This document shows, piece by piece, positions 1 through 39,186 of a DNA stretch of 39,186 nt. The stretch spans positions 17,324 to 56,509 of the forward strand of contig JAUNVR010000010.1 of the NCBI GenBank assembly GCA_030537595.1. Direction: 5' to 3'. The notes beneath the pieces are model-generated. The model saw only the letters and a program-made list of their open reading frames with translations, made no database searches and was not told the origin of the DNA. The stretch comes from Eubacteriales bacterium (GTDB taxonomy: Bacteria; Bacillota; Clostridia; Saccharofermentanales; DTU023). Position numbers and translations under genes: made by a program. Each line of letters begins with the position of its first letter. Position 1 is the first letter of the stretch.

Positions 1-1
1 G

Positions 2-1108
2 GAGCAAATTAAGGCCTCTCAGAGAATTCTCAAAAAGCTTCGCAAGGCAGCTTACAAAGCCCATACTTGGCCGACTATATACTTAATTATTTGTCAGGCT
101 TATTTTATCTACTATTTATTTACAGCCTTCGGGCGGGGTGATTTACAAGTTGATAATCTTTTAATGAGTATCGGCCTATCTTATCAATTGATTATGACGA
201 TTGAATTAGCCGTCGGTGACTTCGCCTTTTACATTGCTTACCAAATGAGCTTTATGGCTGACTACTATGAGTTTATGGAAAATCCCGAGCTCTTGCCGCC
301 CTCTGGTGATCGTCTGATGCCGGAAGGTCCTTTATCGATTGAGTTTAAAAATCTTTACTTCCGCTATCCAGGCTGTGAAAACTATGTTTTAGAGAATTTA
401 AATATGAAGATTGAGGCCGGGGAGACGGTTGCCCTAGTCGGTGATAATGGAGCTGGAAAGTCCAGTCTAATTAAACTGCTAGTTGGCCTCTATCGCCCGA
501 ATTCTGGGGAGATTCTAATTAATGGAATTAAGCTTGATGATTTCAATATCAGGGAGCGCAAAAAGATTTTTAATCCCGTGTTCCAAAGCGTTCTGCTTTG
601 GCCGGTTACGCTAAAAGAAAATGTGGCTGGGACTGAGCAAAATATTGATATAGCGAGGGTCTGGGATAGCCTCGAAAAATGTGGTCTAAAAGAACGGGTT
701 GAGGCGATGCCCCATGGCTTAGACACTTTATTAGATCGGGCTATTGATCCGGAGGCGATTGACTTATCCGGTGGTGAAAGCCAAAAGCTGGCGATTGCAC
801 GTGCCGTGTATAAAGACGGTCCGGTAACCATCTTAGATGAACCGACTGCGGCCTTGGATGCTTTGGCCGAGGCGGAAATCTATGAGAATTTACACTCTAT
901 TTCGGTGGCTAAAACCTCAATTTATATTTCGCACCGGCTCTCGAGTACGAAATTCTGTGATCGGATTTTCCTCTTGGCTGATCGGGCAGTAGCCGAATTC
1001 GGCAGTCACGCGGAATTAATGGCTCTGGGTGGTCGCTATCATGAGATCTTTCTAACCCAAGGTAAGTATTACCAGGAGGAGCAGGAGGCCAGAAATGCAA
1101 ACGCTTAA
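2..1108 (+). CDS. ABC exporter half-transporter, ATP-binding/permease (5' end cut off by window edge)
   Basis: The reading frame is open from base 2, so the ATG at 164 is internal and the true start lies outside the window; 368 codons remain. The first part encodes hydrophobic segments (about nt 65-125 and 164-260), the end of a transmembrane domain. It is followed by a complete nucleotide-binding domain: Walker A GDNGAGKSS (nt 440-466), Q-loop PVFQS, signature LSGGESQK, Walker B VTILDEPTAALD with the catalytic Glu, and H-loop ISHRLSS. The frame ends 14 nt inside the next ABC gene, so the two products probably form a heterodimeric exporter. The C-terminal tail (TQGKYYQEE) closely resembles that of the exporter subunit at 34032-35840, which suggests paralogous systems. 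The substrate is unknown; a peptide or drug is typical of the family. The ABC assignment is certain, the substrate is not. Confidence 0.93.
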   Translation, partial: EQIKASQRILKKLRKAAYKAHTWPTIYLIICQAYFIYYLFTAFGRGDLQVDNLLMSIGLSYQLIMTIELAVGDFAFYIAYQMSFMADYYEFMENPELLPPSGDRLMPEGPLSIEFKNLYFRYPGCENYVLENLNMKIEAGETVALVGDNGAGKSSLIKLLVGLYRPNSGEILINGIKLDDFNIRERKKIFNPVFQSVLLWPVTLKENVAGTEQNIDIARVWDSLEKCGLKERVEAMPHGLDTLLDRAIDPEAIDLSGGESQKLAIARAVYKDGPVTILDEPTAALDALAEAEIYENLHSISVAKTSIYISHRLSSTKFCDRIFLLADRAVAEFGSHAELMALGGRYHEIFLTQGKYYQEEQEARNANA

Positions 1109-2972
1109 ATCTCGGATTAAAATTTATTTCTTCCTGCTCGGCTTAACTTGGCGCGCTTCAAAGAAATTGGTTCTGGCCCTCATTGCTACCGGTGTCTCGC
1201 AGATTTTAAGACTTTTGATTAACGTCTTTATTCCCAAGTATTTAATTGATGGCTTAAGTGCTGGGCTGGAATTGAAGAACTACATTATCTGGGGTCTCTT
1301 CCTGCTCTTTTCTAATGTGGTCTTAGCTAGAATCCCAGGCTTTAGTATGGCCTTTGCGAAAAGTACTTTACGAGAGGTCGGGGATTACTTCAGTTATTTC
1401 ATGGCCGAGAAGGTGATGGACCTAGATTTTTCCTATATGGAAGATAAGGAGTATATCGGTCTGAAGGAGCAGGCGGATTTTCTGCTCGTCTATATGCGCC
1501 CACATGTTTCCATGATCATCTACTCCATCGACCTGATGAAGGCTGCTGGTGTGGTGCTCTCAGTGCTGGCGATTGCCTTAAGCTTTAGTCTCCCCTTGCT
1601 CTTGATACTTCTTTTGCTAGTCCTGATTCAGATGCAGCAGGGACGGAGGAGTGTTCGTGCTGTCAATCGATTTGTCCAGGCTCTAAAGGTCTATAATGCG
1701 AAGATTATGGCCCGAGTCCGCTTTGCGCATTACCCGGATAAGCAGATGGATGCGCGGCTTTTATGTCGAGAAGCTTTCTTTTCCGATCGCTACTATGATG
1801 TGATTAAAGAAACTTTAAAGGATATGGAAGCGGTGGATCGGCAACAGGGCTTATCCCTGGGCGTCATTGCAGCAATTAACGTAATTGGTGAGGCGCTTTG
1901 CTATGCCTATACTGCGATTCGTGCCGTGTCCAATCTACTCGGACCCCAGATTAGCCTGGGTTCCTTTGCCATGTACGTCTCGGCCTTAACTCAGTTCAAT
2001 GCCAATTTTGTCCAGCTCAGTATGTCAACCATGAACCTCAGTAATTCAATTGCGATAGCTGAGCCGCTCTACGAGTTTATGACCTTACCCCGTAAAAAAA
2101 CGGGTGCAGTTGAAGAGATTGACTTTAAGCTCTTGCCGCCAGAAGAGGCCGCTGCATTAAAGCTGAGGCAGGAAGTGGAGACCTCTACTGTAGAGCCGCA
2201 GCCAGTTCCGGATGCGATAGAGGAGCTGCGCTTTGAAGGCGTGTACTTTAAGTATCCTGCGGGCAGCGAATATGTCCTGCGTGACTTTTCTGCAGTCATT
2301 CGGCGCGGTGAAAAGATTTCTATCGTAGGTCTCAACGGGGCAGGAAAAACCACAGTGGTTAAACTTCTGATGCGTTTGTACACGCCCCAGGCCGGTACGA
2401 TCAAGCTAAATGGGATCGACATTCAAAGCTTTGAGGTCGAAGAATACCAGGCTAAGGTCTCAGTCATCTTCCAGGATTACAAGCTCTTTAATCTCTCAAT
2501 TGCTGAAAATATTGCCTGCGTGAAGGATTATGATCCTGAACGCATCGCTGCGGTGCTTAAAGAAGTCGGGCTGGATGCTGCTGTGGCAGCTCTGCCCCAG
2601 GGTGTAGACAGTATTCTGGGCAAGGATTTAGTAGTCGGTGGAATCGAGCTTTCCGGAGGTGAGCGCCAGAAGATCGCCATTGCCAGGGCCTTATATAAGA
2701 ATGCGGAGCTGGTTATTCTTGACGAGCCGACCTCGGCCCTAGATCCGAAGAGTGAGGCGGAAATTTACGAGAATTTCTACCAGCTAACAGCTAATCGAAC
2801 GGCGATTTTTATCTCCCATCGCCTGAGCTCATCACTCTTTTGTGATAAGATACTCCTGCTTCAGGACGGACGAGTTCAGGACTTTGATACGCATCAGAAG
2901 CTGATGCAAAAAACTGACAGTCTCTACTATAAGATGTTCACGACTCAGCAACAGAATTATCTTCTAGAATAA
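1095..2972 (+). CDS. ABC exporter half-transporter, ATP-binding/permease
   Basis: This 625-residue protein has a transmembrane domain (about residues 10-330, with strongly hydrophobic stretches near 25-50, 64-80, 150-178 and 255-300) followed by an ATPase domain. Walker A GLNGAGKTT is at 412-420, with Q-loop VIFQDY, signature LSGGERQK, Walker B LVILDEPTSALD and H-loop ISHRLSS. The linker between the domains (about 331-376) is longer than usual and rich in Glu, Pro and Ala. The ATG at 1095 has an AGGAGG site 7 nt upstream and lies inside the end of the preceding ABC gene, so translation is probably coupled and the two subunits probably pair. Both subunits keep the catalytic Glu and His, so neither ATP site looks degenerate by these residues. 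The closest relative in the window is the subunit at 35827-37674. An intrinsic terminator follows. Confidence 0.93.
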   Translation: MQTLKSRIKIYFFLLGLTWRASKKLVLALIATGVSQILRLLINVFIPKYLIDGLSAGLELKNYIIWGLFLLFSNVVLARIPGFSMAFAKSTLREVGDYFSYFMAEKVMDLDFSYMEDKEYIGLKEQADFLLVYMRPHVSMIIYSIDLMKAAGVVLSVLAIALSFSLPLLLILLLLVLIQMQQGRRSVRAVNRFVQALKVYNAKIMARVRFAHYPDKQMDARLLCREAFFSDRYYDVIKETLKDMEAVDRQQGLSLGVIAAINVIGEALCYAYTAIRAVSNLLGPQISLGSFAMYVSALTQFNANFVQLSMSTMNLSNSIAIAEPLYEFMTLPRKKTGAVEEIDFKLLPPEEAAALKLRQEVETSTVEPQPVPDAIEELRFEGVYFKYPAGSEYVLRDFSAVIRRGEKISIVGLNGAGKTTVVKLLMRLYTPQAGTIKLNGIDIQSFEVEEYQAKVSVIFQDYKLFNLSIAENIACVKDYDPERIAAVLKEVGLDAAVAALPQGVDSILGKDLVVGGIELSGGERQKIAIARALYKNAELVILDEPTSALDPKSEAEIYENFYQLTANRTAIFISHRLSSSLFCDKILLLQDGRVQDFDTHQKLMQKTDSLYYKMFTTQQQNYLLE

Positions 2973-3014
2973 GTTGCTGCTTTAAAAGTCTAAAGTTTTA
3001 AAAGTAAAGATCAG

Positions 3015-3053
3015 GCTCTATCTAGACTTAATCCCTCTATAGATAGAGCTTTT
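3015..3053 (+). terminator. Intrinsic terminator of the first ABC exporter operon
   Basis: The arms GCTCTATCTA (3015-3024) and TAGATAGAGC (3040-3049) form a perfect 10-bp stem with a 15-nt loop, followed by TTTT. It lies 42 nt after the ABC stop codon and just before the rpsL promoter, so it separates the exporter from the str operon. Confidence 0.8.
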
Positions 3054-3079
3054 CTATCTAAACAAAGCCCTGCTGGCAC

Positions 3080-3108
3080 TTGCCAAGTGAATTCCGATTT
3101 GCTATTAT
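3080..3108 (+). promoter_or_regulatory. Sigma-A-type promoter of the str operon (rpsL)
   Basis: TTGCCA (3080-3085) and TATTAT (3103-3108) are separated by exactly 17 nt, which predicts a transcript start near 3115 and a leader of about 127 nt before rpsL. The -35 is embedded in a perfect odd palindrome CACTTG-C-CAAGTG (3077-3089), a possible operator. The same hexamer pair with the same spacing occurs upstream of ctsR. Confidence 0.75.
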
Positions 3109-3110
3109 TA

Positions 3111-3139
3111 ATTGCCTTGCCAGATTTAGGCAATTTTTT
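3111..3139 (+). promoter_or_regulatory. Terminator-like hairpin at the very start of the rpsL leader
   Basis: TTGCC (3117-3121, or the tandem copy at 3112-3116) can pair with GGCAA (3129-3133), directly followed by a run of six T (3134-3139). It lies within about 25 nt of the predicted transcript start. The stem is only 5-6 bp, so termination activity is uncertain; it could act as an early attenuator or simply protect the 5' end. Confidence 0.4.
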
Positions 3140-3152
3140 GTGAGCTTAAATT

Positions 3153-3204
3153 GCTCTCGAAAATTTGGCCTAATCTAAGTAAATCAGGCAAATTTGCACT
3201 GAGC
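3153..3204 (+). promoter_or_regulatory. Leader hairpin upstream of rpsL
   Basis: AAATTTGGCCT (3161-3171) pairs with AGGCAAATTT (3186-3195) over 10 bp with one bulged G, and GCTC (3153-3156) pairs with GAGC (3201-3204) at the base. There is no T-run after it, so it is not a terminator. It ends about 20 nt before the ribosome binding site. Ribosomal protein operons are often controlled by a product binding such a leader; that role here is an inference. Confidence 0.45.
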
Positions 3205-3241
3205 TTGAAGGCAAGAGATTTTAACGAAGGAGGAGTACCGG

Positions 3242-3664
3242 ATGCCTACATTCAACCAACTGGTGAAGCAAGGTCGGCACGTGAAACAGGAGAAATCCAA
3301 GTCGCCGGCATTGGGAGTTGGCATGAACACCTTAAAAAAGCGTCGTTCATTCTATAATTCCCCGCAAAAGCGCGGTGTTTGCACGGTGGTCAAAACAGAG
3401 ACCCCGAAGAAACCTAACTCAGCGCTCCGTAAGATTGCCCGTGTTCGCTTGACTAACCAGGCAGAAGTTTCAGCGTACATCCCGGGAATCGGCCACAACT
3501 TGCAAGAGCACAGTGTTGTCCTGATTCGTGGTGGACGTGTGAAGGACCTGCCGGGTGTGCGTTATCACATTGTGCGTGGCACATTGGACGCCGCCGGTGT
3601 CACTGACCGTAAACAGGGCCGTTCCAAGTACGGCGCAAAGAGACCTAAGAGCGCAACGCGCTAA
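3242..3664 (+). CDS. rpsL: 30S ribosomal protein S12
   Basis: The 140-residue protein matches S12 throughout: N-terminal [12 protein letters not shown], the PQKRGVC segment, the decoding-centre loop [11 protein letters not shown], the [14 protein letters not shown] stretch and [16 protein letters not shown]12 sits at the small-subunit decoding site and helps control accuracy. It carries the extra segment between the N-terminal arm and PQKRGVC that is usual in Bacillota and absent from E. coli S12. The lysines of the two loops where streptomycin-resistance changes usually arise (PKKPN and GGRVKD) are both present, so the sensitive-type sequence is kept. The ATG at 3242 has a strong AAGGAGG site about 9 nt upstream. 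It is the first gene of the str operon. Confidence 0.99.
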
Positions 3665-3697
3665 GACAGCTCACAGATCGGTTGACACGAATCAATA

Positions 3698-3732
3698 GAA
3701 GACCGGACTCCCTTAATATATCCGGCCTCTTC
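3698..3732 (+). promoter_or_regulatory. rpsL-rpsG intercistronic hairpin (candidate S7 control site)
   Basis: GAAGA-CCGGA (3698-3707) pairs with TCCGG-CC-TCTTC (3721-3732), giving a 10-bp stem with a 2-nt bulge and no T-run. A smaller hairpin CGGC-TAGA-GCCG (3769-3780) follows just before the rpsG ribosome binding site. In E. coli, S7 represses its operon by binding the rpsL-rpsG gap; the equivalent role here is inferred from position only. Confidence 0.4.
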
Positions 3733-3804
3733 GACGTGTAACACAATTAACGTGAGTACCTTTGATTTCGGCTAGAGCCGCATAATCAAGAAAGGAGGGA
3801 AGCA

Positions 3805-4275
3805 ATGCCAAGAAAAGGCCGTGTCGCGAAACGCGAAATTCTTCCAGATCCCCAATATCATGATATTAAGGTTGCAAAACTGATTAATAATGTCATGTTG
3901 GATGGCAAAAAGGGCTTAGCCCAGAAAATTGTCTACGGAGCCTTCGACTTTATCGAAGAAAAATCCGGACAAAGTGCCATGGAAGTATTCAACAAAGCTT
4001 TGGAAAACGTCATGCCCCAGCTCGAAGTAAAAGCACGTAGAGTTGGTGGTTCTAACTATCAGGTCCCGGTTGAAGTCCGCCCTGAAAGACGTCAGACCCT
4101 GGCTTTCCGCTGGCTTGTCACTGCTGCAAGAGCTCGGAGCGAACGCTCGATGAGCCAACGTTTAGCAAATGAATTGTTAGATGCAGCAGAAGGCAATGGT
4201 GCCGCTTTCAAACGCAAAGAAGAAATGCATCGGATGGCTGAAGCCAACCGGGCCTTTGCCCACTTCCGCTGGTAA
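3805..4275 (+). CDS. rpsG: 30S ribosomal protein S7
   Basis: At 156 residues this has the normal bacterial S7 length and sequence: [16 protein letters not shown] at the N-terminus, [20 protein letters not shown], the [20 protein letters not shown] beta-hairpin region that reaches the E site, and the C-terminal [18 protein letters not shown]7 binds the 3' domain of 16S rRNA and starts assembly of the small-subunit head. The ATG at 3805 is preceded by AAAGGAGG. It is the second gene of the str operon, 140 nt after rpsL; that unusually wide gap holds a hairpin. Confidence 0.99.
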
Positions 4276-4397
4276 ATCCCTGCGGATTCGAAATTTAGAT
4301 TTAGAAAAAGATATCTTATACAGACTACGGTTGAGCCAGTACGGCCGATTAGAAAGACCGAGCTGTGCACAAACGTAGAAAAGGAGCTTAAATTAGT

Positions 4398-6467
<2,070 letters not shown>

Positions 6468-6501
6468 ATAAATTATATACTGAAGAAGATTGCCAAAAAA
6501 C

Positions 6502-6568
6502 GCTTAATATGACAAAATGTCCATTAAGCAAAATGACTGTGCATCAAGGCTTCAAAGCGAAGCTTGAT
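6502..6568 (+). promoter_or_regulatory. Two tandem hairpins in the tuf leader
   Basis: The fusA-tuf gap can form GCTTAAT (6502-6508)/ATTAAGC (6523-6529) with an inner GACA/TGTC helix closing an AAA loop. A second stem is ATCAAG-g-CTTC (6543-6553)/GAAGCTTGAT (6559-6568). The second stem ends only about 6 nt before the TAAGGAGG ribosome binding site. Neither is followed by a T-run. They may be processing or mRNA-stability elements that let EF-Tu exceed EF-G; this is an inference. Confidence 0.4.
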
Positions 6569-6591
6569 CAATCCTAAGGAGGATTATATCA

Positions 6592-7791
6592 ATGGGAAAA
6601 GCAAAATTTGAACGCACAAAGCCGCACGTCAACGTAGGAACCATTGGTCACGTTGACCACGGCAAAACCACTCTTACCGCAGCTATCACCAAGGTTCTGG
6701 CCTTGGCAGGCGGCAGTGAATTTACTGATTACGCAAACATCGACAAGACACCTGAAGAACGTGATCGTGGTATTACGATCTCTGCCTCACACGTTGAGTA
6801 CGAGACAGAAAACCGCCACTATGCTCACGTTGACTGCCCGGGTCACGCCGACTATATCAAGAACATGATCACTGGTGCAGCACAGATGGACGGCGCAATT
6901 CTCGTCGTATCAGCTGCTGACGGCCCAATGCCTCAGACCCGTGAGCACATCCTGCTCGCCCGTCAGGTTGGTGTTCCCGCTATCGTCGTCTTCTTGAACA
7001 AGTGCGACATGGCTGACGAAGACCTCATCGAGCTCTCCGAGATGACAGTCCGTGAGATCCTCGACGAATACGAGTTCCCCGGTGATGACACCCCAGTTAT
7101 CCACGGTTCAGCTCTGAAGGTTCTCGAGTCCAGCTCAGACGATATCAATGCCCCAGAGTACAAGTGCATTCTTGACCTCATGGCCGCAGTTGACGAGTTC
7201 ATTCCGACCCCCGAGCGTCCGACTGACCTGCCCTTCGCAATGCCAGTTGAAGACGTCTTCACCATCACTGGTCGTGGTACCGTTGCAACCGGTCGTATCG
7301 AGCGTGGTATGATCAAGGTCGGTGAGCCTGTTGAGATCGTCGGTCTCCAGGATGAGCCCAGAACCTCAGTCGTAACTGGTGTTGAAATGTTCCACAAGAT
7401 GATGGATCAGGGTGAAGCCGGTGATAACGTAGGTATCCTCCTGCGTGGTATCCAGCGTACCGATATCGAGCGTGGCCAGGTTGTTGCCAAGCCCGGTTCA
7501 ATCAAGCCCCACACCAAGTTCAAGGGCCAGGTCTACGTCCTGACCAAAGATGAGGGTGGCCGTCACAAGCCCTTCTTCAGCGGTTACCGTCCCCAGTTCT
7601 ACTTCCGTACAACTGACGTTACCGGTGTAGCAACCCTGCCCGAGGGCGTCGACATGTGCATGCCTGGTGACCACGTTACCGTCAGCGTCGAACTGATTAC
7701 CCCAATCGCTATTGAAAAGGGTCTGAAGTTTGCTATCCGTGAGGGTGGTCGTACAGTTGGTTCAGGTACTGTTACCGAAATCATCGAGTAA
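6592..7791 (+). CDS. tuf: Elongation factor Tu
   Basis: The 399-residue protein is canonical EF-Tu, which delivers aminoacyl-tRNA to the ribosome as a GTP complex. Visible motifs are GHVDHGKTT (G1), RGITI (G2), DCPGHADY (G3), NKCD (G4) and SALK (G5), followed by the two beta-barrel domains ending [11 protein letters not shown]. The ATG has TAAGGAGG about 10 nt upstream. The codon choice is visibly restricted compared with flanking genes (for example repeated GGT, CGT, AAG and GTT/GTC), as expected of a very highly expressed gene. It closes the str operon and is followed by a strong terminator. Confidence 0.99.
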
Positions 7792-7823
7792 TTTAAGCTA
7801 ATCAGCTAATAAATTAAAAGATT

Positions 7824-7883
7824 AAAAGCTGCTTCGCAGTTCTGAGCTCAGAAGAGTAAGGGAATCAGCGAAGCAGCTTTTTT
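7824..7883 (+). terminator. Terminator of the str operon
   Basis: The arms AAAAGCTGCTTCGC (7824-7837) and GCGAAGCAGCTTTT (7868-7881) form a 14-bp perfect stem running into a T-run. The loop itself contains a perfect 12-bp palindrome TCTGAGCTCAGA (7841-7852), so the structure is a hairpin carried on top of a second stem. Confidence 0.88.
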
Positions 7884-7995
7884 GTGTTATTCTATAGCTG
7901 TAAATAAAGATTAGGATGCCCCTTTAAGTAGCGATCTAAAATACTTAGAGGAATCCCCTGATAGCCTTTATAGCTTTAGAACGAGAGGATTATAA

Positions 7996-9207
7996 ATGCA
8001 GCACGTAAGACAAATTACTGCGGACTTATTTTATGTCGGCGGTCTTGACCGCAGGCTTGATCGCTTTGAAAATCTCTTTCCAGTACCACAGGGAGTAAGC
8101 TACAACTCATATTTAATTAAAGATGAACATAACTGCCTCCTCGATGGGGTCGATAAGGCCATTGCTGAAATCTACCATGAGAACATTGAGGCCGCTCTGG
8201 CGGGTGAAAAACTAGATTATATGGTAGTCAACCATGTCGAGCCGGACCACTGCCAGACCATTCGCATGGTCTTGGAATTGCATCCGGAAACCGTCCTGGT
8301 CACCTCAGCAAGAGCCCTGCAGTTCCTGGAACAATTCTATCCCTTTGACTTCACGAGCAGGGCAAAGCTCATGAAGGAGGGTGATGTACTGGATCTGGGT
8401 CAGCACAAATTGGAGTTCATCGCCGCACCGAATGTGCACTGGCCTGAAGTGACCATGGTCTATGAACAAAGCGAAAACTGGCTTTTCTCAGCCGATGCCT
8501 TCGGCTCTTTTAAGGCCTTTGATGGCACGATTTTTGCTGATGAAACGAATTGGGAACGCGACTGGTTAGACGAGTATCGGCGTTATTACATTAATATCGT
8601 CGGGCGCTTTGGCCAGCCGGTGCAGAGAACTTTACAAAAGTTTGCGGATAAAGAGATCAAGCTTATTTTACCCCTCCATGGTCTAGTTTTTAGAACTCCG
8701 GAAAGTATTGAAAAAGCTATTTCTAAATATGACACCTGGAGTAAATATGAAGCAGAGGAAGCGGGCGTCGTCCTACTCTATGGTTCGCTTTATGAGAACT
8801 CGATGAACACTGCCGACCGCCTGGCTGCTGAATTGGCCAAGCGTGGGGTCAGGGGGATCCGGGTCTTTGATGTCGCGGGCACAGATTATTCGGAGATTAT
8901 CGCCGAGCTCTTCCGCTACTCCCATGCTGTCTTTGTCTGTAATAACTACAATACGGAACTTTATCCGAAACTAGATGCCTGCCTGAGAGAGCTAGTGATG
9001 CTCAATTGGGATAAGCGCAAGGTTTCAATTATTGGTAACGGTTCATGGGGTGGACGTGGCGTGCAAATTGCCCAGGAAATTCTAGCCAAGGCCAAAAATC
9101 TCGAATACATCATGGATCCAATTTTAACCAAGGGAGCCCTGAGCGAGGAACAGTTGCCGCAGCTTGAAGCCTTAGCCGATAGTATTGCCGCAGATATTGT
9201 GAAATAA
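7996..9207 (+). CDS. Flavodiiron protein (O2/NO reductase, FprA type)
   Basis: This 403-residue protein has the two-domain class A flavodiiron layout. The N-terminal metallo-beta-lactamase-like domain carries all diiron ligands: H80, E82, D84 and H85 in HVEPDH, H148 in NVHWPE, D167 in SADAFGSF and H228 in LPLHG. The C-terminal flavodoxin-like domain (about 257-400) begins with VVLLYGSLYENSMNTAD, the FMN phosphate loop. Such enzymes reduce O2 to water or NO to N2O with electrons from rubredoxin or similar carriers, protecting anaerobes. O2 and NO specificity cannot be told apart from sequence. The ATG has an AGAGGAT site. It stands alone, after the tuf terminator, with a shared terminator downstream. 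No rubredoxin gene is adjacent. Confidence 0.93.
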   Translation: MQHVRQITADLFYVGGLDRRLDRFENLFPVPQGVSYNSYLIKDEHNCLLDGVDKAIAEIYHENIEAALAGEKLDYMVVNHVEPDHCQTIRMVLELHPETVLVTSARALQFLEQFYPFDFTSRAKLMKEGDVLDLGQHKLEFIAAPNVHWPEVTMVYEQSENWLFSADAFGSFKAFDGTIFADETNWERDWLDEYRRYYINIVGRFGQPVQRTLQKFADKEIKLILPLHGLVFRTPESIEKAISKYDTWSKYEAEEAGVVLLYGSLYENSMNTADRLAAELAKRGVRGIRVFDVAGTDYSEIIAELFRYSHAVFVCNNYNTELYPKLDACLRELVMLNWDKRKVSIIGNGSWGGRGVQIAQEILAKAKNLEYIMDPILTKGALSEEQLPQLEALADSIAADIVK

Positions 9208-9251
9208 GCTAGTCGATTAATCGCCGCGAGTTTGGCTGAATTTAACAAATT

Positions 9252-9288
9252 AAAAAAGGCCGACGGATTATTTATCCGCCGGCCTTTT
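9252..9288. terminator. Bidirectional terminator between convergent genes
   Basis: AAAAGGCCGACGGAT (9254-9268) and ATCCGCCGGCCTTTT (9274-9288) form a 15-bp stem with one A-C mismatch around a 5-nt loop. A-rich on the left and T-rich on the right, it can end transcripts from both the flavodiiron gene (plus) and the permease gene (minus). Confidence 0.85.
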
Positions 9289-9304
9289 CTGCTTTAGCTT
9301 GAAC

Positions 9305-10912
9305 TTAGAGTTGATCTTCAGGGATATTATCTTCATCCTGTAATTTCTCATTTAATGAGGCGGAGATCTCACGCTTTAACTCATGGTAAAGATCGTAGTT
9401 GATTTCATCTTTGACCGCCTGCGAAAGATCCTCTTTCAGAGCCTGGGATAACTCGTCGTGAATGATCTCTCTGACCTGGCGCTTGAGAGAAATTCTCAGT
9501 GCACCTTCGTCTTCTTTCATTAACTTGGCGCTAGCTTTTTTGGCCTCAGCTTCGGGCAAGTTATAGTGGGTCTTACGGCCGTAGAATGTGGTGTCCGTGC
9601 CGGAGAAGTTAACCCCGGTATCCTGGGGATCATTGACATCGAACTCGTAGTCTTTACCCGGTAGGATTGCGTTGAGCAGGATGCCGACTAGAGCTGCAAT
9701 CGCGATTCCGGAAAGATTGATCCGGCCAAAGCTGACGCCTTCGCGGAAGCCCAGGGCACAGACTAGAATTGACGCGGCGACAATGAGGTTTCGAGACTTG
9801 GTAAAGTCGACCTGGTTTTCAACTACGTTGCGCAGCCCGATGGCGGAAATCATTCCGTAGAGAATTAAGGAGACACCGCCGATGATTGCTGCTGGCAGCG
9901 TGCGGATTAATTCTGAGAGGATGGGGAAGAAGGAAAGGCCAATTGCAAAGAAGGCTGCAATTCGTGTGACCTTGGCATCATAAACTCGAGTTAGAACCAA
10001 GACGCCGGTATTTTCACCGTAGGTGGTATTTGCTGGAGCGCCGAAGAAGGCTGCCATCATGGTGGCTAAACCGTCACCAGCAAGGGTCCGGTGGAGCCCC
10101 GGGTTGGCAATATAATTGCGGCCGGTGGTGGCGGAGATGGCGGAAATATCGCCGATATGCTCCATAATAGTGGCCAGAGCAATTGGGGCGATGGTCAGGA
10201 TTGCCGAGCGGTCAAAGGTCGCAAAGCGCTCACGGTGGATTGGTAGGGCCAACCAGCGTCCCTCAGCGATGATTGCTTGGACACCGGAGAAGTCGACCCT
10301 GTGCAGGAGTAAAGCTACGAGGTAAGAAACACCGAGGCCGATCAGAATCGGAATAATTCGAACCATTCCCTTACCCCAGATATTACAAATAATAATTGCG
10401 GATAAGGCAATTAGGGCGAGCAGCCAGTCATTGCTGGCTGAGGCGATGGCTGTTGGGGCAAGAATCAGACCGATGGAAATAATAATCGGGCCGGTGACCA
10501 CAGGCGGGAAGAAGCGCATCACACGACGTACTCCAAAGACCTTAATTAAGGCTGAGAGCAGGAGGTAGATAGCACCTGCGACAATGATTCCGCCGCCGGC
10601 TTTGGCCAGGGCTACTGGATCAGCAGAGCCGTCTGCACCGAGGGGTGCGACCATTGCATAACCGCCGAGGAAGGCAAAAGAGGAGCCTAAAAAGGCGGGG
10701 ATTTTACCACCGGTAACTAGGTGGAAAAGCAGAGTACCTAAGCCTGCGAAGAGCAAGGTGGTGGAGATCGATAGGCCTGTTAACAGCGGCACTAGAATGG
10801 TTGCACCAAACATTGCAAAGCAGTGCTGCAGGCCGAGAATCAGCCGCCGATTTAAAGGCAGCGTACGTAAGTCGCGAATCGGTTCAGTACCGAGTTGCTG
10901 AGTATTTTTCAT
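9305..10912 (-). CDS. NCS2-family nucleobase permease (uracil/xanthine type) with helical C-terminal tail
   Basis: The first 420 residues form a polytopic NCS2 transporter resembling UraA, which takes up uracil or xanthine with protons. Key features are GLQHCFAMFGATILVP at 27-42, the GSSFAFLGG stretch at 76-84, E251 in MEHIGD and E300 in ANTTYGENTG; the last two correspond to the substrate and proton glutamates of UraA. The family is usually about 430 residues; this protein continues to 535. Residues 419-535 are soluble and highly charged. After YGRKTHYNLPEAEAKK comes a long predicted amphipathic helix with repeated L-S-Q-A-[LV]-K units (about 478-525). Uracil versus xanthine cannot be decided. 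The ATG has GAGGTGA upstream. A hairpin lies only 27 nt upstream, leaving little room for a separate promoter. Confidence 0.9.
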   Translation of the reverse strand: MKNTQQLGTEPIRDLRTLPLNRRLILGLQHCFAMFGATILVPLLTGLSISTTLLFAGLGTLLFHLVTGGKIPAFLGSSFAFLGGYAMVAPLGADGSADPVALAKAGGGIIVAGAIYLLLSALIKVFGVRRVMRFFPPVVTGPIIISIGLILAPTAIASASNDWLLALIALSAIIICNIWGKGMVRIIPILIGLGVSYLVALLLHRVDFSGVQAIIAEGRWLALPIHRERFATFDRSAILTIAPIALATIMEHIGDISAISATTGRNYIANPGLHRTLAGDGLATMMAAFFGAPANTTYGENTGVLVLTRVYDAKVTRIAAFFAIGLSFFPILSELIRTLPAAIIGGVSLILYGMISAIGLRNVVENQVDFTKSRNLIVAASILVCALGFREGVSFGRINLSGIAIAALVGILLNAILPGKDYEFDVNDPQDTGVNFSGTDTTFYGRKTHYNLPEAEAKKASAKLMKEDEGALRISLKRQVREIIHDELSQALKEDLSQAVKDEINYDLYHELKREISASLNEKLQDEDNIPEDQL

Positions 10913-10939
10913 ATGTCACCTCTTTGATTTAATGTAAAG

Positions 10940-10964
10940 AAGGTCGACCACTACGGTCGACCTT
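10940..10964 (-). terminator. Hairpin between lipoprotein gene and permease gene (terminator or attenuator)
   Basis: AAGGTCGACC (10940-10949) and GGTCGACCTT (10955-10964) form a perfect 10-bp stem around ACTAC. On the minus strand it is followed by CTTCTTTACATT, a poor U-tract. It begins 11 nt after the lipoprotein stop codon and ends 27 nt before the permease start, so it may only partly stop transcription. Each arm contains the self-complementary GGTCGACC, which also makes it a possible protein-binding dyad. Confidence 0.55.
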
Positions 10965-10975
10965 TATTTGCTTAT

Positions 10976-12085
10976 TTATTCTTGCTCTGCTGCCGCTCCA
11001 TTGTCGGCGAGCTTTGCAGTCACGTCAATGCTGACCGGAATCTCCGGGTGGTCACTCGTGCTCTTGATTACTGCGGTCAGATGGGGCATGTCAATCGAGA
11101 AGAAATACTCGCCTGGCTGACTGGACTCCTGGATGAACATATCCGGATTTAAATCAAAGTAATCCGGAACCTGGAAGGAGTGGTGGACAGGGAAGAACAA
11201 ATCCCGCAAGTCGTGATAAGGATTCTGATGGTTCGGTCTAAAGAGATAGGAAACCTTATAGAGCTGGTCGAACTCGTTGAAGAAGTACTTACGCACACCG
11301 TGATAAACATAGACTGTGTGGTCATACTCTAATTTTTCCAGCTTATCATAATCCTTAACTAAACCTTCCACACCCATGACTTCGGCTCTACTGGCACCAA
11401 AGTACAGGCCCAGCTCTGCGACGTCAAAGGTACTAGTCAAGCTAGGACGATTGGCCTCTTCCTCAGTCCAATTGACTGGCGGGATAATCGACTGTGCTAG
11501 TTCGACACCGCTGTCTTGGATTTTGGCAATAAATTCCTGGGCCTGAGTTGCATAGTTGTTCAACTCAGTCAGAACCTGGTTATAGGCATCCGGTAAATTG
11601 GTTGCGTTTTCACTCTGGATGGAATGGGCCATGAGGCGGCAGTGGTTTGCCAAACGGAAGTTCTGCTCAAAGAAATTACGCATCGACTCAGGCACAGTGG
11701 AGAGAGGGATCGCCTCGATCTTCGTGCAGGCTTCGTAAAGCTTGTCACGAGTCTCGATGAAGCGTTTATTCTTACTCACTTCTATACCCTTATTGATTAC
11801 GTCAGATTGGTAACTCTCTGTACCCTTGCCAAACTCATTAAAGGCGGCAATCAAGTTAGCCAGCTTGTCCTCGCCAAATTTAAGGAAGTCTTCTTCCCTC
11901 CGGGAGAGTCCGCGCTCGTTCTTTTTCAAGTCGGCATCGGGATCTTCCTGGACAATATTGGCAACCTCATCATCAATCGCATCATTGCCCTTGCTCTTTT
12001 TAAAGAGGGAGCAGGCGCTAAGTAATGTGATTAAGACCAAGATCTGGCAGATTAAAATTAGATATTTCGGAGTTTTGCTTTGCAT
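10976..12085 (-). CDS. Lipoprotein of unknown function
   Basis: This 369-residue protein starts with a lipoprotein signal: basic MQSKTPK, a hydrophobic core and lipobox LLSAC, giving Cys25 as the lipid-bearing residue. The mature N-terminus is acidic and low in complexity (about 30-60). Next comes a probably helical region with regularly spaced charged and aliphatic residues (about 60-200). The C-terminal part (about 220-345) contains LGLYFGASRAEVMGVEG followed by YDHTVYVYHGVRKYFFNEFDQLYKV. That pattern resembles small alpha/beta envelope domains in which a G-x-[ST]-x-x-E-V helix precedes paired strands. I do not recognise the family. The start has a strong TGTAGGAGG site and a good promoter upstream. 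The permease gene follows on the same strand, so the two may share transcription. Confidence 0.8.
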   Translation of the reverse strand: MQSKTPKYLILICQILVLITLLSACSLFKKSKGNDAIDDEVANIVQEDPDADLKKNERGLSRREEDFLKFGEDKLANLIAAFNEFGKGTESYQSDVINKGIEVSKNKRFIETRDKLYEACTKIEAIPLSTVPESMRNFFEQNFRLANHCRLMAHSIQSENATNLPDAYNQVLTELNNYATQAQEFIAKIQDSGVELAQSIIPPVNWTEEEANRPSLTSTFDVAELGLYFGASRAEVMGVEGLVKDYDKLEKLEYDHTVYVYHGVRKYFFNEFDQLYKVSYLFRPNHQNPYHDLRDLFFPVHHSFQVPDYFDLNPDMFIQESSQPGEYFFSIDMPHLTAVIKSTSDHPEIPVSIDVTAKLADNGAAAEQE

Positions 12086-12134
12086 TGTTTCCTCCTACAA
12101 TGTTTAACTACAGTACTTGTAGTTCTGAGAATCT

Positions 12135-12162
12135 ATTATAGCGAGAAATGCGCTTTTGTCGA
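12135..12162 (-). promoter_or_regulatory. Promoter of the lipoprotein gene
   Basis: Read on the minus strand, TCGACA (12162-12157) is followed after 16 nt by a perfect TATAAT (12140-12135). This predicts a start near 12128 and a leader of about 43 nt. Confidence 0.6.
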
Positions 12163-12167
12163 CAGTT

Positions 12168-12201
12168 ATTGTAATATTAAGGAAAGCTTAATTGTAATAT
12201 T
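12168..12201 (+). repeat. Pair of direct repeats ATTGTAATATT upstream of the dus gene
   Basis: Identical 11-bp copies lie at 12168-12178 and 12191-12201, 23 bp apart, about two helical turns, in the gap between the divergent lipoprotein and dus genes. They might be a regulator-binding pair or overlapping -10-like sequences for dus. No regulator is known. Confidence 0.4.
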
Positions 12202-12224
12202 TCAGATTCAGAAAGGGCGATATT

Positions 12225-13262
12225 TTGAAATCAATCGCAGAAATTCGACAGCTTAGCCCTGCGGAAAGGGATTTAGCCCTGAGCCGGGCCAAAGAGGAAT
12301 TGCGCTTAAGTAACGGTCAAAAACTTAAGAACCGTCTGGCCTTAGCGCCTTTGGCCGGGACTAGTAATTTGGCCTTTAGAAAGTTGGCTCTCCACTATGG
12401 TGCAGCTTTTGCCGTCAGTGAATTGGTCTCTGCAAGGGGACTTAATTATCCAGGTGGCTTCACTCGAGCGAGACCATATTTGGCCAAAGCCAAGGGCGAG
12501 ATGATGGCGATTCAGCTCTTTGGTTATGAGCCTGAAGACTTTCGCCAGGCGATTCCGCGCCTTCTAGAAAATCCGCTCTATGCAGAGCCGATCAGTATCG
12601 ATTTAAACTTTGGTTGCCCTGTACCAAAGGTCGTCAAGACTGGGGCTGGCTCAGCCCTGCTTTTAGAACCCGAGAGAGCTGGGGAGATTGTCGCAGCAGC
12701 GGTCGCCGCCGCGAGGCCCTACGGAGTTTTAGTCTCAGCAAAAATTCGCTCTTCTTGGGCCGGTGAGAGCGAGTCTGCAATGCGCTTACTGCGTGCGATA
12801 GAGGCAGCGGGAGCTAGTCTGATTTGTGTCCATGGCCGTTCGCGTGAGCAGTTTTATAGTGGCCAAGCCGATTGGGAGAAGATTGCTGAACTGGCGGCAG
12901 CCAGCCGCATCTCTTTTTATGGGAATGGTGACATCGCTACGCAGGCTGATTTAGCCAAGGCTTTTACTCTGCCCGGCTTAGACGGAGTGATGATTGGGCG
13001 TGCAGCCCAGGGCGCCCCCTGGATTTTCCAGCAGCTTTTAGGTGGGCCTGAGCCTTCTCTAGAGGAGAAGCGTGAGGTCATAATTGAGCATTTTGAAAGA
13101 CTTTGTGAATTATCTGGAGAAATGGTCGCAGTGCGTGAATTTCGGAGTCAGTTGATGGCTTATTTTAAGGGATTTCCTGGCGCTTCAAGTTTACGGAGGG
13201 AGGCTGGAAAACTGAGTTCGCGCAAAGAACTAACAGCGCTTTTAGCTAAATTGACCAATTAA
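12225..13262 (+). CDS. dusB: tRNA-dihydrouridine synthase, DusB type
   Basis: This is an FMN-dependent enzyme that reduces specific uridines in tRNA to dihydrouridine. The 345-residue sequence has the family motifs: LAPLAGTSNLAFR at the FMN site, QLFGYEP, the catalytic loop LNFGCPVPKVVKTGAGSALL with Cys131, VHGRSREQFYSGQADW, GNGDI, and GVMIGRAAQGAPWIF binding the FMN phosphate. Closest by motif to DusB, although the family split was not tested. The start is taken as TTG at 12225 with AAAGGG upstream, because there is no ATG near the N-terminus of the conserved region. In many Bacillota a dus gene sits in core clusters; here it stands between a divergent lipoprotein gene and the EF-G2 gene, which has its own promoter. 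Confidence 0.93.
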   Translation: MKSIAEIRQLSPAERDLALSRAKEELRLSNGQKLKNRLALAPLAGTSNLAFRKLALHYGAAFAVSELVSARGLNYPGGFTRARPYLAKAKGEMMAIQLFGYEPEDFRQAIPRLLENPLYAEPISIDLNFGCPVPKVVKTGAGSALLLEPERAGEIVAAAVAAARPYGVLVSAKIRSSWAGESESAMRLLRAIEAAGASLICVHGRSREQFYSGQADWEKIAELAAASRISFYGNGDIATQADLAKAFTLPGLDGVMIGRAAQGAPWIFQQLLGGPEPSLEEKREVIIEHFERLCELSGEMVAVREFRSQLMAYFKGFPGASSLRREAGKLSSRKELTALLAKLTN

Positions 13263-13271
13263 TTATTCCCC

Positions 13272-13300
13272 TTGCCCCTATCACGCTATACAGATATAAT
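13272..13300 (+). promoter_or_regulatory. Promoter of the EF-G2-type gene
   Basis: TTGCCC (13272-13277) and a perfect TATAAT (13295-13300) are 17 nt apart, beginning 10 nt after the dus stop codon. The predicted start is near 13307. The leader contains a small hairpin GCTC-TGAC-GAGC (13334-13345). Confidence 0.75.
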
Positions 13301-13381
13301 AAGTGACGTGCCGTTTAGGACGTCCTTTGGCGTGCTCTGACGAGCATGTATTAAATAAAGCAGAGAGAGGGGAAGTGTTTG

Positions 13382-15460
13382 ATGAAAATCTATCCCGCGA
13401 CACAAATTCGCAATATCGCCTTTATGGGTCACAGTGGCTCCGGTAAAACCTCGGTAATTGAGGCAATGCTTTTAAATGCTAAGGTCATTAACCGTATGGG
13501 TAAACCCCAAGATGGGAACACCGTGACCGACTTTGACCAAGAGGAACAGCGCCGTGGTGCTTCAATCAGCACCAGTTATGCTGCTCTCGAATGGCAGAAT
13601 AGCAAGTTTAATTTAATTGACGTCCCCGGTGATTTCGATTTCCTGGCTGAACAACGTCTCGGCATGCATGTTGCCGACAGTGTAATTCTGGTTGGTTCAG
13701 CTAAAGATGGCTTGTCCGTAGGTGCCGAGAAAACTCTGCGCATGGTCGAGAAGGCAGAGAAGCCTTGTGCCCTTCTTTTGAACCGCCTTGATGAGGCCAA
13801 TGCTAACTTTGGCAAGACCCTGGAAGAGTTCAGAGCCGCTTATGGCAATAAGCTGGTGCCGCTGATGCTCCCGATTAAAGAGGGTGAAGACTTTGTTGGT
13901 TTCATTGAGATCAGCACTAAGGATGCTTATAAATTTGCTGCCAACGGTCAGGCGACTAAGACTGAGGTGCCTGCTGATTTAGTGGCAGCTGTCGATCAAT
14001 ATCACGATGAGCTTCTCGAGCAGATTGCCGGTTCCGATGAGGAACTGATGATGAAGTTCTTTGATGGTGAGGCTTTTACCCCAGAAGAAGAAGCTAGAGG
14101 CATTATTGCTGCGATGTTGCAGGGCTCCTTAATTCCAGTCCTGGCAGTTTCTGCGATTAATAACCAGGGCGTTGCCCAGGTGATGGATTTTATTGGCAAG
14201 TTCTTCCCGAAAGCCTCAGATTTCCCGACCGTATCTGCGAAGCAGGGCGGCGAAGTTATTGAATTAAAACAGGATGAGAATGGTCCTTTAGCAGCCTTTG
14301 TCTTTAAGACCATCGTCGACCCCTTTGTCGGCCGAATCTCACTGTTTAGAGTTTATTCCGGAAGCTTCGATTCTGAGCACAATGCATATAATACTCAGAA
14401 GCAGCTAGAGGAAAGAATTAGTGCCGTCTTTGCAATGCAGGGTAAGAAGCAGATTGAAGTTGCCAGAATCCCGGCCGGTGATATCGGTGCTGTAGCTAAG
14501 CTCAACGAAACTCAGACCAACGACACTCTTTGCTATAAGGATTCAGAATTAATTCTGGATGAGGTTAAGATGCCGATTCCTTGCTTGAGCATGGCGATTG
14601 AGCCTGAAAAGCGCGGTGAAGAAGATAAGATTATGCAGGGCATGCAGCGTCTTTTAGACGAGGATCCCTCCTTTACCATCAAGAGCGATCGCGAAACTCA
14701 CCAACTCCTACTTTCAGGCCAGGGTGAGGTTCAACTCGAGGTTCTACGCTCCAAGCTTAAAGGTAAATATAATGTCGATGCGGTGCTGAAAGAAGCCCGG
14801 GTCCCATACAGAGAAACTATTCGTAAGAAAGTTAAGGTCCAGGGCCGCCATAAGAAACAGTCCGGCGGACACGGCCAGTATGGTGACGTGTGGATCGAGT
14901 TTGAGCCTTGTGATTCTGAGGAGCTGGTCTTTGAAGAGAGCATCTTTGGTGGTGCAGTTCCGAAAAACTACTTCCCAGCAGTTGAAAAAGGTCTGCAGGA
15001 AGCAGTTGAAGAAGGCGTCCTGGCAGGTTATCCCGTGGTCAATCTGAAGGCGACTTTGGTTGACGGTTCATATCACGATGTTGACTCGAATGAAATGAGC
15101 TTTAAGCTGGCTGCCCGCCTGGCCTATAGAAATGGTCTACCCCAGGCTGATCCAGTGATCTTGGAGCCAATTGCAGCGGTCAAGGTCCATATCCCCGATG
15201 ATTACCTCGGCGATATCATGGGTGACATGAGCAAGCGTCGTGGCCGGATCCTCGGCATGGGTGCTGACGTCGACGCTGGTTACCAGGTGGTCGAAGCAGA
15301 GGCTCCGATGAGCGAACTGACGAAGTATGCAACTGACCTGAAGTCAATGACACAGGGTCGCGGTTGGTTCAATGTTGAATTCGCACGCTATGAGCAGGCC
15401 CCACAGGAGATTGCACAGAAAGTAATCGCCAAGGCGGAAGCAGAAAAAGAAGAAAACTAG
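13382..15460 (+). CDS. EF-G2-type translational GTPase (second elongation factor G homologue)
   Basis: This 692-residue protein aligns with EF-G along its whole length: P-loop GHSGSGKTS, domain II PFVGRISLFRVYSG, domain [18 protein letters not shown], and C-terminal ELTKYATDLKSMTQGRGWF. It differs at sites fixed in canonical EF-G: the G3 motif is DVPGD, so the catalytic His is Asp84; G2 reads RGASI rather than RGITI; and G4 is NRLD rather than NKMD. Thermus EF-G2 also lacks the His (DAPGY, from memory), which supports a family-wide feature rather than decay. A TTG-ATG pair occurs at the start; ATG at 13382 is preferred, about 7 nt after GAGAGGGGAA. The cellular role of this family is not settled; it is not TetM-like by motif. 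It has its own promoter and terminator. Confidence 0.92.
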   Translation: MKIYPATQIRNIAFMGHSGSGKTSVIEAMLLNAKVINRMGKPQDGNTVTDFDQEEQRRGASISTSYAALEWQNSKFNLIDVPGDFDFLAEQRLGMHVADSVILVGSAKDGLSVGAEKTLRMVEKAEKPCALLLNRLDEANANFGKTLEEFRAAYGNKLVPLMLPIKEGEDFVGFIEISTKDAYKFAANGQATKTEVPADLVAAVDQYHDELLEQIAGSDEELMMKFFDGEAFTPEEEARGIIAAMLQGSLIPVLAVSAINNQGVAQVMDFIGKFFPKASDFPTVSAKQGGEVIELKQDENGPLAAFVFKTIVDPFVGRISLFRVYSGSFDSEHNAYNTQKQLEERISAVFAMQGKKQIEVARIPAGDIGAVAKLNETQTNDTLCYKDSELILDEVKMPIPCLSMAIEPEKRGEEDKIMQGMQRLLDEDPSFTIKSDRETHQLLLSGQGEVQLEVLRSKLKGKYNVDAVLKEARVPYRETIRKKVKVQGRHKKQSGGHGQYGDVWIEFEPCDSEELVFEESIFGGAVPKNYFPAVEKGLQEAVEEGVLAGYPVVNLKATLVDGSYHDVDSNEMSFKLAARLAYRNGLPQADPVILEPIAAVKVHIPDDYLGDIMGDMSKRRGRILGMGADVDAGYQVVEAEAPMSELTKYATDLKSMTQGRGWFNVEFARYEQAPQEIAQKVIAKAEAEKEEN

Positions 15461-15526
15461 TCTAATTGAGTAGAGAATCTGACTTTGCTGATTTGACGTA
15501 GTTTTAAAATTTAAGCTTAAGTAATT

Positions 15527-15555
15527 AAATGGCTAGGGGTTTTCCCTAGCCATTT
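15527..15555 (+). terminator. Terminator after the EF-G2-type gene
   Basis: AAATGGCTAGGG (15527-15538) pairs perfectly with CCCTAGCCATTT (15544-15555) around a 5-nt loop. The T-run is only three long, and the HAD gene follows 24 nt later, so some read-through is likely. Confidence 0.65.
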
Positions 15556-15579
15556 CCTGATAAAAGAACTGAGGTAAGA

Positions 15580-16257
15580 ATGCAGCAAAAGAACTTAAAG
15601 GCAATACTTTTCGATTTTGATGGGACCTTGATGGACACCATCCCACTGATTGTAGAAAGCTACCAGTATGTTTACCGTAAGTATTGCAATCGAGAGGTGA
15701 GTAGAGCAGAAATTGTGGCTGGGATTGGCCTGCCCTTAGAAAGTATTTTTGCAGCTGAGGGTGAAGAGCGGGCGAAGGAGCTGTTAACTGCCTACTTGGA
15801 TTACAATCGGCCCCGGCTGGCTACGGGCGTTGGGATTTACCTGGGTATTGGACCGATGCTGGAAGCTCTAGCAGAACTTGATCTCGCCCTCGGCATAGTC
15901 ACAGCAAAGCGGGGGAGCGATTTAGCCCCGACTCTAGAAGCCTTTGACTTAAAAAAGTACTTTGATGTCATTGTGAGTAAGTTTGACACCACTGAGCATA
16001 AGCCGAATCCTGCGCCCTTAAATCTCGCGATGGAGAAGCTGGGTTTAACTAAGGCTGAAGAAATTCTGTACATTGGCGATGCAGTTTACGATATTCAAGC
16101 GGCCAAAAATGGCGGCTTTGCCTCTGGACTAGTGGCCTGGTCAGAAACGGCCGAAAGTACCAGAGAAAGTGAGCAGCCAGATTATTTCTTTAAGAGCCCG
16201 GAGGAGATTGTGAACTACGCGAAGGCAGCTATAGCGGCTAATTTCGGCAAAGATTAA
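15580..16257 (+). CDS. HAD-superfamily phosphatase (PpaX/phosphoglycolate phosphatase-like)
   Basis: The 225-residue protein has the four HAD motifs. Motif I is LFDFDGTLMDT with nucleophile D12 and acid/base D14. Motif II lies in GIVTAK, the motif III lysine is in HKPNPAPL, and motif IV is YIGDAVYDIQAAKNGG. A helical cap lies between motifs I and II (about 20-85). Length and motifs fit pyrophosphatase PpaX or phosphoglycolate phosphatase; the substrate cannot be fixed from sequence. The ATG has a GAGGT site upstream. The gene follows the EF-G2 terminator closely and is followed by a weak hairpin. Confidence 0.88.
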   Translation: MQQKNLKAILFDFDGTLMDTIPLIVESYQYVYRKYCNREVSRAEIVAGIGLPLESIFAAEGEERAKELLTAYLDYNRPRLATGVGIYLGIGPMLEALAELDLALGIVTAKRGSDLAPTLEAFDLKKYFDVIVSKFDTTEHKPNPAPLNLAMEKLGLTKAEEILYIGDAVYDIQAAKNGGFASGLVAWSETAESTRESEQPDYFFKSPEEIVNYAKAAIAANFGKD

Positions 16258-16294
16258 CTATGGAATAAAAGCGTAAATAAGTGTAGAATAAGCG

Positions 16295-16320
16295 TTGGCG
16301 TTTTTGAGCGCCTAATTTTT
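16295..16320 (+). terminator. Weak terminator after the HAD gene
   Basis: TTGGCG (16295-16300) can pair with CGCCTAA (16309-16315) with one bulged base, followed by TTTTT (16316-16320). The stem is short, so confidence is low. Confidence 0.35.
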
Positions 16321-16348
16321 GCGTTAGATTTACGAGAAAAGGTGAAAA

Positions 16349-18007
16349 ATGTCCACGAAGAAGAAAGATCAAGAACTATGGAAGGCCGAACAGCTTAGGC
16401 AAGAGCGAAAAGAGCGTCTGGAGAGCCAGCGCACACGCTCCGGTGGTAAAAAGCCAGTACGTCAGAAAATTAAATTGGCGAACATTGCCCTGATTGTAGT
16501 CCTTTTATTTATCATTGGCGGTCTCATCCTGAATACTCTGATGAGCAGGGGTTATCGTGAGCGTCACGTGACGGCCTTAGAGATTGCAGGCGAGAAGATT
16601 CCCGCAAATGTGGTGAATTTCTATGCCTCATTGAGTGGCCAGCTCTTTACCCAGGATTTCCCGCAAGGACTTTTCGCGCCGGATGCAAAGGCCAATCTGG
16701 CCAAGCCTAGCCCGCTAAGAGACGGTAGTGAATATGATCAGGACCGGAACCTTAGGGACGATGTTCTGATGTATGCCAAGCAGCAGTTGCTGACCGATGT
16801 CGTGACCTTAAAAGAGGCTGAGAAGAATGGCTTTAAAGACTCGGGCGATGGTCTAGAGGCAGCTGAGGGCATTCTCCAACAGTTGACCACAGCCGCAGCC
16901 CAAAGTGGCAGCCCACTGCGCTTGATTTTGGAGAGCCAGTACGGCCCAGGTAATAATCGCGACACTGTAAAGGAATTAGTCCATAATTTTATCCGCGCAG
17001 AGGAATATCGCGAGCATCTTAGAAAAAGCTTCGAACCTTCTGTCGAAGAGATGGAAAAAGCCTATGCCGAGAATCCCGAAAAATATGACGAGGCAAAATT
17101 TAGGGTAGTTCAATTCCTGCCCACAGAAGCTGATTATCATGACTTCACTTCGGGCGAAGTGCTTGAAGCTGCTGAGACAGAAAGCAAGTCTGAGACTGCT
17201 GAAGATGAGTCCGAAGAGCAGGCGGAAAAAGAAGAAAATAAAGAGCCAGAGCATAGTCCAGAAGAACTTTTGGAAAATGCGAAGCAAAGAGCTGCTGAGA
17301 TGCAAACTAAGGTTAAGAGCGAAGAAGACTTCGTCAAATACCAGAAAAGCTATGCAAATCCACAGCAGCGCGAGAATCTGGAAGCCAATCCCGATAGCAG
17401 CATACAGCGCGCAATGAAGGCTAATCTGAGCAAAGAAATTGCTGATTTCCTCTTTGCGGATGAGCGCAAAGCCGGCGATATGGATGTTCTCGAGAGCAAT
17501 GGTTCAGCTTGGTTAATTTATTTCCTCGAGCGTGGCCGGAATGAAGAGCATAGTTACGATGCTCGTCATATTTTCTTTGAAGTCCCGGAAAATGCTGATG
17601 CAGAGGAAGAAGCTAAGATTAAAGAGCAGGCAGAGAAGGTACTTGCCGAATATGAGGCAGGTGAAAAGAGTGAAGAGCGCTTTGCTGAATTAGTGAGTAA
17701 GTATTCACAAGACCAAGGTAGTGTTGATAATGGTGGGCTGTATCAGAATGTCCAGCCCGGCCGTTTCGTTGATGAGTTTGAAGACTTCGTCTTTACCCCG
17801 GGCCGTAAAGCCGGCGATGTAGGGCTAGTCAGAAGCTCAATTGGTTATCACATTATTTACTTTGAACGCTTAAATGAAGAGATTTGGCAGAGTAGTATGA
17901 AGTCCGAACTTGCATATGAGGGTCTAAGCTCATGGTTGCAGAAAGCGACAGATGGTGTTGTGCCCGTTGAAGAAAAAGGCATGAAATATGTCTTGCCTTT
18001 AAAGTAA
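16349..18007 (+). CDS. Membrane-anchored parvulin-type peptidyl-prolyl isomerase (PrsA/SurA-like foldase)
   Basis: The 552-residue protein has a strongly basic N-terminus (1-42), one membrane helix (43-65) and a large extracytoplasmic part, so it is probably a type II anchored foldase. Residues 75-245 are a helical chaperone-like region starting ALEIAGEKIPANVVNFYASL. Residues 403-510 are a parvulin domain (DARHIFFEV, GGLYQNVQPGRFVDEFEDF, SSIGYHIIYF) catalysing proline isomerisation in exported proteins. Residues 248-397 resemble a degenerate first parvulin domain (GDMDVLESNGSAWLIYFLERGR), interrupted by a very acidic insert (about 273-305). The product is a full-length paralogue of the next gene, 36 nt downstream; both end in G-[ML]-K-Y-V-L-P-L. 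The ATG has AAAAGGTG upstream. Unlike PrsA it has no lipobox. Confidence 0.88.
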   Translation: MSTKKKDQELWKAEQLRQERKERLESQRTRSGGKKPVRQKIKLANIALIVVLLFIIGGLILNTLMSRGYRERHVTALEIAGEKIPANVVNFYASLSGQLFTQDFPQGLFAPDAKANLAKPSPLRDGSEYDQDRNLRDDVLMYAKQQLLTDVVTLKEAEKNGFKDSGDGLEAAEGILQQLTTAAAQSGSPLRLILESQYGPGNNRDTVKELVHNFIRAEEYREHLRKSFEPSVEEMEKAYAENPEKYDEAKFRVVQFLPTEADYHDFTSGEVLEAAETESKSETAEDESEEQAEKEENKEPEHSPEELLENAKQRAAEMQTKVKSEEDFVKYQKSYANPQQRENLEANPDSSIQRAMKANLSKEIADFLFADERKAGDMDVLESNGSAWLIYFLERGRNEEHSYDARHIFFEVPENADAEEEAKIKEQAEKVLAEYEAGEKSEERFAELVSKYSQDQGSVDNGGLYQNVQPGRFVDEFEDFVFTPGRKAGDVGLVRSSIGYHIIYFERLNEEIWQSSMKSELAYEGLSSWLQKATDGVVPVEEKGMKYVLPLK

Positions 18008-18043
18008 AGCAAGCTCAGTCTACGGACTGAAATCGGAGGAAAA

Positions 18044-19717
18044 ATGAAATATTTTAAAAAGAGTCTGGCTCTAGTTTTAGCCTTAACCCTAATCTTTGGC
18101 CTAGTTGCCTGTAGTCAAGATACGGCAAAAAAAGCCAAGCCCGAGGAAGCAGAAGCTGCTCCTCAAGCGGATGCTGAGCTTCCCGCAGATCAAGAAGCGG
18201 CGCCCAATCTGGATTTACAAGCCGCAGAGGCCGAGGAAGCGCGCGCCGAATTCGAGCAGAATTTAGCCGAGCTGGTCGAGGCAGGGCAAGCTTACATAAA
18301 TGAGCCAGCGATCAAAATTGATGGCGAAGAAGTACCCGTCCACGTGCTTAATTTCTATGCTTCCTTAGCATCGAAAATGGTCAATCAGGCCTTCCAAACT
18401 GGCCCCTTTGCAATTGAAAATAGGGCCCTGCTTGAATTAGCTAGCCCAGAAGATGAGGCAAAAACTCAGCGGGATGCCATTATTGAATTGGCCGAGCAGC
18501 AGATTAAGATGGACTATGTCAGTCGCAAGGCTGCAGAAAAAGCCGACTTTAAAGCTCCTGAGGACGGCAGCCAGCTGGCAGCTGAAGTTGTCGGACAACT
18601 CCTAGGCTTTGCAAGTCAAAGTGGTATGGATGCTGATCAGGTGCTGACTCTCTACTATGGTTGGGGCAATGACAGCGAAGGCTTAAGCAAGTTAATTGCT
18701 GAATACTTCGAAGCTGAGCAGTACAGAGACTTTATCACCCGTCAACAGGAAGTCAGCGATGCTGAGATTAAAAAAGAATTCAAAGATAATCAGGATAAAT
18801 ATGAAGTAATTAAATTCCGAGTGATGAACTTTACACCGGATGCTTCAGAATTCATGGATGAGGCTGCACTAGCTGAATTGGCTAAGGCAGATGAGTACAG
18901 CGAGGAGCTCGACAAGAAGGCTGCAGCTGATTTAACTGTGGAGCGGAGCGAGGAAGAGCTAAAGGCTAACACCGCTGACCGCGCCGCTGCGATGCAAGAG
19001 CGGATCAAGACTGAAGACGACTTTGTCCGCTTACAGTCAGTTTATGCCCCACCGCAGATTAGAGCACAGATTCATGAGCATCCTGAAATTACTCTACAAA
19101 AGATGAGAGCAAGTCAGCTCCCTGAAGAGATGAAGTCATTCCTCAGCGACGAAAAGCGTAGAGATGGTGATACCGAAGTGATTGAAACTCCCTTTGGCAC
19201 CTGGGTTGTGTACTTCATCGAGAAGGGCCGCGATGAGAGCCGAGCCTTTACGACCCGGCACATCCTAGTTCAACCTGAAGATCCGAGCGAAGATTCCGCC
19301 TGGGACGAGGCTAAGGCCAAGGCTGAAAGCATCCTCGACGAATATCTCAAGGGCGAGCAGAGCGAAGATGATTTTGCTAAGCTGGCCAACGAGCACAGTG
19401 AAGATCCCGGTAATCAAGGCAAGAATGGCGGCCTCTATGAGGCAATTGATGCCGGTAAATTCGTCAAAGAGTACGAGGCCTGGGCTCTGGATAAGAAACG
19501 TGAGTCGGGCGATGTTGAAATTGTTAAAACTGAGCACGGCTATCATCTGATTTACTTTATCGGCTTAGAAGATCCGCTCTGGATTAGAGAGTGCCGGCAA
19601 AGCCTAGCACTGGCCAGAACTAAGGATTGGCTGGATCAGGAAATGGAGAAGGTCGAGCTCGAAGAATTAGATGGTCTGAAATATGTTCTGCCACTCGATG
19701 GAGTTTTAAGTAAATAA
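18044..19717 (+). CDS. Parvulin-type peptidyl-prolyl isomerase lipoprotein (PrsA-like)
   Basis: This 557-residue PrsA-like foldase carries a lipoprotein signal: MKYFKKS, a hydrophobic core and lipobox GLVAC, giving lipidated Cys23. An Ala/Glu-rich spacer (about 28-80) leads to a helical chaperone region (VPVHVLNFYASLASKM). A degenerate parvulin-like segment (about 254-395, ending GTWVVYFIEKGRDES) precedes a complete parvulin domain (401-509; FTTRHILVQ, GGLYEAIDAGKFVKEYEAW, EHGYHLIYFIG). It should help secreted proteins fold outside the membrane. It lies 36 nt after its membrane-helix-anchored paralogue with a good GGAGG site, so the pair is probably an operon from a tandem duplication. A large palindrome follows, and then the rpoB promoter. 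Confidence 0.9.
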   Translation: MKYFKKSLALVLALTLIFGLVACSQDTAKKAKPEEAEAAPQADAELPADQEAAPNLDLQAAEAEEARAEFEQNLAELVEAGQAYINEPAIKIDGEEVPVHVLNFYASLASKMVNQAFQTGPFAIENRALLELASPEDEAKTQRDAIIELAEQQIKMDYVSRKAAEKADFKAPEDGSQLAAEVVGQLLGFASQSGMDADQVLTLYYGWGNDSEGLSKLIAEYFEAEQYRDFITRQQEVSDAEIKKEFKDNQDKYEVIKFRVMNFTPDASEFMDEAALAELAKADEYSEELDKKAAADLTVERSEEELKANTADRAAAMQERIKTEDDFVRLQSVYAPPQIRAQIHEHPEITLQKMRASQLPEEMKSFLSDEKRRDGDTEVIETPFGTWVVYFIEKGRDESRAFTTRHILVQPEDPSEDSAWDEAKAKAESILDEYLKGEQSEDDFAKLANEHSEDPGNQGKNGGLYEAIDAGKFVKEYEAWALDKKRESGDVEIVKTEHGYHLIYFIGLEDPLWIRECRQSLALARTKDWLDQEMEKVELEELDGLKYVLPLDGVLSK

Positions 19718-19775
19718 ATTATGAGCGGGCCGCTCTGCGGCTCGGACCTAAAACAGTTTAATTTGGCTCAATCAG

Positions 19776-19820
19776 AATTAAGATGCCCTCTGCGGAATTC
19801 CGCAGAGGGCAAAATTAAGA
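19776..19820 (+). repeat. 28-bp perfect palindrome flanked by 8-bp direct repeats
   Basis: Positions 19784-19811 are a perfect palindrome: left arm TGCCCTCTGCGGAA, right arm its exact complement, with an EcoRI-like GAATTC at the centre. It is bracketed by identical AATTAAGA copies at 19776-19783 and 19813-19820. No T-run follows, so it is not a standard terminator, although it lies where one is expected, 66 nt after the foldase stop and 10 nt before the rpoB -35. It may be a terminator variant, an operator, or a small inserted palindromic element with a target duplication. Confidence 0.6.
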
Positions 19821-19821
19821 C

Positions 19822-19849
19822 TTGACACAGTTGTGCCAAAACTGATAAC
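19822..19849 (+). promoter_or_regulatory. Candidate rpoB promoter
   Basis: A perfect TTGACA (19822-19827) is followed after 16 nt by GATAAC (19844-19849), a weak -10. This predicts a start near 19856 and a leader of about 160 nt before rpoB. Confidence 0.6.
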
Positions 19850-19877
19850 ATTCATAAATGCGTCAATATCTGAAAAC

Positions 19878-19978
19878 AGGGCAAAATCGCCCTAAAAATT
19901 GATGCCGAATAAGCAGCAAGTACGCTGTAATTATAACAGCAAAAGCTGTACCGTCAATAGTCTTCAGATTGACGGTAC
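19878..19978 (+). promoter_or_regulatory. Structured rpoB leader with competing hairpins
   Basis: The leader contains AGGGC (19878-19882)/GCCCT (19889-19893), GCTGT (19924-19928)/ACAGC (19936-19940), an alternative ACAGC/GCTGT (19945-19949) pairing, and an 11-bp stem GTACCGTCAAT (19948-19958)/ATTGACGGTAC (19968-19978). The second and third pairings share ACAGC, and the third also overlaps the 11-bp stem, so they exclude each other. No terminator T-run is seen. It does not lie before rplJ, where the known L10 leader occurs. A regulatory role is an inference. Confidence 0.5.
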
Positions 19979-20016
19979 CTAGGGCGCATAGCGTCGTAAA
20001 CGTGAGGTGATCATTG

Positions 20017-23000
20017 ATGGTAAAACCCGTTCAATACGGCCGCAGTGAGAGAATGTCGTATTCGAAGATCGAGGAAGTTCTAGATATTCCCCATTTGATG
20101 GAAATTCAAAAAGCTAGCTACAAGTGGTTCCTGGATGAAGGACTAATGGAGGCTCTCCATGATATGTCACCAATCCGGGATTTTTCCGGGGATATAGAAC
20201 TTTCTTTTTTGGAAAAAGAATTCGATATCGAGAATCCGACCTATTCCATAGCTGAGTGCAAGGAACGTGACACAAACTATGCCGCACCCTTACGCGTCAA
20301 AGTTCGCTTGCACAACAAGCGCGATGATGTAGTTAAGGAACAACTTATCTATATCGGTGAGTTCCCCATCATGACAGAAACGGGAACTTTTATTATCAAC
20401 GGAGCTGAGCGAGCTGTAATTTCACAGTTAGTCCGCTCTCCTGGTGCTTACTTTGACCATGATAGGGATAAGAATAATAACCTGGTCTACAGTGGCCAGA
20501 TTATTCCTAACCGCGGTGCCTGGCTAGAATATGAAACTGATGGTAACGGCCTCTTGTGGGTGCGAATTGATCGGAATCGTAAATTCCACCTGAGCATTTT
20601 CCTCAGAGCTTTGGGCTTTGGCGAAAATGATGAGATTATTGAGCTTCTAGGTGAGGAGCAGCGCCTTTTGGAGACTCTCGAAAAGGATGGCTGCCGGAAT
20701 ACTGATGACGGCCTCCAGGAGCTTTTCCGCAAGTTGCGCCCCGGTGAGGTCTACACCTCCGAAGGTGCAAAAAACTATCTGAACAATCTCTTCTTTGAAG
20801 CTAATCGTTACGATTTGGCTCATGTTGGTATTTATAAACTTAACAAAAAGCTCTCCCTGGCACGACGCCTGATTGGCCACATGGCAGCAGAGCACATTGT
20901 TGATGACTTTGGTGAGATTATCTTGGCCGAAGGTGAGATTATTACCCGCGACAAGGCTTACGAAATTCAAAATGCCGGTCTGAACGCAGTTAAGGTCTAT
21001 CCGATGATTTTAATCGGTGACCAGGTGCAAAAAGGCGAAGAGGCAATTAAGGTCGTAGGCAATAAGCGTGTTTCTCTCCTGCCTTGGTTAGAGCGCCAAT
21101 TTTCAGAAAAAGAGCTGAAGAATTATGATTTCGCTGGCCTCAAGCTTGAAGAGCTGGTTTATCTGCCAGTTTTACAAGAATTACTAGAGCAGGCTAAAGA
21201 GAGCGACAATCCGCTCGAGGCTTTCTATCGTTTGCTCGGCCAGAGCAAGTCTTACTTGCTGCCGCGTCACCTCACAGTGGACGATATTATTGCTTCAATC
21301 AGCTACTTTATTGGCATCGATCATGGGATTGGTCATATCGACGATATCGACCACCTAGGTAACCGCCGGATCCGTTCGGTTGGTGAACTGATGCAGAATG
21401 CAGTCCGGACTGGCTTTGCCCGGATGGAAAGAACAGTGCGCGAGCGGATGCAGTCAACAGATATGGCGACTGCCACCCCGCAGCAGATTATTAATACCAG
21501 GCCAGTTTCAGCAGCGATCAAGGAGTTTTTCGGATCCTCACAGCTTTCGCAGTTCTTGGATCAACCGAACCCCCTGGCTGAGCTGACCCATAAACGTCGT
21601 CTCTCGGCACTCGGACCTGGTGGTCTCTCACGTGAGCGCGCGAACTTTGAAGTGCGTGACGTCCACGCATCACACTACGGCAGAATGTGTCCGATTGAAA
21701 CACCAGAAGGACCGAACATCGGCCTGATTGTCTCTTTGGCAACTTATGCCAGGGTCAATCGCTACGGCTTTATCGAAACTCCGTACCGAGTTTACGATAA
21801 GGAAAAAGGCGTTGTGACCGATGAGATTCGCTACATGACCGCGGACGAAGAGGACTACTTCTACATCGCCCAGGCTAATGAGCCGCTGGATGAGAATGGT
21901 AAGTTTATGAATAAGCGTATCGTCTGCCGCTACATCGACCAATTCGTCGAGATGGAACCGGCAGAGGTCGACCTCATGGACGTTTCGCCGAAGCAGTTAG
22001 TTTCAGTAGCCACGGCTCTGATTCCCTTCCTCGGTAATGACGACGCATCACGTGCCCTCATGGGTTCGAACATGCAGCGTCAGGCAGTTCCGGTCATTCG
22101 TCCGGAAGCCCCAATTATTGGGACTGGGATGGAATATCGCGTGGCCAAAGACTCCGGTACCTGCGAAGTCGCAAAGCGTGATGGTGTAGTCAAGTATGTC
22201 TCAGCTGACGAAATTATCGTCGAAGCAGGCAAGGATGAGTACGACCACTATAAATTGACTAAGTACCGCCGCTCGAACCAGGGTACCTGTGACAATCAGC
22301 GTCCTCTGGTCCGCGCCGGAGAAGAAGTCAAGGCCGGTGACATCATTGCAGATGGTCCGTCCACCGATAACGGTGAGCTGGCTCTCGGCCGTAACGTCCT
22401 GATTGGCTTCATGACCTGGGAAGGTTACAACTACGAAGACGCTGTCCTGATTAGTGAGCGCCTCGTTAAAGATGACGTATATACCTCAATTCATATTGAA
22501 GAATACGAGTGTGAAGCTCGTGATACCAAGCTGGGTCCGGAAGAAATCACCCGTGAAATTCCGAACGTCAGCGACGATATGCTAAAGGACTTAGACGAAA
22601 ACGGAATTATCCGAATTGGTGCTGAAGTCAATGCCGGCGATATTCTGGTTGGTAAGATTTCACCTAAGGGTGAAACCGAGCTGACTCCTGAGGAGCGCCT
22701 CTATCGGGCAATCTTTGGTGAGAAGATTCGTGAGGTTCGTGATACCTCAACCAGAGTTCCCCACGGTGAGTCCGGAATCGTAGTTGAAGTCCGCGAATTC
22801 ACCCGCGAGCAGGGCGACGAGCTGAAGCACGGTGTAACCCGTCTAGTTCGCGTCTATGTAGCCAAGAAACATAAAATTTCAGTCGGTGACAAGATGGCTG
22901 GGCGCCACGGTAACAAGGGTGTTATCTCCCGTGTTCTGCCTGAAGAGGATATGCCCTTCATGCCAGATGGAACACCGCTAGATATCGTACTCAATCCCCT

Positions 23001-23772
23001 GGGCGTACCCTCACGTATGAACCTGGGACAGCTGCTTGAAGTCCACCTCGGTCTAGCTGCGAAGAAGCTCGGCTGGAAGATTGCCACCCCGGTCTTTGAC
23101 GGAGCGACGGAAGAGAATATCTCCGAGGCCTTTGCCTTAGCCGGGATGGATCCTGATGGAAAGACCGTGCTTTACGATGGGCGGACCGGTGAGCCATTCG
23201 AGAACCGAGTTACAGTCGGTATCATGTACTATCTGAAGCTAATTCACTTAGTCGATGATAAGATCCACGCCCGTTCGATTGGTCCTTACTCCTTGGTTAC
23301 CCAGCAGCCTCTGGGTGGTAAAGCTCAGTTCGGTGGTCAGCGCTTTGGTGAGATGGAAGTTTGGGCTCTGGAAGCTTACGGTGCCTCGAATACCTTGCAG
23401 GAAGTCCTGACAGTTAAATCCGACGACATCAAGGGTAGAACCAGAACCTACGAGGCCATCGTCAAGGGTGAGAACATCCCCGAGCCGGGTGTTCCTGAGG
23501 CCTTCCGCGTCCTGGTTAAGGAACTGCAATCTTTGGCCCTGAATGTCGACATCTACGAAGATGACGAGAAAATCCCTGATGTGCAGAAGCGTCTGGAGGA
23601 AAGCGAAGTCGAGTCAGCTATTGATGCGGATAAGATTGAGTCTGAAACCTTCAGTGACTTCTTCGATGAGGGGGCGGCCGGAGCCTTTGAAGCGGCTGGC
23701 TTCAGTACTGAGAATGCGGACGGCGAAAAAGTCACGGCAGCAACAGCAGATGATTCTGCAGACGCAGAATAG
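20017..23772 (+). CDS. rpoB: DNA-directed RNA polymerase subunit beta
   Basis: This is the 1251-residue beta subunit of RNA polymerase, forming one side of the active-site cleft. The rifampicin-binding segment is complete ([14 protein letters not shown] then [14 protein letters not shown], nt about 21529-21635). The [12 protein letters not shown] segment is near nt 22890, and [20 protein letters not shown] near nt 23316-23375. The C-terminal tail is acidic (about the last 45 residues). A TTG precedes the ATG at 20017; the ATG fits the GAGGTGA site better (6 nt spacing) and is chosen. Usually rplJ-rplL comes just before rpoB; here it follows a parvulin pair, with its own promoter and leader. 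rpoC starts 17 nt downstream. Confidence 0.98.
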
Positions 23773-23789
23773 AAAGTTCAGGTGTAATT

Positions 23790-26700
23790 GTGTCAGATAT
23801 TAGTAATTTTTCTGCAATTGGAATTAGTTTGGCGTCACCGGAGACCATTCTCGAATGGTCTAACGGCGAGGTCAAGAAACCTGAAACCATTAACTACAGA
23901 ACTCTAAAACCCGAACGTGACGGGCTCTTTTGTGAGCGTATCTTCGGTCCAACAAAGGACTGGGAGTGTCACTGCGGTAAGTATAAAAAAGTTCGTTACA
24001 GAGGTATTGTCTGTGACCGCTGCGGCGTAGAAGTCACAAGAGCAAATGTCCGGCGTGAGCGGATGGGCCACATCCAACTGGCCGCACCCTGCTCACATAT
24101 TTGGTACTTCCGGGGCATTCCCTCACGGATGGGGCTGATTTTAGACATGAAGCCGCGCGATATTGAGAAGGTTCTCTACTTCGCCTCCTACGTGGTGATT
24201 GATCCAGGCGATACTCGTTTTGCTTATAAAGAAATTATCTCTGAACAGGACTATCGGGTGGCGCGGGAAGAATTCGGACGCCATAACTTCGATGCAAGAA
24301 TGGGTGCTGAAGCAATTAAGGTTTTGCTGCAGCAAATTGACGTGCCTGCTTTGGCCACAGAATTGCGGGCTGAATTACGCGAGTCTAAGGGTCAGAAGAA
24401 AGTCCGTCTGATTAAACGTCTAGAAGTCGTTGAAGCCTTCAAGAAAAGTCAGAATAAGCCGGAGTGGATGGTCCTAGATGTCTTGCCGGTCCTGCCGCCT
24501 GAACTGCGCCCCATGGTGCAGCTAGACGGTGGTCGTTTTGCGACCTCTGACTTAAATGACCTTTATCGTCGAGTAATTAATCGAAACAACCGTCTCTCTA
24601 AGCTCCTGTCCTTGGGTGCTCCGGATATCATCATTCGGAACGAAAAGCGGATGCTACAAGAGTCGGTCGATGCCCTGATTGATAATGGTCGCAGAGGCCG
24701 AGCCGTAACTGGAGCCTCGAATCGTGCCTTGAAATCGCTTTCAGACCTCTTAAAGGGTAAGCAAGGCCGTTTCCGTCAGAACTTACTCGGTAAGCGTGTT
24801 GACTACTCAGGCCGTTCAGTTATCGTGGTCGGACCCGAGCTTAAGCTCCACCAGTGTGGTCTGCCAAAAGAGATGGCTTTAGAGCTCTTCAAGCCCTTTA
24901 TTATGCGGGAGATTGTCAAGGCTGGTCATGCCCACAATATCAAGACTGCAAGGCGCTTAGTCGAGCGTGGAACAGATATCGTCTGGGATATTCTCGATGA
25001 AGTTATTGAAGACCACCCCGTGCTCTTGAACCGTGCGCCGACCTTGCACAGACTTTCAATCCAGGCCTTTGAGCCGATTCTAGTTGAAGGTCGGGCAATT
25101 AAGTTGCATCCTCTAGTCTGTACTGCTTATAACGCCGACTTTGACGGTGACCAGATGTCAGTTTATGTGCCCTTGTCGGCTGAAGCCCAGGCTGAAGCAC
25201 GCTTCCTGATGCTGTCCTCGAACAACCTCTTGAAGCCGCAGGATGGCAAGCCGGTAACCGTACCGACCCAGGACATGGTCCTCGGTGTCTACTACATGAC
25301 CATTGCCAAAGAGGGCGCTAAGGGTGAAGGTCGTGCCTTCTCCTCACTCGATGAGGCGATTATGGCCTACAACCAGCATGAGCTGGAGCTCCATGCAATG
25401 ATTAAGGTCCGGCAGACTGTCACTTACGAAGGTCAGGAGTACCGCGGCATTGTCGAATCGACACTGGGTCGGATGCTCTTTAACCAAATGATTCCACAAA
25501 ATCTCGACTACGTAGACCGCAGCGATGAGGCCAACCGCTTCAAGCTGGAATGTGACTTCGTAGTTGGTAAGAAGCAGCTCGGGAAGATTATTGAGCGCTG
25601 CATCGAAAATAACGGCATGACCTATACAGCTGGCATGCTCGACAAGATTAAGTCTTTAGGCTATCACTATTCGACGGTCGGTGGCTTGTCCTTAGGTATC
25701 TTTGACATGATTATTCCGGATATCAAGGAACAGCTGATTAAAGAAGCCGAGGATAAGGTCGAATTCATTAATAACCAGCACCAGCGTGGTATTTTGAACG
25801 ACGAGGGCCGCTATAAGGCCGTTGTCGACATCTGGCGCCAAACCACTGATGACATTACCGAGGCCTTGAAGGATAAGCTCGATGAGTTTAACCCGGTCTA
25901 CATGATGAGTCAGTCAGGTGCTAGAGGTAATATTAACCAGATTAAACAGCTCGCTGGTATGCGTGGTAACATGGTTGACACTTCTGGACGTACCCTGGAA
26001 ATTCCGATTAAGTCGAACTTCCGTGAAGGTATGAACGTGCTTGAGTTCTTTATCTCTTCTCACGGTGCGAGAAAAACGCTTTCTGACATCGCTTTGAAGA
26101 CGGCAGACTCAGGTTACTTGACCAGACGTTTGGTCGATATTGCCCAAGACGTTGTCATCCGTGAAGAGGACTGTGGGACCGATGAATACATCGAAGTTTC
26201 TGCAGTCACCGTCGGCGGTAGCAGAAACCGCCGTGTGGTTGAGCGTCTCGCCGATCGGATTACCGGGCGTTACCTGGCGCGCGACCTCTACAATCCTGAA
26301 AGCGAAGAGCTTATTTTGAAGGCTGGTGCCTTAATTAGGCGTCGTGATGCTGAGGAAATTGAAAATCTCGGGATCACTAGGGTGCCGGTGCGCTCCAACC
26401 TGACCTGCCAATCTCACCTCGGCGTCTGTGCTAAGTGCTACGGTAATAACCTGGCGACCAATGGCCCGGCAACCATCGGTGAAGCAGTTGGTATTATGGC
26501 TGCACAGTCAATCGGTGAACCGGGTACGCAGCTCACGATGAGAACCTTCCACATGGGTGGTATTGCATCATCTGACGACATCACGCAGGGTCTACCTAGA
26601 GTTGAAGAACTCTTTGAAGCCAGAAAGCCAAAGGGCTCGGCAATTATTACCGAAATCAGCGGCACAATTCAGGTTGACGAGAGTGATCGCAAGAAGCGAG

Positions 26701-27347
26701 TTGTCACAGTTACCCCAGACGAGGGCGAAGCTGCCTCATACTCGATTCCGATCTCAACCCCAATCCTGGTCGAGAGCGGCGATATTATCGAAGCCGGTGA
26801 CCGTCTAACCGAAGGCTCAGTCAATCCACATGACATCATGCAGATTAAGGGAGCTCAGGGCGTGCAGAACTACATCATCAACGAGGTTCTGAAGGTCTAT
26901 AAGAACAACGGTGTTGATATCAACGATAAGCATATTGAGATTATCGTGCGGCAGATGCTGCGGATGGTCAAAGTTGATGATCCAGGTGAGACCGATCTTC
27001 TAACCGGTTCGACAATCTCCCTTTACGACTTTAACGATGCCAACCGTGAAGCCGCTGAAAAGGGCCTAGAACTGGCCTCCGGTAAGCGAGTCCTGCTCGG
27101 TATTACAAAGGCTTCATTGGCCACAGAATCCTTCCTCTCTGCAGCCTCCTTCCAGGAGCAAACCAGAGTCCTCACCGATGCTGCGGTCAAGGGTAAGATT
27201 GACGGCCTAGTTGGTCTTAAAGAGAACGTTATCATCGGTAAGCTGATTCCAGCAGGCACCGGTCTCATGCGCTATCGCAATATCACTGCAGCGCCGAGAA
27301 TTCCGGAAAATGCTGAAGTGATTAAAACCCACGGGATTGAAGTCTAG
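23790..27347 (+). CDS. rpoC: DNA-directed RNA polymerase subunit beta'
   Basis: The 1185-residue beta' subunit holds the catalytic magnesium site: NADFDGDQM near nt 25131-25157. The N-terminal zinc finger [19 protein letters not shown] is present, as is a second Cys cluster ([13 protein letters not shown], near nt 26404-26442), and the trigger-loop region [18 protein letters not shown]. The length matches Clostridia-type beta' without large lineage-specific inserts. The start is GTG at 23790 with AGGTG 6 nt upstream, 17 nt after rpoB, so the two are co-translated for polymerase assembly. A terminator follows at 27430. Confidence 0.98.
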
Positions 27348-27429
27348 CCGGAACAGTCGAAATTCAGAGCTTTAAGAGAGTTCTCAGGAACTTTCACAAG
27401 AATTCAGAAAAATTTCACATTTACTTCAC

Positions 27430-27460
27430 AAAGCACCCTTGCCAAAGCGGGGGTGCTTTT
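27430..27460 (+). terminator. Terminator of rpoBC
   Basis: AAAGCACCC (27430-27438) pairs with GGGTGCTTT (27451-27459) and is followed by further T. The loop holds TTGCCA, which is also the -35 hexamer of the ctsR promoter, so the two elements overlap. Confidence 0.82.
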
Positions 27461-27467
27461 CTATTAT
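27439..27467 (+). promoter_or_regulatory. ctsR-clpC promoter overlapping the rpoC terminator
   Basis: TTGCCA (27439-27444) and TATTAT (27462-27467) are 17 nt apart, the same hexamers and spacing as the rpsL promoter. The -35 lies in the terminator loop and the spacer covers its right arm and T-run. The predicted start is about 27474, immediately before the CtsR operator. Confidence 0.72.
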
Positions 27468-27477
27468 AGATGTAGTA

Positions 27478-27512
27478 AGTCAAAGATAGTCAAAAGGTAA
27501 TAGTTAGTCAAA
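27478..27512 (+). promoter_or_regulatory. CtsR operator with an extra heptad
   Basis: AGTCAAA-GAT-AGTCAAA (27478-27494) is an exact match to the known CtsR consensus RGTCAAA-NAN-RGTCAAA. A third AGTCAAA follows at 27506-27512, 18 bp after the second heptad begins. The site lies just downstream of the predicted start, so CtsR binding would block initiation of its own operon. Confidence 0.92.
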
Positions 27513-27526
27513 GTAAATCTAAATAC

Positions 27527-27561
27527 GGCCAAAAAGCATCAGCTTTCCAAAGCTTTTGGCC
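27527..27561 (+). promoter_or_regulatory. Leader hairpin upstream of ctsR
   Basis: GGCCAAAAAGC (27527-27537) pairs with GCTTTTGGCC (27552-27561) over 10 bp with one bulged A. It is followed by CGCTTTAATC, which is not a convincing terminator tail. It lies in the ctsR 5' leader about 35 nt before the ribosome binding site; its function is unknown. Confidence 0.4.
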
Positions 27562-27608
27562 CGCTTTAATCATTAAAGAGCAAGAGCAACTGGAGAAAGG
27601 AGCCGATA

Positions 27609-28097
27609 ATGAGTTTAATCAGTGACCATATTGAAGAAGTCATCTTAGGGCTATTAGCGGCCAATGATGGTGAGGCGAAGTTTAAGCGCTCGGGAATTGC
27701 CGAGCTTTTGGAATGCGCACCATCCCAGATTAGCTATGTGATTCAGACCCGTTTCAACTACGGGCAGGGATATACAACAGAAAGCCGGCGCGGTGAAGGT
27801 GGCTACATTATTGTCCGCCAGATAAAAAGCGATCCGGAGGCTCAGGAATTGAGGCACTTTGCCTACAATATAAAAGATACTTTGGCCGAGAAAGAAACAG
27901 AAGTAATGTTAAGAAATCTAAATCAGGCGGGAATCATCACTGATGACTTATTGACTGTTATGCAGGCTGTCAGCAGTGAGTTAAGCCGACTGAATATTGA
28001 CAGCGCAAGGCGCGATAAGCTGCGAGCAGATTTATTGCGCGCGATGCTGATGGCCCTTTTGGCCTCGGATTACGGAAAAAATCTAAAGAAGGAGTGA
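27609..28097 (+). CDS. ctsR: CtsR heat-shock repressor
   Basis: The 162-residue protein is the repressor of clp genes. Its winged-helix domain (1-75) reads [36 protein letters not shown] and [16 protein letters not shown], matching CtsR. The C-terminal half (about 80-160) is the helical dimerisation domain with [17 protein letters not shown] near the end. Two points are odd. The glycine loop that acts as the heat sensor in Bacillus (GGGG) reads G62-E63-G64-G65, although the preceding arginine is kept as R61. And no mcsA or mcsB follows: the stop codon at 28095-28097 lies 5 nt before the clpC ATG. The ATG has AAAGGAG. The promoter carries its own operator, so the operon is self-controlled. Confidence 0.95.
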
Positions 28098-28102
28098 TTG
28101 AT

Positions 28103-30721
28103 ATGTTAGTTAGATTATCAGAAAGAGCAGCCAATGTTTTGGCAGCTGCATATAAAATTGCTGGTAGCTATCAGATTAGCTACCTCGGGACTGAGCATAT
28201 CCTGGCCGCAATTCTGGCCGAGAAGGGTAGTCCGGCAGAAGAAATTTTAGCCGGCCAAGGCTTAGACCACGAAAAAATGGAAATGGTTTTGACTCAATAT
28301 TATGGGCGTGAGCCTAGAGCAGCCTTAGTTCCAGAAAGTAGTGATTTGGAAAAATTATTAGAGGGCATGACCCCACGCACACAGCAAGTTATTAACCTGG
28401 CTGCGCGTGAGGCTCAGATGCGAAGAAATAGCCAGGTCGAACCAGAGCACCTGCTCTTGGCCTGCCTGCGTGAGAATAATAGCCTGACCGCAAAGATTCT
28501 CGAAGCAGCTGGGATTAGCGCCCAGAAAACCTATATGATCTTGAATCAAGTCTTGGAAGAAAGCCGCGATGAGGCCAGCCAGGATTTCACGGCAAAGTCG
28601 CATGAAAGTAGAGGCCAAGCCGAGTCCGAGTCGAAGACTCCGACCCTCGATCAATTCTCGCAGGACTACTCACAGATTGCTGCTGATGATGGCTTTGATC
28701 CGATTATCGGTAGAGACGAGGAAGTTCTACGGGTGATGCAGATTCTCGGGCGCAGAACGAAGAATAACCCGGTGCTGATCGGTGAGCCTGGTGTCGGTAA
28801 AACGGCAATCGTAGAAGGTCTGGCTCAGAAAATTGTCGCCGGCGATGTCCCCGAATTGCTGCGTGGGAAGCGCCTGATTTCACTAGATTTATCGGGCATG
28901 CTAGCGGGTGCAAAATACCGTGGTGAGTTTGAAGAGCGCCTGAAGAAGGGCCTCGATGAGGCTGACGCTGCCGGTGATGTAATTCTCTTTATTGATGAAT
29001 TGCATACGATTATTGGAGCCGGTGCAACAGAGGGTGCGATGGATGCTGCAAATATCCTAAAGCCGATGCTCGCCAGAGGTAAGATGCAGGTGATTGGTGC
29101 GACAACTTTGAATGAGTACCGTAAGCATATCGAAAAAGATGCCGCCCTCGAACGACGCTTCCAGCCGGTCATGGTTAATGAACCTTCAAAGGAAGATAGC
29201 CTACAGATTCTGCTGGGACTTCGCCCGAAATACGAGGAGCATCATCAGGTGAAAATCTCTGATGAAGCAATCGAGGCAGCAGTCGAGCTGTCGAGCAGAT
29301 ATATCGCTGATCGCTTCCTCCCAGATAAGGCAATTGACTTGATTGATGAGGCGGCTTCGAAGATGCGGCTCCAGCGCGTCACTCAGCCAGATGATATTCG
29401 CGAGCTAGAAAGTGAATTAGCTGAAGTCGTAGCCAAAAAAGAAAGTGCAGCAAGTGTTGAAAACTTCGAAGAAGCTGCGAAGCTTCGACAACGCGAGTGC
29501 CAAATCAACGAAGAGTTGAAAACTGCCAGAGCGGAACAAAAAACAGTCGAGAAAGAGAACTCAGAACTATTTGCTGATGAGATTGCTGATGTCGTTTCAC
29601 AGTGGACTGGCATTCCGGTTAGAAAGCTTACCGAAAATGAGAATCAACGCTTAAAGATGCTCGATGCAGAAATTGCCAAAAGAGTTATTGGCCAAGCTGA
29701 AGCAGTCGAAGCAGTTGCGAAGGCAATTCGCCGTGGTCGTCTGGGTCTTAAAGATCCTAAGCGCCCGACCGGTTCCTTTATCTTCCTAGGTTCTACCGGG
29801 GTTGGTAAAACCGAGCTGGCAAAGGCTTTGGCCGAGGAAATCTTTGGCGATAAGAATGCGCTAATCAGAGTCGATATGTCCGAATATATGGAGAAATTTG
29901 ATGTTTCTAAACTAATCGGTTCTCCTCCGGGCTATGTCGGTTACGATGAAGGCGGGCAATTGACCGAGAAAGTTCGTAGACGGCCCTATTCAGTGGTCCT
30001 CTTTGACGAAATCGAGAAAGCCCACCCCGATGTCTTTAATATTCTCCTCCAGCTCTTGGACGACGGTCGTTTAACCGATGCCCAGGGTCGGACGGTGGAT
30101 TTCAAGAACACCATCGTGATTATGACCTCTAATCTCGGCGCTAGACTGATTAGTGAGAAGAGCGGACGCTTCGGCTTTACAAGTGATAATGAGACTGAAG
30201 CTAAGGCTGAGCTTTATGGCGGCAAGAGCTATAAGGAGGCGAAGGATTTAGTTCTGGCAGAGGTCAAAAAGACCTTCCCACCAGAATTCCTGAACCGGAT
30301 TGACGATATTATCTTCTTCCACATGCTCGACAATGAAGCCATGCTGAAGATTTCTGACATCATGCTCAACGAGCTCGGTAAGCGGGTTCAGGATTTAGGC
30401 TATCAATTGTCGGTGACAGATGCTGCCAGACAGTTCCTAGCTGAGCACGGCTATGAGCCAGAGTATGGTGCAAGACCACTACGTCGTCTAATCCAGACCG
30501 AGGTCGAGGATCGCTTCTCTGAAAGTATCCTTGCAGGTGTTCTCCGAACAGGGGACGAGGCCGTGGTCGATCTAGCAGCCAACGGTGAAGAACTAGAAGT
30601 CAGACGAGGCGAGGCGAAGCTAAGCCCCGAAGACGAGGTGAAGCCAGCTGAGCAGGAAAAAGATGCAAAAGCACCTGAAGCTCCTGAAACTACAGTCGAT
30701 CAGGAAGACTTAAAAGAGTAA
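28103..30721 (+). CDS. clpC: ATP-dependent Clp protease ATP-binding subunit ClpC
   Basis: ClpC is a ring-forming AAA+ unfoldase that feeds proteins to ClpP. The 872-residue sequence has two N-terminal Clp repeats (about 1-150), AAA domain 1 with Walker [10 protein letters not shown] (about 227-235) and [21 protein letters not shown], a UVR-type coiled middle segment ([13 protein letters not shown]), AAA domain 2 with GSTGVGKTE and [19 protein letters not shown], and an acidic tail. GTG at 28094 opens the frame earlier, but the ATG at 28103 lies 8 nt after AAGGAG and begins with the family N-terminus MLVRLSERA. It is paired with ctsR alone. In Bacillus, ClpC works with the adaptor McsB; that gene is absent from this operon. 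A terminator follows. Confidence 0.97.
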
Positions 30722-30756
30722 AGCAAAATTGAAAATCAAATAATTCACTAGAATTG

Positions 30757-30791
30757 CCCCGGTAATTGGCCTGTCCAATACCGGGGTTTTT
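30757..30791 (+). terminator. Terminator of ctsR-clpC
   Basis: CCCCGGTA-a-TTGG (30757-30769) pairs with CCAATACCGGGG (30775-30786) over 12 bp with one bulge, followed by TTTTT (30787-30791). Confidence 0.88.
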
Positions 30792-30818
30792 AATTGCCCG
30801 CCGATTTCCCCGTAAGAA

Positions 30819-30840
30819 CTTTAGTTCAGCTTTAGTTCAG
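30819..30840 (+). repeat. Tandem 11-bp repeat
   Basis: CTTTAGTTCAG occurs twice head to tail (30819-30829, 30830-30840) in the gene-free stretch between clpC and the XRE gene (30792-31048). It may be chance slippage; no role is assigned. Apart from this and a possible promoter, nothing else is seen in that gap. Confidence 0.4.
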
Positions 30841-30898
30841 CGAAGAGCCACAGCAATAAATAGTCTGAATATTAGCTCCAGAAGTCAAACTCAACTAC

Positions 30899-30907
30899 TG
30901 CTATACT
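30899..30907 (+). promoter_or_regulatory. Possible extended -10 promoter of the XRE operon
   Basis: TG-C-TATACT matches an extended -10, without a recognisable -35 upstream. It would give a leader of about 135 nt before the XRE gene. Confidence 0.4.
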
Positions 30908-31048
30908 ACAGATACAACCAGCAGTTAAGAAATTTTACTAGATTCAACGGCTAATCCCTGTTCTGGAGCTGCTCTAAGCGGAATAATGGAGATGTAGAAA
31001 AAAGCAGATGCTTAGAAATAAGCTTTATACCTAGCAAAGGAGCTAAAG

Positions 31049-31543
31049 ATGGACTATCAAGCACTAGCAAATAATATTCAAAGATTTCGTAAAACTAAGA
31101 TGCTAACTCAGGATCAACTAGCAGAACAGCTCGGCGTATCTTCACAGGCCGTCTCCAAGTGGGAAAATGGCGCTTCGTGCCCGGACATCGCACTGTTGCC
31201 AGAATTGGCAAAAATCTTTGAAGTGAGTATTGACGAAATTTTCAGTCAGCCGAATTTCGAAGTTGTAAGTTATCAGGAGGAGGGCAAGCGCAAGGATATC
31301 GACGAGATGTTCTTCCGTGTTCGCATCCTCAGTAGTGACGGGGACAAGGTCAATGTCAATCTGCCAATGGCCCTGCTGCGCGTCATGCCACCGGAGGCAA
31401 TGGGCATCAATATCAGTGGTGTAGATTTGTCGGATAGCATCGATTTTAAGATGATTATGGATCTCGCTGAGAAGGGAGCCATGGGTAAACTTGTCGAGAT
31501 TGAATCCGCAGACGGCGATCATATTCAAGTCTTCGTTGACTAA
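31049..31543 (+). CDS. XRE-family HTH regulator with C-terminal sensor-like domain
   Basis: The 164-residue protein has an N-terminal Cro/CI-type helix-turn-helix (about 7-60: TQDQLAEQLGVSSQAVSKWENG, then a DELLP-like continuation ending VSIDEIFS). The C-terminal half (about 85-164) begins RVRILSSDGDKVNVNLPMALL and ends KLVEIESADGDHIQVFVD; it is a small domain seen fused to HTH regulators and related to YvlB/SHOCT-like proteins (recalled, not searched). It probably binds DNA and responds to an envelope or metabolic cue. The ATG has AAAGGAG upstream. The small gene starting 15 nt downstream shares its C-terminal motif, so the two products may interact. It opens the block that contains a two-component system and an exporter. 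Confidence 0.85.
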   Translation: MDYQALANNIQRFRKTKMLTQDQLAEQLGVSSQAVSKWENGASCPDIALLPELAKIFEVSIDEIFSQPNFEVVSYQEEGKRKDIDEMFFRVRILSSDGDKVNVNLPMALLRVMPPEAMGINISGVDLSDSIDFKMIMDLAEKGAMGKLVEIESADGDHIQVFVD

Positions 31544-31558
31544 GCTTGGTATCTATTC

Positions 31559-31876
31559 GTGAAAATCATTATCGAACAAAATACAGAAGCAAAGTCTCGC
31601 AGGATTTGCCTGCCCATCCCCAATTTCCTCCTGAGTTTAACCAGGCTGATCAAATTTGCTCCCAGCAGCAAGCTGAATCTGGACAGTAATTCTGCTGCCA
31701 AAACAAGCAAGATCAAGCTGGAAGAAGATGGGGGCGAGGCGGGTGAACTCAAGCTCACGAAAGAACAGATTAAGGTCCTCAAGCGGGAGCTAAAGAAAAT
31801 GCGCAAGCAGTATCCTGGACTTCCATTGGTCGAAGTCAGAGAGCCTGACGGTAATGGGGTGACAATCTATCCTTAA
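31559..31876 (+). CDS. Small protein sharing a domain with the upstream XRE regulator
   Basis: This 105-residue protein starts at GTG 31559, 15 nt after the XRE stop codon; there is no clear ribosome binding site, so translation may be coupled. The N-terminus (MKIIIEQN then ICLPIPNFLLSLTRLI) resembles the VNLPMALL region of the upstream regulator. The C-terminus (LPLVEVREPDGNGVTIYP) parallels its KLVEIESADGDHIQVFVD. The middle (about 40-85) is charged, with a likely helix LTKEQIKVLKRELKKMRK. The function is unknown; a partner or antagonist of the XRE regulator fits best. The gene is read as real because of this similarity and its position, but the start codon is uncertain. Confidence 0.6.
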   Translation: MKIIIEQNTEAKSRRICLPIPNFLLSLTRLIKFAPSSKLNLDSNSAAKTSKIKLEEDGGEAGELKLTKEQIKVLKRELKKMRKQYPGLPLVEVREPDGNGVTIYP

Positions 31877-31921
31877 GGCCAGACCCTTTCAGACAGGGTC
31901 CAAAGAGGGTAGTATATAGCC

Positions 31922-32707
31922 ATGCAGATCGCCTATCTTGAAGACCAAGCATTGGATCAAGAGCAGATGCTCAATCTGCTCGGGACTTGGATTGAGGAAC
32001 GCTCGCCGCAGTCGGCAGTGAGCATCTTTCCCGATGCCAAGTCCTTCCTCTTTGCCCTGGAAGATCAGCATTTTGACCTCTATCTATTCGATATCTTGAT
32101 GCCAGGCCAAGATGGGCTGAGCCTCGCCCGGGAGCTTAGAGCGCAGGGCAATGAGAGCCCGATTGTCTTCATCACCTCGGAAATAGACTATGTCCTCGCA
32201 GGTTACAAGGTCGCCGCGACCGACTACCTCTTAAAACCCATCGAGAAAACAGAACTCTACCAAGTCTTAGATCGCGTGGAAAAAGCCCTGAGCAGCAATA
32301 GACCCGCTCTTGTCCTCGAGCATGCAGAGGGTCTGGAGACGGTTTTTATAGATCAGATTCTGGCGGTGGAAGCCGCGGACAAAGAGGTGATCTACAGTCT
32401 AAAAAATCCCAAGGAGAGCCGCCAGATTCGCCTGCGTGAGAGCCTCCAAGCTGTGGAAGAGCGACTCGCTGAACTAGGTTTCGGCCGTCAATTTCAGCGG
32501 ATTCACAGGGGAGTACTCGTCAATCTATCCTTCGTTCAACGGATTGAGCAAACTGAGGTCCTAATGCAGGACGGTCAGATTTTTCCTCTGGCGCGCAATC
32601 GAAGGCGCGAAGTTATGGCCCAATATTTGGCCTATCGCAAGGCGCGGGCTGCTGAGCGCAGCGGGTATACACCAGAAGCTGCAGCGGAAGAAGGAGGGGC
32701 GAAATGA
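31922..32707 (+). CDS. LytTR-family response regulator
   Basis: The 261-residue protein has an N-terminal receiver domain (about 1-125), with phospho-acceptor D57 in FDLYLFDILMPGQDG and the conserved Lys in TDYLLKP. A C-terminal LytTR DNA-binding domain (about 135-240) reads IDQILAVEAADKEVIY, RIHRGVLVNLSFVQRIE and DGQIFPLARNRRREV. It belongs to the AgrA/ComE group of activators that usually respond to peptide signals. The ATG has a GAGGGT site. The gene overlaps the kinase gene by 4 nt (ATGA), as is usual for a signalling pair. The regulated promoter is not known; the exporter downstream is a natural candidate. Confidence 0.93.
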   Translation: MQIAYLEDQALDQEQMLNLLGTWIEERSPQSAVSIFPDAKSFLFALEDQHFDLYLFDILMPGQDGLSLARELRAQGNESPIVFITSEIDYVLAGYKVAATDYLLKPIEKTELYQVLDRVEKALSSNRPALVLEHAEGLETVFIDQILAVEAADKEVIYSLKNPKESRQIRLRESLQAVEERLAELGFGRQFQRIHRGVLVNLSFVQRIEQTEVLMQDGQIFPLARNRRREVMAQYLAYRKARAAERSGYTPEAAAEEGGAK

Positions 32708-33855
32708 GTTATTACGTCAGCTTGCCCATCCTTGCAGTCTGCCTCTTATCGACGCTTGAATTTCGCCCTGGTAAGGTCCAATATCTAGTCACAATGGGCC
32801 TGATTGGCCTCGTAGCCGCCGCGGGAGAGTATTTGCAACTCACTTGGCTATTTCCGCTAATCGCCATCCCCACGGCCTTGATCAGTTTATTTTTCTATGC
32901 CACCGCAGTGCGCCACCCCGTGAACTTGGACAGACCCTGGCAAATTCTCTTAGTTCTTTTTATTAGCTATACACTCCTCGGGCTCCTGCCACTGCGCCTA
33001 GCCCTGAGCCTCGCGGTTGTGCTCGCACTGATCTTTCTTTGGCAGAGTCAGGAAATGCTGAATGCCTGGGTTCTGATGGGCTATCTCTTGCTGCAACTTG
33101 GCATCTACTTGATCAACGAGGAGCCCTTATTCATGGCCCTGTCTTTTCTCAGTTTCGCCCTGACCTACGCGCTCTCGATCTATACGCGGGAGAAGCAAGC
33201 GAAGGAAGCCGAAGCTCGGCTCGAGAGCGTACTTGCCGCCTACGCCGAAGAGGTCCAGGCCAGCCATCTCCAGATGCGCGCCTGGCGTCACGATTTTCAC
33301 AACCACCTGCAGAGCATGCGCTATTATCTCCAAGAGGATCGCACCGCCGAGCTCGCGACCTACCTCACTGAGCTACAAAGCGACCTGGCCTCTGTCGACA
33401 CCATGGTCAAGACGGGGCACCTCTCATTAGATGCTGTGCTCAATAGTAAATTAAGCTTGGCAAAAGCCGCAAAAATCGCCCTGGACATCACGGTCTTCCC
33501 CTTGCCGAAAATTTCGATATCGGATGTCGACTTGACGGCCCTGATCGGGAATTTACTCGACAATGCCATCGAGGCCTGCGAGAAGATTCCACAAGAGCGG
33601 CGCTTTATCAGACTCTATCTCGACTGCGAGGGAGAGCAGCTCTACCTCTCTATTCACAATGCGGCGAAGGAGGTACTGAGCTTCAACGAGCGCAATTACA
33701 TCTCAAATAAGCGCGGCAGGCACGGTCTGGGTATGAAGCGGGTGGCCATGTTAGTGGAAAAATATGGTGGCTTCCTGAACTTGCAAAATGAAGCAGGTGT
33801 CTTTGCCGCCGAGTTGACCTTCGCACTGCCAGCAGAGACTGAAACTGCGCTTTGA
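32704..33855 (+). CDS. AgrC-like sensor histidine kinase (GHKL type)
   Basis: This 383-residue protein has an N-terminal membrane region of about five or six helices (1-160) and a cytoplasmic kinase. The H-box is RHDFHNHLQ with H196 as phospho-site. The N-box IGNLLDNAIEA lies at 281-291 and the G-box GRHGLGMKRV near 345. A coiled region (about 161-192) links membrane and H-box. It is the AgrC/ComD type that senses peptides outside the cell and phosphorylates the LytTR partner encoded just upstream. The ATG overlaps that gene's stop by 4 nt and has AAGGAGG. No AgrB protease or AgrD-like precursor gene is visible nearby, so the ligand is unknown; an antimicrobial peptide handled by the adjacent exporter is one option. 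Confidence 0.9.
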   Translation: MSYYVSLPILAVCLLSTLEFRPGKVQYLVTMGLIGLVAAAGEYLQLTWLFPLIAIPTALISLFFYATAVRHPVNLDRPWQILLVLFISYTLLGLLPLRLALSLAVVLALIFLWQSQEMLNAWVLMGYLLLQLGIYLINEEPLFMALSFLSFALTYALSIYTREKQAKEAEARLESVLAAYAEEVQASHLQMRAWRHDFHNHLQSMRYYLQEDRTAELATYLTELQSDLASVDTMVKTGHLSLDAVLNSKLSLAKAAKIALDITVFPLPKISISDVDLTALIGNLLDNAIEACEKIPQERRFIRLYLDCEGEQLYLSIHNAAKEVLSFNERNYISNKRGRHGLGMKRVAMLVEKYGGFLNLQNEAGVFAAELTFALPAETETAL

Positions 33856-33866
33856 TTCTGGACAGT

Positions 33867-33894
33867 CGAGTTTAGAAAGTTAAGCTCGGCTTTT
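33867..33894 (+). terminator. Probable terminator after the sensor kinase
   Basis: CGAGTTTA (33867-33874) pairs with TAAGCTCG (33881-33888), including one T-G pair, around a 6-nt loop, followed by GCTTTTG. The U-tract is short; partial read-through to the exporter is possible. Confidence 0.5.
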
Positions 33895-33996
33895 GCCCCC
33901 TTATCCTAAAAATTAATTATCCCTCCAGCCATTTGCCATTCACGGCAAAATTTTGACCTTTCGCGCCAATTTCTGCCACGGCCTTGCTGCAGCGGC

Positions 33997-34020
33997 TAGA
34001 CTCTTTTCGAAGTCTATTTT
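33997..34020 (+). promoter_or_regulatory. Attenuator-like hairpin directly before the exporter ribosome binding site
   Basis: TAGACT (33997-34002) and AGTCTA (34011-34016) form a 6-bp stem followed by TTTT (34014-34020 region), then the ribosome binding site AGGGAGGG. A terminator-like shape so close to the start codon could limit expression unless a factor intervenes. The 33895-33996 region also holds TTTGCC-attcac-GGCAAA (33932-33949). Confidence 0.4.
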
Positions 34021-34031
34021 AGGGAGGGTCT

Positions 34032-35840
34032 ATGTTAAGAGTTTTTCACAGACTAAGATTTATCTTAGGAAAATATAATGAGTCGATGCCAGGTGCACTC
34101 GGGGCTTATTTTTTCTATCATCTCTTCTACCTCGTCTTGGCAGCAGCTTCGAGTATTCTCGGAGTAATCTTGCCGGCGCGTATCGTTGCGGTGGTTGCCA
34201 ATCAAGGTTCCCTCTATCAGCTGCTCGCTGTGGCGGGGCTCTTGGCTGTCGTTGACATTCTTGTGACCTATTACAGTAATGCTAGCTACTTCGCTGATAT
34301 GGTGATGCGGGCAATGCAATTTCCCGTTGCTTCCACGCACCTCATGCATCTTCCCGCAGAGAAGATGGAGGGTAGCTATGGGCAGCGGGTGACGGGTAGC
34401 GTCCTTAGCGCACTTTATCGAGGTAATGACGTTGGAGTTGAGGCGTATATTAGAGGGGCCTGGGAGCTGATTGAGGAGCTTCTGATCTCGGGCATATTAC
34501 TTCTAATCAGTGCTAGACTCAGCTTCTGGTGGATGTTGCTACTGATCGTGACTTCACTGCTTAAAGAGTGGGCAAAGAAGCCCTATCATAAGTACTTAGA
34601 AGAGAGCGATGGAGAATTCGTCGAAAGCTTCTATGAAAAACGCTACTTCGAGCAGATGGCCTTTTCTAATGAGGCGGCGAAGGACCTACGCATCTACCAC
34701 TTGATAGACCTCTTCCGCCTTGGGCATTGGCGGAATATTAAGCGGGAAATGACCCTCTACTTAAAGCTCTATCGGAAGGATCTATTCTACGGCTTGACGG
34801 GAGTTTTCGTCTTCTTATTCCGGGACTGTCTCTCGATACTAATCTTAATTCGGAGCTTAAAAAATGGCCTGCCCGTGACCGAATTCATCCTCTATCTCAG
34901 CATTTTGCCCGTTGTGGGGAAGACACTTGCTGGAGTCCTTTTTGCACTGATGCAGATGAAGGGCAACAGGAAGTCCGTAGACGCCTATATCCAAGTCTAC
35001 TCTGAACCCCATTATGATAGTGGAAACTATTCTGCAAGGCTCCCTGAGGGGACGGCGGGAATTCGCTTCGAGCACGTCCGCTTTGCCTATCCGACAAAGG
35101 ATGACTCAGAAGCTAAAGCGCTTTTCGAAGATTTAAGTTTTGAGATAAAGCCAGGCGAGAAGCTGGCCCTGGTCGGTGCTAATGGCTCCGGCAAGACGAC
35201 GATTGCTAAATTGGCCTGTGGTCTCTTGACCCCAGAGTCTGGTGAGATTCAGATTGCTGGCGTCAATATTCACGATGTAAATCCTAAAGAACGTTATGAG
35301 TACTGCACACTCGTCTTCCAAGACATCTTCATCATGGCGATGACGATTGCTGAAAATGTGGCGGGCAAAGAGAGTGCGAACTGTGATCGTGAGCGTGTCC
35401 AATGGGCGCTGCAAGAAGCTGGCCTGGCCGATTTCGTCGAGGGACTGCCCGCAGGCATAGACAGTATGCTGACGACCTATGTCGAGGATAGTGGGCTCGA
35501 GCTCTCGGGCGGGCAGAAGCAGAAACTTCTCTTAGCCAGAGCTCTTTACAAGGGCGGCGAGATCCTCATCTTAGATGAACCAAGCTCGGCTCTTGACCCG
35601 CTGGCCGAGGCTTCGCTCTACCGCCAGTATCTCGATTTCAGCCAGGAGAAGACGACTATTTTCATCTCTCACCGGCTCTCTTCAACGCAGTTTTGTGACC
35701 GAATTTTCTATATTGAAGACGGAAAGATTGCTGAAATTGGCGACCATCAGAGTCTGATGGAGAAGCGGGGTGGCTACTACGAGATGTTTGAAACACAGGC
35801 TAAGTACTATAGAGAGGAAGCAGAGCATGAAGAAAAATAA
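34032..35840 (+). CDS. ABC exporter half-transporter, ATP-binding/permease
   Basis: The 602-residue protein has a membrane domain (about residues 20-320) and an ATPase domain: Walker A GANGSGKTT (382-390), Q-loop LVFQDI, signature LSGGQKQK, Walker B LILDEPSSALD with its catalytic Glu, and H-loop ISHRLSS. The end (FETQAKYYREEAE) resembles that of the truncated exporter subunit at the start of the window. The ATG has GGGAGGG upstream. Its last 14 nt overlap the next ABC gene, which should give the partner of a heterodimer. The gene follows the two-component system in the same orientation after a 176-nt gap that carries two hairpins. Export of a peptide or resistance to one is the likely role; the substrate is unknown. 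Confidence 0.93.
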   Translation: MLRVFHRLRFILGKYNESMPGALGAYFFYHLFYLVLAAASSILGVILPARIVAVVANQGSLYQLLAVAGLLAVVDILVTYYSNASYFADMVMRAMQFPVASTHLMHLPAEKMEGSYGQRVTGSVLSALYRGNDVGVEAYIRGAWELIEELLISGILLLISARLSFWWMLLLIVTSLLKEWAKKPYHKYLEESDGEFVESFYEKRYFEQMAFSNEAAKDLRIYHLIDLFRLGHWRNIKREMTLYLKLYRKDLFYGLTGVFVFLFRDCLSILILIRSLKNGLPVTEFILYLSILPVVGKTLAGVLFALMQMKGNRKSVDAYIQVYSEPHYDSGNYSARLPEGTAGIRFEHVRFAYPTKDDSEAKALFEDLSFEIKPGEKLALVGANGSGKTTIAKLACGLLTPESGEIQIAGVNIHDVNPKERYEYCTLVFQDIFIMAMTIAENVAGKESANCDRERVQWALQEAGLADFVEGLPAGIDSMLTTYVEDSGLELSGGQKQKLLLARALYKGGEILILDEPSSALDPLAEASLYRQYLDFSQEKTTIFISHRLSSTQFCDRIFYIEDGKIAEIGDHQSLMEKRGGYYEMFETQAKYYREEAEHEEK

Positions 35841-37674
35841 AGATAAATCAGCAGGCATCTACCTTTGGGTTCTAAAGAAGATCCATGAGCTCAGTCCGCA
35901 CTGTATCCCCCTCCATCTCATCAAGCTCTTGCTCTCACTTGCGGTGACCTATTTACCTATTATCGGAATGCGCTATCTCTTAGCTTCCGCACTGGAGCAA
36001 GAATGGCAGCGGCTTTTGACCCTTGGATTGGGACTATACATGACGCTCGGCGCTTTGAATGCGCTCTTAAAATATATCGCCTATAAGCTGAACTTGATTG
36101 GCTATCGGATGAACCGCGAACTGATTGCAGAGATGACTCTGCATAGCCTGGAAATCGACTACGAGACGATGACTAGCGGGAAGCAGAAGGAGGGTTTCCG
36201 CCGCGCGCTTGAGAACATGAGTTTTGAGATGGGTAACTTCAACACCTTTATTTCAAGGGTGATGGGCATAACGGAGAATCTGCTCAGTATCGTTTTGGCC
36301 TCGGCCATCAGCTATTACCTGATCACAAGTGTGGTGACGAAACCCGTGGCCGACCCCTTCATAGCCTGGCTCGTCACACCCTTTGCCAGCTTCATGATTG
36401 CTCTGGGGAGTGTCGTTCTAGGTCTAGTGATTCAAACGTTCTTGAGTAAATCAGCTAGCGAAAGTCAGCGCAAGTACTTCGAAGATCATGCCAAGGTGGA
36501 GGCAGTACTGTCCTATTACCTGATTGAACTTGCTAATTCGACCTCGAAATATGGACTCTTCCAAAACTACAATATGCTCCCCCTACTTTCAGCGCGGCTG
36601 AATCATTACAACCTCGAGGCGCTTAAATTCTTTAGTAAGCAGGGTCATGCTCAGCGCATGATTACGACTTCTACGGCGATTTTCTCAGGCATTGTCCTCG
36701 TGGCGGCCTATGCGTTGGCGGGTGTCAAAGCGCTCTATGGCGCTATTCCACTGGCCTCCTTAATCACCTATGCGCAAGCCTTTGTCCAACTCAACAGCTC
36801 TCTGGCTCAGCTGATGGAACGCAGAGTTCACTTGAAGGCTTCGAAGCTCTATTTCACAGATATCAGAGACTATGTAACTCTCGAAAACAAGCTCGCCACG
36901 GGTACACTCCCAGTCGAGAAGCGTCGTGACCACAAATTGACCTTGGAACTAGAAAATGTCAGCTTCCACTATCCTGGCTCGGACGAAATGGTTTTAAAAG
37001 AGATCAATTTGACTTTGGATATGAACAGAAGACATGCACTAGTCGGACCGAATGGTGCAGGTAAGAGTACACTCATCTACCTAATCTGCCGACTCTACGA
37101 TCCAACTGCCGGACGCATTCTCCTGAACGGGGTGGATATCCGCAAGTATGACTACGAGGAGTATCTAAGCCTCTTCTCAGTGGTCTTCCAAGACTTCCAA
37201 CTCTTCGCCCTACCCCTCGCCGAAAATGTCGCCTGTCAGGCTGAGTACGAGGATGACAAAATCATCAGGACCTTAGAGCGTGCAGGCTTTGACAAAGAGG
37301 CGCTTGCGGGCAAAAGCCTCAGTAAGCAAGTCGTCGAGTATGAGGGCGGCGGCAAGAGTTTTTCTGGTGGTGAGCAGCAAAAAATTGCGATTGCTAGAGC
37401 GCTTTACAAGGATGCGAGTTTCGTCATCCTCGATGAGCCGACGGCAGCCCTCGATCCGAAATCCGAAGCTGAGATCTACGAACGTCTGCAAGAGCTGATC
37501 GAGAATAAGACGACCATTTTTATCTCGCACCGCATGAGTTCATGTCGCCTCTGTGAGGACATCATCGTCCTCGATCAGGGCGAAATTGTGGAACAGGGCA
37601 GCCACGCGGAACTCTTAGCCAAAGAGGGTCTCTACCAAGAGATGTGGCAAGCCCAGGCACAATATTATGCTTAA
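35827..37674 (+). CDS. ABC exporter half-transporter, ATP-binding/permease
   Basis: The 615-residue protein has a basic N-terminus (MKKNKDKS), a membrane domain (helices near 30-50, 65-88, 150-170, 185-205 and 280-300) and an ATPase domain: Walker A GPNGAGKST (407-415), Q-loop VVFQDF, signature FSGGEQQK (Phe instead of the usual Leu), Walker B FVILDEPTAALD and H-loop ISHRMSS. A GTG upstream at 35770 could extend the frame by 19 codons, but the ATG at 35827 follows GAGAGGAAG and is preferred. The 14-nt overlap with the previous gene is the same as that between the two ABC genes at the window start. It converges with the HTH gene on the minus strand only 17 nt away, without a clear terminator. 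Confidence 0.93.
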   Translation: MKKNKDKSAGIYLWVLKKIHELSPHCIPLHLIKLLLSLAVTYLPIIGMRYLLASALEQEWQRLLTLGLGLYMTLGALNALLKYIAYKLNLIGYRMNRELIAEMTLHSLEIDYETMTSGKQKEGFRRALENMSFEMGNFNTFISRVMGITENLLSIVLASAISYYLITSVVTKPVADPFIAWLVTPFASFMIALGSVVLGLVIQTFLSKSASESQRKYFEDHAKVEAVLSYYLIELANSTSKYGLFQNYNMLPLLSARLNHYNLEALKFFSKQGHAQRMITTSTAIFSGIVLVAAYALAGVKALYGAIPLASLITYAQAFVQLNSSLAQLMERRVHLKASKLYFTDIRDYVTLENKLATGTLPVEKRRDHKLTLELENVSFHYPGSDEMVLKEINLTLDMNRRHALVGPNGAGKSTLIYLICRLYDPTAGRILLNGVDIRKYDYEEYLSLFSVVFQDFQLFALPLAENVACQAEYEDDKIIRTLERAGFDKEALAGKSLSKQVVEYEGGGKSFSGGEQQKIAIARALYKDASFVILDEPTAALDPKSEAEIYERLQELIENKTTIFISHRMSSCRLCEDIIVLDQGEIVEQGSHAELLAKEGLYQEMWQAQAQYYA

Positions 37675-37691
37675 TAAGAATTAAGTTAATA

Positions 37692-37907
37692 CTATGCTTC
37701 CTCATCTGGGCAAAATTCGAGAATGTCGCCTGGCTGACAGTCGAGGGCCTCGCAGATCGCATTTAAAGTCGTGAAGCGGATGGCCCTCGCCTTGCCAGTT
37801 TTCAAGATGGAAAGATTGTTGATATTGATGCCGACCGCATCACTTAGTTCGCTTAATTGCATTTTGCGTTGAGCGAGTACTACATCCAAATTGACAATAA
37901 TCGCCAT
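37692..37907 (-). CDS. Small HTH regulator (YozG/XRE type), partner of a DUF2975 protein
   Basis: The 71-residue protein is a compact helix-turn-helix repressor-like regulator: LAQRKMQLSELSDAVG, then INNLSILKTGKARAIRFTTLNAICEALDCQPGDILEF. Such proteins consist of the HTH and little else. The ATG at 37907 is chosen because the preceding gene's TAA stop is separated from it by a single base (TAAGATG), with GGTGG 8 nt upstream; the longer frame adds 16 codons overlapping the upstream gene. The pairing of this type of regulator with a DUF2975-like membrane protein is common in Bacillota (recalled). It may regulate its own operon, possibly through the heptad array upstream. Confidence 0.88.
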   Translation of the reverse strand: MAIIVNLDVVLAQRKMQLSELSDAVGININNLSILKTGKARAIRFTTLNAICEALDCQPGDILEFCPDEEA

Positions 37908-37908
37908 C

Positions 37909-38391
37909 TTATACCACCAAATCGCTTTCTTCCTTGTAGGCAACGGAGCGCGCAAAGAGGTTTGCGAGGAAGTAGATGATGTTCATCGCGGCGAAGATGC
38001 AGGCTGAAAAGAGTAGTACTTGGCCGCCGACCAGGCCGACCTCCTTACCCATTTGGCTGTAGCCATAGATGTAAATTGAAAGACAGGAGAGAAAGGAGAA
38101 GAGGGTAGCGTGTCCCATGAGTTGGAGATGCTTTACCGTTCTTGTCGAGAAAATCTTCGCGTCTTGGCTGATATAGACGAGCCTGATTGCCGTGCCGATA
38201 GTCACGATGAAACCCAGAAGCATCAGGTAGCAGAGAGCGAGGATCGGATATTGCATGTAGTCAAAGCCGGCCTTAGCGACATCAGCTGCCATGATGACCG
38301 AGGATAGGTAAAAGAAATAGTAGCCAGATAGGCAGACAATAAGGGCTCCCGTAAGTGAGAGTAAGACTAAGATGTAGTTCAGTTTTTTCAT
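37909..38391 (-). CDS. DUF2975-like membrane protein
   Basis: This 160-residue protein has four likely membrane helices (about 6-30, 46-70, 90-112 and 123-145) separated by short loops, and the family-like segment DAKIFSTRTVKHLQLMGHATLF in its middle (two parts, given as DAKIFSTRTVKH and LQLMGHATLF). The ATG at 38391 has AGGAGGT upstream; a longer frame from 38430 has no site. It is followed after one base by its HTH partner, so the two are translationally coupled. The function of this family is not established; it is usually read as a membrane partner of the regulator. An array of repeated heptads lies upstream. Confidence 0.82.
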   Translation of the reverse strand: MKKLNYILVLLSLTGALIVCLSGYYFFYLSSVIMAADVAKAGFDYMQYPILALCYLMLLGFIVTIGTAIRLVYISQDAKIFSTRTVKHLQLMGHATLFSFLSCLSIYIYGYSQMGKEVGLVGGQVLLFSACIFAAMNIIYFLANLFARSVAYKEESDLVV

Positions 38392-38411
38392 GCTGACCTC
38401 CTTTTTCAATG

Positions 38412-38440
38412 AAGATAGCATAAGATTCAACGATAATCAA
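38412..38440 (-). promoter_or_regulatory. Promoter of the DUF2975-HTH operon
   Basis: On the minus strand TTGATT (38440-38435) is followed after 17 nt by TATCTT (38417-38412). The predicted start is about 38405, 14 nt upstream of the ATG. Confidence 0.5.
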
Positions 38441-38478
38441 TGATTTTATTTAGGTTAATTTTGAGTTCGCTATTTTTG

Positions 38479-38570
38479 CGTATCATTTAGGGTGGAATTT
38501 CCACCAGATTGTTACGAAAAGTGATACGAAAGACGATTTTACGTATCAATTTGTTACGTAAAATGATACG
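38479..38570 (-). promoter_or_regulatory. Array of six TGWTACG heptads (candidate operator/activator sites)
   Basis: TGTTACG lies at 38510-38516 and 38552-38558; TGATACG at 38522-38528 and 38564-38570; and TGATACG in inverse orientation at 38479-38485 and 38542-38548. The plus-oriented heptads form two units, each TGTTACG then TGATACG starting 12 bp later, and the units are 42 bp apart. A 10-bp inverted repeat ATTTTACGTA/TACGTAAAAT (38536-38545, 38555-38564) overlaps them. The array sits 40-130 bp upstream of the -35 of the DUF2975-HTH operon. Confidence 0.6.
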
Positions 38571-38610
38571 TATTTTCTTTTCGTTGCAGTATTTGATTGA
38601 AATAGATTAG

Positions 38611-38652
38611 AAAAAGCCAGATTCCTGCGATAGCAGAACCTGGCTTTCTTTT
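38611..38652 (-). terminator. Terminator of rpiB
   Basis: On the minus strand AAAGCCAG (38647-38640) pairs with CTGGCTTT (38620-38613), with an inner CTGC/GCAG helix, followed by TT and a T-rich tail. A perfect palindrome TTTTACGTAAAA (38649-38660), related to the TACGTA core of the nearby array, lies between it and the rpiB stop. Confidence 0.78.
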
Positions 38653-38674
38653 ACGTAAAAATTAGTCAGAAGAG

Positions 38675-39109
38675 CTATTCGAGCTCCATAATCTTATTGA
38701 CACGCCTTTCATGGCGGCCACCTTCAAATTCAGTATTGACGAAGGTGCTGACAAGACGCTTGGCGATTTCTTCGCCCACGACTCGAGCTCCAAAGGCTAA
38801 AGCGTTAGCGTTATTGTGTCTGCGCGACATCTCAGCAGAGAAGGTCTCTGAACAAGCGCAGCAGCGGATCCCCTTAACCTTGTTGGCTGCAAGGCTCATG
38901 CCGATGCCCGTGCCGCAGATGAGAATGGCAAGATCTGCTTCTCCATTGACGACTGCCTCACAGGCGGGCTTGGCAAAATCAGGGTAGTCACAAGACTCTT
39001 CAGTATCAGTGCCGAAATTAAGGACTTCATGCCCTAGGTCCTTGAGTTCAGCTGTTACAAGATCTTTCATTTGAACGGCGGCGTGATCATTTGCAATGGC
39101 GATTTTCAT
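38675..39109 (-). CDS. rpiB: Ribose-5-phosphate isomerase B
   Basis: The 144-residue enzyme interconverts ribose-5-phosphate and ribulose-5-phosphate in the pentose phosphate pathway. It has the RpiB/LacAB fold motifs: MKIAIANDHAA at the N-terminus, SCDYPDFA, the catalytic Cys in ILICGTGIGMS, the ANKVKGIRCC stretch, and SRRHNNANALAFGARVVG. Galactose-6-phosphate isomerase (LacA/LacB) belongs to the same superfamily, but the single gene and ICGTGIGMS motif favour RpiB. The ATG at 39109 follows GGAGG directly; a TTG four codons upstream is part of the ribosome binding site and is rejected. It has its own promoter and terminator. Confidence 0.95.
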   Translation of the reverse strand: MKIAIANDHAAVQMKDLVTAELKDLGHEVLNFGTDTEESCDYPDFAKPACEAVVNGEADLAILICGTGIGMSLAANKVKGIRCCACSETFSAEMSRRHNNANALAFGARVVGEEIAKRLVSTFVNTEFEGGRHERRVNKIMELE

Positions 39110-39139
39110 CTCATCCTCCAAGTGGTTATTCTTATCTCT

Positions 39140-39168
39140 AGTATCTCGATATTTCTTGCTGCTGACAA
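39140..39168 (-). promoter_or_regulatory. Promoter of rpiB
   Basis: On the minus strand TTGTCA (39168-39163) and GATACT (39145-39140) are 17 nt apart, giving a start near 39133 and a leader of about 24 nt. Confidence 0.6.
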
Positions 39169-39186
39169 GTCGCTATGTTTAAGAAC

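Follow-up and report, generated by a model that had tools for sequence, protein, structure and literature searches.

The rpoB leader of the genome studied here carries a promoter on the opposite strand, facing the promoter of rpoB itself. The same promoter recurs in many rpoB leaders of the order (Saccharofermentanales, class Clostridia). Its letters are conserved there, it is independent of the gene upstream, it stands at a narrow range of distances from the rpoB start site, and it is coupled to a predicted terminator with compensatory changes. Comparison of these leaders indicates that the antisense RNA gene opposing rpoB is very probably a functional transcription unit. With less assurance, it is probable that this convergent unit of ~110 nt lowers rpoBC expression in cis, by interference, antisense pairing or both. 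We infer from the same features that the unit is transcribed, that its effect is negative, and how that effect is divided between interference and RNA pairing. No report of an antisense promoter or antisense RNA at rpoB was found in open-licence PMC full texts, and nothing was found in that literature on rpoBC autoregulation of this design.

The window is the whole stretch of DNA that was analysed (39,186 nucleotides). The features around the rpoB leader are:

18044-19717, plus strand: PpiC-type peptidyl-prolyl isomerase gene, upstream of rpoB and on the same strand
19784-19811, minus strand: candidate antisense terminator 2, a GC-rich hairpin of 12 bp; tail at 19783-19774 with a weak U-tract
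19811-19923, minus strand: predicted antisense RNA, deduced from promoter and terminators
19821-19840, minus strand: candidate antisense terminator 1, TTTGGCACAACTGTGTCAAG; U-rich tail at 19820-19811; the stem holds the complement of the rpoB -35 box
19822-19851, plus strand: rpoB sense promoter, TTGACA-18-TAACAT with TG before the -10 box; predicted start site about 19858
19860-19905, plus strand: 5' hairpin of the sense leader (19860-19867 with 19898-19905, inner AGGGC/GCCCT); predicted probability of the outer helix about 0.4
19924-19949, plus strand: alternative pairings ACAGC/GCTGT of an earlier note; no conserved switch
19930-19957, minus strand: antisense promoter TTGACG-N16-TATAAT with extended -10, found by promoter scan and conserved in the order
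19948-19978, plus strand: 11-bp stem of the earlier note, in the sense leader and covering the antisense -35 box
20014-23772, plus strand: rpoB, starting at TTG 20014 or ATG 20017; named from its protein, which matched rpoB relatives

The antisense promoter is of the sigma-A type, with 11 of 12 hexamer matches plus a TG element. It consists of a -35 box (TTGACG, 19957-19952), the TG (19938-19937) and a -10 box (TATAAT, 19935-19930) with a spacer of 16; counted from the rpoB start site, it spans about +73 to +100. Two features count against an antisense unit: the sixth base of the -35 box is usually other than A, and the spacer of 16 is one base short of 17. In the whole genome of 1,546,611 bases, the pattern TTGACN(13-16)TGNTATAAT has a single exact match, which is the element in the rpoB leader. 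Matches are near chance when two mismatches are allowed (63, against 51 for the control).

Relatives also have an equivalent rpoB sense promoter. In their leaders the letters of the antisense promoter recur at the same place, while the surroundings vary. The conservation profile was made from 46 rows thinned to 37; the way these rows were selected dictates its -10 and -35 columns but has no bearing on the TG columns. On the sense strand the TG pair reads C in 35 of 37 rows and A in all 37; the flanks average 0.26 bit, and the base between TG and the -10 box is free. Among the matches listed for 59 relatives, the spacer-16 pattern occurs 89 times, 34 times at the rpoB leader; a backward control pattern occurs once (counted by hand). 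Nineteen of the 55 matches away from rpoB were fetched. All of them aim at the next gene (18 clearly, one across a gap of 340 nt), and the pattern therefore detects real promoters. The genes behind them include those for RecA, NusA with RimP, SecE/NusG, IleS, FeoA, an ABC transporter, MurT, AmtB and a tRNA; these names were read from protein starts, without a family search. The match in the rpoB leader is a recurrent exception, oriented the wrong way.

Of the 90 distinct rpoB leaders collected from the order, 43 contain the exact element; with spacers of 14-18 allowed, it occurs in one of 8,900 shuffles. Three further leaders have a shifted TG or one altered base in the -10 box, bringing the total to 46. 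The spacer is 16 in every order leader bearing the element. These 90 leaders, some of them shortened by contig ends, comprise 50 from earlier sets of relatives and 40 more; the latter were drawn from 80 loci, of which 3 starting inside rpoB and 37 with duplicate leaders were left out. An added set from the order contained seven loci already in the sample, two g28 loci lacking the promoter (also already sampled), two loci cut off inside the gene, and one new locus, G178, which has the promoter and no terminator by the criteria used. The element is present in genera g1-g6 and most of family f3. It is missing from g7, a genus of the window's own family, and from g28, a genus of f3; families f2 and f4 lack it too, as does a set of mostly rumen MAGs. 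The absences from g7, g28, f2 and f4 show that it is nonessential.

A weaker form is found in the class. The class sample holds 108 rpoB leaders, five from f2 of the order and the rest from elsewhere in the class; it was built from 105 of 109 matching genomes (four with little upstream DNA were left out) and three f2 genomes, with the window's own genome and G039 set aside. A sense promoter is present by the rule used in 102. In 21 of these, the antisense strand carries TTG-N17-TGNTATnnT, always with an effective spacer of 17; this form thus has another -35 box and a longer spacer than the 16 of the order. Antisense-strand scores in the class depart from those of shuffles (KS p 4e-9; 29% below 0.05; n = 96), and two controls show no departure. 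The exact spacer-16 pattern with GAGGTG is found in 7 of 391 genomes of the class, and by reading only the window's own match is at rpoB. Outside the class, 40 of 103 rpoB leaders from other classes of the phylum were fetched; the 36 with a sense promoter gave no strict match and no enrichment (KS p 0.78). Single strong-looking antisense promoters do occur there, for example in L340. The tests ignore the kinship of the sequences.

Promoter noise was considered as an explanation and rejected. The same-strand control was negative in all 102 class leaders and all 83 order leaders, and upstream of the promoter the antisense strand matched in 5 of the 102 and in none of the 83; this control uses the spacer setting of the class form, which catches only 1 of 83 order leaders. 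A second gene, ctsR, was used as a further control. Its start was found in 22 of 30 loci, none of them with a sense promoter by the rule, and strict antisense matches were 0 of 22. A recurring TTGAC-TTTGAC repeat, which we take to be CtsR operators, mimics -35 boxes at these loci, and ctsR proved unusable as a control.

Of 101 class leaders, 28 share a conserved initially transcribed motif, TG[CT][AG][TC][TCA]A, that begins exactly 7 nt past the sense -10 box (19858-19868 in the window); 26 of 83 order leaders have it there too. Anywhere in the first 22 nt, it is found in 35 class leaders (5.7 expected) and 26 order leaders (3.0 expected).

The predicted antisense RNA would be ~113 nt long if it ended at terminator 1 and about 148 nt, reaching about 19776, if it ended at terminator 2. 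Terminator 1 is weak in the window and its tail is U-poor; strong versions are found in f3. Terminator 2 may also serve the PpiC gene on the plus strand. Terminator-like hairpins downstream of the antisense start are more frequent than expected in both samples (in the order 12 of 39 loci against 4.5 expected, in the class 6 of 22 against 0.6). Most of those in the order are at one place and contain the complement of the rpoB -35 box. Such a terminator over the target promoter, the arrangement required for occlusion, is predicted in 23 of 40 order leaders with the antisense promoter (3.0 expected) and in none of 40 leaders without it (2.2 expected). The association has a Fisher p of 2.6e-9, with relatedness ignored. 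With flank shuffles as control, the terminator is found in 14 of 14 f3 leaders (1.1 expected) and 10 of 28 f1 leaders (2.2 expected). Prediction thus gives the antisense RNA a defined 3' end, strongly in f3 and more weakly in f1 and the window; 17 of the 40 promoter-bearing order leaders have no terminator by the criteria used. The outer stem of the 14 f3 hairpins varies in both arms, so that A-T, G-C, C-G and T-A pairs all occur at the same positions; the inner T-G (U-G) combinations can pair only on the antisense strand. Class leaders without the antisense promoter also have an excess of -35 terminators (8 of 77, against 1.8 expected), so the coupling of promoter and terminator is clear only within the order. 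Inverted repeats of 12-17 bp centred on the rpoB -35 box, like the f3 antisense terminators, were seen in L213, L204, L205 and L189 (families f14, f28 and f10).

The predicted start sites of the sense and antisense transcripts are 57-96 bp apart in the order (median 65, n = 40); in the class sample the median is 54.5 bp (n = 22). The two promoters are thus face to face and tens of bp apart, as in promoter interference. In the proposed mechanism, RNA polymerase holoenzyme would bind the near-consensus extended -10 promoter on the minus strand of the rpoB leader. Transcription would begin about 65 bp downstream of the rpoB start site, facing it, and the polymerase would run back first over the 5' part of the leader and then over the rpoB promoter. 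It would stop at the intrinsic terminator around rpoB's own -35 box, yielding an RNA of ~110 nt. Antisense open complexes and elongating polymerases would obstruct the sense promoter through sitting-duck interference, collision or occlusion, and the RNA may base-pair with ~60 nt at the start of the rpoB leader. A more speculative extension is that the unit senses polymerase supply: free holoenzyme would fire from or sit on the antisense promoter, polymerases would stop on the rpoB promoter, and rpoBC expression would fall as free polymerase rises.

Three known systems resemble this arrangement in part, as described in excerpts of the cited papers. In phage 186, pR reduces pL activity 5.6-fold, for the most part through sitting-duck interference; a synthetic convergent pair has been built with 65 bp between the +1 positions (PMC6593788). 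Convergent promoters in P2-like phages are 40-60 bp apart (PMC7498355). The rpoB unit shares this face-to-face layout, at about 65 bp (PMC7498355, PMC6593788). However, the phage promoter that loses is the lysogenic one and repressors decide the outcome, whereas the rpoB promoter makes RNA polymerase itself and has no known repressor site. Pause-enhanced occlusion at lambda PR/tR1/PRE is similar in that a terminator of one promoter holds polymerase over the opposing promoter; according to that 2019 paper, a second natural example had yet to be observed (PMC6593788). The lambda promoters are 320 bp apart, unlike those here, and the likeness at rpoB is in the predicted position of the terminator only (PMC6593788). 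The third system, and the nearest in kind among those studied, is ArrA, an antisense RNA to the dnaA 5' UTR of Bacillus subtilis. Its antisense sigma-A promoter also has a TATAAT box and a 16-bp spacer, and likewise lies inside a housekeeping leader facing the sense promoter. Both are conserved among relatives, ArrA in some 17 Bacillus species and the rpoB unit across an order (PMC12112137). Differences are that the target of ArrA is dnaA, not RNA polymerase, that its promoter is repressed by DnaA, that its transcripts are 270 and 667 nt long, and that a terminator inside the dnaA promoter is not described in the excerpts of that report (PMC12112137).

ArrA also speaks for an alternative, in which the antisense RNA itself acts by pairing with the 5' end of rpoB mRNA and destabilising or remodelling it, with negligible promoter interference. 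A discrete short RNA is predicted here, and ArrA, according to the excerpts, cuts both mRNA and protein. Its sense promoter is unaffected in vitro, which counts against the interference reading (PMC12112137); for that reason we hold action by pairing alone to be a possibility of some weight, albeit a doubtful one. Against it, the overlap of the predicted RNA with the leader is limited to the initial 60 nt or so, distant from the ribosome-binding site, and those ~60 nt are poorly conserved between genera; moreover, a terminator placed on the rpoB promoter itself fits interference. The same placement could be read the other way, as an aid to rpoB: polymerases that end on the rpoB promoter would remain attached to the DNA, turn round and start again at rpoB. 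According to two reports, E. coli RNA polymerase usually remains DNA-bound after intrinsic termination and can reinitiate nearby in either orientation (PMC6978322, PMC7957599). Strong convergent promoters usually inhibit one another, however, and such an aid seems unlikely. The antisense promoter might instead belong to a divergent upstream gene. In g3 and most g4 genomes the upstream neighbour is a MurT-like gene in the opposite orientation, and a MurT-like gene elsewhere in G007 carries a similar promoter. Yet the promoter is intact with either neighbour, the divergent MurT-like gene or a same-strand PpiC gene; the window's genus, g2, f3 and three of the g4 genomes all have their upstream gene on the rpoB strand, and the f3 transcript has its predicted end at the rpoB -35 box. 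These same-strand settings refute a divergent gene as the general explanation, which makes this reading quite unlikely, even a little more so than an aid to rpoB; in g3 and g4 it may hold additionally.

Two further readings place the signal on the sense strand, and both are very improbable. One takes the conserved letters for a motif of the sense strand, AUUAUAnCA-N14-GUCAA, which a protein would recognise in RNA or DNA and which would resemble a promoter by accident. Its GUCAA part is inside a sense hairpin in many leaders, and its spacing is unusually rigid within the order. However, the invariant letters are those of a sigma-A -35 box, -10 box and TG, N varies at just the position that extended -10 promoters leave free, other matches to the pattern in these genomes belong to ordinary promoters, and the class-wide version has a spacer of 17 and a different -35 box. 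The other is a switch of mutually exclusive hairpins, riboswitch-like or protein-binding, which the earlier note had proposed for 19878-20016. Its observations on the letters are exact: ACAGC (19936-19940) can pair with GCTGT at 19924-19928 or at 19945-19949, and the 11-bp stem (19948-19958 with 19968-19978) has two bases in common with the right-hand pairing. The 171-nt leader also folds better than shuffles (z = -3.2), and a sense hairpin of at least 7 bp crosses the antisense -35 box in 19 of 43 leaders (9.0 expected). In dinucleotide shuffles of 19878-20016, 1.8% contain a 5-mer flanked left and right, at no more than about 20 nt, by its complement. The left pairing has an ensemble probability of only about 0.05 because GCTGT at 19924-28 prefers GCAGC at 19913-17 (probability 0.90-0.95). 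The right pairing (0.57-0.93) can coexist with that hairpin, and no bistable switch is therefore predicted. In the sole congener (G001/L002), the rpoB segment of which is 80% identical to the window, ACAGC has become GCAGC and the left pairing survives with one G-U; the right GCTGT has become GCCAG, and the right pairing is lost. The 5' hairpin at 19860-19905 has a counterpart in G001 with changed letters.

The earlier note had also named a lack of compensatory base changes in relatives as the outcome that would speak against the switch. Covariation is scarce in the genus-level consensus, and no conserved alternative structure with compensatory changes was found in the sense leader, either in the congener, in five RNAalifold groups or in the ensemble. 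The outcome thus speaks against the switch; the compensatory changes that do exist are in the antisense terminator hairpin. A conserved sense RNA consensus was rejected on the RNAalifold results, in which the covariation terms of the five groups are -0.37 to 1.28 and compensatory pairs are few. A long-range pairing spotted by eye (CGCCCTA 19888-19894 with TAGGGCG 19980-19986) was likewise dropped, having a predicted probability of 0.001. Rfam gave no match in the window at gathering thresholds, and hence no L10 leader, riboswitch or ribosomal-protein leader family. ACAGC overlaps the complement of the antisense promoter's TG element, and the 11-bp stem overlaps the antisense -35 box. The conserved letters fit sigma-A promoter grammar on the opposite strand, which leaves the switch unsupported. 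The broader suggestion, that this rpoB has its own control element, fared better: rplJ-rplL are indeed not upstream, a PpiC-type foldase gene being the neighbour there, and a conserved element is present, in the form of the antisense promoter. It should be noted that the window has two neighbouring PpiC-type foldase genes upstream of rpoB (16349-19717), and that a PpiC-like gene ahead of rpoB recurs in relatives, the genes of which were judged by sequence only.

In E. coli, the supply of beta and beta' is controlled in the leader of rplJL-rpoBC, through the L10 leader and attenuation. The rpoB gene described here differs in having neither rplJL upstream nor an L10 leader match, and its control would follow another principle. 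To our knowledge, it is poorly understood how the amount of RNA polymerase is set in bacteria that lack the rplJL-rpoBC leader. The antisense unit suggests a testable answer, in which polymerase itself would be the only input. If the sensor reading is true, the enzyme would be its own repressor through promoter DNA, a direct autoregulation without a dedicated regulator, and the locus would be a second natural case of a terminator occluding an opposing promoter; the related, less rigid forms in Clostridia would make the device old. Antisense promoters are often dismissed as noise. The present case shows that they can stay letter-for-letter the same across an order, with a terminator woven into the sense promoter. 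A promoter, a terminator and compensatory changes that suit one strand can be considered a comparative signature for functional antisense RNAs in uncultured genomes.

Several leaders show other conserved features. Among those without the antisense promoter, L096-L119 (mostly rumen MAGs) and L287-L292 (f2) have in common a 5' hairpin that is strongly conserved (GCGTTACAATGGGTAGGGCAACTTTACCCATTTTGACG and variants) and could be a separate RNA control element. The g7 leaders (L012, L013, L019, L049 and L050), which also lack the antisense promoter, have a long conserved stretch in common after the start site, ACGTGTCACTAAGTCTGGAGGTGTG. In leaders of g3 and g4 (e.g. L016, L017 and L025), the word CCGGTT or CCGGT is found twice downstream of the antisense promoter, one time ahead of the ribosome-binding site; these repeats could form alternative pairings.

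Follow-up and report, generated by a model that had tools for sequence, protein, structure and literature searches.

Gene pairs of the Xre/YoaS-like type were listed by Makarova et al. in 2009 and set aside as not being type II toxin-antitoxin systems (PMC2701414). Rows of 7-bp regulator sites are known from other settings, with SinR of Bacillus subtilis acting on GTTCTYT heptad operators in direct and inverted orientation (PMC3163267) and NarL/NarP of Escherichia coli recognizing heptamer sites of the form TACYYMT (PMC4886647). The 39,186-nucleotide stretch of DNA analyzed here, referred to as the window, carries a row of six TGWTACG heptads upstream of a DUF2975-HTH_26 operon. This array works like the SinR and NarL/NarP arrays and is by motif a member of neither; it is a regulatory element of an ordinary kind.

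The operon has the gene order of the YoaS-YozG type, with a gene for a 160-amino-acid DUF2975 membrane protein (37909 to 38391, minus strand; PF11188, E value of 2e-12; 94% identity with its counterpart in the congener G001) followed directly on the same strand by a gene for a 71-amino-acid HTH_26 (Cro/C1-type) regulator (37692 to 37907; PF13443, E value of 1e-22), whose matches are to Cro/C1-type HTH domains only. By inspection, we assigned a putative sigma-70-type promoter to positions 38412 to 38440 of the minus strand, composed of TTGATT (38440 to 38435), a 17-bp spacer, and TATCTT (38417 to 38412) with an upstream TG. The candidate promoter is absent from the output of a generic, stricter consensus promoter scan; it is kept in the congener, where the sole change is one spacer base beside the -10 element. 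The array is flanked on one side by a terminator-like hairpin of rpiB read in the sequence at 38611 to 38647, with rpiB itself (RpiB, PF02502) at 38675 to 39109 on the minus strand, and on the other side by the DUF2975-HTH_26 operon, which is transcribed away from it.

All six TGWTACG copies that the preliminary description had placed within the 92 bp from 38479 to 38570 were found, starting at 38479 (minus), 38510 (plus), 38522 (plus), 38542 (minus), 38552 (plus), and 38564 (plus). Four of them form two units with an internal 12-bp step, TGTTACG-AAAAG-TGATACG at 38510 to 38528 (unit A) and TGTTACG-TAAAA-TGATACG at 38552 to 38570 (unit C). As described before, these units lie 42 bp apart and differ at 2 of 20 bases (38509 to 38528 compared with 38551 to 38570), and the remaining two heptads, both TGATACG (38479 to 38485 and 38542 to 38548), are inverted. 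Heptads 4 and 5 together form the palindrome CGTATCA-N3-TGWTACG. The whole window contains eight TGWTACG matches, where five are expected, and six of these fall inside the 92 bp. When the 290-bp intergenic region was subjected to 300 dinucleotide shuffles, with all heptad families having one 2-fold degenerate position considered, the most copies of any family per 92 bp was four, compared with the six observed. The heptad cluster is therefore real and not a product of chance. The heptad centers (38482, 38513, 38525, 38545, 38555, and 38567, with successive steps of 31, 12, 20, 10, and 12 bp) lie on one helical face with a spread of about 0.15 turn at 10.5 bp per turn (Rayleigh P of about 0.002, a value to be read with the duplicated unit in mind, as the sites are not fully independent). 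Relative to the putative promoter, they are centered at about -77 to -162; because it precedes the likely start site by some 70 to 165 bp, the array is unlike a simple promoter block, and this part of the preliminary description also holds.

The genus sample consists of two genomes, the second being the Eubacteriales metagenome-assembled genome that we refer to as G001 (contig JAUNVU010000008.1). All six heptads are found beside the orthologous operon in this congener with identical spacing, so that the phased array has been kept. Only 2 of 42 heptad positions differ between the two, both being T-to-A changes at the W position; for the neighboring noncoding stretches the figures are 17 of 38 and 8 of 24, and beyond the array 8 of 40. 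Heptads 1 and 4 are identical in the congener, and units A and C read TGATACG-CAAAG-TGATACG and TGATACG-CAAAA-TGATACG there, having changed in parallel from TGTTACGW to TGATACGC. The nonheptad positions within 38510 to 38570 are conserved as well (3 of 26 changed), and the whole block is therefore constrained. Such a block could in principle be an RNA or DNA hairpin, either a leader RNA or a cruciform, in which the heptads are only stem arms, and it does fold better than shuffled sequences on both strands (z scores of -3.8 and -4.6). However, 5 of the 31 predicted stem pairs differ in the congener and all 5 are broken, with none compensated; no Rfam match was found, the putative promoter lies downstream of the block, and protein sites in inverse orientation give such folds by themselves. 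We consider a hairpin highly improbable and rejected a conserved RNA hairpin or riboswitch as a candidate.

The array is also without a counterpart elsewhere. A second heptad pair at a distance of 30 bp or less, in any orientation, was found neither in the 1.55-Mb genome nor in G001, and the expectation that pairs at a 12-bp step would recur elsewhere in the genome was not borne out: in both genomes, no further direct 12-bp pair was found at zero or one mismatch, and two-mismatch matches were fewer than for the reversed control. At completeness values of 96% for the window's genome (G000) and 68% for G001, a few targets could have escaped the search. A pattern search across 188 genomes of the order gave matches that were not above the reversed-pattern control and were single. 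The one repeated match, in genome G017, was rejected as a regulatory array, as it falls inside an adhesin-like coding repeat; at this locus (L210, 5955 to 5973 and 10448 to 10466), two tandem adhesin-like genes have acidic repeats that yield TGATACGGAAACTGATACG within the coding sequence. Upstream of other DUF2975-HTH operons, the search for heptad clusters returned only unrelated repeats (L076, L090, and L149), those of L090 (genome G388) being minisatellite-like and rich in CACACC. The idea that the heptads stand upstream of homologous operons thus holds within the genus and fails outside it. A literature search for the TGWTACG motif returned no relevant paper.

These data also bear on whether the array is a functionless remnant, left by a local tandem duplication or by the end of a mobile element. 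The near-identity of units A and C is what a duplication would leave, and unrelated repeats do occur upstream of the operon in other relatives (L090 and L149). Against this, the array is not repeated elsewhere in the genome, no transposase is found among the genes beside it, and conservation is concentrated in the heptads, with the parallel change of the two units in the congener. A remnant is in our judgment very unlikely. The array is a single-target, genus-conserved regulatory element, and the heptads very probably serve as binding sites for a gene-regulatory protein.

Known heptad regulators offer likenesses and differences. The array resembles the SinR system in having several 7-bp sites, direct and inverted, upstream of or over a promoter, and differs from it in motif; moreover, SinR acts at several promoters and carries an oligomerization domain, whereas the 71-residue HTH protein of the window has little beyond the DNA-binding fold. 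In light of its motif, which is not GTTCTYT, and of the Cro/C1-type matches of the protein, a SinR-like heptad operator was rejected. The likeness to NarL/NarP is that these response regulators recognize heptamers in promoter regions; the motif and the phylum are different, and no NarL-type regulator was linked to the array. LytTR (AgrA-type) regulators recognize 9-bp direct repeats with a GTT core at a step of 21 to 22 bp. A LytTR regulator gene lies 6 kb from the array (31922 to 32707), and both arrangements use direct repeats, but the heptads are 12 bp apart and have another core. No heptads were found near the window's LytTR operon, and a LytTR direct-repeat site was rejected on the steps between the heptad centers, which are not 21 to 22 bp.

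For about 150 DUF2975-HTH_26 (YoaS-YozG type) pairs found in the class, order, and family, we extracted the upstream regions. With up to two mismatches, an inverted repeat, TTTATYG-N5-CRATAAA, is present in 109 of 129 distinct upstream regions (other spacers, 2 to 23). Two such operators are spaced by 21 bp in 62 pairs and by 42 bp in 12, and, measured from a TATAAT-like -10 element, most of their centers are 39 or 18 bp upstream. Sites placed in this way at the gene pair's own promoter would normally mark an operator for autorepression. Tandem copies at 21-bp steps occur class-wide (loci L022 to L240), with CATTAAA variants in ISIVNLS-type regulators (L135, L151, and L154). No description of an operator was found in the open literature among papers naming DUF2975, YozG, or YoaS, and the present operator model is apparently the first for pairs of the YoaS-YozG type. 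A by-product of the present analysis, it may outweigh the array itself in usefulness, since it would open the regulation of these pairs, and then their function, to testing in laboratory Bacillus. The array, for its part, gives a widespread, uncharacterized gene pair a cis-regulatory element that can be tested.

The HTH protein of the window falls in a side group whose half-site has diverged. Its recognition helix, GININNLSILKTGK, is identical to that encoded at locus L165, where two operators, ATCAACG-ATAAA-CATTTAC and TTCAATG-TTTAT-CGTGTAT, lie 21 bp apart; the operators of L052, L053, and L055 resemble them. The L165 operators match not the heptads but an operator-like inverted repeat over the -35 element of the window, TTCAACG-ATAAT-CAATGAT at 38426 to 38444 (O1), a predicted HTH_26 site. 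A second operator-like sequence, TTCAATG-AAGAT-AGCATAA at 38405 to 38423 (O2), covers the -10 element at 21 bp from O1. A half-site matrix was built from L165, L052, L053, and L055 with the window left out, using 14 half-sites picked by eye as palindromes, and was scanned over the window and the fetched loci. It ranks O1 second and O2 ninth among all positions of the 39-kb window, where they are the only pair scoring 8 or more at 21 bp, and it picks both in the two genomes, O1 ranking first in the G001 locus. The window's operator sequence has mismatches to the A-type consensus at 4 of 14 positions. O1 and O2 have the N5 inverted repeat and the 21-bp tandem arrangement of the family, and the center of O1, 18 bp upstream of the -10 element, is at one of the two usual places in relatives. 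Taken together, this supports, without proving it, the prediction that the operators of the operon's HTH protein lie on the -35 and -10 elements. With autoregulated Xre and YoaS-like pairs of the B. subtilis yoaS-yozG type, the locus would then have in common the gene pair, the gene order, the HTH_26 sequence, and tandem inverted-repeat promoter operators, and it differs from them in the upstream heptad array, which was not found in relatives outside its genus.

In the reading that we favor, the HTH_26 protein would repress its own operon through the tandem O1 and O2, and the array would be an extra upstream input, a dedicated, genus-specific control element read by a putative regulator other than this protein. 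We give this reading a probability of about 0.5; the figure, like our lower grading of the operon's own protein as binder, is a judgment and not a calculation. That a protein binds the array, which protein this is, and the direction of its effect are inferred.

That the HTH_26 protein would also bind the heptads, noncanonically, is less likely though a tentative case can be made for it: as weak half-sites, the heptads may extend the O1/O2 lattice upstream and strengthen autorepression by cooperativity or looping. This protein is the only regulator encoded beside the array, and regulators that have just one target tend to have their genes beside it, the array being the only such target in the genome. 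The 12-bp step is that of the family's half-sites, and the 42-bp distance is twice the 21-bp operator step; units A and C are in exact 21-bp register with O1 (centers at 84 and 126 bp, or 4 and 6 times 21). By the relatives' matrix of 14 half-sites, TGATACG ranks 487th of 16,384 heptamers, near the A-type consensus itself, and TGTTACG ranks 851st. SinR, likewise a repressor of the Xre family, recognizes 7-bp sequences that occur in mixed orientations (PMC3163267). However, the heptads do not have the inverted half-sites at a 12-bp start-to-start distance that mark the family operator; they are direct at this distance, an arrangement that occurs 0 times among the exact half-sites in 156 upstream regions of relatives, compared with 64 times for the inverted one. 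Dimers on two 19-bp sites at a 12-bp distance would collide sterically, none of the 14 half-sites in the close recognition-helix group has G at position 2, the similarity of the heptads to half-sites is weak, and the predicted operators already occupy the promoter. That a single 71-residue autorepressor reads two unlike words, with the row of six direct and inverted heptads sharing the 21-bp register of the inverted promoter operators and serving cooperative control or looping, is less likely. A covariation between one position of the recognition helix (Ala, Val, or Asn) and the half-site type was considered and dropped; it is broken by L212 (Asn) and L222 (Val) and hence was not used as evidence that the protein reads the heptads. 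The preliminary description had proposed cooperative binding, perhaps by the small HTH protein of the operon. The phased array as a set of protein-binding sites is supported; this protein as the likely binder is not supported as proposed, given the different operator of its family, the position of O1 and O2 on the promoter, and the absence of a direct 12-bp arrangement in relatives. The favored reader of the array is a separate, putative regulator.

Some further features of the region are of note. From 30831 to the contig end (39186), identity with the congener is 88%, while neighboring stretches (21780 to 30795) have 75 to 77%; this difference suggests that the block of XRE, LytTR two-component, ABC transporter, DUF2975-HTH, and rpiB genes was recombined or transferred. 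A perfect tandem repeat of 11 bp, two copies of TTTAGTTCAGC at 30820 to 30841, lies at the edge of the block. Upstream of the operon encoding the XRE and LytTR regulators, an AgrC-like kinase, and the ABC transporter, the word CAGTTAAG at 30922 to 30929 resembles AgrA-type sites. Lastly, a perfect palindrome, GGTGGAATTTCCACC, occupies positions 38491 to 38505 in a gap of the array; its center at 38498 is in the same 21-bp register, and it is degenerate in the congener.
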